NCBI RefSeq assembly: GCF_003610535.1
Contig: NZ_RAPN01000001.1
Span: 620,001 to 684,000 of the forward strand
DNA length: 64,000 bases
Reading direction: 5' to 3'
Source of the DNA: Mangrovibacterium diazotrophicum
Lineage (GTDB): Bacteria; Bacteroidota; Bacteroidia; Bacteroidales; Prolixibacteraceae
The position numbers and the translations under genes are program-made. The notes beneath the pieces are model-generated. The model was given only the letters and a program-made list of their open reading frames with translations. It was not told the origin of the DNA and searched no databases. Below, in pieces: positions 1 through 64,000 of the stretch; the first letter of the stretch is position 1; each line of letters begins with the position of its first letter.

Positions 1-2
1 AT

Positions 3-242
3 GGCATGAGCTCGGCAACTGCCATGCAGAAACATGTTGGCGGTGTGGCCGATTATCGTGCCAGTGAAGGAAAGACCGTTGAAGTGCCCTACCGCGGACC
101 TGTCAGCGAAACAGTTTTGGATATTTTAGGTGGAATCCGGAGTACCTGTACCTATGTGGGTGCAGCGACTCTAAAAGAACTGACCAAGCGGACGACTTTT
201 ATTCGGGTTGCAGAACAGGAAAACCGCGTGTACAAAGAATAG
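3..242 (+). CDS. guaC: GMP reductase, C-terminal fragment (5' end outside window)
   Basis: GMP reductase converts GMP to IMP with NADPH in cytosolic purine salvage. Only about the last 79 residues are present, and the frame is open to the left edge. The stretch [17 protein letters not shown], then [15 protein letters not shown], then [16 protein letters not shown] follows the C-terminus of the E. coli GuaC type closely. IMP dehydrogenase ends differently, so GuaC is preferred. The ATG at position 6 is internal to the protein (it lies within a GMSS motif) and is not the start. The gene converges on the DUF3500 gene, with a shared hairpin between them. Confidence 0.88.
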
Positions 243-264
243 CTAACAACAATCTTCAAAATAA

Positions 265-298
265 ATCAGGCAGCAAAACGTAAAATTTGCTGCCTGAT
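265..298. terminator. Bidirectional intrinsic terminator
   Basis: A perfect 13-bp inverted repeat (arms 265-277 and 286-298) with an 8-nt loop lies between the convergent guaC and DUF3500 stop codons. On the plus strand it is followed by ATTTTTAG, and on the minus strand by a T-rich stretch, so it can serve both genes. Confidence 0.8.
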
Positions 299-302
299 AT
301 TT

Positions 303-1370
303 TTAGTGTTTATGCTCTAAATAATGCTCTTTCAGGATGTCTTCCCCAAAGTCGTTTCCTTTCTCCCGCCATATGGAATGAATATGATTCCCATTTCTCT
401 GAAACCCCATGTTGTCGTATTCAATTAGAAAATCGGGCGTATTGATGACATAGTAATGTGGTTTCCGGGACACGTAACTGCCAATCCACGCGAAATAGAC
501 GCTATCCAAACTTGTAGCATAAAACTTATCCAGATATTCGTGAGCTTTCTCGTGCTCCAGGTTATCGATATATTCCTCAATGATGTATTTCAGAAACTCC
601 TGCTGCCTCGGATTCAAATCACTCGCTTTAATCCCCTCGTAAGTTGTTATCCTTTGCTCACTCTTCGGATTAGTAATGATATCGCCGGGAACATCTTTGC
701 TTAACGTTGCAATAGCTTGTTGCTGCTCTGAAAGCGAATTAATCAATCGAAAACCATAATCTTCCTCTTTACTTAACACCCTAATTCCAGCGTATTTCGT
801 TGTGTGAACTTCAGAAGGATCAGTTCCAAGGAAGAAAGGCGTGACTGAGAAATGCCCGTCAATGGCCGAACAATTCAGTGAAATATGATGTCCCTCCAGT
901 TTAAATCCCCATGGCTCCGAATGCTCCGGTTTCCCCCAAACCGACACATAATAATTGGTATAGTCCCACTTCAGGTCTCTGATCTCGTTGATTACATCCT
1001 CATCAATTTCTTTGTTTCGGTAAGCTGATTCATAAATTACATTCAAAATATCATCCAACTGCATAATACCCGTGATCTTTAAATACCCTTGGGAACTTAG
1101 TAAAGTGGTCAGGATGCGATGAAATTGCAGCTTGCTTACCTCGGACAATTCTCCATACCGGATTCCAGGGCGTGAAGCAATACCAACCGGAAGGTTCGTC
1201 CATTTAGTTCGACTGGTATCGATGAAACTATAACTAATCTCCTGACGTTGTTCGTTGCTCAGGGTATTCAGAAATGTAGTCAACCGATCTCCAATATCCT
1301 TAACGGATTGTCCGTTTGATCCAACGGTAACAGATAAAATAGCTAATAGTCCAATGACCACTTTTTTCAT
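303..1370 (-). CDS. DUF3500 family secreted protein
   Basis: A 355-residue protein with a signal peptide (MKKVVIGLLAILSVTVGSNGQ). It shows the DUF3500 pattern: an early R-P-G-I-R-Y-G segment, a central WGFKLEGHHISLN, and a C-terminal NHIHSIWREKGNDFGEDIL followed by HY. The many conserved His, Asp and Asn residues (GHH, NHIH, NDFG) look like a metal or active site, but no reaction is established for the family. It is probably periplasmic or surface-exposed. A terminator separates it from the next gene upstream (1467-2255), so it may have its own promoter. The family call is good; the function is unknown. Confidence 0.8.
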   Translation of the reverse strand: MKKVVIGLLAILSVTVGSNGQSVKDIGDRLTTFLNTLSNEQRQEISYSFIDTSRTKWTNLPVGIASRPGIRYGELSEVSKLQFHRILTTLLSSQGYLKITGIMQLDDILNVIYESAYRNKEIDEDVINEIRDLKWDYTNYYVSVWGKPEHSEPWGFKLEGHHISLNCSAIDGHFSVTPFFLGTDPSEVHTTKYAGIRVLSKEEDYGFRLINSLSEQQQAIATLSKDVPGDIITNPKSEQRITTYEGIKASDLNPRQQEFLKYIIEEYIDNLEHEKAHEYLDKFYATSLDSVYFAWIGSYVSRKPHYYVINTPDFLIEYDNMGFQRNGNHIHSIWREKGNDFGEDILKEHYLEHKH

Positions 1371-1390
1371 GGGATTTGTTTTAAGATGAA

Positions 1391-1442
1391 AAGAAAAACG
1401 ATAGGGAATGTATGAATGCTGTATTTATCACTCCCCATCGTT
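1391..1442 (-). terminator. Intrinsic terminator downstream of 1467-2255
   Basis: Read on the minus strand, positions 1442-1429 pair with 1410-1397 over 14 bp with two G-U pairs, and TTTTTCTTTTC follows. The plus-strand version has two mismatches but is followed by a long T run, so it may also stop antisense transcripts. Confidence 0.8.
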
Positions 1443-1466
1443 TTTTTTTTGCAGCACAGCTGCTAT

Positions 1467-2255
1467 TTACCGCACCATCATTTCAAGCCGTCCAATTTTC
1501 AACTCTTTCCATTCTCTTGTTTTCAATCCTTCATGTACAGCTATTTGCGTCATCATATCCATCTCACCTCCCGAACCGTTCATGAAATCTGCCAACTGAT
1601 TCATATCAGTGTAAAAGCTGTAAGCAATATGAGTGAAATAGGCTTCATTGCCAACCGGAAGAATTTCTCTAATCAATCCCCAGTGCCCTTTCCCACCATC
1701 GTTTACAATCTGTTGGTGCCACGGTTTAAAGATTTCGGACTCGGCTTTTTCATAGTTATCCTTGGTCTGCTTCATCAGATCCAGGGTAACAACCATGCCA
1801 ACCTTCATTTTGAAATCATCATCTGTCTGGTCAACACCAACGAGCAGATTCTGGTACACCAGCTCCCGGGATTGAACCGTTTTATCCATCATTTCAGCCA
1901 GTTCTTCGTCGGTTTTGTCCGGATAGGCTTTCTTGGCGTAAGCCATCACATCCCACGAATTAACGGCATTGAGCATGTCCTTGAGGCTTTTAAAGATGGT
2001 TACGGTCAGATAGTTGGGCCCCTGTTTGGTTCCTGAGGGTAGCAAAGCCCACATGTCCCAGCCCACAATCGACTGATCAGCCACACGTTGCTGGTGAATG
2101 CCGGACCAGAAATCCTCAACGGCATAATAATCTCCCCATTGTCCAGGCTGAACTTTCATAAATTCAAATAACAAATACTCCTTGGCATCATTTTGTTGAG
2201 CACTTGCACTAAATGCCCACAATACCAAAAGTGCGAAGGTCAAGATTTTCTTCAT
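1467..2255 (-). CDS. Secreted hypothetical protein with two ABM-like halves
   Basis: The start is placed at the ATG at 2255, giving 262 residues and a clear signal peptide (MKKILTFALLVLWAFSASAQQ). The longer reading at 2279 puts eight extra residues in front of it. The mature part appears to hold two related segments, one around YLLFEFMKVQPGQWGDYYAVE and one around MVVTLDLMKQTKDNYEKAE. Each is followed by a W/H-rich stretch and a strand. This resembles tandem dimeric alpha-beta barrel (ABM/NIPSNAP-like) modules, but that is an inference from pattern only. No catalytic motif is evident. It sits downstream of two small NTF2-fold genes on the same strand and ends at a strong terminator. Confidence 0.6.
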   Translation of the reverse strand: MKKILTFALLVLWAFSASAQQNDAKEYLLFEFMKVQPGQWGDYYAVEDFWSGIHQQRVADQSIVGWDMWALLPSGTKQGPNYLTVTIFKSLKDMLNAVNSWDVMAYAKKAYPDKTDEELAEMMDKTVQSRELVYQNLLVGVDQTDDDFKMKVGMVVTLDLMKQTKDNYEKAESEIFKPWHQQIVNDGGKGHWGLIREILPVGNEAYFTHIAYSFYTDMNQLADFMNGSGGEMDMMTQIAVHEGLKTREWKELKIGRLEMMVR

Positions 2256-2377
2256 AATTCTAATTTTAGGATTGATCAATTAACCGCCTCGATACAAAAT
2301 CGAAGCCTAAATCATTAGCCGAAAGGCTAACCACATACTTAAGTTTGGGGTGGAAATAGAGAGAAGATCCGGCTGTA

Positions 2378-2767
2378 CTACGGATTTATAATTGTTGCGG
2401 TGTCCACAGCCTGATAGAAATGAACAGATTTGCCGTCCTTCATCGTCCAGGTATGGGTGGCCTGCGCGTGAAATTTCTTGCCGGTGGCTTTGTAGGTTCC
2501 GTTATAGTAACCAACCATGACAATTTTGTCACCGCCATCAACGAACTCTCGAATCTCTAAATTGAAACCATCAATGTATTCGGGAATTTTGGCGAGTATC
2601 TTTTCAAGAACTGCATTTCGGCCAACAATTTTTCCATCACCTTCAACCATTGGCATTCCGGGGCATTCTTCCCAGACAATATCTTCAGCCCAAGTCGACA
2701 ACACGGCCTCAATATTCCCCTCTGCAAAGTTTTGATATCCTTTCTTCAGAATTTCTAAATTTTTCAT
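2378..2767 (-). CDS. NTF2/SnoaL-like fold protein, cytosolic
   Basis: 129 residues with no signal peptide. It opens with the typical SnoaL_2 pattern (MKNLEILKKGYQNFAEGNIEAVLSTWAEDIVWEE). A G-R-N-A-V segment follows, then strands ending in HTWTMKDGKSVHFYQAVDTA. NTF2-like cone folds host isomerases, cyclases, hydrolases or simple ligand binding, and nothing here picks one. It sits between a secreted NTF2-like gene (71 bp upstream) and the ABM-like gene, all on the minus strand. A 6-bp hairpin with a 4-nt loop (2315-2330) lies downstream but is too weak to call a terminator. Confidence 0.75.
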   Translation of the reverse strand: MKNLEILKKGYQNFAEGNIEAVLSTWAEDIVWEECPGMPMVEGDGKIVGRNAVLEKILAKIPEYIDGFNLEIREFVDGGDKIVMVGYYNGTYKATGKKFHAQATHTWTMKDGKSVHFYQAVDTATIINP

Positions 2768-2838
2768 CGCTTCATTCTTTTAATTGAATTTTTCGGGGTG
2801 CTTTGATACAGTTTCAGCAGGCCTTTCAACACCTGCAT

Positions 2839-3312
2839 CTATTCACTTTTAGAAGTTTGTCCGCCATGGTCACCAATCAAAACCCACTTGCCGTCTTTCT
2901 TCATCAGAATATCGGTCCACTTGCCGGAGCGTGCTTTGTTCTTACCTGTTTCGTTGTCTGTTACCACTTGCTCATAGAAATAGTCAACAAAAGCAAAGTC
3001 ACCTTTCACCCAGATCGCCACGGGTGAGAGCGTGTAAAAAACAACTTTACCGCGTTGCATACCATATTCAATCCACTTACCGGTGCTCGCTTTATTTTGA
3101 GGAACTTTCGACTGATATTCCCAGCCCATGTAACTTTCGTCGAAATAAGCCAAAAAGGCCTGTGCATCTCCGCTTGACGATGCTTTCCAGTATTTTTCCA
3201 CGCCAGCCCAAACATCTTGTTGCTCGGCAGTCCATTGCTGCGCGAAGCTGGTTACAGTTGCCATTAGCACGATAAATACGACAATCGAAATTGAACGATA
3301 GATTCTTTTCAT
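2839..3312 (-). CDS. Secreted NTF2/DUF4440-like protein
   Basis: 157 residues with a signal peptide (about residues 1-24, ending TSFA) followed by an NTF2-like domain. The domain has a helix with W-A-G-V-E-K-Y-W-K-A, a D-E-S-Y-M-G-W segment and a late strand region SGKWTDILMKKDGKWVLIGDHGG typical of DUF4440/SnoaL_3 proteins. It is likely periplasmic; its ligand is unknown. It heads the small minus-strand cluster that also contains 2378-2767 and 1467-2255. Confidence 0.72.
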   Translation of the reverse strand: MKRIYRSISIVVFIVLMATVTSFAQQWTAEQQDVWAGVEKYWKASSSGDAQAFLAYFDESYMGWEYQSKVPQNKASTGKWIEYGMQRGKVVFYTLSPVAIWVKGDFAFVDYFYEQVVTDNETGKNKARSGKWTDILMKKDGKWVLIGDHGGQTSKSE

Positions 3313-3583
3313 AGTTCTTGGTTTTAAATGAATATATAAACCGAATGGCCAATTAAATTCCCAATTATAAAGAAGTTAAAAGCCACACTAATTTCAACTG
3401 TATCAGCTTGATTTCTGGAATTTTTCAGGGAAAGAGTGATTACTCGCTACTACGAACAAAGCAATCGAATTAGTTACATCTTATTTAGATTTATTCAAAA
3501 TAAATTTCAAGGAAGGCTAATTGCTCTGAGCCGGATAACGAAAATTGAATTTGAAGTAATTTGCATTGGCTACAAAACGCACA
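3313..3583. other. Intergenic region, no gene seen
   Basis: 271 bp between the DUF4440-like gene and the end of the YitT gene. It is AT-rich, and a 64-codon plus-strand frame in it shows no protein character. At the left end it must hold the promoter of the secreted NTF2-like gene. A near match to the Bacteroidota -7 box (TTATTTTG on the minus strand) is present but has no convincing -33 partner. Confidence 0.4.
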
Positions 3584-3590
3584 TTACTTC
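3553..3590 (-). terminator. Possible terminator at the end of the signalling operon
   Basis: GAAGTAATTTGC (3553-3564) and GCACATTACTTC (3579-3590) pair over 12 bp with one mismatch and a 14-nt loop. The right arm overlaps the YitT stop codon. The following minus-strand tract is A/T-rich but not a clean T run, so the call is tentative. Confidence 0.4.
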
Positions 3591-4468
3591 CCTTTTAGCT
3601 TCTCAACGTAGCTCCCTTTTACCTCGGTGATGTTTTGAATGAAAAAGAAGGCATTGGGATCGATTTTAGTAACGGCTTGTTTAATCCGATGAATCTCGAG
3701 CCGGGTAATAACGGTGACCACAATATCGCAATCATAATGAATATCAAACGAACCGGGCAGGTAGCCTCGTTCTCCCTTGTACACCGAAATTGGCTTACCA
3801 AAATCATTAACAATGAGTGATTTAATCGCCTGATCTTCCTTCGAAATGATACTCATGGCTGTAAATCCTTCAAAACCATCGACCACGTAATCCGATGTTT
3901 TCATGGCCGTGTAATAAACGAGGATTGAATACATGGCTGGCTCGATGCCGAATTTTATAGCCAATCCCAGGATGACCAGCGAGTTGAACAACATGATGAT
4001 TTCGCTTGTCGTGAAACCAACTTTCCGGGTTGTGTAATGGGCGATGATTTCCAGGCCATCGACTACGCCACCGCCACGAATCACCAAGCCAATACCGAGC
4101 CCCATGAGGAAACCACCGAATACAGCGATCAACACTTTGTCTTTCGTGAATGCGGGGATATTAATGACCAGCAATAAAAGAGCCATTACCAAAATGGCTA
4201 ATAGCGACTGCATGGCAAAAGTTTTACCAATTTTCTTGTAGCCAATAATCAGAAACGGAATGTTAATGGTGATGAGCAAGATTGAAATATGAATTTCAAA
4301 AACCTTGTTAAAAAGGATGGACACAGCTGTAACACCGCCGTCCAGAAAGTTGTTCGGAATCATAAAACCCTTCAACGCAATCACGGCTATCAAGTCGCCA
4401 AGCAAAGTAAAAACGATTGATGGAAGTGAGAAAATGGAACTCCAGTCTATTCCTTTTGATTTTGGCAT
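3584..4468 (-). CDS. YitT family membrane protein (DUF161 + DUF2179)
   Basis: 294 residues. The first part has five to six hydrophobic helices with the YitT signature segments (NNFLDGGVTAVSILFN near the N-terminus, GLGIGLVIRGGGVVDGLEII in the middle). The C-terminus is a soluble DUF2179-type domain (YKGERGYLPGSFDIHYDCDIVVTVITRLEI). It is an inner-membrane protein of unknown transport or signalling role. It is the last gene of the long minus-strand signalling run, 24 bp after the HD-domain gene. Whether it belongs functionally to the run is unclear. Confidence 0.85.
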   Translation of the reverse strand: MPKSKGIDWSSIFSLPSIVFTLLGDLIAVIALKGFMIPNNFLDGGVTAVSILFNKVFEIHISILLITINIPFLIIGYKKIGKTFAMQSLLAILVMALLLLVINIPAFTKDKVLIAVFGGFLMGLGIGLVIRGGGVVDGLEIIAHYTTRKVGFTTSEIIMLFNSLVILGLAIKFGIEPAMYSILVYYTAMKTSDYVVDGFEGFTAMSIISKEDQAIKSLIVNDFGKPISVYKGERGYLPGSFDIHYDCDIVVTVITRLEIHRIKQAVTKIDPNAFFFIQNITEVKGSYVEKLKGK

Positions 4469-4492
4469 ATCTAATTTCTTTTCGTTTCACAA

Positions 4493-5080
4493 TTAGTCGT
4501 TCCACGACCATTTATCCAATATTTGCTGCAAGTGCAACTGTTTAACGGGCTCCCTGTGTTCCCGTGCAAATGCTGTGTGGTACCGATGGGATTTCAGAAA
4601 TTGCACCTGAAGACGGTCCCACTCTTCCCGATCCGACAGTTTGCCATTGGCCACAAGTTCATGAAAAAGTGTTTCTCCGGTTTCATAAAACGCGGTTGTT
4701 CCCAGGTAATCCAAATCAGAGTCACCGATGATCTTTTCCAAAACGGTAGTCGGCTGCTGGGGAATCTTCGTCGCTCGGATTATTCCGGCAATCACAGCGA
4801 TCTCGTCATCTGAATAACCCAAACCGGGCAACGTTTCCTGAGCAATATCCACACTGTGTTCCTCGTGATTGTTGTAGCTACGAGTAAACCCTAAATCGTG
4901 AAAAAGTGCAGCTGTCCGCAGCAAATTAGCATCGGGCTCTCCGACACCCATTCGATCAATGTACTGCCCGCAAACTTCCAAAACGTTCAGGGTATGGTGC
5001 ATGCCATGATAGCTTAAATTCTCCGGAATACATTGCTGGAAATTCTCCAGAATATAGTTCTTCAATTGATTGATATCCAT
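4493..5080 (-). CDS. HD-domain metal-dependent phosphohydrolase
   Basis: 195 residues. The HD superfamily pattern is visible: YHGMHHT (first metal ligand), then ALFHDLGF (the HD pair), then a histidine in NNHEEHS, and a late GDSDLDYLG aspartate. Members hydrolyse phosphate mono- or diesters of nucleotides. It lies 30 bp after the response regulator-cyclase gene on the same strand. One possibility, which is only inference, is that it acts on the cyclic nucleotide or on a related nucleotide. It has no signal peptide and should be cytosolic. Confidence 0.8.
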   Translation of the reverse strand: MDINQLKNYILENFQQCIPENLSYHGMHHTLNVLEVCGQYIDRMGVGEPDANLLRTAALFHDLGFTRSYNNHEEHSVDIAQETLPGLGYSDDEIAVIAGIIRATKIPQQPTTVLEKIIGDSDLDYLGTTAFYETGETLFHELVANGKLSDREEWDRLQVQFLKSHRYHTAFAREHREPVKQLHLQQILDKWSWND

Positions 5081-5110
5081 ATCTCAATATTCAGGCTGAA
5101 ACAGTCAACC

Positions 5111-6151
5111 TCATTCTATAACTTCATAAATATTTACCGGCGCCAGCTTGTTTTTCAAATTCATTTCACCCACCTCGGTGCATTTAAAGAATTCCTTTAC
5201 CTTTTCCCACGACTGTTCTGTGATGAGTATTTGCCCCGGTCCGGCCAGTGCTTGCAGGCGCTGTGCGATATTCACCGCATCGCCAATCACGGTATAGTCG
5301 AGACGCCGTAAGCTGGATGAACCAATATTTCCCGACACCATTTCCCCGAAATTAATTCCGATCGACACGTTTGGTTTGAAGTTCATTTGCCCGTTCAGAG
5401 CCGGCAAAGCCGCTATTTTGTTACGGACAGCCAAACAGGCGTCAATGGCACGATCAAGTTGATATTCTCCCCTAAAAACCGCCATAACCGCATCGCCAAT
5501 AAACTTATCGACAAAGCCCCCATGTGCGATTATCTCTTTGACCATCAAATCGAAAAATTTATTCAGCAGCTCCACAACCGTGTCGGGCGCTTCGGTTTCG
5601 CTGACTGCAGTAAACGAACAAATATCAATGAAAGCCACCGCAGCCTCAACCGTTTCGTTTGCCATTAAGGTCGATTCAAACTCGCGGGATCCCATAAAAT
5701 TGAGAACTGTCTCGTCCACATACATCTTCAGAATATTGTTTTCCTTGATGGCCCGTAGCGTTTCGCGCATTTGCTTAACAAACAAAATGGTCTTCTCCAG
5801 AGTCAGTTCGAGGTCGTTAAAATCAACCGGTTTGGTAATAAAGTCAAATGCGCCGCGATTCATCGCCGTTCGGATATTTTCCATGTCTCCGTATGCCGAA
5901 ATAATGACTGACTTCAATATTGAATGCTGCTCACTGATTTTTGTCAACAGCGTCAGTCCATCCATCTCGGGCATGTTAATATCGCTTAGCACAATATCCA
6001 CGTCCGAATGTTTCTGTAGCTGTTCGAGCGCATGCACCCCATTATTGGCGAATATAAACTCATACTCCTGCTCCCTTATTTTCTTCCGGAACTTTTGCTT
6101 TACCAAAGCTTCCAGATCCGCTTCGTCGTCAACTACCAATATTTTTGTCAT
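5111..6151 (-). CDS. Response regulator with class III nucleotide cyclase output
   Basis: 346 residues. A receiver domain occupies residues 1-125 (acidic pair D8/D9, phospho-acceptor D57 in VLSDINMPEMDG, T/S site in ISAYG, K107). A short helix follows, then a class III cyclase domain at about 165-345. Metal aspartates are D176 (AFIDICSF) and D220 (FIGDAVMAVF). The purine-specificity pair aligns to K217 and T287 (DYTVIGDAVN). N294 and R298 fit the transition-state residues. Lys/Thr is the class IIIb adenylate cyclase combination, so cAMP is the predicted product. The start overlaps the preceding regulator stop by 4 bp, so the two should be co-translated. It is likely phosphorylated by one or more of the upstream kinases. 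Confidence 0.9.
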   Translation of the reverse strand: MTKILVVDDEADLEALVKQKFRKKIREQEYEFIFANNGVHALEQLQKHSDVDIVLSDINMPEMDGLTLLTKISEQHSILKSVIISAYGDMENIRTAMNRGAFDFITKPVDFNDLELTLEKTILFVKQMRETLRAIKENNILKMYVDETVLNFMGSREFESTLMANETVEAAVAFIDICSFTAVSETEAPDTVVELLNKFFDLMVKEIIAHGGFVDKFIGDAVMAVFRGEYQLDRAIDACLAVRNKIAALPALNGQMNFKPNVSIGINFGEMVSGNIGSSSLRRLDYTVIGDAVNIAQRLQALAGPGQILITEQSWEKVKEFFKCTEVGEMNLKNKLAPVNIYEVIE

Positions 6152-6531
6152 GTCTCCAAACTTTTTATTTTGTTCTTCAATTCATTAAAATCCACCGGTT
6201 TGGTCAGAAAATCATCTGCACCAAGCTGCATCGCTTTGTTGTAATTATCTGAATCTCCGTAGGCAGTAATCATCATGACAACAGGTGGCGGTGTATGGTG
6301 ATGTTTTTTTATACGTTCCAACAATTGCAGTCCGCTCATGCCGGGCATATTGATGTCAGAAAGGATTAAAATGGCTTCATGTTGGTACAACTCCATACAC
6401 TTTAACGCTTCCTCGCCCGAATAGGCAAACACAAACTCAATCTCCCCGCTTTTGATTTCCCGTCTGAACCGTTGTTGAAACAAAGGTTGAACGTCCAATT
6501 CATCGTCAACTACCAGTATCTTTGTCATCAT
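6148..6531 (-). CDS. Single-domain response regulator (receiver only)
   Basis: 127 residues, receiver domain only. Phospho-acceptor D59 (ILSDINMPGMSG), acidic residues D9/D10, T89 (ITAYGD) and K111 (LTKPVDF) are intact. There is no output domain, so it probably works as a phosphate shuttle or allosteric partner, like CheY/Spo0F proteins. It is closely similar to the receiver of the next gene, including the shared SDINMP and TKPVDFN segments. It overlaps both neighbours by 4 bp (histidine kinase upstream, regulator-cyclase downstream), which places it in one translationally coupled phosphotransfer module. Confidence 0.9.
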   Translation of the reverse strand: MMTKILVVDDELDVQPLFQQRFRREIKSGEIEFVFAYSGEEALKCMELYQHEAILILSDINMPGMSGLQLLERIKKHHHTPPPVVMMITAYGDSDNYNKAMQLGADDFLTKPVDFNELKNKIKSLET

Positions 6532-9422
6532 GCTATGGGTATTAATATTTTAAACTCTGTTCCGATTCCTTCTTTCGAGTCAACTGTTAAGCTGCCCCGA
6601 TGTCCCTTGGTGATAATGTCGTAGCTCATACTTAAGCCCAGGCCTGTTCCCTGCCCTGCCGGTTTCGTGGTGAAAAACGGCTGATATATTTTATCGAGCA
6701 CGTCCTTCGGAATACCGCTACCATTATCTGAGACCCCGATTTCAACCCTATCGCCACGCAAAGCAGTCGAGACCACCACCCGGGGCTGGTAATCGTATGG
6801 GTGATTTTTCCGTTTTTCGGACACGGCGTAAAAAGCATTGTTGATGAGGTTCAGCAACACCCGGCCAATATCCTGCGGAACGACATTCACCAATGGAAGG
6901 TTTTCATCAGCCTCTAACTTATAATCGGCGTTGAACGATTTATCCTTGGCACGCAAGCCGTGATAGGAAAGACGCAGGTACTCGTCGGCCAGTTTGTTAA
7001 TGTCGCTTGGTTCTTTTTGACCACTGCTGCTGCGACTGTGCAAGAGCATTCCCTTCACAATCGCTTCAGCCCGCTTACCGTGATGATTGATTTTTAGCTC
7101 GTTATCTTTCAGATCCTGTATAATGGAACTTATTTCTTCTAGGTTTCCTTTTTCGACTTCCTCTTCCAGTTCGGTAATCAGTTCACCGTTCACTTCCGAG
7201 AAGTTATTGACAAAGTTGAGCGGATTCTGAATTTCATGCGCGATGCCGGCTGTAAGCTCACCCAGCGAAGCCATTTTTTCGGCCTGCACCAGCTGCTTTT
7301 GAGTGGCTTTAAGATTTTCGTGCGCCCGTTCCAAGTCGAGGTAGGCTGTTTTCAACTCGGCTGCTTTCTGAAGTTCTACTTCTTTTCGGGCATTTTCAAC
7401 CTTTAATTCGGTTGTCCGTTTTTCCTGTTCAAGGGCTTTCTCCGATAGCTGTTCAACTTCCATAATCCGGTTTTCCAGATCAATCCTTGTCCTGGCCCGT
7501 TCGCGCGCGAGGTAAATAAGCATGGTAAGCGGTAAACTCAAGACACCGGAAAAAATCACGCTGTTTCCAAAAAACTTTGAAATTGAATTAGAAAAAATAG
7601 CGTCGGCTACGAACAATAGCAGCGATATAGAGAAAATTGAGACACCGGTTCCAATGACTATTGCGTTGCGTTTTTTCTGAACAATCGACTTAATGACCAC
7701 CCTAAATCCTTCTACCAGTAGAAGCAAAATAAACGGTACCAACAGATAAGTAAAATCAAACTTCGCTCTTAGTGGTGTAATACTAACGATTGAAATAATT
7801 GTTCCTGAAAAGACAATCGGCCAAAACTGCCGGGGCATTTTTTTGTAAAAAACCGTGTAAAGGAAAAATACATAACTCGCCATGAGTAGCGGAACCAGCA
7901 TAACAATAAGGAGCTGCATGATGTATGTTATTTCCGAAATCTGACGAGTAAAAAAAGCATATGCTATTATCCCGAATATGATGGTGGCCGAACCGGTGTA
8001 CAAGGCGATGAAAAAGTTTTCCTTTCCCTTAAAATAAAAGAAAAACATCATGAGGTTCAGAATGGTGAACGCCAGAAAGAAAACCGGAAACGAAGTCAAT
8101 AAAACAGCACTATCCATGAAGTCAGCGCGCGTTGATTCGCGAAGTTTTTCTTCGCCGCCAATGGCAAAATTGAAGCCGATATTTTTTGCGGGATTGCCAT
8201 ACCTTCTAAAATGCTTCAAGGCATTTTGATTGGAATAGCGAATAGCAATCACTTGAGTGGCGCAGGTGTCCAGAACACCAAAAAAGGGTTCGAAATTGGG
8301 ATTATACAGCATTTCATTTATTGAATCATTACCGATTTGTCCATAGCTTTTAATCAGTTTACCATTCAGATAAATTTCCGAAGCGGCTGTCTGTCGCAAA
8401 CTAAACCCCACCCTTTTGCTATACAAGGTTGAATCGATCTTAATTTCCCGGCGAAACCATCCAATTCCCTTCCATGGTGTTCCTTGTAAACTATCTGCGT
8501 AAAAAAAACTTCTCACCAGAGGCCATGAACCGTCATCAAAGGTTTTTGCCGCCCATGCCAAATCATCTCCTGCGTGATAGCTCCAATTGTCACTCAAACT
8601 AATTCCATATTTCAAAGTATCAAGCCTGTTATTCGAAATCATCCCTTCTGCCGGGATCAGGTCTGTCAACTGACTTCGAACAGCATAAACACGCTCAGGG
8701 AGATAATCTTGTGCCGATTTTTCGATGGTCTCTGCATCCAAAATCCCTTCATAAATATTGAAGGCATCGATTGATCCAAGCCAGGTTGGATTACTGTCAT
8801 AACCACTTTTGCACAAGTAAGCGACCTGTTCTCCCAAATTTGACAGAATGTTGACGGGAAATGGCTCGTTTGACTGTGAGCCAACTAAAAGCCCATCAAC
8901 ATAAAGTTTCAATACCTGATCGTCAAATGTCGTTACAACATGATGAGGTTGTCCGTCATCCAAGGCATTGCATCTGACTGACGTGGAAGTCATCCAGGGG
9001 TTCGAATAGTTTTTACAGGCAATAACCGACCGTGTAAAACCCCGACTTTTTACCGATTGAAAAAAATAATTTGCTATCCGTTGGCCATCCGAGCGACCAA
9101 AAAAGGATAACATCGTGCTGATGTTATTGTCCTTTCCCGCAACGATATAGGCCTCGAATGACAGTGATGAATACGTATTTAATTTGATTAACTGAGCAGG
9201 AAGCTCAATATACTGGCCATTCGCACTGGTGATGTATTTCCCGTTTTCAATTTTACCGCCGTGCATTTGTCCGTCGGCATTACCTACCTGATCGTTCGCC
9301 GAACCATCGTCGAACGTGTAGGAATGCGTCAACACAGCCACTTGAGCCAGCAGTTCCGCGTTACTGAGACATACGATCAACACAATCGAAAACAACATTT
9401 TTATTGCTATAATTACTCTCAT
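6528..9422 (-). CDS. Sensor histidine kinase: LamG + jelly-roll + 7TM + HK
   Basis: 964 residues. After a signal peptide (ending near ELLAQ) comes a LamG/concanavalin-like domain (about 30-240) with HSYTFDDGSANDQVG and HHVVTTFDDQVLKLYVDG. A second beta-sandwich (about 265-420) resembles the sugar-binding domain of GH2 enzymes (GWFRREI, then EIYLNGKLI). About seven membrane helices (430-645) follow, with a coiled coil and then a kinase core. H729 lies in GIAHEIQNPLN; the ATP lid motifs are NLINNAFYA, DNGSGIP and GTGLGLS. It should sense an extracytoplasmic ligand, plausibly a glycan, in the manner of 7TMR-DISM receptors. The start overlaps the previous kinase stop by 4 bp. Confidence 0.88.
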   Translation of the reverse strand: MRVIIAIKMLFSIVLIVCLSNAELLAQVAVLTHSYTFDDGSANDQVGNADGQMHGGKIENGKYITSANGQYIELPAQLIKLNTYSSLSFEAYIVAGKDNNISTMLSFFGRSDGQRIANYFFQSVKSRGFTRSVIACKNYSNPWMTSTSVRCNALDDGQPHHVVTTFDDQVLKLYVDGLLVGSQSNEPFPVNILSNLGEQVAYLCKSGYDSNPTWLGSIDAFNIYEGILDAETIEKSAQDYLPERVYAVRSQLTDLIPAEGMISNNRLDTLKYGISLSDNWSYHAGDDLAWAAKTFDDGSWPLVRSFFYADSLQGTPWKGIGWFRREIKIDSTLYSKRVGFSLRQTAASEIYLNGKLIKSYGQIGNDSINEMLYNPNFEPFFGVLDTCATQVIAIRYSNQNALKHFRRYGNPAKNIGFNFAIGGEEKLRESTRADFMDSAVLLTSFPVFFLAFTILNLMMFFFYFKGKENFFIALYTGSATIIFGIIAYAFFTRQISEITYIMQLLIVMLVPLLMASYVFFLYTVFYKKMPRQFWPIVFSGTIISIVSITPLRAKFDFTYLLVPFILLLLVEGFRVVIKSIVQKKRNAIVIGTGVSIFSISLLLFVADAIFSNSISKFFGNSVIFSGVLSLPLTMLIYLARERARTRIDLENRIMEVEQLSEKALEQEKRTTELKVENARKEVELQKAAELKTAYLDLERAHENLKATQKQLVQAEKMASLGELTAGIAHEIQNPLNFVNNFSEVNGELITELEEEVEKGNLEEISSIIQDLKDNELKINHHGKRAEAIVKGMLLHSRSSSGQKEPSDINKLADEYLRLSYHGLRAKDKSFNADYKLEADENLPLVNVVPQDIGRVLLNLINNAFYAVSEKRKNHPYDYQPRVVVSTALRGDRVEIGVSDNGSGIPKDVLDKIYQPFFTTKPAGQGTGLGLSMSYDIITKGHRGSLTVDSKEGIGTEFKILIPIA

Positions 9423-12400
9423 GCAACGGGTGTATTGAGGGTTATTCTGAATGTTGTTCCGACACTCTCAACTGACTCGACTTCTATCTCTCCGCCATGT
9501 GCCTTTACAATATCGTAGCTTAGACTCAACCCAAGCCCGGTTCCCTGCCCAGTTGGCTTGGTAGTGAAGAAGGGGTGAAAGATTTTTTCTTTGACCATTT
9601 CCGGAATACCTGGACCATTATCCATCACGCTGATTTCGATCTTGTCAGCCTTATGTTTTGTACGAACAATAACTTGCGGCTGGTAGTCCGCGAAGTGAAG
9701 TTTCGATTTTTCTGCAACTGCATAAAAAGCATTGTTGATCAGGTTCAACAACACGCGTCCGATATCCTGAGGAACGATCTCAATGTTAGGAATACTGTTA
9801 TCTGCCTCCAACTCAAATTCAGCATTGAACGACTTGTCCTTTGCACGCAGCCCATGATAGGAAAGCCGCAGGTATTCATCCGCCAGCTTATTGATGTCGG
9901 TGGGTTCCTTTTTTCCTGATCCGGCACGACTGTGTTGTAGCATTCCCTTTACAATCGATTCGGCTCGCTTCCCGTGGTGATTTATTTTTTCAAGGTTCTT
10001 TACAACGTCTTCGATAATCGCTTTCACTTCTTCCATTTCACCATTTTCAATTTCCTCTTGCAACTCCTCCAGTAGTTCAGTACTTACCTCTGAAAAATTA
10101 TTCACGAAGTTGAGCGGATTCTGAATCTCGTGAGCAATACCGGCAGTTAACTCTCCCAACGAAGCCATTTTTTCGGATTGAACTAATTGCGATTGTGCCG
10201 CCTTTAATTCATTCAGCGTAATTTCAATTTTATTTTTGGCTTCTTCCAGCTGCTTAAAATCTTCGTAACGGGCATAGGCGATAGAGAAAGCTTCGGACAA
10301 GGTTTTCACCAATTCAATGTTTTCGATTGATAAATGTTCCCTGTTACCCACGTACAACATTCCTTGTTTGAACGGCACAAAATGAAGGTCTAGCGATTCA
10401 GGTGCCGAAGCCGCACCCTGGTAGCTTTCAGCGGTTTCAATTTGTCCGATCTCCATCATCGATCGGGTCCACTCGACGAATTGCTCGCGATTCCAATGGG
10501 TATGGAAGATTAGTTTATCACGCCAGTGTTCAAGCGTATTGCGGGTTAATTCGTTCGCATCAAAAGCAAGGTTTAAAACAGCGAGAGCCTTGCCTTCCGG
10601 GGTCGACAAATACACTTCAAGTTTCTGCTTATTTTCATTAATGATAAAAACACCACAACGGATAAACGGAACTTCCAGCGCTTTCAACTCACGCCAGATT
10701 ACCGGCGTAATTCGGTTCAGGTCTTCGGAAGTTCTCATACTGGCTATTTCTCCGCGTATTCGATCCAGAGATGCTTGTCTCAAGGCTTCTTTCGCTTGGA
10801 TCTCCGCCTTTTGGATGTCGAGAAACCGAATATAAGCCTGCTCAAACACCTGGGCGAACCGTTTTAAAACTTCTTTTTCACTATCTGTGGGAACATATCC
10901 GGTATGCGAAGGAATAAGCAAGGCTGAATTCTTCGACCATGCAAAGCTCAGTGTATGGTGTTTTTGCACAAACATCCATTGCTTAAATTCTTCCGGGAAA
11001 TACCGGTAATCGGAATTTTCAAAAGCGTATTCAAAGAAGCTGTTCTTTTCAGCGACCGAATAAGCCTTACTAAAAAATTCGTCGCCTCTAAGCTTTGAAC
11101 TCCAGGAATCCTCAAAAATAACATGATCGAAATATGGAAGTAGGTAACTTCCGGAATAGGAAAAATCAGGTGCTGCTATCCAGTGCCTGACATCTTTTGA
11201 GTCTGGAAAATAGGTACAAATAATCACACCACCCGCATCAACTATAATCCCTAAATCGTTTAAACGATCGGCAACGGTCGTTACCACTTCCTGCAATTCA
11301 TTACTTTTCCGCATAGACATTGTCCGTGAACGCACTCTTTCCAATGCCGCTTCAATCTGCGCTTCACGGGTCTGTGCTTCAGCTTTTATCAAATCCTGAT
11401 ACCGGCGGAAGGTGAGCGAGAATACTTTCGTAAACCGAAGAAAAATAGTCAGTTCCTCCTGAGAAATCGGTTTTAGAGTGTAAGCAAACAACATTCCTTC
11501 GCTGAAATTGAACGTATTAATTATCTGCCGCTCAGGATAGTTTTCGACCAAAGGGAAACGATACTCCGATTGTTGTTCGAGCAGATGGTAGTAACTACGA
11601 ATTTGATCGTTACCCACCATCTCATAGGAATAGAAAGCTTGTTGTTGTTGCCAGCTTTCCATCGAGCCCGCAATCATTGGGTGAAATGAAAAATCCAGTT
11701 GACCGTTTATTACGTCCAACACTTGTTGGCTTTCGGGTGACAGTGGTGTTGACCAAATATCAAAAACTGATCCTTTAACATGAGTCGCGATTCCGCACCT
11801 CTCCATTTTGATTCCCAGCCGGCCCAGTTCGTTAAAAACAATGGCGGTAGCATCCGAAATATCCTCGCTGTTTCGCATCGCCATTGCTTTGGCACGCACC
11901 CGTTCCAGCGAAGCTTCGATTTGAGCTTCCCGAGCCTGTTTTTCTGCCCTTTGGAGATCAAGAAATCGGGTGTAGGTTTGTTTAAACTCCTTGGCAAAAC
12001 GTATGAAAATATCGTGCGCGCTTTTATCATGCTCATAAGTGATAAACAGGAGATGGCCAATCTCGAAATAAGCTACATGGTCAATTTGTGAATCAGGAAG
12101 AGAAATTCCCGCCTTTTTTAAATCACGCAACGCATCTCCCAACGCCGGAAGAGATAACAGGTATTCGTAATGCGCAGCACACTCTTCTCCGTTGAATTCC
12201 TTTACATACAACTTTTCTCCGCTGTTGCGATGATCGAAATACTCTTTAAAAAAACTTTCACGGGGTGTTTTATAGAAAGGCAGGTATCCCTTTTCGTTGC
12301 TGAACCATTCGTAATCGCCCTCTTCATCGTCAGCATAAATATGAAAGGCGCACCCCCACGCTTTAATTCCCAAGTCTCGTACTTGTTTGGCCATCAAAAA

Positions 12401-12988
12401 AGCAGCATCACTTAATTCCTCACTTTTTTGCATCGCCATTGTTCGGGCGCGCACCCGTTCCAGCGCCGCCTCAATCTCAAGTTCCCGGTTTTGCCGTTGT
12501 AGCTCAGCCGTTTTTTCATCGACTAACCGCTGCAATTCCTCATTTTTCTTTTTCAACTCGTCCTTGTGCCAGGTATCGCCTTCCGTTTCAACGGCTTTCG
12601 ATCCATGAACATGTGCAACTTTCCAGGTGTTCCCGTCAAACTCAAATACCGAGGTAAGCCGAAGCGGGATGACCTGCCTCGAGCCATCCAAATTCATCGA
12701 TATTTCAAATTCGTCGGTATAAATCGCAGCATCTTCGTCGGGGCTAATTCTCCGATGGATCGGTTTTCGAAGAAATTCAATTTCAATGCCGGCACCTTGT
12801 TCCCGCTGATCAATAACCATTTGTCGAAACCGTCCAATATCCAAAAACTTTTCATCCAGGGTCGATCCAAATCCCTTCAAATCCTCAACTACAAAATCAC
12901 TCATTCTTTCGATGGGAAAATCATAGGCGATTAAATTGATGTAATCGTCGAATGCTTGCTGGAGTTGCTTGGCTTTTGTCGGATTCAT
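9419..12988 (-). CDS. Cytosolic sensor histidine kinase with NTF2 domain and four tandem GAF-like modules
   Basis: The ATG at 12988 is chosen: it begins 7 bp after the upstream stop, and the 21 extra residues of the longer frame lie inside that gene. The protein has 1,189 residues. An N-terminal NTF2/SnoaL-like domain (1-135, ending FDGNTWKVAHVHG) leads into a coiled coil. Four repeats then begin near 171, 356, 545 and 736. Each opens with an IEAALERVRARTMAM-type helix followed by a GAF-like alpha/beta domain. The kinase core has H953 in GIAHEIQNPLN, then NLINNAFYA, DNGPGIP and GTGLGLS. No membrane segments are seen. The next gene overlaps its stop by 4 bp. Ligands are unknown. Confidence 0.87.
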   Translation of the reverse strand: MNPTKAKQLQQAFDDYINLIAYDFPIERMSDFVVEDLKGFGSTLDEKFLDIGRFRQMVIDQREQGAGIEIEFLRKPIHRRISPDEDAAIYTDEFEISMNLDGSRQVIPLRLTSVFEFDGNTWKVAHVHGSKAVETEGDTWHKDELKKKNEELQRLVDEKTAELQRQNRELEIEAALERVRARTMAMQKSEELSDAAFLMAKQVRDLGIKAWGCAFHIYADDEEGDYEWFSNEKGYLPFYKTPRESFFKEYFDHRNSGEKLYVKEFNGEECAAHYEYLLSLPALGDALRDLKKAGISLPDSQIDHVAYFEIGHLLFITYEHDKSAHDIFIRFAKEFKQTYTRFLDLQRAEKQAREAQIEASLERVRAKAMAMRNSEDISDATAIVFNELGRLGIKMERCGIATHVKGSVFDIWSTPLSPESQQVLDVINGQLDFSFHPMIAGSMESWQQQQAFYSYEMVGNDQIRSYYHLLEQQSEYRFPLVENYPERQIINTFNFSEGMLFAYTLKPISQEELTIFLRFTKVFSLTFRRYQDLIKAEAQTREAQIEAALERVRSRTMSMRKSNELQEVVTTVADRLNDLGIIVDAGGVIICTYFPDSKDVRHWIAAPDFSYSGSYLLPYFDHVIFEDSWSSKLRGDEFFSKAYSVAEKNSFFEYAFENSDYRYFPEEFKQWMFVQKHHTLSFAWSKNSALLIPSHTGYVPTDSEKEVLKRFAQVFEQAYIRFLDIQKAEIQAKEALRQASLDRIRGEIASMRTSEDLNRITPVIWRELKALEVPFIRCGVFIINENKQKLEVYLSTPEGKALAVLNLAFDANELTRNTLEHWRDKLIFHTHWNREQFVEWTRSMMEIGQIETAESYQGAASAPESLDLHFVPFKQGMLYVGNREHLSIENIELVKTLSEAFSIAYARYEDFKQLEEAKNKIEITLNELKAAQSQLVQSEKMASLGELTAGIAHEIQNPLNFVNNFSEVSTELLEELQEEIENGEMEEVKAIIEDVVKNLEKINHHGKRAESIVKGMLQHSRAGSGKKEPTDINKLADEYLRLSYHGLRAKDKSFNAEFELEADNSIPNIEIVPQDIGRVLLNLINNAFYAVAEKSKLHFADYQPQVIVRTKHKADKIEISVMDNGPGIPEMVKEKIFHPFFTTKPTGQGTGLGLSLSYDIVKAHGGEIEVESVESVGTTFRITLNTPVA

Positions 12989-12995
12989 GGTCAAA

Positions 12996-15900
12996 TCAGC
13001 TTTTAGGTAATTGAACGAAAAACTTAGTCCCCACTCCCTCTTCGGTTTCAACTTTTAGTTCCCCTCCATGCGCCTTCACAATATCGTAGCTCAAACTCAA
13101 TCCAAGGCCGGTTCCCTGCCCGGTTGGTTTGGTTGTGAAAAAGGGTTGAAAGATCTTCGTCTTGACGGATTCCGGGATTCCGTTCCCGTTGTCTTGTACT
13201 TCAATTTCCAGATTATGGTTCGCCATCCGTAAACTGACAGTTACCGCCGGTTTGAATTCCGGGCTTTGCCGGGCTTTTTCAGCGACGGCATAAAAGGCAT
13301 TATTCATCAAATTGAGCAGCACCCTGCCCAAATCCTGGGGTACCACTTCAATTTTCGGAATATCGTCCGCCGCTTCCAGTTTAAATTCGGCATTGAAGTT
13401 TTTGTCTTTTGCGCGCAGACCATGGTAAGACAAACGCAGATATTCATCTGCCAATGCGACCATATCAGTTAGTTCCTTTTTCTGATCCCCCATGCGCGAA
13501 TGTTCCAGCATCCCGCGTACAATACTGGCCGCACGGGTTCCATGGTGGTTTATTTTTTCGAGGTTTTGGCGGATATCCGTCGCAATTGCTTTTACTTCGT
13601 CCAGATCGCCTTTTTCAAGTTCTTCATGCAGTTCCTCCATCAACTCGTTGCTAACCTCAGAGAAGTTGTTTACAAAATTCAGCGGGTTTTGAATCTCGTG
13701 CGCAATTCCGGCAGTCAATTCACCCAGCGATGCCATTTTCTCGGATTGAATTAATTGCGACTGAGTGGCCTTTAACTCGGCCATGGTCATTTCAATCTCG
13801 CGGGTGCGCTCCCTGACTTTCTCTTCGAGGTTTCCGTAAAGCCGCGCATTCTCAATCGATATGCCGATTTGCCCGGAAAGCATTTGGAGGAGTTCGATCC
13901 GGTTGGCATCAAAAACGCCTTTTAGCAAACTGTTTTCGAGGTACAGCAGACCACTTAACTGCCCCAGTGCCGTAATGGGCAAACACAGAATTGATGCTGA
14001 TTTTTGCTGTTTGATGTAAGGATCATTTTTGAAACGATCCTCCTGCTGTGCATCGTGAATGACCACGCTTTCTTCGGTACGCCAGCAATAGTTCACGACC
14101 GCTATCGGCACAAAATTTTGCTGACTAACCGGCAACGATGGTAGAATCTCTATTCCTTCATTTCCGGAGATACCGACCGCCTCAACACAGAGTTTTTTGT
14201 CTTTCACCAGCAACAGGCAACCGCGCTCGGCACCCGCATTTTCAATGGTAATATGCATGAGCTTTTTCAACAGGCCATCATACTTCACTTCCTCGGCAAT
14301 GCTCTGCGAAGCTTTGATAGCACTCGCCAAATCGAGTGCCGACTTAGTCGATCCTCCGGTGAAAGTTGAAGTTGCTGCTCCCCAAGTTGACGCCGGTGTT
14401 ACCGATTTCACAAACCAATCGGGAAACTGTTCTTCCAACTGGCGGCACTTCAAAGCTGCTCCCCATTCCAAGTAGGCCTGCCAGGCTTTTTGCACATACA
14501 TTTTCTGTTGACCAACGAGACTTGCTGTCGCGCACATATTTGCTGCACATTCATAAGTCAATGCGACTACATGTTTCAAATTCTGCTTTTTAGCCGTTGC
14601 AACAGCCTTCTCATATTCTTTCAGTGCAGTACCAACATCACCTTTCAAAGCATACCATTCGGCTTGCAAGAGCTGCTGCTGCGCAATAAAATTCTCCCGG
14701 CATCCTTCCACCCAATATTTGAAGTTATTGAGATGCGAATTAAACTCCTTCCGATAGTGTTTTTTGTCGCTTTCACTCAGTTCAGCATAACAGGCCGAAA
14801 TAATTAGCGCGATATAAAGACTGTTCTCCGCAATAAGAATATCGCCAATATTATTTTCAGCATATTCAAGCACGACGCGACTTTGGGCTAAAGCCTCCTG
14901 ATTTTGTCCCTGATAAAAGAGCAAAAAGCATTTTGCAGACTGATAAAATCCCAACTTCGTGCGATTTCCCTCGTCTAACAGGCCCTGTTCGAATGCCTTC
15001 CCATTGAAATTTTCATCATCCCAGGTACCTTCTTTGGTTTGTCCGGCCAGGGCCTTTGCCAACTGGTAAAGCGGATAGAAGAAGTCTCCTCCTCCCCGTT
15101 CATTCCGAATCAGTCCCAAATGATCCTGGCTCTCCTCCAACAAGGTTTTCAACTCGTCTCCCAGTGCAAACCGGTAACGAAAAATAAGCGCAACCGTGTA
15201 ACCTGTAAAAATGTTGTCGCCATTCATCACACAGCCCTTCAGGGTCTCCGGAATGTGCTGCAACATCTCTCGGCGGGGATATCGCCAATGCGCGTAAAAG
15301 CAATAAATGGTGTAGGATAAGCGCCACTTTACCACCGGATGCTTCGTGCGTTTGTTCAGTTTCTGCGTAATTTCCCAAATTGAAAAGCCAAGTTTCTGGA
15401 GTTTCAAACCTTCCAGTACCACCACTGCAAAACCAGAGAATCCCCAGCCGCAAGCATTGGAGAATCCGTACTTCAGGTAAAGTGTAATTACTTTGAAAAC
15501 CGACAACATCATCAGGTATCGGTTCTCCTGGTAAGCGCTGGTCGACAGGTCAATCATGAAGGTATTCAATGCGATCATCTCCTCATCGGTCGCTTCGGGC
15601 CGTTTGGCTAGTTGATCGCGATCCCGGTATTTCGTATGAATCAGGAAAATGTACTTCAGCAGTGTATACATCGCAGCCAGTTGTCGGCCCAGCTCGCTTT
15701 GCGGAAAACGAATCCCGTACAAACGGGCAGCCTCCAGCCCGAGGCGTAGCGACTCGCGCGTATTTCCCATTTTCAGGTAAAGTGACGAATGCATGTAGTA
15801 CACATTCAGCTTTTCAAAATTCGTTCGGGCATAACCCAAAATCTCTTTAAATAGTTCTTCAGCTTCATCCGGATTTTCATTCAGGTATTCGCACGTTCCC

Positions 15901-18326
15901 AATTCAAACAGAAGTTGAAAAGTCAGTTCATAATCATTCGCCCAGCTATATTTCCCCAACATACCTCGACCGGCCCGCAAAAAGTTTACCGCCAAACCAT
16001 AGGACGTTGAATCTTTCGCTTTTCGACCGGCAATCAAACACAACTCCGTTATTCGCTTTTTCTCCTCATCATCCTCCAGCAAGTGCTTGCTGATCACAAA
16101 ATGGTTGAGTAGCTCGAAAATGTTTTCTTCAATATCGCTATCCGATTTATTTTGCAAGAGCAGACGGCCGATCCGCAAATGAACGCCCGCCATTTCGTCA
16201 GCTGCAATCAGGTTATAGGCCGCTTGTTGTACTTTATCGTGACTAAACGAAAAGCTCAGATTTTGGCTAGTCAGTTCCTTTTCCAATTCCGGCGTGTAAT
16301 GTCGCGCACTGAGAGCCATTAGCCGAAACCGTTTATTGCCTGTCGTTAGAAATCCCTCTTTCACTGCAGGAGTTAAAACCCCGTACACCAGAGATATTGA
16401 TTTTTCGGTACTGCGAGCTAATTCCGAAAGCGGAAACGTACTTCCCAAAACGGCAGCATATTTCAACACTTCACGTGTTTCATCGGGTAAAGTAGAAAAA
16501 CCCTCCGTCATCAAATCAACCACATTTTCAGTGTAGCCCAGCTTATCAATTTTCTTCTGACTCCAAACCCAATTATTCGATTCATCCCTGTGAACCAGCT
16601 TTTTATCGTAGAGTGTTTTCAAAAAGCTGTGAATAAAGAAAGGATTTCCTTTCGTTTTTTGGTAGACATGGTTTCCAAGCTCCAGAGCCTGATCTTTCTT
16701 CATCCCAAACGAATCGGCTATAATCAAACATGTTGTTTCCAGCTTGAGAGGCTGTAAACTGATCTTTTTTATTCGCAAAGCAGAATCCTGCATCTGCCGG
16801 AGCGTAATCATCAGCGGGTGTCCTTTGTCGACTTCGTTGTCCCGGTACGCGCCGAGGATTAAAATCTGGTCTTGTCGGGGATTCTGCACAATGCGCCGCA
16901 TCAGGTTCAGCGAAGGTAAATCAGCCCACTGGAGGTCGTCTAAAAATATCACCAGCGGATGCTCCGTTGTACTGAACGCATAAATAAAGTCGAGCAAAAC
17001 CATGTTGAACCGATTCTCCTGCTCGGCCGGTTGAAGTTTCTCGACCGGCGGTTGGTAGTCAATAATTTTTGAAAGCAGTGGAACAACTTCGGTTATCAAT
17101 GCCGCATTTTCACCCAGAACCTGGCTAATTCGTTCTTTCCAAAATTCAATTTTACTCTCCGGCTCCGACAACAGATTCCGAATAAAGTCGCGGATCGCCT
17201 CAATAAAGGCAAAATAGGGAATGTCTTTTTTGAACTGATCAAACTTACCACTGACAAATGTCCCCTGACGCTGAATAATCGGAAATTTTATATGACGAAT
17301 CAAAGCCGATTTCCCCACACCGGAGTAGCCGCCAACCAGCACTAAAATCGATTTCAGCTCATTTAAACTTTCGTAATACTCCACCAGCTCAGCCAATTCA
17401 ACCTCGCGCCCGTAAAGTTTCTGACTGGGCTTATACTGATCGACAAAATCGTTTTGTCCCGCTGTAAATTCAACTAAAGGTTTTCCATTTAGGTAATGCT
17501 TTTTTATCGTTTGCAAATCAGCTTTCAGCGAGGCTGCGTTGTGGTAACGTTCATCCGGATTTTTATCGAGCAATTTGAAAATAACCTGCTCCAAGCCGGT
17601 TGGCAAATTCGGCACAACTGAACTGATGGGAAGTGGATTGCGAGACAAATGAAAATGAATGACCTCCAGGGGATCAATTGAATCGAAAGGAGGTTTGCCG
17701 GTAAGCAATTCGTACAATAAAATACCACAGGAATAAAAATCGCAACTCTGTGTGATGGCAAATGAAGTCCGGCCGGTTTGTTCGGGAGCAATATAAGCCA
17801 ATGTTCCCTCAATTTGCTCCAGGCTCAGCAAATCATTGGTCTCAGACTGCAGATTCGAGGAAATCCCAAAATCCAGCAGTTTCAACTGACCGGAATTGTC
17901 CAGCATCACATTGCTTGGATTGATATCCTTGTGGATGACTTGATTTTGATGCAGGTAAAGCAGCACCTCGGCCAATTGAATTCCAATATCCAAAACTTCC
18001 GCAATAGACATTCTGCGCTCAAAAACCCGTTTGCGCAAATCAATGCCATCGACGTATTCCTGAACGAGGGTCACCGTGTTTCCGCTTGTCAACAGTTCGT
18101 GTACTTTGGGAACGGCAGGATGATCCAGACGACGAAGGATTTCGTACTCGTGAGCCAATTTCGACGCTAACAGAATATTTCCATCAAGCAGTTGCGACTG
18201 TTTCAAAACAACTTGCACACCGTCAGCTTCCCTGGTCGCCAAAATGATCTGATTTCGATCATTGGCAAACAAGGTGCGAAGTTTCCGGTAATCGTGATCG
18301 ATAATTCGTGTTTCGGCCACACTCAT
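12996..18326 (-). CDS. Ser/Thr kinase - AAA ATPase - GAF - histidine kinase fusion
   Basis: Start taken at the ATG at 18326, one base after the methyltransferase stop; the protein has 1,776 residues. A eukaryotic-type kinase domain (about 10-275) keeps K42, the catalytic loop H132-K-D134 with N139, D152-F-G and APEQTGR; its glycine loop is degenerate. An AAA/STAND-like ATPase follows, with Walker A GGYSGVGKS (332-340) and Walker B LVIFLDDLQWAD (about 458-469). A long helical TPR-like region (about 700-1310), a GAF domain (about 1330-1490), and a histidine kinase core with H1543 complete it. This matches the trifunctional kinase/ATPase/histidine kinase family known from cyanobacteria and Bacteroidota. 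It has no membrane segments and is likely a cytosolic integrator. Confidence 0.9.
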   Translation of the reverse strand: MSVAETRIIDHDYRKLRTLFANDRNQIILATREADGVQVVLKQSQLLDGNILLASKLAHEYEILRRLDHPAVPKVHELLTSGNTVTLVQEYVDGIDLRKRVFERRMSIAEVLDIGIQLAEVLLYLHQNQVIHKDINPSNVMLDNSGQLKLLDFGISSNLQSETNDLLSLEQIEGTLAYIAPEQTGRTSFAITQSCDFYSCGILLYELLTGKPPFDSIDPLEVIHFHLSRNPLPISSVVPNLPTGLEQVIFKLLDKNPDERYHNAASLKADLQTIKKHYLNGKPLVEFTAGQNDFVDQYKPSQKLYGREVELAELVEYYESLNELKSILVLVGGYSGVGKSALIRHIKFPIIQRQGTFVSGKFDQFKKDIPYFAFIEAIRDFIRNLLSEPESKIEFWKERISQVLGENAALITEVVPLLSKIIDYQPPVEKLQPAEQENRFNMVLLDFIYAFSTTEHPLVIFLDDLQWADLPSLNLMRRIVQNPRQDQILILGAYRDNEVDKGHPLMITLRQMQDSALRIKKISLQPLKLETTCLIIADSFGMKKDQALELGNHVYQKTKGNPFFIHSFLKTLYDKKLVHRDESNNWVWSQKKIDKLGYTENVVDLMTEGFSTLPDETREVLKYAAVLGSTFPLSELARSTEKSISLVYGVLTPAVKEGFLTTGNKRFRLMALSARHYTPELEKELTSQNLSFSFSHDKVQQAAYNLIAADEMAGVHLRIGRLLLQNKSDSDIEENIFELLNHFVISKHLLEDDEEKKRITELCLIAGRKAKDSTSYGLAVNFLRAGRGMLGKYSWANDYELTFQLLFELGTCEYLNENPDEAEELFKEILGYARTNFEKLNVYYMHSSLYLKMGNTRESLRLGLEAARLYGIRFPQSELGRQLAAMYTLLKYIFLIHTKYRDRDQLAKRPEATDEEMIALNTFMIDLSTSAYQENRYLMMLSVFKVITLYLKYGFSNACGWGFSGFAVVVLEGLKLQKLGFSIWEITQKLNKRTKHPVVKWRLSYTIYCFYAHWRYPRREMLQHIPETLKGCVMNGDNIFTGYTVALIFRYRFALGDELKTLLEESQDHLGLIRNERGGGDFFYPLYQLAKALAGQTKEGTWDDENFNGKAFEQGLLDEGNRTKLGFYQSAKCFLLFYQGQNQEALAQSRVVLEYAENNIGDILIAENSLYIALIISACYAELSESDKKHYRKEFNSHLNNFKYWVEGCRENFIAQQQLLQAEWYALKGDVGTALKEYEKAVATAKKQNLKHVVALTYECAANMCATASLVGQQKMYVQKAWQAYLEWGAALKCRQLEEQFPDWFVKSVTPASTWGAATSTFTGGSTKSALDLASAIKASQSIAEEVKYDGLLKKLMHITIENAGAERGCLLLVKDKKLCVEAVGISGNEGIEILPSLPVSQQNFVPIAVVNYCWRTEESVVIHDAQQEDRFKNDPYIKQQKSASILCLPITALGQLSGLLYLENSLLKGVFDANRIELLQMLSGQIGISIENARLYGNLEEKVRERTREIEMTMAELKATQSQLIQSEKMASLGELTAGIAHEIQNPLNFVNNFSEVSNELMEELHEELEKGDLDEVKAIATDIRQNLEKINHHGTRAASIVRGMLEHSRMGDQKKELTDMVALADEYLRLSYHGLRAKDKNFNAEFKLEAADDIPKIEVVPQDLGRVLLNLMNNAFYAVAEKARQSPEFKPAVTVSLRMANHNLEIEVQDNGNGIPESVKTKIFQPFFTTKPTGQGTGLGLSLSYDIVKAHGGELKVETEEGVGTKFFVQLPKS

Positions 18327-18327
18327 A

Positions 18328-19179
18328 TTATAATTTTTGGATGGATAATAAACCGTAGAACCAAAGGTTTTTTTCCAATGCTTCGTACTGTCGGATGGAC
18401 GCGAAATGGTTCCCGTGGTTGACACGATTTCGTAAACCAACAACTTTCAAAAATTGTCCAAAGGTCCACAACTTGCTGGCCATGGAATGCAAATGTCGCA
18501 GCGAAGGCCTTGTGTACCGGGTAATATCCTCCATCTGAAACCCGGTAAAACCGCAAGCTTCAACATTCTGTTGATGTTCGGCTTGTGTATCGATATCTTT
18601 GATCGACCATCCGTTTAACCAGGCATGCAACAAATCTTCGCCCGCAGGTTCGAGTGGACGGGCTATTCGAAAATAGTCGGCGCAGATCAAGCGACCACCG
18701 GGTTTCAGCAGCCGGAATGCTTCCTTGTAAAAGTCTGCTTTGTTAGCCGAGTGGCACATGCTCTCGCACGCCCAAATCACCGAAAAAGACTCATCTTCAA
18801 AATTGGTATGGTGATAGTCTTGCTCTGAGAATTTAACCCGGGAAGAAAGCTTTCTTTTTCGAGCTTCTTTTTGTGCAATCTCGACCTGGTGAGGAACCAA
18901 CGTTATTCCATTCACCTCTACATTGAATCGTTCGGCTAACCAAATCGAGCTGGCTCCCTGACCGCAACCTGCATCCAAAATTCGGTCGCCATCAGCAATA
19001 TTAACGGCCTGTGCCATTACCTCGTTTAAACGGGTCAGTGCTGTACCGTGGCTCTCTGCTTGCTCATCGTGAAAGCCAAAATGAACAGATCGGGTTTTTT
19101 GACGAAACCAAAGAATGCGGTAGTCCAGGCGGGTGTTGTCGTAATAACTGACAATTGATTTTCTGTATTCAAAATCCAT
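18328..19179 (-). CDS. SAM-dependent methyltransferase, class I
   Basis: 283 residues. The Rossmann SAM-binding motif I is ILDAGCGQGASSIWLA, followed by a motif II acidic strand (EVNGITLV), VIWACESMCHS and LKPGGRLICADYF. The spacing and the acceptor-side region resemble the tocopherol / sarcosine / phosphatidylethanolamine methyltransferase group (Methyltransf_11 plus a C-terminal helical part). The acceptor cannot be told from sequence. It lies 17 bp after the MpaB-like gene and 1 bp before the triple-domain kinase, so it is in the same transcript. A small-molecule or lipid substrate is more likely than protein or DNA. Confidence 0.85.
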   Translation of the reverse strand: MDFEYRKSIVSYYDNTRLDYRILWFRQKTRSVHFGFHDEQAESHGTALTRLNEVMAQAVNIADGDRILDAGCGQGASSIWLAERFNVEVNGITLVPHQVEIAQKEARKRKLSSRVKFSEQDYHHTNFEDESFSVIWACESMCHSANKADFYKEAFRLLKPGGRLICADYFRIARPLEPAGEDLLHAWLNGWSIKDIDTQAEHQQNVEACGFTGFQMEDITRYTRPSLRHLHSMASKLWTFGQFLKVVGLRNRVNHGNHFASIRQYEALEKNLWFYGLLSIQKL

Positions 19180-19196
19180 TTTTGTGCTCTTTTAGG

Positions 19197-20591
19197 TTAA
19201 CCTTTCAATGCCCAATCGTCCAACAAATTCTTTGGAATCCGGAAGCCCGATTCTTTATCTTTCCGAAAGTGTTTATTCAGTATCGCGATCATGATTCCTC
19301 CAACAGATTTCATGGCATCATCAATCGCATCCTCCTCCAGTTCCTCGATCGGAAGTTCTGTTCCCGGCACATGAATGGCAAGGTGTAAACCCTTAATATG
19401 CAAATCAATCATCTGATCCTGTTTGATATCGCGTCCTAAAAACGAAGCAATCAGCAAAACAATTCGCTCAAACCAACTGGTTTTTGGTTTCGCTGTCTCG
19501 TATTGAGATTTCTTCTTTTTGATAACTTCATGATAGTTGTGCAGTTCGTCGTGCAGGTGGTCGTCCAGTTGATCCTCGTGCTCTTCCTTTTTTTCTTCAT
19601 CGGTGTGCACTTCAAACAGCTCGGGGTATTTTGTTTCGAAAGACGGGCCCAACATGCGATGAAAGCAATCCGGGAACTGCTCATCGGCAAGCATTTTGCG
19701 CATCATCAGCAAGGTTAATTTATGGGAGAGGTGAAAATGTACCAGTGTTTCGACCAAAGCTTCTGCTAACGGAATCCCAGCCTCAGTTTTGTCCTTAAAC
19801 AGATGTGCGTAAACCGCATGCTGAAGGCTCCAGGCCTCTTCCACATTTCCGGCGATCAGTTCTTCTTTGACCCCCATGATTCGACCAATGGTTTTCCAGG
19901 TGTGGAACCAGGCACGCTGTTCATCAGCAGTCAGCGGCTCGCCGAGCATTTCCATTCCTTTAAAGAACTCCAGCGAGAAAACCTGGTTTGTCGCAATCAA
20001 ATCTTCCTGGCTGATCGGCATTCCCCATTTTGCGTCCCATTCCTCACCCATCATATCCGATTTCAGAATAATATGCCGCATCGCTGCGTGCATGATGCGA
20101 ATTTTCAGAGCGGTGAGAAGTCCTCGTTTTTGGGGCATCCACCACTCTTCGTCCATCACATCGAAAACAAACTGGGCTGTCTCGAATACCCGGCGTTCGG
20201 TATGATCTCTCAGCAATTTGGTAATGCGTAAAACATTGGCAGGCTTTTCAGCCATGTAAGTGTAAGGCAGGGCTCTAAAAAACAGGATGAAAACGAAATA
20301 CATCCCCTTTTTCTTCCAAATCTCGTGCGTTTGTTGAAATAAAGAAATGTCACCTTCCGTGAAGGGATAATCGATTTCCTTTGCCAGGAAATGTTGCATC
20401 TCATCCGGCAGTTTCGACGATGAAAAACCATCATTGGTGGCCATTTTCTTTAAAATGTCCCCCAGCACCGTAAAATCAGAGGAATCTTTGTAAACTGCTA
20501 AAACTGCCGCATCGGCGGGGTCGTCCATCTCATGGCGTAGTTGTTCCAGGTCTATTCCCTTCCACTCGTACCTCGAATCGTTCTTTTTCAT
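19197..20591 (-). CDS. MpaB/Lcp-like DUF2236 oxygenase-family protein
   Basis: 464 residues. The central part carries the DUF2236 signature: LKIRIMHAAMRHIIL (H168, H173), then EWDAKWGMPISQEDLIATN, and LTADEQRAWFHTWKTIGRIMGV. In relatives such as MpaB and latex-clearing protein Lcp this fold binds a b-type heme and performs oxidation. Here the histidines are compatible with that, but heme binding is not proven. Residues 328-360 are an unusual acidic and His-rich stretch before a C-terminal helical part, perhaps a metal-binding linker. It is the first gene of the long signalling run, so it may be an enzyme whose expression or output is tied to those kinases. Confidence 0.75.
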   Translation of the reverse strand: MKKNDSRYEWKGIDLEQLRHEMDDPADAAVLAVYKDSSDFTVLGDILKKMATNDGFSSSKLPDEMQHFLAKEIDYPFTEGDISLFQQTHEIWKKKGMYFVFILFFRALPYTYMAEKPANVLRITKLLRDHTERRVFETAQFVFDVMDEEWWMPQKRGLLTALKIRIMHAAMRHIILKSDMMGEEWDAKWGMPISQEDLIATNQVFSLEFFKGMEMLGEPLTADEQRAWFHTWKTIGRIMGVKEELIAGNVEEAWSLQHAVYAHLFKDKTEAGIPLAEALVETLVHFHLSHKLTLLMMRKMLADEQFPDCFHRMLGPSFETKYPELFEVHTDEEKKEEHEDQLDDHLHDELHNYHEVIKKKKSQYETAKPKTSWFERIVLLIASFLGRDIKQDQMIDLHIKGLHLAIHVPGTELPIEELEEDAIDDAMKSVGGIMIAILNKHFRKDKESGFRIPKNLLDDWALKG

Positions 20592-20938
20592 TATTTCGGA
20601 GTTTAGTTTTATGCAAAAAAGAGACGACCTGTCAATCTTGAACTTTCACCAATTCGGTCACCGAATCCCACGCTTCATGCGGGTTTCACCAATCTTTTCA
20701 CCACACAGGACGACTCATAAAATAATACCTGATTAATTACCGAATGCATTAAAAGTGTTACACAGTAATATCTATAGAGATTAAGATACGAAATTCCTCA
20801 ATTGAGTTCAATAGGCTAGCAAATAAAATTTGAATTATCTCTATGAAAATTAACAGACTAGCCCTCATCCAATAGTATCGAGACAACATGTATTGCAGAG
20901 AACCCGGTGTCGAAATTGCGACCAAAAATCCGAAAGAA
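20592..20938. other. Intergenic region upstream of the MpaB/kinase operon
   Basis: 347 bp with no convincing gene. It should hold the promoter of the long minus-strand operon starting at 20591. I found no clean Bacteroidota -33/-7 pair. The part nearest the gene holds a dyad and a direct repeat (listed separately). The far part, next to the glycosyltransferase stop, shows no terminator. Confidence 0.5.
20644..20693. promoter_or_regulatory. Candidate operator: 7-1-7 dyad with flanking direct repeats
   Basis: ATTCGGT-C-ACCGAAT (652-666 within 20,xxx, i.e. 20652-20666) is a perfect 7-bp dyad with a single central base. The 10-mer TTTCACCAAT occurs at 20644-20653 and again, exactly 40 bp on, at 20684-20693. 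The array lies 53-102 bp upstream of the MpaB-like start codon. This is a typical place for a regulator site, but no cognate protein is identified. Confidence 0.4.
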
Positions 20939-22468
20939 CTACTTTGATCTGGTGTAAACAGCTCTCAGCCTGTTCACTTTTTCAGCATAAAATGAAGGAA
21001 ACTCGGGAACCGGATCAGTGCAGAAGTAGAGTTTTAAGCCGTTTTCACGGAAATAGGGATTTTGCACTTCACCCAACAATTGAATATTTTGATAAAGAAA
21101 GCCGATGTCTCCCCGATCCTGGTCGATGTACAACAGCGATTTTGATCCGACACTATCGGGCGCCCAAAGCAAAAACTCATCATTAAAACAGATGGGGCGC
21201 GGGCAACCATACTTCGCCCCATAAAAGTTAACAGCCCCCGCTTGCCCGTAGTTTTGGGCAAAAATGAATGTGTTCGTTTTCACTGAATCAGGTAGCGCCG
21301 CCCAACTTTTGCCAACCAATTCACCCAACTCCTTCCAACCGGTCATATCGGCATAATCCTGAGGCAAGGCATAAACGTTCCCATCCTCCCAGCGGTTTGT
21401 AAATTCAGCCGTCGGTTTTGAATAAGCCGCCATTCGCTCCATTCCTAGCATCGGCAAACTAAAAGGTAAGAGCGGTAATAAAATCACGAGTGCAAAAGCG
21501 AGACAGAAAAGCTGCCAACCCGGTTTGAAGTATCTTTCGAGAGCCACACCACCGAGCGCGAACAAAATAGAATAAAAGCCAAGCGTGTAATAGGCCTTCC
21601 CGTGGAGCAGTAAGAGCATTATGACGATCAGCAGAAAGGTGAAAGCCAAAAAACGATATTTCTTTTCCTTCCTGATCAACAGGAAAACACCGAACCCGAT
21701 CACCCAAATAAAAACGCCAGGCAGGTTCATCAGCAACTGATCAATCAGAAATCCTGTAACCGAAACATTCACGAACTGGGTTCGTTGCAGTTCGCTCATA
21801 TGGTGAACAAGCGGCCAATTGTGCTGGTATTGCCAATACAGGTTTGGTGAGATTAAGAGAATTGCCAGAAAGCCACCGATGAAAAAATAACCCGAAAACA
21901 GAAGGCGTCGGTTCTCACTAAGCACCAGTGCCAACAAGCTGGCAACGATGAAAAAAGCGATGGAATATTTAACCAGAAATGCCAGTGCCCACGCAAAGAA
22001 GATCAGCAACCAGTAGCGCGGATTTTCGCTTCGAACCAAACGGATGATCAACAGCCCCGACAACAACCAGAAAAACTGGTTAAACGATACGGGTTGAAAC
22101 AAGGCGTTTGAACGCAAAAAAGCAGGTGACAGCACAAATGCCAGGCAGGCAATCAAAATAGCACGCGTCCCGCCTTTCAATTCAAGCACAATCTTACCAA
22201 TCAGGATAACTGAGAAGGATCCAATAAGCGCGGGGACCACTCGTAACGCGAAGGTTGTACTTCCGAAAACAGTCGTAGTTAAAGCGGCAATCAACCCGAT
22301 ACCGGGAGGAACCGAAGCATAGCCCCACTCCAGATCTTGTCCCAATGAAAAATAGAGCAGCGCATCCCGATGCAGTTCATAGTTTGCAAAGGTGAGGAGA
22401 TGCAGGGCAAGCTTGAAAAAAGCAATCAGTCCGATCAATACCCATTCTTTGGAAACCGATTTAATCAT
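20939..22468 (-). CDS. Membrane glycosyltransferase, GT39/PMT-like
   Basis: The start is set at the ATG at 22468; the frame extends two codons to a TTG that is not needed. 509 residues with about eleven hydrophobic helices and a soluble C-terminal domain. The first periplasmic loop carries the acidic motif ELHRDALLYFSLGQDLEWGY followed by VPPGIG, as in the PMT_2/ArnT-like GT-C enzymes that use polyprenyl-phosphate sugars. The C-terminal region (from about 370) is rich in Asp, Tyr and Trp and ends near the last ORF codon. Donor and acceptor are unknown. It is separated from the exporter genes by about 118 bp and may be monocistronic. Confidence 0.8.
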   Translation of the reverse strand: MIKSVSKEWVLIGLIAFFKLALHLLTFANYELHRDALLYFSLGQDLEWGYASVPPGIGLIAALTTTVFGSTTFALRVVPALIGSFSVILIGKIVLELKGGTRAILIACLAFVLSPAFLRSNALFQPVSFNQFFWLLSGLLIIRLVRSENPRYWLLIFFAWALAFLVKYSIAFFIVASLLALVLSENRRLLFSGYFFIGGFLAILLISPNLYWQYQHNWPLVHHMSELQRTQFVNVSVTGFLIDQLLMNLPGVFIWVIGFGVFLLIRKEKKYRFLAFTFLLIVIMLLLLHGKAYYTLGFYSILFALGGVALERYFKPGWQLFCLAFALVILLPLLPFSLPMLGMERMAAYSKPTAEFTNRWEDGNVYALPQDYADMTGWKELGELVGKSWAALPDSVKTNTFIFAQNYGQAGAVNFYGAKYGCPRPICFNDEFLLWAPDSVGSKSLLYIDQDRGDIGFLYQNIQLLGEVQNPYFRENGLKLYFCTDPVPEFPSFYAEKVNRLRAVYTRSK

Positions 22469-22586
22469 TGGCAATCTAACTTTGAGGTTAACAGGTAAAC
22501 CAAAATTAAGGATTCTTTTGATTAATCAGAATCACCAAGTTCAGGCTCGAAAGAGCACAGTGAAAGTTCGCTTCGTATCTGTCTGC

Positions 22587-23078
22587 TTATTTTTTCAGCG
22601 GAATCTTAATTTGCTTGGCCGATTCGCGGCGAGTTAGCAACATCGGAGCCGACACCCCCAGCGAAAGCCCCATCAATACAAACAAAGCTTTCAAACCGTT
22701 GTCAACTGTGCTATCCATCAAATCCATAAACGTTTTGGGATCAACATCTCCGGTAAGGCGGATAATTCCGAGCATCATCCGGTAGGCAAAAGCCCCGGGA
22801 ACCATCGGGATTACGGAAGGAATGGCAAAAACGAACGGTGGCGCATGTCGGAAGTGAGCGGCGTAAATACTCAGAAATCCGACGAGCATGGCTCCGAAAA
22901 ACGATCCTAAAATGATGCCGCCACCAAGCTTTATAGTCAGAAATTTTAAGCTTCCACCAAGTGCTCCGAGCGTAAAGATCACCCACAGCGTGCGAACAGG
23001 AACGTTGAACAACACGGCAAATCCCACTGCTGCAAGACCCAGCCAAATCCATTTCTCAAAAAACAGTAACCATTCCAT
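22587..23078 (-). CDS. Threonine/serine exporter, small subunit (ThrE_2, DUF3815)
   Basis: 163 residues, mostly four to five hydrophobic helices. The segment VFAIPSVIPMVPGAFAYRMM matches the conserved P-x-V-P-G core of the ThrE_2/DUF3815 half. In Corynebacterium ThrE the two halves are one protein; here, as in many bacteria, they are split. The partner gene ends 4 bp upstream (23083-23853), so the two are co-transcribed and should form one inner-membrane amino-acid exporter. The substrate is assigned by family only. Confidence 0.85.
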   Translation of the reverse strand: MEWLLFFEKWIWLGLAAVGFAVLFNVPVRTLWVIFTLGALGGSLKFLTIKLGGGIILGSFFGAMLVGFLSIYAAHFRHAPPFVFAIPSVIPMVPGAFAYRMMLGIIRLTGDVDPKTFMDLMDSTVDNGLKALFVLMGLSLGVSAPMLLTRRESAKQIKIPLKK

Positions 23079-23082
23079 TCGC

Positions 23083-23853
23083 TTACAGATTATAGATTAG
23101 AATTGTGCACAACATACCTAAGGCAATCGAAAATGCGATCATCAGCCCGTTCATTCCCCTCACCAATCCATTCATGATGTTCCCATCGAGCAAATCGGAA
23201 AGTGAGTTGATAAGCGGAATACCCGGAATGAGGTACAAGACAGAAGTTGCAAAAGCATGTTCGGGATTCACGCCAATGTGAAATTTAACCGAAGCGCCGG
23301 CAATCAGGCATGAAGTAAAGGCTGCAAAAAAGATACACAAATAAGCGTTGAATCCTTTTTTTACGGCCTCCTGCCGCACAAACAAACCGGCAAATGTGGC
23401 GATAAAACACGCCAGCATTTCGACAGGGCCACCACCGAACAAACGGCAAAAAGAAGCACCGGCCAAGGCAACTGTTGCTAAAATCACCAGGCGTGGATAG
23501 TGTGGCAACGAGCGCAGCCTGTTGAGTTCTGTCCATACTTGTTCGTATGTCCATTTCTCCTCAACGATCCTCCAGCTCATTCGGCTGATTCCACTAACCA
23601 CCTTAAAATTGGCACCATGCGGTGAAGTCCGTTTTAGGCTACTGTGGAAATAATCAATCTCCTCATCAAATACGGTAAGCATTAAGGCCCGGTGGGTAAT
23701 CAACAATTCGGCATTGTAACCGTAAGCCTCGGCAATCCGCAGAATCGTCGTCCTGATCCGGGCGGAGTTTGCGCCCGACGCCATCAACATGGCCCCTACT
23801 TCGAGTAATATCTTGCTTAATTCCTGAATTCGTTTTATCGCGGCAGTTTCCAT
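23083..23853 (-). CDS. Threonine/serine exporter, large subunit (ThrE, DUF1212)
   Basis: 256 residues. A cytosolic N-terminal part (about 1-115) includes ILLEVGAMLMASGANSARIRTT, the DUF1212 opening, and a region ending NRLRSLPHYPR. About five membrane helices follow, including LIPGIPLINSLSDLLDGN, the conserved P-G-x-P core. It pairs with the 163-residue subunit 4 bp downstream. The start is the first ATG; upstream is the 433-bp divergent gap shared with the ATP-grasp operon. Confidence 0.87.
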   Translation of the reverse strand: METAAIKRIQELSKILLEVGAMLMASGANSARIRTTILRIAEAYGYNAELLITHRALMLTVFDEEIDYFHSSLKRTSPHGANFKVVSGISRMSWRIVEEKWTYEQVWTELNRLRSLPHYPRLVILATVALAGASFCRLFGGGPVEMLACFIATFAGLFVRQEAVKKGFNAYLCIFFAAFTSCLIAGASVKFHIGVNPEHAFATSVLYLIPGIPLINSLSDLLDGNIMNGLVRGMNGLMIAFSIALGMLCTILIYNL

Positions 23854-24286
23854 AATTAGTTTAATCGATCTGCGAAATAAAGGAAATTTGAACTCTCAGC
23901 CCCTAAAAACAAAGCGTCCATTCAGTGGATTTAAACTTATCTTATCGCAAAAAGATTCGTTGCTGATCAATTTTAAAAGTCAACTCACTCTGCGAAAAGC
24001 CAATCTGAAATTTAGGAGAGGTTTTCTGAAAAAAACACAGCAATAGCCGAACAATATTGCCATTTCATGTGTAAAATTGTAATCAATACTAGTGTTTTGT
24101 TCAGCTAAGAATCATGGTAATCGTAACAATCACTTAATAACAAGTATTCTTTTTGAACATTTGCATCAATCCAAGGTCTCCGAGGTACAAATTCATTATA
24201 TTTAGCCTTAGACACAAACAAAATGAAGAACTAAAAACCCAATTGCCTAATAATTTGTTATTAGGCAAACACATCTCAAACACAAT
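23854..24286. other. Divergent intergenic region between ThrE and ATP-grasp operons
   Basis: 433 bp, AT-rich, no gene supported. It must hold promoters for both directions. I see no full Bacteroidota promoter consensus. The only clear structure is the hairpin next to the ATP-grasp start codon. Confidence 0.5.
24243..24268 (+). promoter_or_regulatory. Perfect hairpin in the 5' leader of the ATP-grasp operon
   Basis: TTGCCTAATAA (24243-24253) and TTATTAGGCAA (24258-24268) form an 11-bp perfect stem with a TTTG loop, ending 18 bp before the start codon at 24287. There is no T run after it, so it is not a standard terminator. It could be a protein-binding dyad, an mRNA 5' stabiliser or a translational control element. 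Confidence 0.55.
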
Positions 24287-25726
24287 ATGGCAAAAATCAA
24301 CATTCAGAGTTATGAGACGGAAGGATTCTTTGACGAAACTTTCAATGCGGACAAGACAGTAAAGCCACACTACCACATGTTTGCTGACCGGTTGCAAAAA
24401 ATGGGCATTAAAAAGCTCAATTTATTGCAACATTCCACCGACCGGGTTCAGCTATCACTGGGAATGACATTCAATGTTTACAGTGACAACCAGGGAATTG
24501 AACGAATTTTGCACCTGGACATTATCCCCCGAATTGTATCGGGGACCGAGTGGGACTACCTGGAAAAGGGGCTGAAACAACGAATTTATGCCTTAAATCT
24601 TTTTGTTGACGATATTTACAACGATCAAAAGATATTGAAGGACGGGATTATCCCGAAAGAATTAATCCTATCTAGTTCAACTTACCTGAAGCAATGTATT
24701 GGGTTGAAGCCGCCGAAAGGTGTTTGGGTTCACATTACCGGGACAGATATTATCCGCGGAGGCGACGGTAATTACTATGTTTTGGAAGATAATCTTCGCT
24801 GCCCGTCGGGCGTTTCGTACATGCTGGAAAACCGGGAAATTCTGAAACGCACCTTCCCCGAAGTATTTGAAAAACTGAATGTGCGGCCGGTTGCCAATTA
24901 CACCCACAGTTTAAGAGACATGCTGGAATCGCTCTCCCCTGTTTCACCCGCTTCAATTGCGGTGTTAACGCCCGGAATTTACAATTCCGCTTATTTCGAG
25001 CACGCTTACCTGGCGCAGCAAATGGGTGCCGAATTAGTAGAAGGGCGTGATTTGGTGGTGCAGGACGACTTTGTTTACAAAATTACCACCAAAGGGCTTA
25101 AACGTGTGGATGTGATCTACCGCCGCGTGGACGACGATTTTATCGATCCCGAAGTATTCCGCCCCGACTCGATGCTGGGAACACCCGGTTTGTTCAGAGC
25201 CTATTTGAAGGGAAATGTTGTTTTAGTGAATGCCCCCGGAACCGGTGTTGCCGACGACAAGGCTGTTTACGCCTATGTACCGGACATTATTAAATATTAT
25301 ATGGGCGAAGAGATGATTCTTCCTAACGTGAAAACGTACATCTGCGATCGCCCGGACGAGCAAAAATATGTGATTGAAAACATTGCCGACCTGGTAGTAA
25401 AACAAACGGATGCCTCGGGTGGCTACGGAATGCTGATTGGTCCAAAGTCGACCAAAGAGGAACAGGAAGAATTTGTGAAGAAAATCAAAAAAAATCCCCG
25501 AAATTATATCGCTCAACCGACAATCAATTTATCGCGGGTTCCGACCCTAACCGATGAAGGAATTGAAGGTCGCCATGTTGATTTACGTCCCTACATTCTT
25601 TACGGGAATGAAATTAAAGTGACTCCGGGAGCCTTAACCCGGGTTGCCCTTAAAAAAGGATCCCTGGTGGTGAACTCATCACAAGGCGGTGGAAGTAAAG
25701 ATACGTGGGTTGTAGATAATATTTAA
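24287..25726 (+). CDS. Circularly permuted ATP-grasp ligase (DUF404/DUF407 type)
   Basis: 479 residues, the usual length of the stand-alone family. Segments recognised: LSLGMTFNVYSDNQG (53-70 region), LEDNLRCPSGVSYMLENR (167-183), LTPGIYNSAYFEHAYLAQQMG (227-247), VIYRRVDDDFIDP, LVVKQTDASGGYGMLIGP with the probable ATP lysine K372 and glycine loop G378-G381, and HVDLRPYILYGNEI. The protein should form an amide bond between a carboxylate and an amine using ATP; substrates are unknown. First gene of a five-gene plus-strand operon, 12 bp before the alpha-E gene. All expected nucleotide-binding residues are intact, unlike the fused copy at 30062-32605. Confidence 0.92.
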   Translation: MAKINIQSYETEGFFDETFNADKTVKPHYHMFADRLQKMGIKKLNLLQHSTDRVQLSLGMTFNVYSDNQGIERILHLDIIPRIVSGTEWDYLEKGLKQRIYALNLFVDDIYNDQKILKDGIIPKELILSSSTYLKQCIGLKPPKGVWVHITGTDIIRGGDGNYYVLEDNLRCPSGVSYMLENREILKRTFPEVFEKLNVRPVANYTHSLRDMLESLSPVSPASIAVLTPGIYNSAYFEHAYLAQQMGAELVEGRDLVVQDDFVYKITTKGLKRVDVIYRRVDDDFIDPEVFRPDSMLGTPGLFRAYLKGNVVLVNAPGTGVADDKAVYAYVPDIIKYYMGEEMILPNVKTYICDRPDEQKYVIENIADLVVKQTDASGGYGMLIGPKSTKEEQEEFVKKIKKNPRNYIAQPTINLSRVPTLTDEGIEGRHVDLRPYILYGNEIKVTPGALTRVALKKGSLVVNSSQGGGSKDTWVVDNI

Positions 25727-25738
25727 AAAGAGGTAAAA

Positions 25739-26701
25739 ATGCTGAGTAGAGTTGCAGATGCCATGTACTGGATGAACCGGTACATCGAAAGGGCTGAAAA
25801 TTATGCCCGTTTTATGGATGTGAGTTTTAATCTTTCGCTGGAGTTGCCTCCGCATGTTTCCGAGCAATGGCAGCCTCTGATTGTAACCACCGGCGACTGG
25901 GAATTGTATCAATTGATGTACAAAACGGTGAACAAGCAAAAGGTCATTTATTTTCTGGCGTTCGATCCCAAGAACCCAAATTCAATTTATAACTGCATTA
26001 TCAATGCCCGGGAGAATGCCCGTTCAATTCGCCCGGAAATCACCAAGGAACTTTGGGAGCAGATCAACCACCTGTATTATTTTGTGAAAGAAGGTCTTTC
26101 AAAGAAAATATGGATGAAAAAGGATCCGCGTATATTCTTTGATGAAATCAAAAAGGGCTGTCAGCTTTTATGGGGAATCGTCGACGCGACGATCTCGAGA
26201 ACCGAAGGATGGCACTTCGGCCGTATCGGGAAAATGCTGGAACGAGCCGACAAAACATCACGAATTTTGGATGTAAAATACCATCTGTTGCTGCCTTCGC
26301 CCGAATACGTTGGTAGTCCTATAGATATCATCCAATGGGCTGCTTTGTTGAAATCAGTGAGCGCCTACGACATGTACCGCAAACTAAACGGGAAACTGAC
26401 ACCATCAGGAATTGCAAACTTCCTGATTCTGGACAAAGAATTCCCGCGGTCGATTTTGTTGTGTTTGGAACATGCTATTATATCGTTGAAGATGATTTCA
26501 GGAAATACAAACGGCTTCATCAACCAGGCTGAAAAAGAGGCCGGTTTGTTGACGGCGCAACTGGAATACGCGGATATCAACGACATTATTAAAACCGGCA
26601 TGCACGAATACCTCGACAATATTCAAATCAAATTGAACAAACTGTCCCAGTCGATTGCTGATATCTTTTTCTCAACAGACGTGAATATTTCAAAAACCTA
26701 A
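25739..26701 (+). CDS. Alpha-E domain protein (DUF403), stand-alone
   Basis: 320 residues, all-helical. It opens with the family signature MLSRVADAMYWMNRYIERAENYAR and contains a second conserved block GRIGKMLERADKTSRILDVKYH (about 162-183) and late LDKEFPRSILLCLEHA. The domain has no known activity and always occurs with the permuted ATP-grasp ligase, so it is probably a structural or substrate-presenting partner. It lies 12 bp after the ATP-grasp gene and 21 bp before the transglutaminase/DUF2126 gene. Confidence 0.92.
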   Translation: MLSRVADAMYWMNRYIERAENYARFMDVSFNLSLELPPHVSEQWQPLIVTTGDWELYQLMYKTVNKQKVIYFLAFDPKNPNSIYNCIINARENARSIRPEITKELWEQINHLYYFVKEGLSKKIWMKKDPRIFFDEIKKGCQLLWGIVDATISRTEGWHFGRIGKMLERADKTSRILDVKYHLLLPSPEYVGSPIDIIQWAALLKSVSAYDMYRKLNGKLTPSGIANFLILDKEFPRSILLCLEHAIISLKMISGNTNGFINQAEKEAGLLTAQLEYADINDIIKTGMHEYLDNIQIKLNKLSQSIADIFFSTDVNISKT

Positions 26702-26722
26702 TCATCAACTCACAAATCGGTT

Positions 26723-29700
26723 ATGGCTTTAAAAGTTGTCATCTCACATAAAACAACGTACAAATATGACAGGATGATCAACCTGTCTCCGCATGTCATT
26801 CGGTTACGTCCGGCACCACACAGCCGCACGCCTATCGAGGCTTATTCCATCAAAATCAAGCCTGAAGATAATTTCTTCAACTGGCAACAGGATCCGTTTG
26901 GAAACTACCAGGCTCGGTTGGTTTTTCCGGAAAAGACAAAAGAACTGTCGATCGAGGTCGAAATCATTGCTGATTTAAAGACCATCAATCCCTTCGACTT
27001 TTTCGTGGAAGAGTACGCTGTCGACTTTCCGTTTCAATATGACGAAACGCTTCAAAAAGAATTAGCGCCTTATCTCGAGATTAACGAAAGTGGCCCCCTT
27101 TTGAACGAATGGCTGGGCACGGTTGACCGGGCTGAACGCAAAACAATCGACTTTTTGATCGATCTGAATCAGAAGCTTTACAAGCATCTGAATTACACCA
27201 TCCGCATGGAGCCCGGTGTTCAAAGCTGCGAAGAAACACTCACGAGAAAATCCGGTTCGTGCCGCGATTTTGCCTGGGTGATGGTTCAGGCCATGCGCCA
27301 TTTGGGTATCGGAGCCCGATTTGTTTCCGGCTACTTGGTGCAGCTCAAATCCGACGAAAAATCGCTGGACGGGCCATCGGGTCCTGAAGAAGATTTCACC
27401 GACCTGCATGCCTGGGCCGAAGCTTACGTTCCCGGTGCCGGATGGATTGGCTTCGACGCCACTTCCGGGCTGCTCGCGGGCGAAGGGCACATCCCGCTGG
27501 CTTGTACGCCAAACTACCAAAGTGCAGCCCCTGTTACCGGCTACACCGATGTTTGCGAAACCGAATTCTTTCACTCCAATACCGTAACCCGGATATTCGA
27601 ATCGCCGCGTGTTACGAAGCCTTATACGGAAGAACAATGGCAGGCAATTTATAACCTTGGTTTCGAAGTTGAGCAAGAACTGCAGGACCAGGATGTGCGG
27701 CTGACCATGGGTGGCGAACCAACTTTCGTTTCCATCGACGACATGGAGTCAGAACAATGGAACACCGCTGCCGACGGACCGCACAAGCGTGATCTGGCCT
27801 CCGATCTTTCCAAGCGCCTGATCGAGCGATTTGGTAAAGGCGGTGTGCTTCATCATGCGCAAGGCAAATGGTACCCCGGCGAGCCACTGCCCCGCTGGCA
27901 AATTGGGTTATTCTGGCGGAAAGACGGGCTACCTGTTTGGAAGAATCCTGAGCTGCTGGCATCCTTTACCCGCGATTACCGGGTTGATACAGGTACACCG
28001 GAGCTTTTCCTGAAAACCCTCACCCAATATTTGGGAATGACTGATGAAACTATCATTCCGGCCTACGAAGACGTTTTCTATTTCTTATGGGAAGAAGGCC
28101 GTCTGCCGGTTGATGTTGACCCGTTGAAAAGTGATTTAAAAGATCCGCTGGAACGCCAGCGGTTGTCCGAAATATTGAAAACCGGCATGAATACGCCGGT
28201 TGGCTTTGTACTTCCGCTGAACCGCTACCGCACACGTTGGGTCAGCAGCCAGTGGGAATTCCGCAAAAAATATTTGTTCCTGACCCCCGGTACATCACCC
28301 GTCGGGTTGAGACTTCCGCTAAGTTCACTTTTGGCAAGTCCGAGTTGGGACAGTGAACCGATTTTCGAACCCGATTTGTACTCGCCGGTGGGCCCACTTG
28401 GCGAATATCACGAACTGACTCAGAATCGGAAGAAAGCCGGCCCTCCGGTTGAAAATCTGCCACAACCTTTTATCCGCACCGCTATTTGTGCTGAGGTTCG
28501 GGAAAACAAGTTGTACATTTTCCTTCCTCCGCTGGACAGTGCTGAAGTATTTTTGGACTTAGCCGCTGCATTGGAAGCAGCAGCGACAGAACTCAAAGTT
28601 CCCATTATTTTAGAAGGCTACGAGCCGCCACGCGATAACCGCATGGAACAGATGAAAGTGACTCCCGACCCGGGCGTTATTGAAGTCAACATTCACCCGG
28701 CAAACAATTGGAAAGAACTATCGGATAATACCCTGGCCTTGTACGAAGAAGCCCGTCAAGCACGGCTTGGAACTGAGAAGTTTATGCTTGATGGCAAACA
28801 TACCGGAACCGGTGGTGGTAACCACGTAACGCTTGGCGGAAGCACGCCATCCGACAGTCCGCTGCTGCGAAACCCGAATTTGCTGCGCAGCCTGTTGACT
28901 TTCTGGCAACATCACCCGGGTTTGTCATACCTTTTCTCCGGTGCCTTTATCGGGCCAACCAGCCAGGCTCCGCGTGTCGACGAAGGTCGTTACGAAAACC
29001 TCTACGAACTGGAAATTGCGTTTGAGCAAATTCCGGAGGGAAAGGAAGTTCCGTACTGGCTGACTGACCGCTTGTTCCGCCACATGCTGACCGATATTAC
29101 CGGAAACACACACCGTGCAGAATTTTGTATCGATAAATTATATTCACCTGATTCATCTTCCGGCCGCCTTGGAATCCTTGAACTTCGGGCTTTCGACATG
29201 CCGCCGCATGCTCAAATGAGCCTAATGCAAATGTTGCTTGTTCGGACACTTGTAGCCTGGTTCTGGCGCGAACCCTACAAACACAAATTGGTGCGCTGGG
29301 GTACCGATCTGCACGATCGCTTCCTGATGGAGCACTACGTGAAAGAAGATATTAAAGATGTGGTTGAACAGCTGAATAATGCCGGATATCCGTTCAAACT
29401 CGATTGGTTCGACCCCTTCTTCGAATTCCGCTTCCCGCTTTACGGTATGCTGAATATTGAAGGCATTGATATCGATTTGCGCATGGCCATTGAACCCTGG
29501 CACGTACTGGGCGAAGAAATGACCGGCCGCGGAACTTCCCGCTACGTGGACTCATCGGTCGAACGCGTTCAGATTAAACTGAACAATTTTGTGGATGAGC
29601 GCTATGTACTCACCTGTAACGGATTGAAGGTTCCGTTGAACTACACCGGTAAAAAAGGTGAATACGTTTGCGGCATTCGTTACAAGGCTTGGCAGCCGTG

Positions 29701-30058
29701 GTCGTCACTTCACCCGACGATCGGTGTGGATACGCCCCTGGTTTTCGATATTGTCGATACCTGGAACAAACGCTCCATTGGCGGATGTACCTATTTTGTT
29801 TCGCACCCGGGGGGCCGATCGTACGACACCTACCCGGTAAACAGCTACGAAGCAGAATCGCGCCGTATCAACCGCTTCTGGGATTTTGGCCATACCCAGG
29901 GTGAAATTATCGATCCGGAAACGCAGGCGCTGAACCTGGCGCCGGGACGAAAAATACGGCCACATAAAGTGATTAAAACGTTCAATTACAAAGAAATTCC
30001 TGTAAGTTTGGAATTCCCGCACACATTGGACCTTCGACACAACTGGAAAATTAACTAA
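26723..30058 (+). CDS. Transglutaminase-like peptidase fused to DUF2126 (permuted GS-like ligase)
   Basis: 1,111 residues. The N-terminal 1-85 is a Bact_transglu_N beta domain. The transglutaminase-like core has C180 (KSGSCRDFAW), H229 (DLHAWAEAY) and D245 (GFDATSG), so the cysteine triad is intact. From about 320 the DUF2126 domain begins (VRLTMGGEPTFVSIDD, then RDLASDLSKRL). It includes the glycine-rich GTGGGNHVTLGG (about 691-702) and ELRAFDMPPHAQMSL. DUF2126 was assigned by comparative genomics to circularly permuted glutamine-synthetase-like ligases. The protein therefore joins a predicted amide hydrolase or transferase to a predicted ligase. It lies 3 bp before the fused ligase gene, and no signal peptide is seen. 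Confidence 0.9.
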   Translation: MALKVVISHKTTYKYDRMINLSPHVIRLRPAPHSRTPIEAYSIKIKPEDNFFNWQQDPFGNYQARLVFPEKTKELSIEVEIIADLKTINPFDFFVEEYAVDFPFQYDETLQKELAPYLEINESGPLLNEWLGTVDRAERKTIDFLIDLNQKLYKHLNYTIRMEPGVQSCEETLTRKSGSCRDFAWVMVQAMRHLGIGARFVSGYLVQLKSDEKSLDGPSGPEEDFTDLHAWAEAYVPGAGWIGFDATSGLLAGEGHIPLACTPNYQSAAPVTGYTDVCETEFFHSNTVTRIFESPRVTKPYTEEQWQAIYNLGFEVEQELQDQDVRLTMGGEPTFVSIDDMESEQWNTAADGPHKRDLASDLSKRLIERFGKGGVLHHAQGKWYPGEPLPRWQIGLFWRKDGLPVWKNPELLASFTRDYRVDTGTPELFLKTLTQYLGMTDETIIPAYEDVFYFLWEEGRLPVDVDPLKSDLKDPLERQRLSEILKTGMNTPVGFVLPLNRYRTRWVSSQWEFRKKYLFLTPGTSPVGLRLPLSSLLASPSWDSEPIFEPDLYSPVGPLGEYHELTQNRKKAGPPVENLPQPFIRTAICAEVRENKLYIFLPPLDSAEVFLDLAAALEAAATELKVPIILEGYEPPRDNRMEQMKVTPDPGVIEVNIHPANNWKELSDNTLALYEEARQARLGTEKFMLDGKHTGTGGGNHVTLGGSTPSDSPLLRNPNLLRSLLTFWQHHPGLSYLFSGAFIGPTSQAPRVDEGRYENLYELEIAFEQIPEGKEVPYWLTDRLFRHMLTDITGNTHRAEFCIDKLYSPDSSSGRLGILELRAFDMPPHAQMSLMQMLLVRTLVAWFWREPYKHKLVRWGTDLHDRFLMEHYVKEDIKDVVEQLNNAGYPFKLDWFDPFFEFRFPLYGMLNIEGIDIDLRMAIEPWHVLGEEMTGRGTSRYVDSSVERVQIKLNNFVDERYVLTCNGLKVPLNYTGKKGEYVCGIRYKAWQPWSSLHPTIGVDTPLVFDIVDTWNKRSIGGCTYFVSHPGGRSYDTYPVNSYEAESRRINRFWDFGHTQGEIIDPETQALNLAPGRKIRPHKVIKTFNYKEIPVSLEFPHTLDLRHNWKIN

Positions 30059-30061
30059 GGC

Positions 30062-32605
30062 ATGCCCGAGACTCAAGACATACCATTCAACGAATACCTG
30101 ATGCAGTCTTCGAACGACGAAATCGTCGATCGCAACTCGAAGTTGAAACCGCATTGGGATGTTCTTTTCAATAACATTGAGAAAATCGGTTACCAGGAAA
30201 TGGCTTCCCGGCAATCCGACCTGAACTGGTATCTCTCGGAGAACGGTGTAACCTACAATGTTTATAACGATCCGCAAGGGTTGAACCGCCCGTGGAATTT
30301 GAATACGGTCCCTACCCTCATGAATTACAAAGAGTGGCAGGTGATTGAAAAAGGAATTCAGCAGCGGGCCGAGCTCTTCAATCTTATCTTAAAAGACCTC
30401 TACGGGAAACGCGAATTGATCAGCAATGGAATCGTTCCCCAGGAGGTTATTTACAGCCACCGCGGGTTCATCAGGCAATGTGATCAGATCGATTACCTGA
30501 CGAAAAAACAGCTTTTGGTTTATGCGGCCGACATCGCGCGCGGCCCCGACGGCCAAATGTGGATTTGGGGCGACCGCACCCAGGCACCATCCGGTATGGG
30601 GTACGCCCTCGAAAACCGGCTAACCATTGGCCGTGTTCTTCCCGAACTTTCAAAGGGGTTAAACGTGAAAAAGCTTTCGGGTTTCTTTCAGCACTTTAAC
30701 AATTTGCTGGTTGAATCGTCGCCCCGCAAAACGGACGCACCCAATATCGTGGTGCTCACGCCGGGGCCTTTAAATGAAACCTACTTTGAGCACGCATACC
30801 TGGCGTCGTACCTTGGCTATCCACTGGTTCAGGGGAACGATTTGGTAGCCCGCGACGGTTACTTGTGGATGAAATCACTAAAGGGACTGAAGCAAATCGA
30901 TGTGGTTCTTCGCCGTGTGGACGATTTATACGCCGACCCGCTTGAATTGCGCGAAGACTCGCAATTGGGTGTTCCCGGTTTGCTGGAAGTGGTGCGCCAA
31001 AAGAATGTGAGCATCATCAACCCAATTGGCTCGAGGGTGCTGGAAAACCCGGGACTGATCCCTTTTATTCCCGGAATTGCCAAATACTTTTTAAACGAAG
31101 ATCTGATTCTGCCACAGGTTGCATCCTGGTGGTGCGGCCAACCGCGCGAACGTCAATATGTGCTGGATCATTTGTCGGAATTGGTTGTCCGGCGAATTGA
31201 CCGCCCACACAGCGATAGTGTTTTCATTGGCTACCAAATGAATACTGAAGATTTGGAGATGCTTCGGCATCAAATTTCTGACCGTCCTTATCGGTTTGTA
31301 GCGCAGGAACGCATCGGGTTTTCGAGCACTCCTACCTTCATTAACCAAACGCTGGAACCGCGCAACATGGCAATTCGTGCTTTTGGCGTTTATGCCAACA
31401 ATGGGTACGAAATCATGCCTGGTGGACTGGTTCGAGTAGCTCCGATTGTTGGAAACACAACTATTACCAACCAAACCGGTGGCCTGAGTAAAGACTTTTG
31501 GGTAGTTGATGAGAAAGAAGAAAAAAGAAAGCCTCGCGTAACAACGCACAAGACGGTTCAGCCATATGAAAGCGGTCTGAAAGATTTGCCCAGTTTGACA
31601 GCTGAAAACCTGTTCTGGGCGGGCCGATACGTTGGGCGGGCTTTGTCAACCGCCCGCTTCCTCAGGATGGTCGTCAAACAAATGAATTTCACCAACTTTA
31701 ACGAGCGGAAGCCAAATTATCAAAGTCTGGATGCGCTTTTTAAAGCTGTTTCGAACCTCACATGTACCTTCCCCGGTTTTTTCGAAGAAGAAACGATGGA
31801 AGATCCGGTTGCCGAGATTTATGCCGTCATTCTGGATCCGAACCGCTCGGGTAGTTTGGCTCACACAATGTCGATGTTTTTCAACGCCTACTACTCCATT
31901 CGGAATTTATGGTCATCGGATATGTGGCGGGTGTTCGAACGCATCAATACCATTTGGCGAACTATTCAAAACGATAGTAATGTAAACAACCGCAAAATCG
32001 TTCAGGTACTGGATCAGCTGATTACACGGCTGATTGCCTTTATGGGGCTGGTTGAAGAAAGCATTCTGATTGAACAGGGCTTGTTACTTTATTTTATCGG
32101 TCTGCAGCTGGAGTTGAGCATGCTGAACATCTCCAAATGCCGGAGCTTACTGGTTGTTAAGCTGGATGAACATATCGAATACGAAGTGCTGGAATCGTTG
32201 CTGAACAGCCACGAGAGTTTAAATATTTACAGGCACAGTTTCCGGTCGTACATTAAAATTGAAAATGTGATCGACCTGATTATCCTGGATCAGAAATATC
32301 CACGATCTGTTGCTTACCGATTTAACCGGCTCAACAAGGACCTGGCATTATTGCCCCAATCTCAAATTTCGCGCGAGCTGTCTGATTACGAGAAATTTGT
32401 TTTCGAAGGCTTTGCAAAACTCCGGCTGGCCAACAGTTCGGACCTTTGCAAAACCGAAGAAGACAACAGCGTCCGCGAAAATCTGGATCATTTATTATCT
32501 GAGTTGAGTGACTTGCTGTTTAAAGCCTCTCAAGCAATTACGACGACCTACTTCAGCCACAGCTACCAGCAAAATCAATTAATTCAACAGAGTTTTTCGG
32601 AATAA
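30062..32605 (+). CDS. Fused permuted ATP-grasp and alpha-E protein with altered motifs
   Basis: 847 residues. Residues 1-482 are an ATP-grasp region paralogous to the stand-alone ligase (YLSENGVTYNVYNDPQG, APSGMGYALENR, LTPGPLNETYFEHAYLA, VVLRRVDDLYADP). A basic linker (483-510) leads to an alpha-E region from about 512. Key differences: the VVK lysine is R377, the GGYG loop is replaced by HSDSVF, and the DLRPY segment reads MAIRAF. The alpha-E signature reads FWAGRYVGRAL, without the ERAE acidic pair. The protein may be a catalytically altered or non-catalytic subunit of the same complex. It begins 3 bp after the transglutaminase/DUF2126 gene. Confidence 0.88.
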   Translation: MPETQDIPFNEYLMQSSNDEIVDRNSKLKPHWDVLFNNIEKIGYQEMASRQSDLNWYLSENGVTYNVYNDPQGLNRPWNLNTVPTLMNYKEWQVIEKGIQQRAELFNLILKDLYGKRELISNGIVPQEVIYSHRGFIRQCDQIDYLTKKQLLVYAADIARGPDGQMWIWGDRTQAPSGMGYALENRLTIGRVLPELSKGLNVKKLSGFFQHFNNLLVESSPRKTDAPNIVVLTPGPLNETYFEHAYLASYLGYPLVQGNDLVARDGYLWMKSLKGLKQIDVVLRRVDDLYADPLELREDSQLGVPGLLEVVRQKNVSIINPIGSRVLENPGLIPFIPGIAKYFLNEDLILPQVASWWCGQPRERQYVLDHLSELVVRRIDRPHSDSVFIGYQMNTEDLEMLRHQISDRPYRFVAQERIGFSSTPTFINQTLEPRNMAIRAFGVYANNGYEIMPGGLVRVAPIVGNTTITNQTGGLSKDFWVVDEKEEKRKPRVTTHKTVQPYESGLKDLPSLTAENLFWAGRYVGRALSTARFLRMVVKQMNFTNFNERKPNYQSLDALFKAVSNLTCTFPGFFEEETMEDPVAEIYAVILDPNRSGSLAHTMSMFFNAYYSIRNLWSSDMWRVFERINTIWRTIQNDSNVNNRKIVQVLDQLITRLIAFMGLVEESILIEQGLLLYFIGLQLELSMLNISKCRSLLVVKLDEHIEYEVLESLLNSHESLNIYRHSFRSYIKIENVIDLIILDQKYPRSVAYRFNRLNKDLALLPQSQISRELSDYEKFVFEGFAKLRLANSSDLCKTEEDNSVRENLDHLLSELSDLLFKASQAITTTYFSHSYQQNQLIQQSFSE

Positions 32606-32607
32606 AT

Positions 32608-33513
32608 ATGATATTTCAGGTTATCCATAAAACAAGCTACCGTTATGACAATTTCGTCAGCTATTGTCACAACCTGGCGACTTTAAGACCGCGGGATCTG
32701 ACCGGGCAGAAACTGCTCGACTTCGATCTTCAGATTAAGCCAACACCATCTGAACTAACCGAGCGAACAGACTTTTTCGGGAATAATCTGACCCGCTTTT
32801 CAATCCAGGAACCGCACAATGAACTGAAAGTCATTGCGAAGAGCTACATTGATCGCGATTTTCAAGCAATAACAGAAAGGTATGAATCTGACGCTTGCCG
32901 CGGTGTAACCATGCAGCAAACCATTAATTGCCTGCAAAAAGTAACGCCCGAGTGTCTGGATGCCAAACAATACATTTTGGAATCGCCCTTAATCCGAAAA
33001 ATAGCATCTGAAATACGCGCATACGGAGCTGAGTCGTTCCAGCTCAATCGCTCGGTTTTTGAAGCAACCAAAGAACTGATGACACGCATTTACACCGATT
33101 TCCAGTTTGTTCCCGGATTCTCGGATGTGGCCACGCCGCTGCATACGGTATTTGCTGAAAAGAAAGGTGTCTGCCAGGATTTCGCTCAAATAGCCATTGC
33201 CTGCATGCGGGCTGTTGGCCTACCTGCCAAATACATGAGCGGTTACATTGAAACACTGCCTCCGGAAGGCAAGGAAAAGCTGGTTGGCGCCGATGCGTCG
33301 CATGCCTGGTTTTCAACCTTCATCCCCGGATTTGGTTGGGTTGACTTCGATCCGACCAACAACCTGATCCCCGAAAACCAACACCTAGTGGTTGCCTGGG
33401 GACGCGACTATTACGATGTGCCACCGCTCAAAGGAGTGATTTACAGCAATGGCAACAACGAGATGAGCGTATCGGTAGATATTCGGGAAGCAGAATTTGA
33501 AGTGTCAGAATAA
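32608..33513 (+). CDS. Transglutaminase-like cysteine peptidase family protein
   Basis: 301 residues. A Bact_transglu_N domain (1-85, with LATLRPRDLTGQ and TDFFGNN) precedes a transglutaminase-like core with C189 (KGVCQDFAQ), H232 (DASHAWFSTF) and D248 (GWVDFDPTNN); the triad is complete. There is no signal peptide, so it should act in the cytosol, probably as an amidase, peptidase or transferase on the product of the ligases in the same operon. It starts 2 bp after the fused ligase stop and is the last gene before a strong bidirectional terminator. Confidence 0.92.
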   Translation: MIFQVIHKTSYRYDNFVSYCHNLATLRPRDLTGQKLLDFDLQIKPTPSELTERTDFFGNNLTRFSIQEPHNELKVIAKSYIDRDFQAITERYESDACRGVTMQQTINCLQKVTPECLDAKQYILESPLIRKIASEIRAYGAESFQLNRSVFEATKELMTRIYTDFQFVPGFSDVATPLHTVFAEKKGVCQDFAQIAIACMRAVGLPAKYMSGYIETLPPEGKEKLVGADASHAWFSTFIPGFGWVDFDPTNNLIPENQHLVVAWGRDYYDVPPLKGVIYSNGNNEMSVSVDIREAEFEVSE

Positions 33514-33523
33514 TAAATTACAA

Positions 33524-33567
33524 GCATAAAAATAGGCTGTCTCTGATGAGACAGCCTATTTTTATGC
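33524..33567. terminator. Bidirectional terminator with perfect 20-bp stem
   Basis: Arms 33524-33543 and 33548-33567 are exact reverse complements with a TGAT loop. The core AGGCTGTCTC/GAGACAGCCT is flanked by A5 and T5 tracts, so both strands read as a stem plus T run. It separates the convergent transglutaminase gene and the first SusD gene. Confidence 0.93.
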
Positions 33568-33583
33568 AGCTATAAATTCCGGA

Positions 33584-35398
33584 TTAATATCCCGGATTTT
33601 GATCTTCTGAAGTCAAACCTTCGTTGATCTCGATCGCTGACTGGGGAATCGGACGATACAATTTCTCACCAATCGGATCAGATCCTAAGTTACCAGTCAG
33701 ATAGTCGTAGTTGTAACCATAGAACATGGTTTTCAACATGCCTGTGCGACGCAGTTCGGGCCAGCGGCCACAATATTGACCAGCCAGCTCTTTACCTGAT
33801 TCTTTCAGATAAGCTTCCAATGCAGCTTCTTGGGTTGTAGGCAGGCTAATTGAAAGTACACCGCCATCTTTTGCGTTACCCGGACGGGCCAGTACTTTGT
33901 TGATGTAAGTTTCAGCTTCCGTATAGTTACCTTGTCCAATGCAAGCTTCAGCGTACAATAGCATCGTTTCAGACAAACTTGCCAATACGATATCGCGGTA
34001 ACTCTGAGTTGTGCTGAAAGTCACCAGTTGTCCCAAATCGAACTTTTTAATACCAGGCTGTGCAAAGTCGTTGTTATATGCCGTTCTCCAATATTTCTCG
34101 TTCACCATCGGATCCGATGAGTGTTCAATAAATGGATAGATTCTTAAAATGTTGTTTCCGTTGTCATCAGTTGCATTTACCGGTACAACATCGGCGTAAT
34201 CAGGGCACCATTTTTCAATGAATTCCAACGCACCGTCAACCAGCTGTTTATTCTCATCATTCATCGTGATGTCCACAAATTCGCCGTCAGATTCACCATC
34301 TGTCAACAGCAAATAATCTTCGAACATCTCCTGTGCATTATCCCAGGCACGAGGATAAATTGCCGTAATCGAATTTGTTCCCGGAACATTGTTTCCCTGA
34401 TAGTAATCGTAGTAATATTCCCAGATTGTCAACATAAAAGTTGCATCGTAACGGGCATCATTCTCACCATACCAAGAGTGCAGGGACCAGGAAGGATACA
34501 ATGAACCGACCATGTATTTGTGTCCCAACTCGGAACCACCTAAATAAGGTCCGAAGATGGCTTCCTGGTTGTTACCACTTGTCGTTGTTGCGATTGATTT
34601 ACTGCTATACTGAATGGCGAACAACACTTCGCTGTTATTCTCATTATCCGGGCTCCACAAATCTTCCATTGTGTATTGCAAATCACCTCTGGAATCCAAA
34701 ACAGCTTTTGCGTAAGTTTTAGCTGTTGCAAAATCTTCGGTATTACCCAAATCCCAGGCACGGGTCAGGTACACTTTTGCCAGGTAGTGATTAACAATGT
34801 CCTTACAAATTTCTCCGTCGTTTTCAGTTTGTGGCAGAGAGCTATTCAAAGCTGATTCCAGTTTGCCGATGATATATTCATAGGATTCTGCCAAGGTAGC
34901 TCTCGGCATATTCATTCTCGGAGCCTGGGTGTATTCATCGTTAATAACAATGCCTCCAAATTCTTCCAGCAAAATAAAATGCAAGAAACCTTTAAAAAAG
35001 TCATATTCACCTTGATACAAGTCTTTGTCATCATCCGAAATATCGGCTGTCGACAAATAATATTCTGCTGTATTTACTGCCTGCAATACCGTGTAGCAGT
35101 TGTCGTAAAAATCTGAAACATCATCGTTTGTATCATACAAAGTGGTATAATCGTAAACTCCGTCGTTCGTCATACCACGAGGCATTTGGTACAAATCGGT
35201 ACCTGCCAGCATCACAAGGGGAGCATCTTCGTAAATTGTGCGCAAACTACTGTAAGCGTTTACCCGCAGTGTCTGATAGCCTTCTTCGGTGGCGTATAAT
35301 TCATCGTTTGTAATACCAGCCTTATTTTCCTCATCAAGAAAACCACTACAGCTGGAAAGAAGAATAGCGGTGACTAATATGCTAAATATCTTTTTCAT
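33584..35398 (-). CDS. SusD/RagB family nutrient-binding lipoprotein (locus 1)
   Basis: 604 residues from the ATG at 35398, which gives a lipoprotein signal (MKKIFSILVTAILLSSC) with the lipid-attachment cysteine at residue 17. A four-codon-longer start overlaps the SusC stop. TPR-like helices run through the N-terminal half, and the C-terminus ends in the SusD hallmark: GRWPELRRTGML, then LYRPIPQSAIEINEGLTSEDQNPGY. It sits on the outer leaflet and binds the ligand that the partner SusC imports. It follows SusC by 11 bp. No glycosidase gene follows, so the substrate of this locus is unknown. Confidence 0.93.
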   Translation of the reverse strand: MKKIFSILVTAILLSSCSGFLDEENKAGITNDELYATEEGYQTLRVNAYSSLRTIYEDAPLVMLAGTDLYQMPRGMTNDGVYDYTTLYDTNDDVSDFYDNCYTVLQAVNTAEYYLSTADISDDDKDLYQGEYDFFKGFLHFILLEEFGGIVINDEYTQAPRMNMPRATLAESYEYIIGKLESALNSSLPQTENDGEICKDIVNHYLAKVYLTRAWDLGNTEDFATAKTYAKAVLDSRGDLQYTMEDLWSPDNENNSEVLFAIQYSSKSIATTTSGNNQEAIFGPYLGGSELGHKYMVGSLYPSWSLHSWYGENDARYDATFMLTIWEYYYDYYQGNNVPGTNSITAIYPRAWDNAQEMFEDYLLLTDGESDGEFVDITMNDENKQLVDGALEFIEKWCPDYADVVPVNATDDNGNNILRIYPFIEHSSDPMVNEKYWRTAYNNDFAQPGIKKFDLGQLVTFSTTQSYRDIVLASLSETMLLYAEACIGQGNYTEAETYINKVLARPGNAKDGGVLSISLPTTQEAALEAYLKESGKELAGQYCGRWPELRRTGMLKTMFYGYNYDYLTGNLGSDPIGEKLYRPIPQSAIEINEGLTSEDQNPGY

Positions 35399-35409
35399 CG
35401 TTTCAATCA

Positions 35410-38400
35410 TTAAAATTTAAGGTTTAGACCTACTTGATAAGTAACTGTTGAAGGACCGTTACCGTTTTGCAAGGTTGTTGTTGCGTATTCCGGATCCCAT
35501 CCGACATAATCAGTGAACGTGAATGGGTTCAGGATATTCAAATAGATACGAGCATAAGACAAATGTGCTTTGCTAATCAACGTTTTGTCGAAAGTATAAC
35601 CGAGAGTAATATTCCGCACTTTCACAAAAGAAGCGTCCTGATAACTACCATTACTTCCGTAGAAATTCCCCGTGTACCCGTACAACGGCATTTTCGCATC
35701 CGCATTTTCTTCTGAGGTTGTCCAAGTCATCCAAGGTTGACCAGAATCATCAATATCGAAGGTACTCCAGTCAGCACGAGGAACTCCTCCGGGTACATAG
35801 TAATCCATATTTACTTTTGGACGTCCGCGTTGGCTGTTCGCTGATGGTCCGAATTCCTGCAGGAACCGGTCGTTTACAAATACACCCTGCCGAGTGTAAA
35901 TATTGAATGATAAGTCGAGTTTCTTATAGCTTAAAGTTGAAGTAACACTTCCTGTCCATGACGGGTCAATCGAACCTAAAATTACTTTGTCGTCCGTAGT
36001 CATTTCACCATCCTTGTCAGTATCAATAGCTCTGGCATAACCAGGTCTGTCGGCACCCATTGCACTACGTTCGTCGGATGACATCGCAGACCAGTCGGCG
36101 TAGTTATATACGCCATTAACTTTATAATCGTAGATAACATTGATTGGCTCATCGATAAAACGAGCTTCATTCACGACGTCTTCTTTTTTACCGTACAAAC
36201 TGCGAATCGCGTTTCGGTTACTTGCAAAAGTGAAAGACGTTGTCCAGCGCCAGTCAGTATTTTCAATATTGACGGTATTGACCGTGATTTCAATACCTCG
36301 GTTATTCACTGACCCGATGTTATCTGTCATGTCGTCAACACCAGACTCGATCGTCAGCGTGCGGCTCATCAACAACCCATCCGATAGTTTGTCGTAAAGA
36401 TCAACAGCACCGTTCACCTTGTTATTGAACAAACCAAAGTCGAAACCAAAGTTCCATTCGCGGGTTCTCTCCCATGTTAACGCAGTATTCACAGGCGAAC
36501 CCACTCCAAATCCGCTAACAACAGTTCCATCAAAGTCATAATAAACTGTTGAATCGGTATTCGGAGTCTGCATAGTGCTGTATGCACTAATGTTGTTGTT
36601 ACCGGAATAACCAAAACTCAAACGCGCTTTTAAGTTTGACAACCATCTAACGTCTTGCATAAATGGCTCTTCAGATACACGCCAGCCCAAGGCTGCAGAT
36701 GGGAAAGCTGCCCATTTGTCGGCCAACTTTGAACTACCGTCATAACGTACGGTACCGGTAACCATGTATTTACCGGCATAGTCGTAATTAGCACGAGCTG
36801 CAAAAGAAAGCATTGATGTTTGGCTATAGCCACTCTCTGAATTTCCTGTTCCGATCGTACCTCCCAGCATGTTATACCAGCCTGAATCGTATGCAAAATC
36901 TTCCGCATAAATTGACAGGTATTCGTATCTCGTTTTATATGCCGATTGAATGAACGTGAAATTAAGGTTGTGATCAACATTGAATCGACGATTGTAGTTA
37001 ACCACATTATCCCACGTCCAGTCAAAAGACTCTTGATTATCGTTTTCCGCCTGGCTTACAGAACGGTTTGAGTTGGCCTCATAGTAATAGCCAATTCGGG
37101 TTCTGTTAAAACGGGGCGAGAATGTTGACTTAATGCTCAAACCTTCGATTGGGCGAACTTCAACGAACGCACTACCCAGAATGTCAAAGCGACGAGTTTC
37201 ATGTGAACCGGATTGAATTTCGATCAATGGGTTTGCTGATGATGTGAAGTTACCGTCACCATTAATAGAAGCTTTAATACCCGGTTGTTCAATCAGATTA
37301 CCTTCTTCATCATATGCCGGAAGAACAACTGGCATACGCATCAAATCCCGGTATCCATATTGAGAACCAGTATTCACAATTTGGTGAGACATGGTAAAGT
37401 TTGCTCCGGTAGAAAAATACTTGCTGGCTTTGTGATTAATCGAGCCTTTGAACACATATTTATCCATCTTCTCTTCCAGAAAGTTACCCTCTTCTTTTTG
37501 GTAACCTGCACCAATGTTATAAGAAATATCTTGAGCCATGCCCGAGATGTTCACGTAGTGGTTTTGCTGTGAACCATTTTTAGTTCCCAGGCCCAACCAA
37601 TCGGTATATTTTTGGTCGTAAAGGGCTTGGTTAACAATCGTTGAATTCTGCGTTACAGCAGTCTTGTTTGAACTGGTTAAGGTATAAGTTTGGTTCGTTT
37701 CGTCCCATGTGTAATAGCGAGATGTACGGAAATCAGTCCACTCGCGACCATCCATAAAATCCGGAATACGGGTGATTTCGCGTACGCCATAGTAACCATC
37801 ATAAGAGATCGATAATTTTGATTTTGCAGCCGAAGCGCCTTTTGTTTGGACAATTACAACCCCGTTTGAACCACGTGAACCGTAGATGGCAGTAGAAGAA
37901 GCATCTTTCAGCACATCAATTTTTTCAATATCCGATGGGTTCAGGAAGTCGATGTCGTCGACAATAATACCATCGACCACGTATAGCGGATCGCCGCTGT
38001 TGAGCGAGTTTTGACCACGTACCTGGATCGAAAAGCCAGCTCCCGGACGAGTTGAGTTTGTGGTGATATCGACCCCGGCAGATGCTCCCTGCAACGCTCC
38101 CATTACTGAGGAGGTACCTACAGAAGCGATACGTTCAGCAGAAACTGAGCTGATTGAACCGGTCAAATCACTTTTTTTCATTGAGCCGTAACCAACAGCA
38201 ACAACTTCTTCAATGCCGATGGTTTCTTCTTCCAAAACAACTGAAATAGACGATTTTCCGGCAACCGGAACTTCTTGGGTTTGCATCCCCACAAATGAGA
38301 ATACAAGAATCGCATCTCCGGCAACGTTCGAAAGGGTATAGTTACCATCAAAATCAGTCACCATACCATTAGTCGTTCCTTTTACAACGACAGTTACCCC

Positions 38401-38841
38401 CGGTAAACCAAGTCCGTTTACATCGGTAACCGTACCTGTAACGGTTAGCACTTGTTGAGAACCTGTTTCGTTATCCTTTGTCAGTACAATTTGGCGGCCC
38501 TCGATTTTATAGTTAATATCGGTGCCGTTAAAAAGTTGCTCCAGAACTTGCTGAATATTTGCGTTGTCAACCTTCAGATCAGCTTTTCTGGTAACATCGA
38601 TAACACTTCTGCTGTACAGAAAGTAGTAGCTTGATTCTTCTTCGATAGTCTGAAAAATATTCTCCATCGTCGTGTTTTTCATGTCGACAGAGATCTGCGT
38701 GCCTTGCGCAGCCGTTTTTACGGCGAATGACTGGAATACAGTCAGCAAGACCAAAAGACATGTGAATTTCATAAGTAACAGTGTTTTCCGAATCCAAAGA
38801 GGTATCCCTCCCTGGGAAATGGGTTTACATTTTTTTTTCAT
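35410..38841 (-). CDS. SusC/RagA TonB-dependent outer-membrane transporter with STN domain (locus 1)
   Basis: 1,143 residues. An extended signal region is followed by an STN domain (about 48-125: ISVDMKNTTMENIFQTIEE) and a carboxypeptidase-regulatory-like domain (about 130-215: VTVVVKGTTNGMVTDFDGNYTL). The plug carries DPLYVVDGIIVDD and ASSTAIYGSRGSNGVVIV. The 22-strand barrel ends at VGLNLKF. An STN domain is what trans-envelope signalling to a FecR/ECF pair needs, and that pair lies directly upstream. It imports ligand across the outer membrane with TonB energy, capped by the SusD lipoprotein. Confidence 0.95.
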   Translation of the reverse strand: MKKKCKPISQGGIPLWIRKTLLLMKFTCLLVLLTVFQSFAVKTAAQGTQISVDMKNTTMENIFQTIEEESSYYFLYSRSVIDVTRKADLKVDNANIQQVLEQLFNGTDINYKIEGRQIVLTKDNETGSQQVLTVTGTVTDVNGLGLPGVTVVVKGTTNGMVTDFDGNYTLSNVAGDAILVFSFVGMQTQEVPVAGKSSISVVLEEETIGIEEVVAVGYGSMKKSDLTGSISSVSAERIASVGTSSVMGALQGASAGVDITTNSTRPGAGFSIQVRGQNSLNSGDPLYVVDGIIVDDIDFLNPSDIEKIDVLKDASSTAIYGSRGSNGVVIVQTKGASAAKSKLSISYDGYYGVREITRIPDFMDGREWTDFRTSRYYTWDETNQTYTLTSSNKTAVTQNSTIVNQALYDQKYTDWLGLGTKNGSQQNHYVNISGMAQDISYNIGAGYQKEEGNFLEEKMDKYVFKGSINHKASKYFSTGANFTMSHQIVNTGSQYGYRDLMRMPVVLPAYDEEGNLIEQPGIKASINGDGNFTSSANPLIEIQSGSHETRRFDILGSAFVEVRPIEGLSIKSTFSPRFNRTRIGYYYEANSNRSVSQAENDNQESFDWTWDNVVNYNRRFNVDHNLNFTFIQSAYKTRYEYLSIYAEDFAYDSGWYNMLGGTIGTGNSESGYSQTSMLSFAARANYDYAGKYMVTGTVRYDGSSKLADKWAAFPSAALGWRVSEEPFMQDVRWLSNLKARLSFGYSGNNNISAYSTMQTPNTDSTVYYDFDGTVVSGFGVGSPVNTALTWERTREWNFGFDFGLFNNKVNGAVDLYDKLSDGLLMSRTLTIESGVDDMTDNIGSVNNRGIEITVNTVNIENTDWRWTTSFTFASNRNAIRSLYGKKEDVVNEARFIDEPINVIYDYKVNGVYNYADWSAMSSDERSAMGADRPGYARAIDTDKDGEMTTDDKVILGSIDPSWTGSVTSTLSYKKLDLSFNIYTRQGVFVNDRFLQEFGPSANSQRGRPKVNMDYYVPGGVPRADWSTFDIDDSGQPWMTWTTSEENADAKMPLYGYTGNFYGSNGSYQDASFVKVRNITLGYTFDKTLISKAHLSYARIYLNILNPFTFTDYVGWDPEYATTTLQNGNGPSTVTYQVGLNLKF

Positions 38842-38920
38842 AAATTTGATCTGTATTATTTTATTTAATAAACACTTGTAGCCTGTTGTGAATGTGCAAG
38901 ATTCACTGCAGGCTTCTTCT

Positions 38921-39958
38921 TTATTTCTTCAATAAATGAATTCGTTTTTTGTTGTCGATTTTCTCAACCCGATAACGTATTTGCAAGGCATTCGAAATAA
39001 GATTCATACACTGGTCTACTTTCTCGTTTTCCAATGTACAGGTTAACTCATAGTCGCTGATACTTTTGTCATCCATCACAATATCAATGTTGTACCAACG
39101 GCTTATCTTTTTCAGAGCCAATTCCAATCGTTCATTCTGAATAATCAAGCGGCCATCAATCCAACCAATTGCACTGCTGCTTTTCACTTCACGTTGGACC
39201 ATCTTTTTAGCATCAACATTAAATTGCAGTTGTTCACCCGGTAACAACTCTGCGTTTCCTGACTTACTTTCGAGCTGTATTTTTCCCTCCAAAAGTGTAG
39301 CTTCAAAAAACTGGTCTTTACTGTAGCCATTCACATTGAAATGGGTACCGGTGACAAGAGTCTTCATCATCGGATTATTCACAACAAACGGGTGTTGCTT
39401 ATCCGCTTCAACTTCAAAATAGGCTTCACCGTCAACATAAACTTCTCGTTTGGCACCTGTAAATTGTTCAGGATAACGAAACGTCGTCCCATCATTTAAC
39501 CAAACTCTCGTCCCATCGGCTAATTGAAGACTTGTTCGCGTACCGGGCTTGGTGTAAATTTCCCGAATTCCGAAACCGGCATTTTCGGCAGAAGGAGAGA
39601 CCGGAACAACCGGCTTTTGGAAATACAAATAAGCTGTAAACAGCATCAATGGTAAGATTAAGACGGCCGCCACCCGATAAAACAGCTGGATAAATCTGTT
39701 TACATTCGACCGAGAATGCTTATTAATCTGGTTGATTGAATCGGTTGGAATCCTGAATTTGGTTTTCAGGAGCATCGTGTCGAAGTCTGGCTTCTGCCCT
39801 TTTAAATGGATTTCATTATTTGTCCACAGATCACCCAAAATCATTCGGGCGACAGCTTCATTCTGAGGAACCGATAGCCACTGTTTTATTTTATTCGACT
39901 CTTCAGGCGTAGTTTTACCTTCTAAAAAGCGTCTTATATCGTTAGGTTCTATATTCAT
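38921..39958 (-). CDS. FecR family anti-sigma factor (locus 1)
   Basis: 345 residues. A short cytosolic N-terminal region (about 1-85), one membrane helix (about 90-112, VAAVLILPLMLFTAYLYF), a periplasmic FecR domain (YTKPGTRTSLQLADGTRVWLN, then YVDGEAYFEV) and a C-terminal DUF4974-like domain. It should hold the ECF factor encoded 65 bp upstream and release it when SusC locus 1 is loaded. An imperfect hairpin (38880-38914) lies between this gene and susC but lacks a T run. Confidence 0.92.
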   Translation of the reverse strand: MNIEPNDIRRFLEGKTTPEESNKIKQWLSVPQNEAVARMILGDLWTNNEIHLKGQKPDFDTMLLKTKFRIPTDSINQINKHSRSNVNRFIQLFYRVAAVLILPLMLFTAYLYFQKPVVPVSPSAENAGFGIREIYTKPGTRTSLQLADGTRVWLNDGTTFRYPEQFTGAKREVYVDGEAYFEVEADKQHPFVVNNPMMKTLVTGTHFNVNGYSKDQFFEATLLEGKIQLESKSGNAELLPGEQLQFNVDAKKMVQREVKSSSAIGWIDGRLIIQNERLELALKKISRWYNIDIVMDDKSISDYELTCTLENEKVDQCMNLISNALQIRYRVEKIDNKKRIHLLKK

Positions 39959-40023
39959 TTGGTCTTTTTACATACCTACTACGAAATGAATAAGCCCCTA
40001 CCCCTATCCGAACCAAAAAAAAA

Positions 40024-40608
40024 TTACTGACTAATTAAAAAATAGTACAAAATCGAAATAATTTTGTCCTCGCCAAGCTTTTCCCGAATTGTCCTCAACG
40101 CAGCAGAAACCTGATTTTCAACTGTTTTAACAGACAACCCTAGTTTTTGCGCAATTTCTTTGTACGAATAGCCTTGTTCCCTGCTCAGTTTAAAAATTTC
40201 TTTGCGCTTTTCCGGCAATTCGTCTATGATTCCGTTTGCCAACGACTCGATGTTATTAAATTCAACGGTATGCGTTGTTTCCTCTGACTCAAAGGAACTG
40301 TTCTCCCCCCAACGGCTCATTTTACGCTTCTCCGCTGTATCTTTTCGAAGCCAGGAAATGGTCTCGGAATATGTAATCGAAAATAAAAAGGATTTAAAAG
40401 AAAGATACTCATTAATTTCCGGGCGTTTTTCCCATACCTTCAGGAATACCTGCTGGGTAATCTCTTCAGCGATATAAGGCTCTTTAGCGATACTAAGAGC
40501 AAACGCATAAAGTCGTTCTGAATATTTCTTGAATAATGTGGAAAATGCTGAAATGTCACCTGACTTTAGTAATTCAACATTTTCACGATCTTCATTCCTA
40601 TCCATCAA
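40024..40608 (-). CDS. ECF-type RNA polymerase sigma factor (locus 1)
   Basis: 194 residues. Region 2 is visible as FKKYSERLYAFALSIAKEPYIAEEITQQVFLKVWEKR, with region 4 as LPEKRKEIFKLSREQGYSYKEIAQKLGLSVKTVENQVSAAL; this is the Bacteroidota sigma-70 family type. It should transcribe the susC/susD pair of locus 1 after release from the FecR protein encoded next to it. The first of two adjacent ATG codons is taken as start. A candidate -7 box lies 24 bp upstream. Confidence 0.93.
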   Translation of the reverse strand: MMDRNEDRENVELLKSGDISAFSTLFKKYSERLYAFALSIAKEPYIAEEITQQVFLKVWEKRPEINEYLSFKSFLFSITYSETISWLRKDTAEKRKMSRWGENSSFESEETTHTVEFNNIESLANGIIDELPEKRKEIFKLSREQGYSYKEIAQKLGLSVKTVENQVSAALRTIREKLGEDKIISILYYFLISQ

Positions 40609-40631
40609 TCGTCAATTGTTTTCGGCTATTA

Positions 40632-40639
40632 CAAAACTA
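40632..40639 (-). promoter_or_regulatory. Candidate Bacteroidota -7 box for sigma/FecR locus 1
   Basis: Minus-strand TAGTTTTG matches the TAnnTTTG consensus exactly, 24 bp upstream of the sigma-factor start. A TTTG occurs upstream, but at about 32 bp, longer than the usual near-20-bp spacing, so the promoter call is tentative. Confidence 0.35.
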
Positions 40640-40697
40640 TAAAATTATCGAACTTTTAACGGATAGAGTTTCAAAAATGCATCACAATGTTAAGGGC

Positions 40698-40732
40698 AAA
40701 AAAAACAGGCCCAACACAAATGTTGAACCTGT
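40698..40732 (-). terminator. Intrinsic terminator after the GH13 gene
   Basis: On the minus strand ACAGGTTCAACA (40732-40721), loop TTTG and TGTTGGGCCTGT (40716-40705) pair over 12 bp with two G-U pairs and are followed by eight T. It separates the GH13 gene from the sigma factor of locus 1, making the two loci separate transcripts. Confidence 0.87.
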
Positions 40733-40842
40733 AACGAAAATTAGATTTGAGATTTTCGCGGATTGGTCTCAATTTAAACTAATTCTCCCAAAAATCTTTA
40801 GCCCTATTAAACTTAATGCATATCGTTCTCAATTCTGGACTC

Positions 40843-42525
40843 TTACTTTTCCAATTTGAAGATTCCGTACGAAACAGCGTCCGCATCCACTTTTAAATCA
40901 GTTTTCCCGGCACTGACCACAATGTTTTTAACCAAAACAGGATTAGCGGACGCGAAACCTTCCAGTTGAATATTGCATGATGCAGCCTTGCCCAGCGGGT
41001 TCAGAACAACCAGGTAAGTGTCGGTTTCGTTGCTGCGGGTATAAGCCAGCGGATAAGCACATTTTTCAGCATACACAAAGTTGATGTCTCCATCCATGCC
41101 CAGCGCATCGGTTGCTTTGCGCAGTCGAATCAGCTCACGGGTAAAGTTCAGCAAGGATGAAGGATCTCCTTCTTCAGAAGCCACATTTGGTCTGAAAGTT
41201 GCCGAATCAAGTGGCAGGTAGAAGTCTTTTTCATCGGCTGTTGAAAAACCGGCTCCGGCACTGGTATCCCACTGCATTGGTGTGCGTGTTCCGGCGCGGT
41301 TGTATTTATCCTTGAGCAGGCTTCCTTCTTTATTCGGAAGATGATCGATGAACTTCAAACCGATTTCGTCACCATAATACACCAACGGTATACTTTTCAG
41401 CGTCATAAAGAAGGTCATGGCCACTTTCAGCTGGTCGACTGTGTTGCGCGAACCGGCTGCCGGGCGCTGAAAATCGTGGTTGGCCGTTGGTACACTTACA
41501 AAGCCCTGGTCACCGACCTCCTGCAAATTCTGCATATAAACTTTTACAAAATCGGTTGGTGTGCCTTTTCCATCGAGGCGGAAGTAACAGCTATCGCGTG
41601 GATAAGTGCCTTCTTCGTTGAAGAACATAGCACTGTAAGCGTCCGGGCCCAAATGTATCATAAAGTCCATCATGAATCCCGCTTTAATGGCTCGACCAGG
41701 ATTACCCCATTCCGCAATCAACACACTCTCCGGGTACTTGCTCTGCATGTGATTCCGGATTTCATGCCACAGTTTATTGGTTTCAACCTTATCCGGGTCG
41801 TTCTTAATCAAGGACGGAGCCATGTCAACCCGGAAACCATCGGCACCTTTTTCCAACCAAAAATCCATAATCTTCATCAGCTCGGCGCGGGTTTTCATCG
41901 GTCCTTCGGCGGTTACCGGCTGTTCCCAAGGGTGACTTGGATCCGGATTGGCGAAACCATAGTTCAAAGCCGGTTGGCATTCGAAGAAGTTGCGGCGGTA
42001 ATTGCCGTTGCGTCCGAATTTGCCCGAAACATAGCGGTCGGGTTTAATGGTCGAGTCGTTGGTCCAGATGTAGCGGTCGGTATAAGCATTGCGCTTTTTC
42101 TTCTGCGACTCAATAAACCAAGGGTGTTTATCCGAAGTGTGGCCGGCTACCAGGTCAAGGCAAACGTGCATGCCGCGTTTATGTGCTTCGGCAAATAAAC
42201 GATACAGATCTTCGTTTGTGCCATAGCGCGGCGCCACTTTGTAAAAATCCGTCACGTCGTAACCGGCATCCATAAACTCCGATTCAAAGCAGGGATTCAG
42301 CCACAGGGCATTCACGCCAAGAGATTGTATGTAGTCGAGTTTTTCAATAATCCCGTTGATATCACCAATTCCATCTCCATCGGTATCCTTAAAACTTTGC
42401 GGATAAATCTGGTAGAAATAGGCTTCTTTCATCCAGGCCGGCACAGGCTTAAACCCATTATCCTGCGCCGCCAGAGATGAAACAAACAAAATGAACAGTA
42501 AAGTTATAATTTGAAATTTTCGCAT
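40843..42525 (-). CDS. Secreted GH13 alpha-amylase family glycosidase (locus 2)
   Basis: 560 residues with a signal peptide cut near residue 20 (SSLAA-QDNG). A (beta/alpha)8 barrel carries the GH13 regions: calcium-type loop DTDGDGIGDINGI (47-59), DLVAGHTS, nucleophile D234 (DGFRVDMAP), acid/base E272 (LIAEWG) and D351 (ANHDFQRP). The C-terminal beta domain ends at 560. The oligo-1,6-glucosidase/alpha-glucosidase-like QSFKDTDGDGIGD opening suggests action on small alpha-glucans; exact linkage is not decided. It follows SusD locus 2 and probably belongs to that utilization locus, though a hairpin lies between them. Confidence 0.92.
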   Translation of the reverse strand: MRKFQIITLLFILFVSSLAAQDNGFKPVPAWMKEAYFYQIYPQSFKDTDGDGIGDINGIIEKLDYIQSLGVNALWLNPCFESEFMDAGYDVTDFYKVAPRYGTNEDLYRLFAEAHKRGMHVCLDLVAGHTSDKHPWFIESQKKKRNAYTDRYIWTNDSTIKPDRYVSGKFGRNGNYRRNFFECQPALNYGFANPDPSHPWEQPVTAEGPMKTRAELMKIMDFWLEKGADGFRVDMAPSLIKNDPDKVETNKLWHEIRNHMQSKYPESVLIAEWGNPGRAIKAGFMMDFMIHLGPDAYSAMFFNEEGTYPRDSCYFRLDGKGTPTDFVKVYMQNLQEVGDQGFVSVPTANHDFQRPAAGSRNTVDQLKVAMTFFMTLKSIPLVYYGDEIGLKFIDHLPNKEGSLLKDKYNRAGTRTPMQWDTSAGAGFSTADEKDFYLPLDSATFRPNVASEEGDPSSLLNFTRELIRLRKATDALGMDGDINFVYAEKCAYPLAYTRSNETDTYLVVLNPLGKAASCNIQLEGFASANPVLVKNIVVSAGKTDLKVDADAVSYGIFKLEK

Positions 42526-42592
42526 GTTTTTCGTTTTGTATTGCCACTTCGGGCAACGATTGTTTCCTATTTTCTGAGCAATAAAAGGTGAT

Positions 42593-42624
42593 GCTGCCCC
42601 GACCGTTTAATGGGCCAGGACAGC
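42593..42624 (-). terminator. Hairpin between SusD locus 2 and GH13 (attenuator or terminator)
   Basis: On the minus strand GCTGTCCTGGCC (42624-42613) pairs with GGTCGGGGCAGC (42604-42593) over 12 bp with three G-U pairs around an 8-nt loop. The following ATCACCTTTTATTG is only weakly T-rich. It may partly terminate or stabilise the upstream susCD message rather than fully separate the GH13 gene. Confidence 0.5.
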
Positions 42625-42677
42625 AATAAAAATGTCAAAAAAAATAAATCAGTTAACTCCTGTAACTCAATAAAAGA

Positions 42678-44255
42678 CTAATTAAAAGCGTCGTATCCCG
42701 GGTTCTGGGTAATATTTTTGTCGGCATCATAAGCCGTCAACGGAACCGGGAATAAGATTTTATAGGTGTCAGTAACCTCTTCTTTTTCGTAGCGGGCTTC
42801 GCAATATTTGTTGAAGCGAATCATGTCGTTACGACGGGAGTTTTCCCAGTACAGTTCGTAACCACGTTCGTTGTAAATAGCTTCAAGCGACAAATCGCCG
42901 GCATTCAAGGTAGTTGCGCCGCGGGTCGAACGCAGGGTATTGATGTCCGTCAACGCACCGCCGGTATCTCCTTTGCGGAACTTGGCTTCGGCACGCATCA
43001 GGTAAACATCAGCCAAACGGTAGTAACTCCAGTCGTTTTGGCTTGCACCCGGATAGGAAGTTGCTGCATCCGGAGCATATTTCACTACGCGGACCCCTTC
43101 TTCTTCCAACGAGTTTTCAACGCTGAACTCCGGTGTGAAAATCAGCGGACGGCCACCATCTTTAGTCACCAGTGCTTCGCCCGAAGTGCTGTATTGCTGA
43201 CCAACCAGCAAACCAAGATTGAAACCGGTTACCGACTTCAAACGATCATCGGAGAAACGCGGGTCTGTTTGATCCCAGGTTTCATAGAAGGTTGGCGTTG
43301 TACAGCAGCCATTCCACAGGTTCGACGTTGAATAGGTACCAAAAGCCTGGTTATAGTCCAAAGTCATGTTTACCCAAGGAATACCGCCAATACCCAATGA
43401 AGAGTCGTAGACAATCGGCAAAATTGTTTCGGTGGAATTCATGTAATCGGCGTTATCGGCCAGGAAAAGCTTCCAGTAGTCGTCAGCGAGCGAATACAAA
43501 CCAGAGTTGATGATGTCGTCGCAAGTCGAAATTGTTTCGTCCCATTTTGTATCACCATCTGTGAACTCAGGTGCTGTTCCGGTATAAACCTGGTAGTTCA
43601 GGTAAATTTTTGCCAACAGTGTTTGCGCTGCACCGCGGGTTACACGACCGTAAGGAACTCCTCCTTTTTCAGCTAACTCGGGAATAATTTCCTCCAACTC
43701 GCTGATCATCTTTGCGACGATCTGTGCGCGGGTGTAATATTCCGGATCAGCCGCATAGTCGTACTCCGTATATTCGCGGTAAGGCATTTTGCCAAAACAG
43801 TCGTTCATTAAATACATCGACAACACACGCACAAAGCGAACTTCAGCAATATACTCGTTGATCTCGTCGGTTTTTTCCAGCTGATCCATGTAATACAAGG
43901 CCACATTACAACGGGCAAAACCAATCAGGTAGCTGTTCCAGGTATTTTTGATGTAGCTGTTCGAGGCATCGTAATCGTGTGTGAACAGGTTGCGGTAAGC
44001 TGAGCTGTTCCAGTTGGCACCACGCGTCGGGAAAGCCACTTCATCGGTACAGGTTTCCAGCGCTAACCAGCCCGCACCGCGGCTTTGCAAGTCGCGCAGG
44101 AAAGTATAGGCCGGGGCAACCAGCATACCTACATTCTCGGAATCCGCAATAATAGCCGAACCGTTTTGTTCGTCGAGGACTTCTTCTTCCAGATCAGTAC
44201 AGCTGTAGATTCCGACACTCAAAATCAGGAGGGTTATATAGAATATTTTTTTCAT
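42678..44255 (-). CDS. SusD/RagB family nutrient-binding lipoprotein (locus 2)
   Basis: 525 residues. Lipoprotein signal MKKIFYITLLILSVGIYSC with the attachment cysteine at 19. SusD features: helical N-terminal half with RFVRVLSMYLMNDCFGKMPYREY, a GRVTRGAAQTLLAKIYLNY repeat-like helix, and a C-terminal ERGYELYWENSRRNDMIRF followed by LFPVPLTAYDADKNITQNPGY. It binds the glycan for the partner SusC, which ends 20 bp upstream. With GH13 downstream the ligand is likely a starch- or glycogen-type glucan. Confidence 0.93.
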   Translation of the reverse strand: MKKIFYITLLILSVGIYSCTDLEEEVLDEQNGSAIIADSENVGMLVAPAYTFLRDLQSRGAGWLALETCTDEVAFPTRGANWNSSAYRNLFTHDYDASNSYIKNTWNSYLIGFARCNVALYYMDQLEKTDEINEYIAEVRFVRVLSMYLMNDCFGKMPYREYTEYDYAADPEYYTRAQIVAKMISELEEIIPELAEKGGVPYGRVTRGAAQTLLAKIYLNYQVYTGTAPEFTDGDTKWDETISTCDDIINSGLYSLADDYWKLFLADNADYMNSTETILPIVYDSSLGIGGIPWVNMTLDYNQAFGTYSTSNLWNGCCTTPTFYETWDQTDPRFSDDRLKSVTGFNLGLLVGQQYSTSGEALVTKDGGRPLIFTPEFSVENSLEEEGVRVVKYAPDAATSYPGASQNDWSYYRLADVYLMRAEAKFRKGDTGGALTDINTLRSTRGATTLNAGDLSLEAIYNERGYELYWENSRRNDMIRFNKYCEARYEKEEVTDTYKILFPVPLTAYDADKNITQNPGYDAFN

Positions 44256-44275
44256 ACTGCTATCTTCTTTACGGG

Positions 44276-47200
44276 TTAAAATTCAACGTTTACACCAACT
44301 GTAAAAGTTCTGGCTTTCGGGTAGTTTGTCCACCCGATACCCAAAGCAGGTACTCCGTTTGAAACACGGGTTGTATTCACCTCCGGATCGTATCCGCTGT
44401 ATTTGGTAATTACAAACAGGTTGTTTCCGGAAGCATAAGCGCGCAAACGGCTGAAATATTTTTGGTTAGGTAATTTGAAGGTATAACCAAGAGTTGCGTT
44501 TGACAGGCGCAGGTAAGAACCATCTTCGATGAAACGGCTTGAGTAGTTCAGTACGTTGCTGGTTGATTCACCACGGGTCAGGGCGTCAGGAGTCACATTC
44601 CAACCGCTTGAAAACAAGCTCATTTGATCCATGATGTTTGCCAGGTTGTTGTAGATATCGTTGCCATGTACACCGTTGAAATTCAATGTAAAATCAAGTT
44701 GTTTCCAAACAACCGAAGTGCTGAAGTTGTAAGTGAAGTCGGGCAAAGCATTACCGATGACTCCTTCAACCTCGTCGCCGTTTTCATCGGTTTCGAAAAT
44801 GCTTTCGCCATTTTCATCAAATCCAAGGAAAGTCATCCCCCAGAAAGTTCCGAGCGGTTCGTTGTTGATGATGTATTGCGAAGGAGTTCCGGTGATACCG
44901 GGGCCGCTTGGGTAACCAGTCGGGATTTTCGACACATCCATGTTTTTCACCATGTTATTGATGGTCGAGAAGTTCACATTAGCCGACCATTTGAAGTCTT
45001 TCTTCGAAATGATCACACCATCCAGCGAGATTTCCAAACCTTTGTTGATGATGTTCATGTCCATGTTCGTCCAGTAAGTCGAAGTTGGAGCAGGCATCTT
45101 GGTTGAAACCTCCATCTGAACATCGGTTGTGTTTTTATAGTACAAATCAATTGTTCCGCTCAAACGGCCTTTCCACAAACCAAAGTCAAGTCCCCAGTTG
45201 TATTGGGTTGTTTTTTCCCATTTCAAGTCGGGGTTCGGTGTACGTGTCAGGGTGTAACCGGGAGTCAAAGTTGAACCGCCGTCCAAAACAGCACCGGTTA
45301 CCGATCCTAAAGTAGCTTGTGAAATTTTCGAGGTAATTTCCTGGTTACCGGTGATACCCCAGCCCATGCGCATTTTCAAATTTGAAATTGCTTCAATGTT
45401 TTTCACAAAACCTTCCTCGCTCATCTGCCATGCAAACGCAGCCGATGGGAAGTAACCGTATTTGTTGTTTTCACCGAACTTGGTCGAACCGTCAGCACGA
45501 AAGTTGGCAGTCAGCAAATACTTGTTTTTCAAATTGTAGTTTACACGTCCGAAGAACGATTGTAACTCGTTCACCGTGATATCAGAACCGGTGGTTGCCT
45601 GGGTGTATTTTCCCAAAGTCAGGTCGTACAGGTTATCGATATCACTTGTTTCAAAACCCGACTCGCTCATGTAATAGCTGTAGATTCGGAACTTTTGATA
45701 CGAGAAACCGCCCAGGAAATCAAATTTGTGAATTTCATTCAGATCCATTTTGTACATCAGGTAGTTTTCAATCATGTTCGATGAAAGCTCCACGTTACCG
45801 ATGGTAGCCGTACCTTCGTCCGACATGTATGAAAGCTGTGCATCCTGTGTTACTTTACGGGTCGCTTTTGTCTGGTCTGTCGACAGATTCACTTTGTATT
45901 GCAATCCTTTCAAAATGTCGAGTGTTGCTGAAAGACTTCCCAAAACACGGTCAGTTTGCGTGTTGTCATCAGTCAGGTCAATCATGGCAACCGGGTTGCG
46001 AACCTGGTCTGAAAGCTGGTAGTAAGTTCCGTCTTCGTTGAAAACCGGGTAAGTCGGATTCAGTTTGAGGGCCGACAAAAGTAAGTCACCTTCAACCCCT
46101 CCGGTTTCGCCAAGCGGCGCACGTTGGTCGTTTACACGAGAAGCAGTCAGGCCGATTTCAATATTCAAACGGTCATTAAAAGTTTTGGCACCAAAAGCCA
46201 AACGGCCTGAATATTTTTCCATTCCGGTCTTCTTGATGATACCTTCCTGGTTCAAATAGCCCAAAGAAGCGCGGTAGTTCGAGTTTTCAGAGCCACCGGT
46301 CAACGACAGGCTGTGGCTTGATGTAACGGCTGTGCGGAAAATTTCATCCTGCCAGTTGGTGCTCGCACCTTTGTCGTCCGAAGCTAAATCCAGGTCAGCA
46401 CGGGCAGCATTGTATTCGTCAGCCGAAAGCACATCGTACTGGTGAGGCAAAACCGAAACACCGGTATAACCTGAATAGGTCGCTTTCGCCTGTCCTTTTT
46501 TACCTTTTTTCGTTGTTACCAAAACAACACCGTTTGCACCGCGCGAACCATAGATTGCTGTTGCTGAGGCATCTTTCAAAATATCGATGGATTCGATATC
46601 GTCCGGGTTCAGGAAGTTCAACGGGTTTTTGGATGCAGCATCACCAACACCGGTTGTTGAAGCGCCTTCGGGCTGTGCATCGGTAATATCCAATGGAATT
46701 CCGTCAATTACATACAGCGGTTCCTGGCCTGAACGGATTGAGTTTGCACCGCGAACCTGCACACTTACTCCAGCTCCCGGTTCACCACCATTCGATGTAA
46801 TGTTCACCCCGGCTACTCGTCCCTGAATCAGGTCGGTCGGAGACACACTCACGCCACGGTTAAAGTCTTCTGCCTTCAGCGAAGACACCGCTCCGGTCAC
46901 ATCTTTCTTTTTAACTGAACCGTAACCAATGGCTACCACCTCGTTAATTCCGAAGGTTTCATCCTGCATCACCACATTCAGCGACTTTTGGCCGGCAACT
47001 GCAACTTCCTGTACACGCATACCAATGAAGGAGAACACCAGCGTCACGTCGTCCGGAAGAGCGTCGAAGCTGAACTTTCCTTCAATATCGGTGATGGTAC
47101 CTGTCGTTGTTCCCTTAATTAAAACAGAAACTCCGGGTAGTCCCTCCCCGCTCGAATCCACGACCGTTCCGCTCACTTTCTGCTGAGCAGGCTGTGATGT

Positions 47201-47569
47201 TTTCGACTCAACGCGGCTGACAACAATATTCCGGTCAATGATCTGGTAATTGTATTCATTCGGGTCGAGCACTTTCTTCATCAGTTGCTCAATGTTGGCA
47301 TCCTTCAAATCCAGGTTATAACGTTTGTCCAGGTCTAGCTGGTCCGTTTTAAACAAGAATCCGAACTCGGTAATGCGTTCAATTTCATCGAAAACGTCGA
47401 TGATCGTGGCATTCTTCATACTCAGGTCAAACGAAGTTTCCTGTGAATAACTCCGCCCGGCAATAGCCATAACCGAGAAAAATAAAAATATCGATGTTAG
47501 TTTCATAACAAGAAAAACCTTCCTCATGCCAGACAGAGAGCTGTCTGGTAAATGTTGTTTTTTATTCAT
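44276..47569 (-). CDS. SusC/RagA TonB-dependent outer-membrane transporter with STN domain (locus 2)
   Basis: The ATG at 47569 is chosen (1,097 residues); the longer frame begins with TTG. A start at MRKVFLVMK (47527) would also give a signal peptide. After the signal, an STN domain (FDLSMKNATIIDVFDEIER), a carboxypeptidase-regulatory-like domain (GVSVLIKGTTTGTITDIEGKFSF), the plug (EPLYVIDGIPLD, then ASATAIYGSRGANGVVLV) and a barrel ending VGVNVEF. It shares its domain plan with locus 1 but diverges in the barrel. Signals to FecR/sigma of locus 2 through the STN domain and imports ligand with SusD. Confidence 0.94.
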   Translation of the reverse strand: MNKKQHLPDSSLSGMRKVFLVMKLTSIFLFFSVMAIAGRSYSQETSFDLSMKNATIIDVFDEIERITEFGFLFKTDQLDLDKRYNLDLKDANIEQLMKKVLDPNEYNYQIIDRNIVVSRVESKTSQPAQQKVSGTVVDSSGEGLPGVSVLIKGTTTGTITDIEGKFSFDALPDDVTLVFSFIGMRVQEVAVAGQKSLNVVMQDETFGINEVVAIGYGSVKKKDVTGAVSSLKAEDFNRGVSVSPTDLIQGRVAGVNITSNGGEPGAGVSVQVRGANSIRSGQEPLYVIDGIPLDITDAQPEGASTTGVGDAASKNPLNFLNPDDIESIDILKDASATAIYGSRGANGVVLVTTKKGKKGQAKATYSGYTGVSVLPHQYDVLSADEYNAARADLDLASDDKGASTNWQDEIFRTAVTSSHSLSLTGGSENSNYRASLGYLNQEGIIKKTGMEKYSGRLAFGAKTFNDRLNIEIGLTASRVNDQRAPLGETGGVEGDLLLSALKLNPTYPVFNEDGTYYQLSDQVRNPVAMIDLTDDNTQTDRVLGSLSATLDILKGLQYKVNLSTDQTKATRKVTQDAQLSYMSDEGTATIGNVELSSNMIENYLMYKMDLNEIHKFDFLGGFSYQKFRIYSYYMSESGFETSDIDNLYDLTLGKYTQATTGSDITVNELQSFFGRVNYNLKNKYLLTANFRADGSTKFGENNKYGYFPSAAFAWQMSEEGFVKNIEAISNLKMRMGWGITGNQEITSKISQATLGSVTGAVLDGGSTLTPGYTLTRTPNPDLKWEKTTQYNWGLDFGLWKGRLSGTIDLYYKNTTDVQMEVSTKMPAPTSTYWTNMDMNIINKGLEISLDGVIISKKDFKWSANVNFSTINNMVKNMDVSKIPTGYPSGPGITGTPSQYIINNEPLGTFWGMTFLGFDENGESIFETDENGDEVEGVIGNALPDFTYNFSTSVVWKQLDFTLNFNGVHGNDIYNNLANIMDQMSLFSSGWNVTPDALTRGESTSNVLNYSSRFIEDGSYLRLSNATLGYTFKLPNQKYFSRLRAYASGNNLFVITKYSGYDPEVNTTRVSNGVPALGIGWTNYPKARTFTVGVNVEF
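47529..47548. repeat. Perfect hairpin inside the start of the locus 2 SusC gene
   Basis: CCAGACAG (47529-47536), loop AGAG, CTGTCTGG (47541-47548): an 8-bp perfect stem lying about 21 nt after the chosen start codon and just before an in-frame ATG at 47527. It encodes part of a long, polar signal-peptide N-region. Confidence 0.5.
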
Positions 47570-47647
47570 AGTTTTGCTTTGTGTTGATGTAACAATGGGT
47601 CTTGGTTGCGGCAAACTCCCTTGACCTGTTTAACTCAAAAAAACGCG

Positions 47648-47676
47648 AACCGGGTTAGTGTCCAGCTTGCCCGGTT
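47648..47676. terminator. Weak terminator-like hairpin between FecR and SusC of locus 2
   Basis: AACCGGG (47648-47654) pairs with CCCGGTT (47670-47676) across a 15-nt loop. On the plus strand T6 follows directly; on the minus strand, where the genes lie, a T7 run follows after four bases (CGCG). It may partly separate regulator genes from susCD. Confidence 0.4.
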
Positions 47677-47750
47677 TTTTATTTTCATTTCGGAATATTC
47701 ACATAGGCAATTTCTTTTTTGGGGGATTGAACTTTCATGATTTTGAATTA

Positions 47751-48767
47751 TCAGTAAATAATTACAATGTCTTTCCCACTGGCTGTTTCCTGCACCCGAT
47801 AGTCAATGTGTGTGCTCTGTTTCAGCATTTTCAGAACCTGGTTGACGGTTGTCGATTTTCGAATAATTCCGGTGTAGCGGAAATCGCGCAATTCCTGATT
47901 TTCGAAAACAAAAGTCACATCGTACCAATGACTGAGCTCGTTGAAAATATCTTCCATCCGCTGATCGCGAATAACAAATTTGCCATCCTTCCAAGCCGAA
48001 ACAATATTTGGGGAAAATCTGCTGACATCCATTTTCCGGCTGTCTCTGTCGAAACGGGCAATCTCCCCAGGCACCAGCGCCACAATCTCTTTCCGCTTGT
48101 CCGAGAGAATATCTACTTTTCCTTCCATCAGTGAAGTTTCCACCACATTCGATTCCGGATAAGCCTTAATATTGAAGCTGGTTCCAAGATCCCGAATTAC
48201 GAGCGAACCGGCAGTCACTTCCATCGGACAATCATCCCGGTGGGTAACTTCAAAAAAGGCCTCCCCTTTCAGGCTGACCAAGCGGCGGTTTGTTTGCTTG
48301 TCTTCACTGTAAGTGAGCTCCGAATCCGAGTTCAACCAAATTTTGGTGCTGTCCGGCAACTCAATCACGCTAATGCTTCCCTTGGTTGATCGATAACGCT
48401 GCACTTGCGCAATAGCAGTCTCCGAAGTTTGTTTTGAAAGGAAATATCCGGCCACCCCACCCACCAGCAACGTGAGAGCCAACACCGCAGCAACCTGAAC
48501 AGAACGTAGCCAGAGTGCACGCATATTCTTGCCTTTTTTCCGCTTTTGTTGAAGATCGGACCATTGGGTTGATTGCTTTAACTGATCGTAGCGTTTGAGT
48601 TTTTCGTTCCAATCGCTGCCGTTAACAATGCGATCGAACAACTGCTTGTTGGCCTCCGATTCAGCCAGCCACTTTTGTAAGTCGGGCTGCATCTCGCGAG
48701 TCGAACTTTGCATGTAGTCCTCAATCAAACGAGCAATTCGAAACGATATCTGGATATTTTCTTTCAT
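47751..48767 (-). CDS. FecR family anti-sigma factor (locus 2)
   Basis: 338 residues: cytosolic N-terminal region with a basic patch (QQKRKKGKNMRAL), one membrane helix (about 88-110, VQVAAVLALTLLVGGVAGYFL), periplasmic FecR domain (YRSTKGSISVIELPDSTKIWLNS, then LKGEAFFEV) and a C-terminal DUF4974-like domain. It is expected to restrain the ECF factor encoded 69 bp upstream and respond to the STN domain of SusC locus 2. Confidence 0.92.
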   Translation of the reverse strand: MKENIQISFRIARLIEDYMQSSTREMQPDLQKWLAESEANKQLFDRIVNGSDWNEKLKRYDQLKQSTQWSDLQQKRKKGKNMRALWLRSVQVAAVLALTLLVGGVAGYFLSKQTSETAIAQVQRYRSTKGSISVIELPDSTKIWLNSDSELTYSEDKQTNRRLVSLKGEAFFEVTHRDDCPMEVTAGSLVIRDLGTSFNIKAYPESNVVETSLMEGKVDILSDKRKEIVALVPGEIARFDRDSRKMDVSRFSPNIVSAWKDGKFVIRDQRMEDIFNELSHWYDVTFVFENQELRDFRYTGIIRKSTTVNQVLKMLKQSTHIDYRVQETASGKDIVIIY

Positions 48768-48836
48768 TTAGTATTCCTTTTACTTCTGTAAGGAACACTC
48801 ATCTAAAAAAAGTGGGTGATAGAAAACAAGAAAATT

Positions 48837-49394
48837 TTAGCCTACACTTATAATTTGAAGGATAAACTGAAGATCCCTTAGCTGATTCCGAAGAACGGAA
48901 TAGGCTTTTAACTTATGGGTTTTCACTGTATTAACTGAAATTTCGAGCAACTCGGCAATTTCTTTATTATTTTTTCCGGTGAGTGATAATTTCAAAATTT
49001 TTTGTGCCTGCTCGGGTAATCCGGCGATTTTTTGGTGAATGGAAGCAGCTATTTCTTCCTCAATAATTGCCTCCAGCAGATAATCTTCAGAGGCCAGTTT
49101 TTGAATTTCCTGCTCTGCCTCGGTATCGGTGTTTTTAATCTTTCGCAATTCATTCAGGCACTTGTTGCGAATCGACCGGTAAAAGTAAACTTTCAGCGAA
49201 ATGGAGTCCGAAAAATCAGCGTGCTTCTCCCAATAGGCAATAAACACATCCTGAACAAGATCGCGGCACACCTCATCAGACTTGATAAAGCCCAAAGCAA
49301 ACGACTGAAAATAGGCAAAATTAGCTTCATAAAACCGACGAAACTCAGCCTCACTTCCAGTCTGCAATTTATCGATATTGCCAACAAGATTCAT
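48837..49394 (-). CDS. ECF-type RNA polymerase sigma factor (locus 2)
   Basis: 185 residues with region 2 (RFYEANFAYFQSFALGFIKSDEVCRDLVQDVFIAYWEK) and region 4 (LPEQAQKILKLSLTGKNNKEIAELLEISVNTVKTHK). Same family as the factor of locus 1 but clearly diverged, so each probably serves its own SusC/SusD pair. It heads the minus-strand order sigma, FecR, SusC, SusD, GH13. The 215-bp divergent gap before the DUF72 gene holds its promoter; no clean -7 box was found. Confidence 0.92.
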   Translation of the reverse strand: MNLVGNIDKLQTGSEAEFRRFYEANFAYFQSFALGFIKSDEVCRDLVQDVFIAYWEKHADFSDSISLKVYFYRSIRNKCLNELRKIKNTDTEAEQEIQKLASEDYLLEAIIEEEIAASIHQKIAGLPEQAQKILKLSLTGKNNKEIAELLEISVNTVKTHKLKAYSVLRNQLRDLQFILQIISVG

Positions 49395-49609
49395 TCAACA
49401 AACAGATGAGATTAGATAACACACGACTCTCCGACACAGTTGCAAAGATTGCGTGAATATAAAAAAGAAATTACGGAAACGTACCCGCGAGATTAAATTT
49501 CTGTAACAGCCATTTCTTAACTTCTGAAACCTACAAAACCCAATAGAACAGCAAACATTTGCCCAACTTTGGGGTTGAATAAGCAAGCTAAAAAAGAATA
49601 AATCTTACC

Positions 49610-50482
49610 ATGAAATTCGGACAAGTAGACAATCCCGCTGAAGTTGATTTTAGCCTCCCTGAAGATCACCCGGCAACAACCATCATTTTAGAAAACAACG
49701 ATCGATCGAAACCATTAAATGTTTATGTAGGTTGTGCCAAGTGGAACAAGACAGACCTGAAAGGATTCTATCCGCGAGGAACAAAAGACGAACTGACATA
49801 CTATTCCACCCAGTTTAACTCCATTGAGCTAAACGCTACTTTTTATGGCATGCCACCAGCAGAACGGGTAATTAACTGGCGCGATAAAACGCCGGAGGAT
49901 TTCCGCTTTTTCCCGAAGATTACGCAAAGCATCAGCCACATGCGCCGATTAAACAATGTGGAGCAGCTAACCGATGAATATTGCGATAACATTGCCCATT
50001 TCGAGCATAAACTTGGCATGGCTTTTCTGCAACTGCACGATAACTTCGGCTATAAGAATTATGAGCGATTGGTCTCGTTTATCGAGAACTTTCCCAAAGT
50101 TATTCCGCTGGCTGTAGAACTGCGCAACACCAGCTGGTTCAACGAACAGCGTATTTCTGAAGAAGTGTATCACCTGTTGGAATCAAACAACATCACCAAT
50201 ATTCTGGTCGATACTGCAGGACGACGAGACCTGCTGCACATGCGCCTGACAACGCCGGTCGCCTTTGTCCGCTATGTTGGCGCCAATGATCCGCAAAGCG
50301 ACCGAGACCGTTTGGATGAATGGGTCGGCCGCATCAAAAACTGGGTCGATCAGGGGTTGCGTGATGTGTATTTCTTTGTTCACCAAAACATGGAAAAGGA
50401 ATCGCCATTACTCACAGCACACTTCATCGAGCACCTGAACAAGGCGATTGGAACCAATCTGCACATACCGCAGATGGCGTAA
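49610..50482 (+). CDS. DUF72 (YecE family) TIM-barrel protein
   Basis: 290 residues. The YecE/DUF72 pattern is clear: VYVGCAKWNKTDLKGFYPRG, then LTYYSTQFNSIELNATFYG, FRFFPKITQSISHMRR, VELRNTSWF and YFFVHQNMEKESPLLTAHF. Structures of the family are TIM barrels with a likely phosphate-binding site, but no reaction is known. It is monocistronic or leads queD (134 bp downstream). Divergent from the locus 2 sigma factor. Confidence 0.9.
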   Translation: MKFGQVDNPAEVDFSLPEDHPATTIILENNDRSKPLNVYVGCAKWNKTDLKGFYPRGTKDELTYYSTQFNSIELNATFYGMPPAERVINWRDKTPEDFRFFPKITQSISHMRRLNNVEQLTDEYCDNIAHFEHKLGMAFLQLHDNFGYKNYERLVSFIENFPKVIPLAVELRNTSWFNEQRISEEVYHLLESNNITNILVDTAGRRDLLHMRLTTPVAFVRYVGANDPQSDRDRLDEWVGRIKNWVDQGLRDVYFFVHQNMEKESPLLTAHFIEHLNKAIGTNLHIPQMA

Positions 50483-50615
50483 GTCGTAAATTTTATTCAA
50501 ACAAACAGAATTATAGCCTGTTACTATTTTTTAGATGATTTTCTAAGCAAATAATGTTAGGTTTGCAGCGAATTTAAAATCGGACTCGTTTCCGGGAAAG
50601 CAAAAGTGAAGAAGG

Positions 50616-50966
50616 ATGATTTGGACCATTAAAAAGACGTTCGAAATTTCGGCAAGCCACCAGTTGGATTTGCCCTACGAGAGCAAATGCAACAACCTGC
50701 ACGGCCACAACTGGATTGTGGATATTTACGTGGCCAGCCGCGAACTGGAGAACGGGATGGTTGTGGATTTCAACTACCTGAAAGAGGAAGTCTTCCAGAA
50801 ACTCGACCACAAACATTTGAATGATATTATCCCGGTTCCGACTGTGGAAAATATGGCGCATTGGATTGCCAACACCATTGGTACCAAAGAAGCCGGAAAA
50901 CGTTTTTGGTGTACAAAAGTGGTCATTCAGGAAAGCCAGGGAAATGTCTGTGAACTTAACTGTTAA
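50616..50966 (+). CDS. queD: 6-carboxy-5,6,7,8-tetrahydropterin synthase
   Basis: 116 residues, normal size. QueD converts 7,8-dihydroneopterin triphosphate to 6-carboxytetrahydropterin in the path to 7-deazaguanine (queuosine). Zinc ligands are the early H in SASHQL and the HGH of CNNLHGHNW; the catalytic cysteine precedes it (SKCNN). VVDFNYLK, LDHKHLND and PTVENMAHWI, and the late glutamate in VVIQESQGN, complete the family set. The queE start lies inside its 3' end, giving a 23-bp overlap and probable translational coupling. Confidence 0.93.
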   Translation: MIWTIKKTFEISASHQLDLPYESKCNNLHGHNWIVDIYVASRELENGMVVDFNYLKEEVFQKLDHKHLNDIIPVPTVENMAHWIANTIGTKEAGKRFWCTKVVIQESQGNVCELNC

Positions 50967-51549
50967 CGAAATCTTTTACTCGCTTCAGGGAGAAGGCTCC
51001 CGGGCAGGTATTCCAAATATCTTCATTCGCCTGTCGAAGTGTAATTTGAATTGCTGGTTTTGTGATACCGAATTTGAATCGGGCGAAAGCTACTCGCTGG
51101 AACAACTGCTGGACGAAATCAGCCAATTTCCGTGTAAAAACATCATCTGGACCGGAGGCGAACCGGCACTGCAATTAACCGAAGAAATTGTTGGTTTCTT
51201 CAAGGAGCGTGGCTATTATCAGGCGATCGAGACAAACGGCACCAAGCCACTTCCGTCCAACCTTGATTTTGTTACATGCTCTCCAAAACAAGTTACCGCT
51301 GAGCAGTTGAAACGCAATTTTCCCAACGGCGTTTCGGAGATGAAATGCATCTTCAATGAAAACCCGGAATACGCGATCGAGGAACTGCCCGAGGCGCAAC
51401 ACTATTTCCTAAGCCCTGTTTTCCTGGGTAAAGAGAAAGAACGCATGGATATGGACAAAAACATTCTGCAGCGTTGCATCGATTACATACTGGCTAATCC
51501 AGGCTGGCAACTTTCCATTCAGCAACACAAGGTTTGGAATATCCGCTAA
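50944..51549 (+). CDS. queE: 7-carboxy-7-deazaguanine synthase (radical SAM)
   Basis: The ATG at 50944 gives 201 residues; the frame stays open further upstream only because it overlaps queD. The radical-SAM cluster motif is C33-x3-C37-x2-C40 (KCNLNCWFC), after the family opening VNEIFYSLQGEGSRAGIPNIFIRL. WTGGEPALQ and ETNGTKPLP follow, and the end is WQLSIQQHKVWNIR. It turns 6-carboxytetrahydropterin, the QueD product, into 7-carboxy-7-deazaguanine. queC and queF are not in the window. Confidence 0.95.
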   Translation: MSVNLTVNEIFYSLQGEGSRAGIPNIFIRLSKCNLNCWFCDTEFESGESYSLEQLLDEISQFPCKNIIWTGGEPALQLTEEIVGFFKERGYYQAIETNGTKPLPSNLDFVTCSPKQVTAEQLKRNFPNGVSEMKCIFNENPEYAIEELPEAQHYFLSPVFLGKEKERMDMDKNILQRCIDYILANPGWQLSIQQHKVWNIR

Positions 51550-51553
51550 AGAA

Positions 51554-51570
51554 AGCTTACCGTGTAAGCT
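51554..51570 (-). terminator. Small hairpin between convergent queE and efflux operon ends
   Basis: AGCTTAC (51554-51560), loop CGT, GTAAGCT (51564-51570): a 7-bp perfect stem overlapping the minus-strand stop codon. On the minus strand TTCTTTAG follows, so it could end the efflux operon; it is short. Confidence 0.45.
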
Positions 51571-52426
51571 GGTATGCGATTCCCACTTTCAGGAAAAAGC
51601 CTTCATCTGCATATTCGAAAAACGGATCTACTTTCGATGGCGTCAGATTGGCTCCTACTTCCCATGTTGCCTGTTCCGGTTTCTGATAAAGCTTCAATTC
51701 GCGCTTAAAACTATAGCCGGCTTGGCACGATAGCCACCATTTGCGAATCATCCGGAGATCAGTAAACCAGCTCAAATTTTGCTCGCGAAACCACAGGTAG
51801 TCAAAATCGGCATAACCAGACACATGCGAGATCTGCCGGTTGCTAGACGCAACTAGCCCCATTTTCAACCCCCCGGCAACTAACCATTGCACACGAAGCC
51901 GCATTGGCAAATCAGCATTCAGCTCAAAATGATCATTAGGGATCCAGTGAAATCCCAGCATCGGAACAATTAAGTTACTCTTAAACCGATTGGCATAAAT
52001 CACTCCCAACCGATAGCTGAAATGACGATTTTGCAAACGGGTAAAACTCAAACCGGAGGTCCAGACAAAAGAATTCATCGAGAGTTCGTCAGTCGACGAG
52101 GAAAAGGCCGGCATAATCAGCGCAACCCAACTCCAACTCTCGTTGATTGTATGCCTCCAAACAGTATTCAGCGACAACTCATAAAACCGCTGCTCCGAAA
52201 ACGGAAACCCGTCGTCCAGATTTAGGAATTGATATCGTGGAGCAAGCACAAGCTGGTCTGTCTGACGACGGAGCACGGGAAAAGCCAGCTGAATATCGCC
52301 ACTTGCGCCAATTTCTGACTTTCCCCTGGTCGGAACAAAATCGGCCGAAAAAACCGAAAGAGATTGCGAATAGCCTGCTAACGGGAAAAGCAACAGCAGG
52401 CAAACTATTTGAAATAATTGCTTCAT
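51557..52426 (-). CDS. Outer-membrane beta-barrel protein (DUF6268-like)
   Basis: The ATG at 52426 starts a signal peptide (MKQLFQIVCLLLLFPLAGYSQ); the 64 codons before it overlap the ATPase gene and are not protein-like. 289 residues. The mature part alternates aromatic strands and turns and ends FFLKVGIAYQLTR, with Tyr/Phe near the C-terminus, typical of outer-membrane barrels; DUF6268 is the closest family I can suggest. It is the last gene of the efflux operon and may be a sixth component or only share the transcript. Confidence 0.65.
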   Translation of the reverse strand: MKQLFQIVCLLLLFPLAGYSQSLSVFSADFVPTRGKSEIGASGDIQLAFPVLRRQTDQLVLAPRYQFLNLDDGFPFSEQRFYELSLNTVWRHTINESWSWVALIMPAFSSSTDELSMNSFVWTSGLSFTRLQNRHFSYRLGVIYANRFKSNLIVPMLGFHWIPNDHFELNADLPMRLRVQWLVAGGLKMGLVASSNRQISHVSGYADFDYLWFREQNLSWFTDLRMIRKWWLSCQAGYSFKRELKLYQKPEQATWEVGANLTPSKVDPFFEYADEGFFLKVGIAYQLTR

Positions 52427-52448
52427 GGCTCGAGAATAGAAATTGAAT

Positions 52449-53138
52449 TCAATACAAAATATTACCGTCCGCCATTTCGATCGTCCGATCTGTGTTTCGG
52501 GCGAAATCGTTGTCGTGGGTGACACAAATGATGGTTTGCCCAAACTCGCGGGCCAGGTTGCGGAAGATATCCTGCACAACCAGTGAATTTTTGCTATCGA
52601 GGTTACCGGTTGGCTCATCCCCCATAATAATCGACGGCTGATTGATCAGTGCACGTGCAATTGCGACACGTTGCTGCTGACCGCCCGAAAGCTTATTGGC
52701 TTTCTTCAATGCCTCTTGTTCCAGGTCAAGCAGTTTCAGATTTTCATAAGCCCGATGCTCAATTTCTTCAACCGAGTCCTTCCCCAGTTTCAAAGCAGGA
52801 AGCATCACATTCTGCAAAGCCGAGAATTCAGGAAGCAGGTAGTGAAACTGAAAAACGAATCCAATGTGTTCGTTTCGGAATGCTGCCAGCTGATTCTGAC
52901 TTCGACCGGTCAGTAGTTCACCATTAAACTCAAGCCGCCCTTCGTAGTCCGTATCCATAGTGGAGAGCACGTAGAGCAAGGTGGATTTGCCCGAGCCCGA
53001 CTTCCCGATAATCGAGAGAAACTCTCCTTTCTGCACGTCGAACGAAACGCCTTTGATCACCTGGAAGGTCTTGGGATCGTGAAAATATTTAATGAGATTT
53101 TGCACTCGCAGTGCGCTGGTTGTCTTAGTTGTTTCCAT
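52449..53138 (-). CDS. ABC transporter ATP-binding protein (MacB/LolD-like)
   Basis: 229 residues. Walker A GKSGSGKS (45-52), Q-loop region in GFVFQFHYLLPEFSALQNVMLP, signature LSGGQQQRVAIARAL, Walker B IIMGDEPTGNLDS and H-loop CVTHD. It belongs to the lipoprotein/macrolide-exporter class (LolD, MacB ATPase half). It lies 3 bp downstream of its permease and should power the tripartite export system with the HlyD-type adaptor and TolC. Confidence 0.93.
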   Translation of the reverse strand: METTKTTSALRVQNLIKYFHDPKTFQVIKGVSFDVQKGEFLSIIGKSGSGKSTLLYVLSTMDTDYEGRLEFNGELLTGRSQNQLAAFRNEHIGFVFQFHYLLPEFSALQNVMLPALKLGKDSVEEIEHRAYENLKLLDLEQEALKKANKLSGGQQQRVAIARALINQPSIIMGDEPTGNLDSKNSLVVQDIFRNLAREFGQTIICVTHDNDFARNTDRTIEMADGNILY

Positions 53139-53141
53139 GTT

Positions 53142-54407
53142 TTATCCTCTGATAATGACCACCGGGTCGATTTTTGAAGCTTTCCGTGCAGGCAAGTAAC
53201 CGGCAAGCAAGGTTGTTGCAATGCCAAATGCCAGGGCAGCAACAAAATCCTGTAGCTGGTAACTGATTGGCAGTGTTGATAGTCCTGCAATTTTGAATGG
53301 GATCCTATGAACTAGCGACGAGATCCCGTATCCCAACCCCACTCCTGTTATTCCACCGACAAAGCCAATAACTGTAGCCTGAGTCAGGAAAATGCGCAGG
53401 ATATCCTTGCCCGAAAACCCCATCGCTTTCAGAATGGCGATTTCCCGGATCTTCTCATTAATCGTCATGTTCATGATGTTGTAAATACCAAAACCTGCTA
53501 CAATCAAGATGGTCAGCGACACTGCAATGGCTATGATATTACGCAACTGTGATCCGGCCACCATTTGCTGATTGGCCGTTTGCCACGACTCAACCTGATA
53601 AGGAACCAGAGGTTCCAACCTTCGAACAATTTCGGCCGTTCTGTCTTTATCATTCAGGTTTAGCTGAATATCGCTGGAATAATCGAAATTTTCGCCCTGC
53701 AACTGCCGGGCTGTGGTGATATTGAGGTAGGCCCGCGATTTGTCGATATCTTTCACCGAGGTTTCGATCAAACCAAGTACCTCGTAGTTCTTCGAGACTC
53801 CTTCCGGAGTCATAACATTGACATTATCGCCAACATTCACATTAAGTTTTTGGGCCAGTACTTTACCCAAAATGATTCCGGACTTTCGGGTTTCGAGCTC
53901 ATTCCAATCGCCTTCGACTACTTTGTCGGCAATTCCAAATAACTCGTTCTCGCCCAACACGTCGACCCCGGAAATACTGCCATTGATTTTCTTCGACCCA
54001 TTGCGGAAAAACACACTGAAATTTAATTGCGGTGTTACACCGGCCACCTCCGGCTGCTTCTCCACAATTGAAATGATCCGGGATGTATTTTTAATGCCTT
54101 CTGTATACTGAATGCTTTTGCGGTTGCGCAAATTAACGAGAGTATTCGCCTCCTGAAAGACATCATTTACCGGATCGTAAGTCCGAACTTCATCGTCGTT
54201 GTAAATACGAACGTGTGCCAGAGTACTAAAAGCCAAATCATCCTGGGTCGCATTCACCCCATTCATAAAACTATTCATGAAAATGTACATGGACACGCCA
54301 AAAGTGACCCCGAGCACAGCGACAAAAGTCTGCCAGATTTTGGATGTCAGGTGTACGCCTGCAATTTGCCGGTTCACCTTCGAACCTTGTTTTTTTTGTT
54401 TGCTCAT
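53142..54407 (-). CDS. ABC transporter permease (MacB_PCD + FtsX)
   Basis: 421 residues: one N-terminal membrane helix (about 28-48), a large periplasmic domain (50-280; MacB_PCD type, with VDVLGENELFGI and SGIILGKVLAQKL), then three helices of the FtsX domain (about 288-415) with NEKIREIAILKAMGFSGKDI and the closing YLPARKASKIDPVVIIRG. This is a mechanotransmission-type permease, probably exporting drugs, peptides or lipoproteins. Its stop is 3 bp before the ATPase, and its start overlaps the adaptor stop by 4 bp. Confidence 0.92.
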   Translation of the reverse strand: MSKQKKQGSKVNRQIAGVHLTSKIWQTFVAVLGVTFGVSMYIFMNSFMNGVNATQDDLAFSTLAHVRIYNDDEVRTYDPVNDVFQEANTLVNLRNRKSIQYTEGIKNTSRIISIVEKQPEVAGVTPQLNFSVFFRNGSKKINGSISGVDVLGENELFGIADKVVEGDWNELETRKSGIILGKVLAQKLNVNVGDNVNVMTPEGVSKNYEVLGLIETSVKDIDKSRAYLNITTARQLQGENFDYSSDIQLNLNDKDRTAEIVRRLEPLVPYQVESWQTANQQMVAGSQLRNIIAIAVSLTILIVAGFGIYNIMNMTINEKIREIAILKAMGFSGKDILRIFLTQATVIGFVGGITGVGLGYGISSLVHRIPFKIAGLSTLPISYQLQDFVAALAFGIATTLLAGYLPARKASKIDPVVIIRG

Positions 54408-55498
54408 GATTTCTGTTTTTCGATGACGTCACCTTCATTCAGTCCACCAATAATCTCAACCCACTCGGAGGTTTCAATTCCTGTCATCACTTTAATAGAG
54501 CTGTTGTGTTTTTCACTGAAGACTTGTTCTCCGGGCTCCAGGTAGTCGGCAGGTATAACCAGCGCCCCTTTCTTTTCCGCCACCACAATATTCGATTGCA
54601 GCTGGGTCCCCGATTTCAGGGAAGGTACTTTCTCGGTGAAAACCGCTTCGGCAATGAAGGATTGCTCATTGGTATCGAAAGCCGGGTAAACCTTCGAGAT
54701 TCGGGCTGAATAGGCATGATTGCGATTTGTATTCAGTTCGATATAAACCGACTGCCCCACTTCAACGCGATTGATGTCCTCCTCCGCCACCTGCAAACGG
54801 GCAATATATTGGCCTGCTCCAATTTCGGCGACCGTTTCACCGCGTTTTACCAGTTCGCCATCTTCTTTGAAACGCTGCAGTAGCAGCCCGTTAACCTGGC
54901 TCGTCATCAGAAAATGCTCACTGTTTTCCTGCTGTGCGACCAGATTGGCTTTCGCATTTGCCAAATCAAGTCGAAGAGTCCGTTTGGTATCCTCAATCGT
55001 ATTCTGAATGGCTTTGTATTCCGATTCGGAGTTCTCACAAGCTAACTTCGACCGGTCGAACTCTGCTTTCGACACGGCATTTGCCTGAATCAAATTCGAA
55101 TATCGCACAAAGTTCACCGAGTCGTTTTGCCATTGATTCTTCAACTGCATTTCCTGCTGATACAATTTCTGCAAAACCGGCGAACCACTCCGCAAATTGT
55201 CCTGCGCTTTCTGATAAGCAATTTCAGCACTTTCCAACTGCGCTTTGGGTGTTTTATCCTGCAACTGGAAAAGCAATTCCCCGTTTTTCACCGAGTCGCC
55301 TTCCTCTGCAAACGAATGTTGCAAATATCCCTCCGATAGCGACGTCACCAGGTAACGGTCTTTCGTGACGATATTTCCGCTGGCAAAGACAGCATCAACC
55401 AGATCTTTCCGTTGTACGGTCGTCTTTTCCTTCATTTGGCATCCGGTGGCGCCCCACGCCAGAACGGCCACCAGGTATAAAATTGATTTTGAGTTCAT
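54404..55498 (-). CDS. Membrane fusion/periplasmic adaptor lipoprotein (HlyD/MacA-like)
   Basis: 364 residues with a lipoprotein signal (MNSKSILYLVAVLAWGATGC, cysteine at 20). A split lipoyl/barrel region (SEGYLQHSFAEEGDSVKNGELLFQLQDK and GLLLQRFKEDGELVKRGETVAEIG) flanks a long coiled-coil hairpin (about 85-170). C-terminal beta domains follow. It should bridge the inner-membrane permease and TolC. Overlaps the permease start by 4 bp; the TolC gene ends 9 bp upstream. Confidence 0.9.
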   Translation of the reverse strand: MNSKSILYLVAVLAWGATGCQMKEKTTVQRKDLVDAVFASGNIVTKDRYLVTSLSEGYLQHSFAEEGDSVKNGELLFQLQDKTPKAQLESAEIAYQKAQDNLRSGSPVLQKLYQQEMQLKNQWQNDSVNFVRYSNLIQANAVSKAEFDRSKLACENSESEYKAIQNTIEDTKRTLRLDLANAKANLVAQQENSEHFLMTSQVNGLLLQRFKEDGELVKRGETVAEIGAGQYIARLQVAEEDINRVEVGQSVYIELNTNRNHAYSARISKVYPAFDTNEQSFIAEAVFTEKVPSLKSGTQLQSNIVVAEKKGALVIPADYLEPGEQVFSEKHNSSIKVMTGIETSEWVEIIGGLNEGDVIEKQKS

Positions 55499-55507
55499 TG
55501 TTTCTTC

Positions 55508-56818
55508 TTATTGTTTTCTGGATTCGAAAATGACTTTGTAACTTAAAAATTCAGATAAGGCGTTCAGGTAATTGCTTTCGGCAGCCAGGTAATCGTCAAA
55601 CACCTTGAGGTAGGCATCCATGCTAATCAATCCCTCGTCGTACTTTAAAGCCGCCAGTTTTAAATTATCGGCTGTTAAACTGAAGGTTGACTCTCCCGAC
55701 TGTGCAATTTGTCGGTTGCGCTGCATCTGACGGTAGGTCAGCTGATCGTTGATCGCTGATTTCCGGCTTTCGTTGGCATAGTTCTGCCCTGCAATTTCCT
55801 GTTTCAACTTCGCCGACCGGTAATTGGATCGATTGGCCATTCCGTTGAAAATCGGAATTGAAACCGATAGGCCGATGTAACTATTGGCATTCCAATCGCC
55901 AGACTTGAACGAAAAAGCAAGCTCGTCCTGAAACTGGTTGGCTCCCCAAAAACCATTCAGTTTTAAGTCGGGTAAAAATGCAGCACCAGCTTTCTTCTTC
56001 TCCGCAAAAGCATAATCGGTCTGTAACTTGAAGACATTGGTATAAGTGCTGTTGGCTATTAAATCAGGCAAACCATCAGAAGCCATTTGCACGGAAACTG
56101 TTTCGTCCAGATGCAGCTCATCAGAACTTTGTAAGCCCAACAAAATTTTCAAGTTGCTCAGGCACTCATCCTGGTATTGCATTGTTGCCTCCAACTGCTG
56201 CGCGATTGTATTCCGACTAATTTTCGCCTGGTTCAGTTCCAGCGCATCGATTGTTCCCTGCGCGAAACGATCTTCAGACAGCGACAACAAAGTATCAGCC
56301 ACCGCCAGATCATGTTCGCCGATTTCGGTCGCTTTTATCGCCGTCAGCGCCGCATAATACAATTGACCCAGTTGCTGCTTCAAATCCTGTTCAAAATAGT
56401 CGCGATTGGCCTCCTGCAACTCCAGATTGGTCGTCGCCATTTTCGACTGGTAAATTTTTTGCCAGTTCAATACATTGTAATTGACTGTTACACCGGCTGC
56501 ATAGTTGTACTTCTTGCCAAATTTCATATTGATGGTTTCGCCCGGCTGCCCCAGCAGTTCGCCAGGTACAGGCGTAACCGAAAGATCAATATTGTCCTGC
56601 CCGCTCGCCGCTGCCGATACCGTTGGGAAAAGAAAACTCCGGGCAGCATTCCTATCCTGTCGGGCCTGTTCAACCTGCAACAACCGAACGTTGTAGTCAG
56701 CATTCTGCTTCAATGCAAATCGCCAAACCGAGTCGAGTGAGCTGAAGACATATTGAGCATTGGCAACTACAGCTCCCTGAAGCAGAAAAAGCACGATGAG
56801 TAAAGATTCCTTTTTCAT
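55508..56818 (-). CDS. TolC family outer-membrane efflux protein
   Basis: 436 residues with a signal peptide (ending VVANAQ). It has long helices with the OEP pattern twice (about 25-200 and 235-430), including QVEQARQDRNAARSFLFPTVSAAASG and GLSVSIPIFNGMANRSNYRSAK, the PIFNG turn typical of TolC repeats. Forms the outer-membrane and periplasmic tunnel of the export system. The start overlaps the DUF2147 stop by 4 bp. Confidence 0.93.
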   Translation of the reverse strand: MKKESLLIVLFLLQGAVVANAQYVFSSLDSVWRFALKQNADYNVRLLQVEQARQDRNAARSFLFPTVSAAASGQDNIDLSVTPVPGELLGQPGETINMKFGKKYNYAAGVTVNYNVLNWQKIYQSKMATTNLELQEANRDYFEQDLKQQLGQLYYAALTAIKATEIGEHDLAVADTLLSLSEDRFAQGTIDALELNQAKISRNTIAQQLEATMQYQDECLSNLKILLGLQSSDELHLDETVSVQMASDGLPDLIANSTYTNVFKLQTDYAFAEKKKAGAAFLPDLKLNGFWGANQFQDELAFSFKSGDWNANSYIGLSVSIPIFNGMANRSNYRSAKLKQEIAGQNYANESRKSAINDQLTYRQMQRNRQIAQSGESTFSLTADNLKLAALKYDEGLISMDAYLKVFDDYLAAESNYLNALSEFLSYKVIFESRKQ

Positions 56819-57240
56819 GATGCTTTACTCCAGATTTTAGTGGAAGTAAACGGTCCTTTCGAAATCTCCAGGTGAAGTTTGCCCTCGCTGATGTAGACAC
56901 AGCAATTTGCGTAAATACCACGGCCGGGCGCGTAAATTTTACCTTCCGTCCAGGTCTCACCATCAAAATGCAGCCCGGTGATGATCGTCATTCCCAAAAC
57001 CGGCTGATCCCGCTTTGTTTGGTCCGGATTGTGACGATCCAGTTTGGGGTTTCCCTGGGAATCTGAGGGCTCGGCCATCCAAACAATCCTGGCCGAATAA
57101 GCATCTTCTGTTTTCTGAAATTCAATCGTCGATGTTTTTTCCTCATTTGTCCATTTACCCAGCAAATCTTCAGGTCCCGCTTGCGCCGTCAGGCCGAAAC
57201 TTTCGGCAATACAAATGACGAATAGAATAAATTGTTTCAT
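56815..57240 (-). CDS. DUF2147 family secreted protein
   Basis: The ATG at 57240 starts a signal peptide (MKQFILFVICIAESFGLTAQA); an upstream ATG at 57252 would add four residues. 141 residues. DUF2147 features: LLGKWTNEEKTSTIEF, then YSARIVWM, DQPVLGMTIITGL and EGKIYAPGRG. The domain is a small beta fold of unknown function, often in lipid or organic-ligand contexts. It is the first gene of the efflux operon and directly downstream of the LytTR-type repeat. Confidence 0.82.
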   Translation of the reverse strand: MKQFILFVICIAESFGLTAQAGPEDLLGKWTNEEKTSTIEFQKTEDAYSARIVWMAEPSDSQGNPKLDRHNPDQTKRDQPVLGMTIITGLHFDGETWTEGKIYAPGRGIYANCCVYISEGKLHLEISKGPFTSTKIWSKAS

Positions 57241-57308
57241 GTCTCTGTGCATTTAGTTTTCGTGCACAAAGGTGTTGCTCAACGTCTGATTCGGGAAGTA
57301 GTTTTGCG

Positions 57309-57338
57309 ATGAACTGAACAAATGCGGCGGTGAATTGA
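57309..57338 (-). promoter_or_regulatory. LytTR-type direct repeat upstream of the efflux operon
   Basis: Read on the minus strand, TCAATTCAC (57338-57330), a 12-nt spacer and TCAGTTCAT (57317-57309). The second copy fits the LytTR-domain consensus [TA][AC][CA]GTTN[AG][TG] at 9 of 9 positions, the first at 7 of 9. The 12-bp spacer is the one described for AgrA/LytR-type sites. It lies 69-98 bp upstream of the DUF2147 start codon. A possible -7 box (CACCTTTG, 57274-57267) fits activation from these sites. Confidence 0.65.
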
Positions 57339-57345
57339 ACAGCTA

Positions 57346-58104
57346 CTAAGCCTGTTCAACCCAACTGAGGAATGGCGTCACTTTCAGGCGGCTAACGACG
57401 AGCTTTTCCGACAATTTAAGCGGTACCTTTACAACCATCTTTCGGTTGAAATAAGGCTGAATTTCAACAATCGCGTTGCGGTTTAGAAGCACCTGCCGGT
57501 TGATTCGATAAAACATGGCCGGGTCGAGCGAGCTTTCCATTTCATCCAAGGTTTTGAAAACGGCGTGCTTTTGGTCATCGAAGCGATAAGCGTAAAGCAC
57601 TTCATCTTCCAATGCAAACAATGCAATTTGATTGACTGGGACCGGGATGTAACTCTCCCGGTAACGAATCAGCACCGTACTTTTGTAGGATTTCTTCTCG
57701 GTAAATAACTGCTGAATGGATTGCATCACCTGCTGATCGTTTTTGAACGCTGACGCCAGTTTATCAAGTTTGTCAAAAGCAGCTTGCACATCTTCTTCGC
57801 GCACAGGTTTCAACAGGTATTCAATCCCATTCGATTTAAAAGCCTGCAACGTATATCGATCGTAGGCCGTGCAAAAAATGACCGGACATGCCACTTCAGT
57901 CCTCGAAAAAATCTCGAAACTCAAACCATCAGCCAACTGGATGTCCATAAAAATGACATCCGGCTTATTCGTTTGTAAAAAACGAACAGTCTGCTCAATG
58001 CTTTCGGTAGTCCCGACGAACTCAGCGCTGGGTTTTATTTCTGTAATTAACTCGGCCAGTAAATCGGCTGTCTGCGGCTCATCTTCAACAATTAAAATCT
58101 TCAT
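57346..58104 (-). CDS. LytTR-family response regulator
   Basis: 252 residues. Receiver domain 1-120 with acidic E7/D8, phospho-acceptor D54 (IFMDIQLADG), T79 (FCTAYD) and K99 (YLLKPV). A linker leads to a LytTR DNA-binding domain (about 140-248) with IRYRESYIPVPVNQIALFALEDEVLYAY and MFYRINRQVLLNRNAI. It is encoded 4 bp overlapping its kinase and directly upstream of the efflux operon, where a matching direct repeat lies. Probable activator of that operon. Confidence 0.93.
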   Translation of the reverse strand: MKILIVEDEPQTADLLAELITEIKPSAEFVGTTESIEQTVRFLQTNKPDVIFMDIQLADGLSFEIFSRTEVACPVIFCTAYDRYTLQAFKSNGIEYLLKPVREEDVQAAFDKLDKLASAFKNDQQVMQSIQQLFTEKKSYKSTVLIRYRESYIPVPVNQIALFALEDEVLYAYRFDDQKHAVFKTLDEMESSLDPAMFYRINRQVLLNRNAIVEIQPYFNRKMVVKVPLKLSEKLVVSRLKVTPFLSWVEQA

Positions 58105-59138
58105 GGTTCCAGCAAATTTAAGCGTACCCGAAATATTTCCTCATCCTGGTAAATAAACACCGCATCGGGCATGACCAACAACTTGTAGCGCTCAACCAAA
58201 TTCGCCAGCCCATAGCCTGAATTTTCTTCCTTGGTTATCTTGGGTTGAATTCGGTTTTCCACGGTAACAAAATGGTCGGAAGCAAATATTTTGATTTCAA
58301 GCGGCTTTTCCGAAGAAATCATGTTGTGCTTAATGCCGTTTTCCAACAAAAGCTGCAGACTAAAGGTCGGCAGCCGGTGCGCCAAGAATTCCTCAGGAAC
58401 ATCAATTTGTATTTTGAGGTTCTCGCGAAAGCGACTCGACAGCATAAAGCAGTAATCGTGAACAAAATCCAGTTCTTCTTTCAGCGTCACCGTGTCTTTC
58501 TCTCGCTTTAAAAGTAGCTGGCGGTAAATTTCAGAAAGCTTCAGAACGAATTCTTCCGAGTTCGCTTCTTTTGAGCGAATCATCGATCGCAATGTCGATA
58601 ACGAATTAAACAGGAAATGCGGATTAACCTGCTGTCGAAGAATCTCGAACTGCGAACGCAAATTCTCTGTTTTAAGTTGTTCATTCTGCAAAACCATCTG
58701 TTGTGTCCGTTGATTGGACCGGATGGCATATTGGATCAAATAAATGAGGCCGATGCTGACGGCTGCTTTCAAACTAACCAACCACAAACTGTAATGATCT
58801 CTCGGGTCTTCGAAGGGCGTTACAATTTCGCGCATCAGGTATACCGCCAGAAAAACAAAAACAGCCAATAATATGGCGTTGACAAACAAAACGAAAAGCA
58901 GTCTTGCCAATTTTGAAGTCAACTGCTTCCGACGTTCATGGAGCCGTACCAACCAAGCATTCACATACCAACTAATCATCAGGAAACAGAACGTCAGCAA
59001 ACCGTTAAAAAGAATCTTACCGAAACTCATGTCGAGCCGGTGCTGGCTAACGATGATGATGTTGAACACCGGAAGGAACGCCGAAAATAAGACGGCGATT
59101 TTCCAGTCACCTTTGAATATGGCTGATAGTTTTAGCAT
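58101..59138 (-). CDS. LytS/YehU-type sensor histidine kinase
   Basis: 345 residues. Four membrane helices (about 10-155) with short loops, a coiled coil, then the His_kinase domain: QVNPHFLFNSLSTLRS (phospho-acceptor H in NPHF), N-box LQLLLENGIKHN and glycine box GYGLANLVERY. There is no large sensor domain, so the ligand may be sensed in the membrane, as for drug- or peptide-responsive kinases. Overlaps the LytTR regulator by 4 bp, forming a two-component pair. Confidence 0.92.
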   Translation of the reverse strand: MLKLSAIFKGDWKIAVLFSAFLPVFNIIIVSQHRLDMSFGKILFNGLLTFCFLMISWYVNAWLVRLHERRKQLTSKLARLLFVLFVNAILLAVFVFLAVYLMREIVTPFEDPRDHYSLWLVSLKAAVSIGLIYLIQYAIRSNQRTQQMVLQNEQLKTENLRSQFEILRQQVNPHFLFNSLSTLRSMIRSKEANSEEFVLKLSEIYRQLLLKREKDTVTLKEELDFVHDYCFMLSSRFRENLKIQIDVPEEFLAHRLPTFSLQLLLENGIKHNMISSEKPLEIKIFASDHFVTVENRIQPKITKEENSGYGLANLVERYKLLVMPDAVFIYQDEEIFRVRLNLLEP

Positions 59139-59231
59139 GCTGACTTTAATCGTGAAGCTAAAGTAAGAATCTTTCGACGAAACAGGAACAAGGTACGCAA
59201 TTCAAACTGCCTTTCGGAATCAGGTGAATCT

Positions 59232-59270
59232 AAAACAAAAAAGCCACCAGCTGGCTGAAAGCTGGTGGCT
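59232..59270 (-). terminator. Intrinsic terminator after the GH2 gene
   Basis: Arms AGCCACCAGCT (59242-59252) and AGCTGGTGGCT (59260-59270) form an 11-bp perfect stem. On the minus strand it is followed by TTTTTTGTTTT. It also lies upstream of the kinase gene at 59138, insulating it. Confidence 0.9.
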
Positions 59271-59296
59271 ACGGATTCTTAAAAATGTAACTGATG

Positions 59297-61939
59297 CTAT
59301 TTGATATTAAAGTATTTCTGTTCGAAGTTGTATCCTTCGACAGCTAACTTCCAGTTGGATGTTGTCGCTTGCGGGCAATCCAGAATAATTGTTTTTTCAG
59401 CTCCCGGAACGACAGAGACGTAGTTGTCATCAGCGAAAATTGGCAACACACGTTCGTTGGTTTTCGCATCAACAATCGCCAGGTGGTTGAAGAATGCAAC
59501 CGGAGCACCGGCTGGGTTTTTCAACACAACTTTCACTTTGTTGTCACCTATTTTTGTGGCTTCTACTTGCAATTTTGAAGCGCCGATTTCCTGCAATCCG
59601 CTGTAGTTTCCTTCAGCATTTGGATACCAGTAGAAATTATCTGAGATCAGATTTTGATTGTGATCCAACAATTGTAATTGAAGGAATGCACCGTCTTTCT
59701 CCATACCCGCTTTATTCAGGAATGGTTCAACCGACATGATTTTCTTCACCGATGTAGGACCGCTATAAACGAATACTTGTGTAATCGGATACTCTTTACC
59801 GGCCATATCGTAAGCTTTCGCTACCAACATCAGGTCGTTTTGAGTATCGAAGCTGTTGTTTACGATCGTCACCATTTTGTCAACCGGGTTGCACATGGCG
59901 TGAATCAACTGGCTTCCAACACGTGTACCAAACAAACAAGCGTTTGGATCGAGGTAATAATCGTACATCTGTCCACGTAACGCGGTCCATGGGTTTTGGG
60001 TTTTCCAGATGATTGTTCCGGTGTACCAATCCCACATATGCGAGCTGAAACCTTCCATCAAGGCACGGTATTGGTTGTAATTAACCAGCTGAGCAGTTTT
60101 GGCAAATTCCTCCATATTGCTGGCACCGCCATAAGGCTCCATTGAGTTTCCATAGCTGATGTACTTGTGGTAAGTCCAAACTTCGTCAGAAACAGCTTCT
60201 GTTCCTTTTTTGTCAGTAGGTACAACCAGATTTTCTTCCGGCAGGAAGCGTTTCAAGGAAACCACGTCGCCAACACCAACCGAACCAACTTCTGAGTTAA
60301 ACGGCCAGGTGCGATATTGCCAGAAAATTGAATCTGGCTGAATTCCATAAGGACCATCTCCGTTTCCACCAATAAAGTTGTAAGACATGCTGTCGGAGTT
60401 TGAATACTCAATAAACCAGCGTGTTCCGTCCAATGCGTCCAACGAGTCCTTCAAGGCAGCCAAAATATCCTGCGGAGGAGTGATCTCGTTACCGCCACAC
60501 CAGATAGCTAAAGATGGATTGTTGCGAATCAGTTTGATCACATCGGCAGCTGATTCAACAAACAAGTTGTGATCATCCGGATACTGACGACGAGTCCATT
60601 GATCGTCTTTTTTCATTGGATCGACCCAACGACCGTTACAGTCGCCCGACATCCAGAAATCCTGGATCACCAGCATACCGTACTTGTTACAAGCGTCGTA
60701 AAACTCAGGACGCTCAGGTAATGCACCTCCCCAGATCCGAATCAGGTTCAGGTTCATATCACGGTGGTAGCGAATCTCGGCGTCGTAACGTTCAGGGGTC
60801 AAACGCAACATCGCATCCGAGATAATCCAGTTACCACCTTTAATAAATATTTTTTGTCCGTTCACCGAAATCTGCATACTACGCGTGTGGTCGTTCCACT
60901 TGTGCTGAATTTCGCGGATACCTACAGGAACAGTTTCTTCATCCGAAAGCTGGCCATCCAGATACACTTTTACGCTCATGGTGTACATGTCCTGCGCACC
61001 GTAACCGCTAGGCCACCACAGTTTCGGATTAGCCAATTCAATCGTTGGCAACTCAACTTCAACTTTTGCTTTTCCGGCCAACGAAACTTCTTTTTCAACT
61101 TTTTGTCCGCCAATCTCAACAACAACTTTACCGGCAACAGTAGCTTCAGTCGCATTTACCAGTTCAGTTGACGTTTCGATAAATGCAGGAGCTTGTTCAG
61201 CGCCCGGCTTGCGAACACCTGGCACACGAGTTACGACGTGCGGGTTTTGCAGGTCAACCGCTTTGGTTGTTTCAACGGTTACCTTGTCCCAAATACCGGT
61301 GTTACGGTCGCGGATAGGTTGAATCCAGTCCCAACCGGCAACATATTGCAGTGCTACGTTACGGGCAATGGTACCATCGCCACCCTGTCCGCCATTCGGG
61401 TTACCCACCACATCAACCGGGTAAACGATCACCGCCAAACGGTTGTTGCCATCGGCAGCCAACAAGTCGGTGATGTTATACTTTGAACGCAGGTACATTC
61501 CATGGTGACGTTCTGTATTTACTTTTTTTCCGTTCAGGAACACATCGAAACTGTAATTTACCCCACGGAAGTTCAACCAAACCTGCTCTCCTTTTTTGGC
61601 TTTTTGCTGAAAATCGTTGACAAACCAGTAAGTGTAATAATCGCGACCGGTTTCGTAGATGTCTTTGATTTTGTTGTTATTCATTCCGTAGAATGGATCC
61701 GGCACTTCGCCCCACTCCAGCATATTGGTTAACACTGTGCCCGGCACAATTGCCGGTTGCCACTTTTTCAGGTTGAAGCCGGTAGCAGAAATCTCTTCTC
61801 CCGAAGCTTTCACTTTAGTCATCGGTGCACTCTTCCAGTTTTTGGATAACTCCACCACACCAGCCGAAGCCAGCGACGGAGCCAACACAACTGCCAGAAG
61901 CATCAGCACCCCATAAAATTTAAGGGTAAAACGAGTCAT
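59297..61939 (-). CDS. Secreted GH2 family glycosidase (exo-beta-glucosaminidase/mannosidase-like)
   Basis: The ATG at 61939 is used (880 residues), with AAAGGAC a few bases upstream; an in-frame TTG adds eight codons. Signal peptide ends near ASA-GVV. GH2 sugar-binding domain (about 30-225, with YTYWFVNDF and VFLNGKKV), immunoglobulin-like domain (230-350), TIM barrel from about 355 and C-terminal beta domains. Acid/base E485 (WCGGNEITPP) and nucleophile E550 (FNSEVGSVG) are intact. The barrel motifs resemble exo-beta-D-glucosaminidases and beta-mannosidases more than beta-galactosidases. It stands downstream of the GH125 mannosidase, which suggests a shared mannose- or N-glycan-containing substrate. 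Confidence 0.88.
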   Translation of the reverse strand: MTRFTLKFYGVLMLLAVVLAPSLASAGVVELSKNWKSAPMTKVKASGEEISATGFNLKKWQPAIVPGTVLTNMLEWGEVPDPFYGMNNNKIKDIYETGRDYYTYWFVNDFQQKAKKGEQVWLNFRGVNYSFDVFLNGKKVNTERHHGMYLRSKYNITDLLAADGNNRLAVIVYPVDVVGNPNGGQGGDGTIARNVALQYVAGWDWIQPIRDRNTGIWDKVTVETTKAVDLQNPHVVTRVPGVRKPGAEQAPAFIETSTELVNATEATVAGKVVVEIGGQKVEKEVSLAGKAKVEVELPTIELANPKLWWPSGYGAQDMYTMSVKVYLDGQLSDEETVPVGIREIQHKWNDHTRSMQISVNGQKIFIKGGNWIISDAMLRLTPERYDAEIRYHRDMNLNLIRIWGGALPERPEFYDACNKYGMLVIQDFWMSGDCNGRWVDPMKKDDQWTRRQYPDDHNLFVESAADVIKLIRNNPSLAIWCGGNEITPPQDILAALKDSLDALDGTRWFIEYSNSDSMSYNFIGGNGDGPYGIQPDSIFWQYRTWPFNSEVGSVGVGDVVSLKRFLPEENLVVPTDKKGTEAVSDEVWTYHKYISYGNSMEPYGGASNMEEFAKTAQLVNYNQYRALMEGFSSHMWDWYTGTIIWKTQNPWTALRGQMYDYYLDPNACLFGTRVGSQLIHAMCNPVDKMVTIVNNSFDTQNDLMLVAKAYDMAGKEYPITQVFVYSGPTSVKKIMSVEPFLNKAGMEKDGAFLQLQLLDHNQNLISDNFYWYPNAEGNYSGLQEIGASKLQVEATKIGDNKVKVVLKNPAGAPVAFFNHLAIVDAKTNERVLPIFADDNYVSVVPGAEKTIILDCPQATTSNWKLAVEGYNFEQKYFNIK

Positions 61940-62035
61940 TATTTGTCCTTTCTTTAAAATCAATTACAGTCTTGCAAACTCAACATCTACAAGTCTTGGT
62001 TTTAATAAAAGCCTTCCGGCTCATTTTATTCAGTT

Positions 62036-63463
62036 CTAAACCTGCTTTAATACTTCAGGTCTTTCGTGATAAATCTTCACAATCAGCTCGCCGAACAACG
62101 TGTTAGCCCAGGCAAACCAGCTACGGGTAAAGTTTGTCGCATCGTCCATGTGGAAGGTTTCGTGCATGAAACCGGTTCCGGCGTGCGTTTTAATCAGCGT
62201 TTCCAGGCAATGTTTAATCTCTTCACTGTCTTCTGAAGTCATGGCACGCATTACAATACTCATTGGCCATATCATTTCAGAACCAACGTGCGGCCCACCG
62301 ATTCCCTCGCCTGCAGTTCCTTTGAAGTACCAGGGATTAGCATCGCTCAAAACAAGCTTACGGGTATTTTGGTACAAAGGATCTTCAATTTTCAAAGCTC
62401 CCAGGTAAGGCAGTGCCAACAAGCTCGGGATGTTCGCATCGTCCATGAATAGTTGGTTACCAAAACCATCTACTTCAAACGCCAACACTTTACCCAAACC
62501 TTCACGCGTTGCTACTGCGTACTTTTCGATTGCTGCGGCGACTTCTTTCCGTAATGATTCAGCTTCGGCAGCTAAAGCAGCGTCGTTGTAAATTGTGCGC
62601 GAAATTTCGGCCATGTAGCCTAAAACCGTCACTGCAAAATAGTTCGACGGGATCAGGAACGGTAAAACTGTCGCATCATCGGAAGGGCGGAATGAGGACA
62701 CGATGAGGCCCACCGGCTTAACCGGGTTCCCATAGCCGCCACAACACAATGAATCGGTTGGTTTAGGTGTGTTCCGGGTGAAATAATAATCACCTTTATC
62801 GTTTTTCCGTTGCTGATCTTTAAAGGTGTCTAAAACAGAACGGAAGACTTTATGCCATTCTTTAGTGAAGCAAGCCGTATTGCCGGTGGTTTTCCAGTAG
62901 TGATACAACAAACGAACCGGGTAACACAGGGAATCGATTTCCCATTTGCGTTCGTGCAATTCCGGTTTCATTTCGGTATTATCCGTATCCCACTCGCTTC
63001 CGGTAGCTTCTTTATTAAATGCGTTTGCGTAAGGATCAATTAAAATACATTCGGCCTGGCGATTCAGTACTCCCTGGAACAGCTCGTCAAGGTCCTTGTC
63101 TTTCGTTACCAAAGGTAGATAAGGCCAAACCTGGGCTGTTGAGTCGCGTAACCACATGGCGTGAATATCACCAGTAATTACGAATGTATCCGGCTTTCCG
63201 TCAACAACTGAAAAGTCAACAGTTGTATCCAGTGTATTCGGGAAACAGTTTTCGAACATCCAGGCCAATTCGGGGTTGGCAATTTCCTTTTTCACCTCGG
63301 CGATTGTTTTCTCAACTGCTTTGCTGGTAAAATGGCGTTTGCCTACAGGTGGACGCTGGCTCACAAATTCGGCTTTCGCCGCATGTGCCGCGTTCCAAAC
63401 TGAACCGGTCAAAATGCCGGCCACCGCTAACGAATTGTATCTTAAAAAGTCTCTTCTTTCCAT
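62036..63463 (-). CDS. GH125 exo-alpha-1,6-mannosidase family protein
   Basis: 475 residues. The N-terminus (MERRDFLRYNSLAVAGILTGS) looks like a twin-Arg-type or lipid-independent export signal. GH125 pattern: TFVITGDIHAMWLRDSTAQVWPY (substrate-binding Asp/Arg), EWDTDNTEMKPELHERKWEIDS, and GTAGEGIGGPHVG before MIWPMSIVMRAM. Characterised family members cut terminal alpha-1,6-mannose from N-glycans or mannans. It ends 97 bp before the GH2 start and is probably co-transcribed; only a weak 4-5 bp hairpin (62010-62021) lies between. Confidence 0.92.
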   Translation of the reverse strand: MERRDFLRYNSLAVAGILTGSVWNAAHAAKAEFVSQRPPVGKRHFTSKAVEKTIAEVKKEIANPELAWMFENCFPNTLDTTVDFSVVDGKPDTFVITGDIHAMWLRDSTAQVWPYLPLVTKDKDLDELFQGVLNRQAECILIDPYANAFNKEATGSEWDTDNTEMKPELHERKWEIDSLCYPVRLLYHYWKTTGNTACFTKEWHKVFRSVLDTFKDQQRKNDKGDYYFTRNTPKPTDSLCCGGYGNPVKPVGLIVSSFRPSDDATVLPFLIPSNYFAVTVLGYMAEISRTIYNDAALAAEAESLRKEVAAAIEKYAVATREGLGKVLAFEVDGFGNQLFMDDANIPSLLALPYLGALKIEDPLYQNTRKLVLSDANPWYFKGTAGEGIGGPHVGSEMIWPMSIVMRAMTSEDSEEIKHCLETLIKTHAGTGFMHETFHMDDATNFTRSWFAWANTLFGELIVKIYHERPEVLKQV

Positions 63464-63527
63464 ATTCAGTCTGTTTGATTTTAAGTCTTATTGCAATTAT
63501 ATCGGTTGTTTTCAAATTTTCAATTGA

Positions 63528-63551
63528 ATACAGGGGCCGAAGCCCCTGTAT
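63528..63551. terminator. Perfect hairpin with UUCG-type loop, probable terminator
   Basis: ATACAGGGGC (63528-63537), loop CGAA, GCCCCTGTAT (63542-63551). On the minus strand the loop reads TTCG closed by C-G, a very stable tetraloop. The tract after it is only moderately T-rich (TTCAATTG), so it may be a terminator for the upstream gene or a leader element of GH125. Confidence 0.6.
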
Positions 63552-63641
63552 AACCCATTCTCACTGATCTAACCCAAACAAAATATATGTAGAACGGATT
63601 GTATAAAACATGCTCAGTCAAACCCAAAAAGACGACATGTT

Positions 63642-64000
63642 TTATGGTTGGCAGCAGCTTTCAGAACCCGCCATCGTCATGGCAGGAATGACTTTCAATA
63701 GCTGCTCACCGATTCCGATTTTATAACCGGAGGAGAACAAAAACACTTGGCCGCTGGCGTCAGTTAAAATCACCAACGGCAATTTACTTTTCACATCTTC
63801 ACCAAAATTCTTCATCAGCGCCTGCAACACATTGTTGTCTTTGTCGAAACCACTGATGTAATTTTTCGGCAGTTGATAGCTGTTCAGCACAGCTCCCAGC
63901 TGCGGACGATCTTCGGCGGTTAAAAACACGAACTCACCTGTCCAGGCATTGAAATGTTCGAGATAGTCGCCCAAGTCGTTCAAAATATGTTTTGATGTTT
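63642..64000 (-). CDS. C-terminus of an unidentified protein (5' end outside window)
   Basis: The frame is open to the right edge, giving about 119 residues (118 plus the stop). The fragment reads as alternating strands and helices: GEFVFLTAEDRPQLGAVLNS, then SKLPLVILTDASGQVFLFSSGYKIGIGEQLLKVI, ending ESCCQP. The PLVILTDASGQVFLFSSGY part resembles the last strands of a thioredoxin/AhpC-like fold, but this is weak. The paired cysteines at the very end could bind metal or a thiol. I do not recognise the protein. Confidence 0.5.
   Translation of the reverse strand, partial: TSKHILNDLGDYLEHFNAWTGEFVFLTAEDRPQLGAVLNSYQLPKNYISGFDKDNNVLQALMKNFGEDVKSKLPLVILTDASGQVFLFSSGYKIGIGEQLLKVIPAMTMAGSESCCQP

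Follow-up and report, generated by a model that had tools for sequence, protein, structure and literature searches.

LytTR regulators and their operators in known systems

The operators of LytTR regulators are defined as direct repeats of 9-11 nt that lie 11-13 nt apart, although the family has no common consensus (PMC4847170), and the classical LytTR domain contacts DNA via the motif FhRhHRS (PMC4227749). In Escherichia coli the LytS-type kinase YpdA and the LytTR regulator YpdB (PyrS/PyrR) form a two-component system with a single known transport target, yhjX, in the promoter of which YpdB binds GGCATTTCAT direct repeats (PMC4847170). In the K-12 sequence these repeats are exactly 21 bp apart and have the same TTCA end as the boxes described here. 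Within the Bacteroidota, LytTR operons of Bacteroides carry 11-bp direct repeats 11 bp before a promoter of the type TGTA/TGTG-19-TATCTTTG (PMC6193735, Table 3). A third related case is AgrA of Staphylococcus aureus, which also has a LytTR domain and a direct repeat upstream of its promoters P2 and P3, the promoter-proximal repeat being centred near -60 (PMC4227749). AgrA and other Gram-positive operators follow the consensus [TA][AC][CA]GTTN[AG][TG]. A published LytTR operator of a Bacteroidota two-component system did not turn up in the literature that we searched.

The locus analysed here lies in a 64-kb stretch of the Mangrovibacterium diazotrophicum genome (the window) and contains a kinase, a LytTR regulator, a direct repeat and an efflux operon, all on the minus strand:

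59242-59270, minus strand: terminator-like hairpin (11 pairs, 7 of them GC, T tail) that separates the kinase gene from a glycoside hydrolase gene upstream
58101-59138, minus strand: sensor histidine kinase with a His_kinase domain (PF06580), about four predicted membrane helices and no recognised sensor domain (Pfam and hydropathy)
57346-58104, minus strand: LytTR response regulator with receiver D54 (PF00072) and a LytTR domain with FYRINRQ (PF04397), predicted to bind the boxes
57330-57341, minus strand: predicted operator box 1, TGTTCAATTCAC, promoter-distal half-site
57309-57320, minus strand: predicted operator box 2, TGTTCAGTTCAT, promoter-proximal half-site, 21 bp from box 1
57267-57274, minus strand: predicted -7 element CACCTTTG of the Bacteroidota type (consensus TANNTTTG), whose start is 34 nt past box 2
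56815-57240, minus strand: DUF2147 protein (PF09917), first gene of the predicted operon, start backed by orthologues
55508-56818, minus strand: TolC-family outer membrane efflux protein (PF02321)
54404-55498, minus strand: periplasmic adaptor of the HlyD/RND_mfp family (PF13437; TIGR01730 above cut-off)
53142-54407, minus strand: MacB/LolCE-like permease with FtsX and MacB_PCD domains (PF02687, PF12704; below equivalog cut-offs)
52449-53138, minus strand: LolD/MacB-like ABC ATPase (PF00005; LolD model 249.8 bits against a cut-off of 307.75)

The layout of the E. coli YpdB site and of the Bacteroides LytTR operons is nearly the same as that of the site at 57309-57341, which is very probably the operator through which the adjacent LytTR regulator activates the efflux operon, as judged from sequence comparison.

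The direct repeat between regulator and efflux operon

A preliminary description had pointed to a 9-12-9 direct repeat with 9/9 and 7/9 matches to the LytTR consensus, located between the regulator stop at 57346 and the operon start at 57240. Both the repeat and its flanks are found as described, with the repeat on the minus strand, where positions 57338-57309 read TCAATTCAC-CGCCGCATTTGT-TCAGTTCAT. TCAATTCAC agrees with [TA][AC][CA]GTTN[AG][TG] at 7/9 and TCAGTTCAT at 9/9 positions, with a 12-nt spacer, and alignment of the orthologous starts best places that of DUF2147 at 57240. However, a consensus scan of the 64-kb window gave 10 matches of equal quality at 12-nt spacing, so that agreement with the consensus has no significance by itself and would not carry the claim of an operator. 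The self-repeat is stronger evidence: the 12-mers TGTTCAATTCAC and TGTTCAGTTCAT share 10/12 bases at exactly 21 bp. When the 93-nt gap is shuffled, a self-match as good as this at period 21 arises in only 0.11% of cases. The conserved unit is also longer than the 57309-57338 originally given, namely a 12-9-12 direct repeat TGTTCANTTCAC-N9-TGTTCANTTCAC with a 21-bp period at 57309-57341 of the minus strand (12-mers at 57330-57341 and 57309-57320), and it contains two direct repeats of 9-11 nt at a distance of 11-13 nt, as is the layout of LytTR operators. The G to which box 2 owes its 9/9 score is not conserved and occurs in only 2/7 orthologous loci, and the Gram-positive consensus is loosely kept here. 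Since TTCA is the most constant part of the boxes in the wider family, the original register can stand, without the consensus G.

Conservation of the site with the operon

Seven loci from six families of one order were compared, i.e., the present one and those of G029, G101, G132, G198, G355, and G364. In the six further genomes, which belong to other genera and families of the order, the site always recurs 5' of the DUF2147-TolC-adaptor-permease-ABC operon. The order kinase, regulator, site, DUF2147, TolC, adaptor is maintained in five of them (G029, G101, G198, G355, G364), and permease and ABC genes come next wherever the contig extends, that of G355 stopping within the adaptor gene. In G132, where regulator and operon are about 4 kb apart, the site lies in front of DUF2147 instead of behind the regulator, which shows that it is linked to the operon rather than to the stop codon of the regulator. 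The intervening DNA includes another kinase-LytTR pair, encoded on the opposite strand (L157, 3290-5004).

The boxes and the -7 element are conserved against diverged flanks. Mean pairwise identity over the seven loci is 93% for box 1 and 83% for box 2, and the -7 element is 93% identical, whereas the 9-nt spacer, which is variable apart from its last two T, reaches 37% over its seven variable columns. Similarly, the 34 nt from box 2 to the -7 element show 42% identity, with a length that is unchanged in all seven loci. A chance match to the consensus in intergenic DNA, which ten equally good matches per 64 kb would otherwise suggest, is thus extremely improbable: conservation and fixed geometry in seven genomes have already refuted it, and the rarity of the period-21 identity among the shuffles also speaks against it.

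Promoter and sign of regulation

The -7 element CANNTTTG begins exactly 34 nt past box 2 in 7/7 loci, so that the site lies just upstream of a core promoter. As the sigma-A -7 consensus of Bacteroidota, TANNTTTG, is placed at -12 to -5 (PMC9723704), the boxes come to lie at about -79 to -47, with a predicted transcription start at about 57262. At the usual -33 place upstream of this -7 element no TTTG is present in the orthologous loci, as would be expected of an activator-dependent promoter. Sigma-70 consensus promoters were left aside, as their matches here are at chance level. The predicted promoter is of the Bacteroidota sigma-A type, unlike that of E. coli yhjX. Summing the distances given for the Bacteroides LytTR operons (PMC6193735) leads to 34 nt from the repeat to the -7 element, identical to the locus described here. 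The architecture has therefore been put on record before, having been predicted for a LytTR system of another type in the phylum. In both cases the repeats are about two helical turns apart, but the period is 22 bp in the Bacteroides system and 21 bp here. Furthermore, the Bacteroides operons encode a membrane LytTR protein together with another membrane protein instead of a two-component pair.

Activation of the operon by the regulator is plausible, because the site is situated just upstream of a promoter without recognisable -33 element. As evidence for a binding site says nothing on the sign of regulation, the operator could be real and the regulator could nevertheless repress, or act both ways, at the efflux promoter. 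This is unlikely, since the site is upstream of the promoter and not over it, since the expected -33 TTTG is not seen, and since LytTR regulators bound at a like position activate, as is the case for AgrA near -60 (PMC4227749) and for YpdB at yhjX.

A terminator was looked for between the genes of the regulator and DUF2147 and not found, and read-through from the kinase-regulator genes may therefore express the efflux operon as well. The hairpin at 59242-59270 suggests that kinase and regulator are transcribed from their own start.

Regulator, kinase, and efflux genes

The regulator contains a receiver (PF00072) and a LytTR domain (PF04397), both above the Pfam cut-off, and its D54 and RINRQ are invariant across five orthologues. 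Compared to FhRhHRS, the contact motif FYRINRQ retains the F and both R, whereas H is replaced by N and S by Q. Close orthologues of the regulator are present in few genomes of the same order; a search of 395 genomes of the class (E <= 1e-70) gave no orthologue beyond the order, and no relative was found in the viral contigs searched. The regulator is 29% identical to YpdB over nearly the full length. The two differ in the 5' half of the box, which is TGTTCA here and GGCA in the YpdB site, and in the target, which is an MFS gene elsewhere in the genome for YpdB and the neighbouring ABC efflux operon here.

The kinase had been designated LytS, which applies only loosely. YpdA is a LytS-type kinase (PMC4847170), but for the kinase here Pfam gives only His_kinase PF06580, and the LytS sensor domain (5TM-5TMR_LYT) is absent; hydropathy suggests about four membrane helices. 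The suggestion that the pair senses a membrane-active compound or export stress stays a guess that no evidence supports.

ATPase, MacB_PCD/FtsX permease, adaptor, and TolC protein occur together as in MacAB-TolC or LolCDE-like ABC efflux gene sets. The ABC parts are nearest to the LolD/LolCE and MacB models, but do not reach the equivalog cut-offs for MacB, LolCE, and LolD. A literature search on DUF2147 yielded no function. The ABC gene is followed by a DUF6268 gene (51557-52480, minus strand), which may be the last one of the operon. Behind the operon there are relatives of it in G029 and, more weakly, in G101 too, and a terminator-like hairpin is located at 51554-51570.

Essentially one site per genome

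When 393 genomes of the order were scanned for the two-box pattern, allowing at most one mismatch, nine of them gave a match. Six of these nine matches are located at the efflux-operon locus, whereas the reversed-pattern control gave 0. The matches at L140, L143, and L144 were set aside as unrelated, with neither DUF2147 nor the regulator nearby. At L143 distant TolC and adaptor proteins are encoded, but the match lies inside that coding sequence. In the operon holders G000, G029, G101, G132, and G198 the sole site with at most one mismatch is the one before the efflux operon. Looking for further copies of the repeat in the organism's own genome, as had been proposed, gave this one site, the next best having three mismatches. 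The looser pattern TTCA-17-TTCA-35/36-A..TTTG was discarded as a genome-wide regulon pattern, as it is too unspecific in AT-rich genomes.

With receiver or LytTR candidates being numerous in each genome (about 30 at first look in the own one), another DNA-binding protein, e.g., a LytTR paralogue, could bind the repeat, and its adjacency to the regulator would then be incidental. This is highly unlikely, as 6/9 of the matches adjoin a close orthologue of the regulator as well as the operon, while the other three are near neither, and as the site is present essentially once per genome. The two-component system looks dedicated to one operon, like YpdB to yhjX. Before the kinase gene no copy of the site is present in the orthologous loci examined, and there is thus no sign of autoregulation through a site of the 57309-57341 type, whereas the LytTR operons of Bacteroides are proposed to autoregulate.

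More distant LytTR regulators of the phylum

The comparison was extended to 80 loci of less closely related regulators from the phylum (L060-L139). Repeats of 12-mers near these regulators peak at a period of 21, with 31 cases against 2-18 at the other periods from 15 to 30. TTCA-ended sites followed by A..TTTG at 33-37 nt make up 15/43 at period 21 and 3/208 at the other periods (Fisher P about 2e-10, an optimistic value, since many loci are from closely related Flavobacterium and the counts are not independent). The offsets of these period-21 sites are 34 or 35 nt. The 5' half-box differs among the loci (TGTCCA, TGTCCG, TTCACG, TTTCGC, and others), and most of the regulators show F-h-R-x-N-[RK]-Q in place of FhRhHRS, a motif that may mark a LytTR subfamily of Bacteroidota with TTCA-ended boxes. 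Their targets, named by reading the sequence and not by family search, comprise alpha/beta hydrolases, cupins, a small membrane protein family, an RND-type adaptor, and an AraC-like regulator.

The Flavobacterium loci L063, L064, L065, L070, L072, and L074 each have one to three direct repeats of the type TGTCC[AG]NTTCA, and Mucilaginibacter L066 has the same type as TGTCTG/TGTCCG. These repeats are located 34-35 nt before the -7 element of alpha/beta-hydrolase, cupin, and small membrane protein genes, and together with the LytTR regulator nearby they apparently constitute a multi-operon regulon. In Myroides (L107, 6808-6840) a LytTR regulator and the RND-type adaptor gene behind it have a TTCACGCTTCAG repeat between them, which makes a second case of a LytTR system adjoining an efflux system.

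It is conceivable, albeit at present somewhat doubtful, that these features reflect a code valid across the phylum, in which regulators with F-h-R-x-N-[RK]-Q would use TTCA-ended boxes of 21-bp period, always 34-35 nt upstream of the -7 element, and in which each regulator would owe its specificity to the 5' half of the box (TGTTCA, TGTCCR, and others). If this is true, the target operons of many uncharacterised systems would be readable from sequence.

Proposed mechanism and significance

From the arrangement of the locus we infer that the adjacent regulator binds the site, that binding activates the operon, and that both depend on phosphorylation. The membrane kinase (58101-59138) would phosphorylate D54 of the regulator, whereupon two LytTR domains would bind next to each other at the two TGTTCANTTCA boxes, which, being two helical turns (21 bp) apart, would present the same DNA face just 5' of the promoter. 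The bound domains would then recruit RNA polymerase to this promoter, in which a -7 but no -33 element is recognisable, and the DUF2147-TolC-adaptor-permease-ABC operon would be switched on as a result. The central part of the preliminary description, a LytTR site tying the two-component pair to the efflux operon, is thus upheld by the conservation of the site with the operon in seven genomes, its fixed distance to the promoter, and synteny.

The link between predicted operator and operon is well supported, but a fairly ordinary regulatory link. What it adds to the known architecture is a member of the two-component type that is coupled to an ABC efflux operon, along with strong evidence of conservation and the TTCA box. 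A testable regulatory unit is thereby defined, consisting of one two-component system, one putative operator, and one efflux operon in several families of the order. Moreover, the rigid spacing, with a repeat period of 21 bp and 34 nt from the repeat to the -7 element, recurs at more distant regulators and provides a practical rule for finding the targets of the many LytTR systems in this phylum, including those adjoining efflux pumps.
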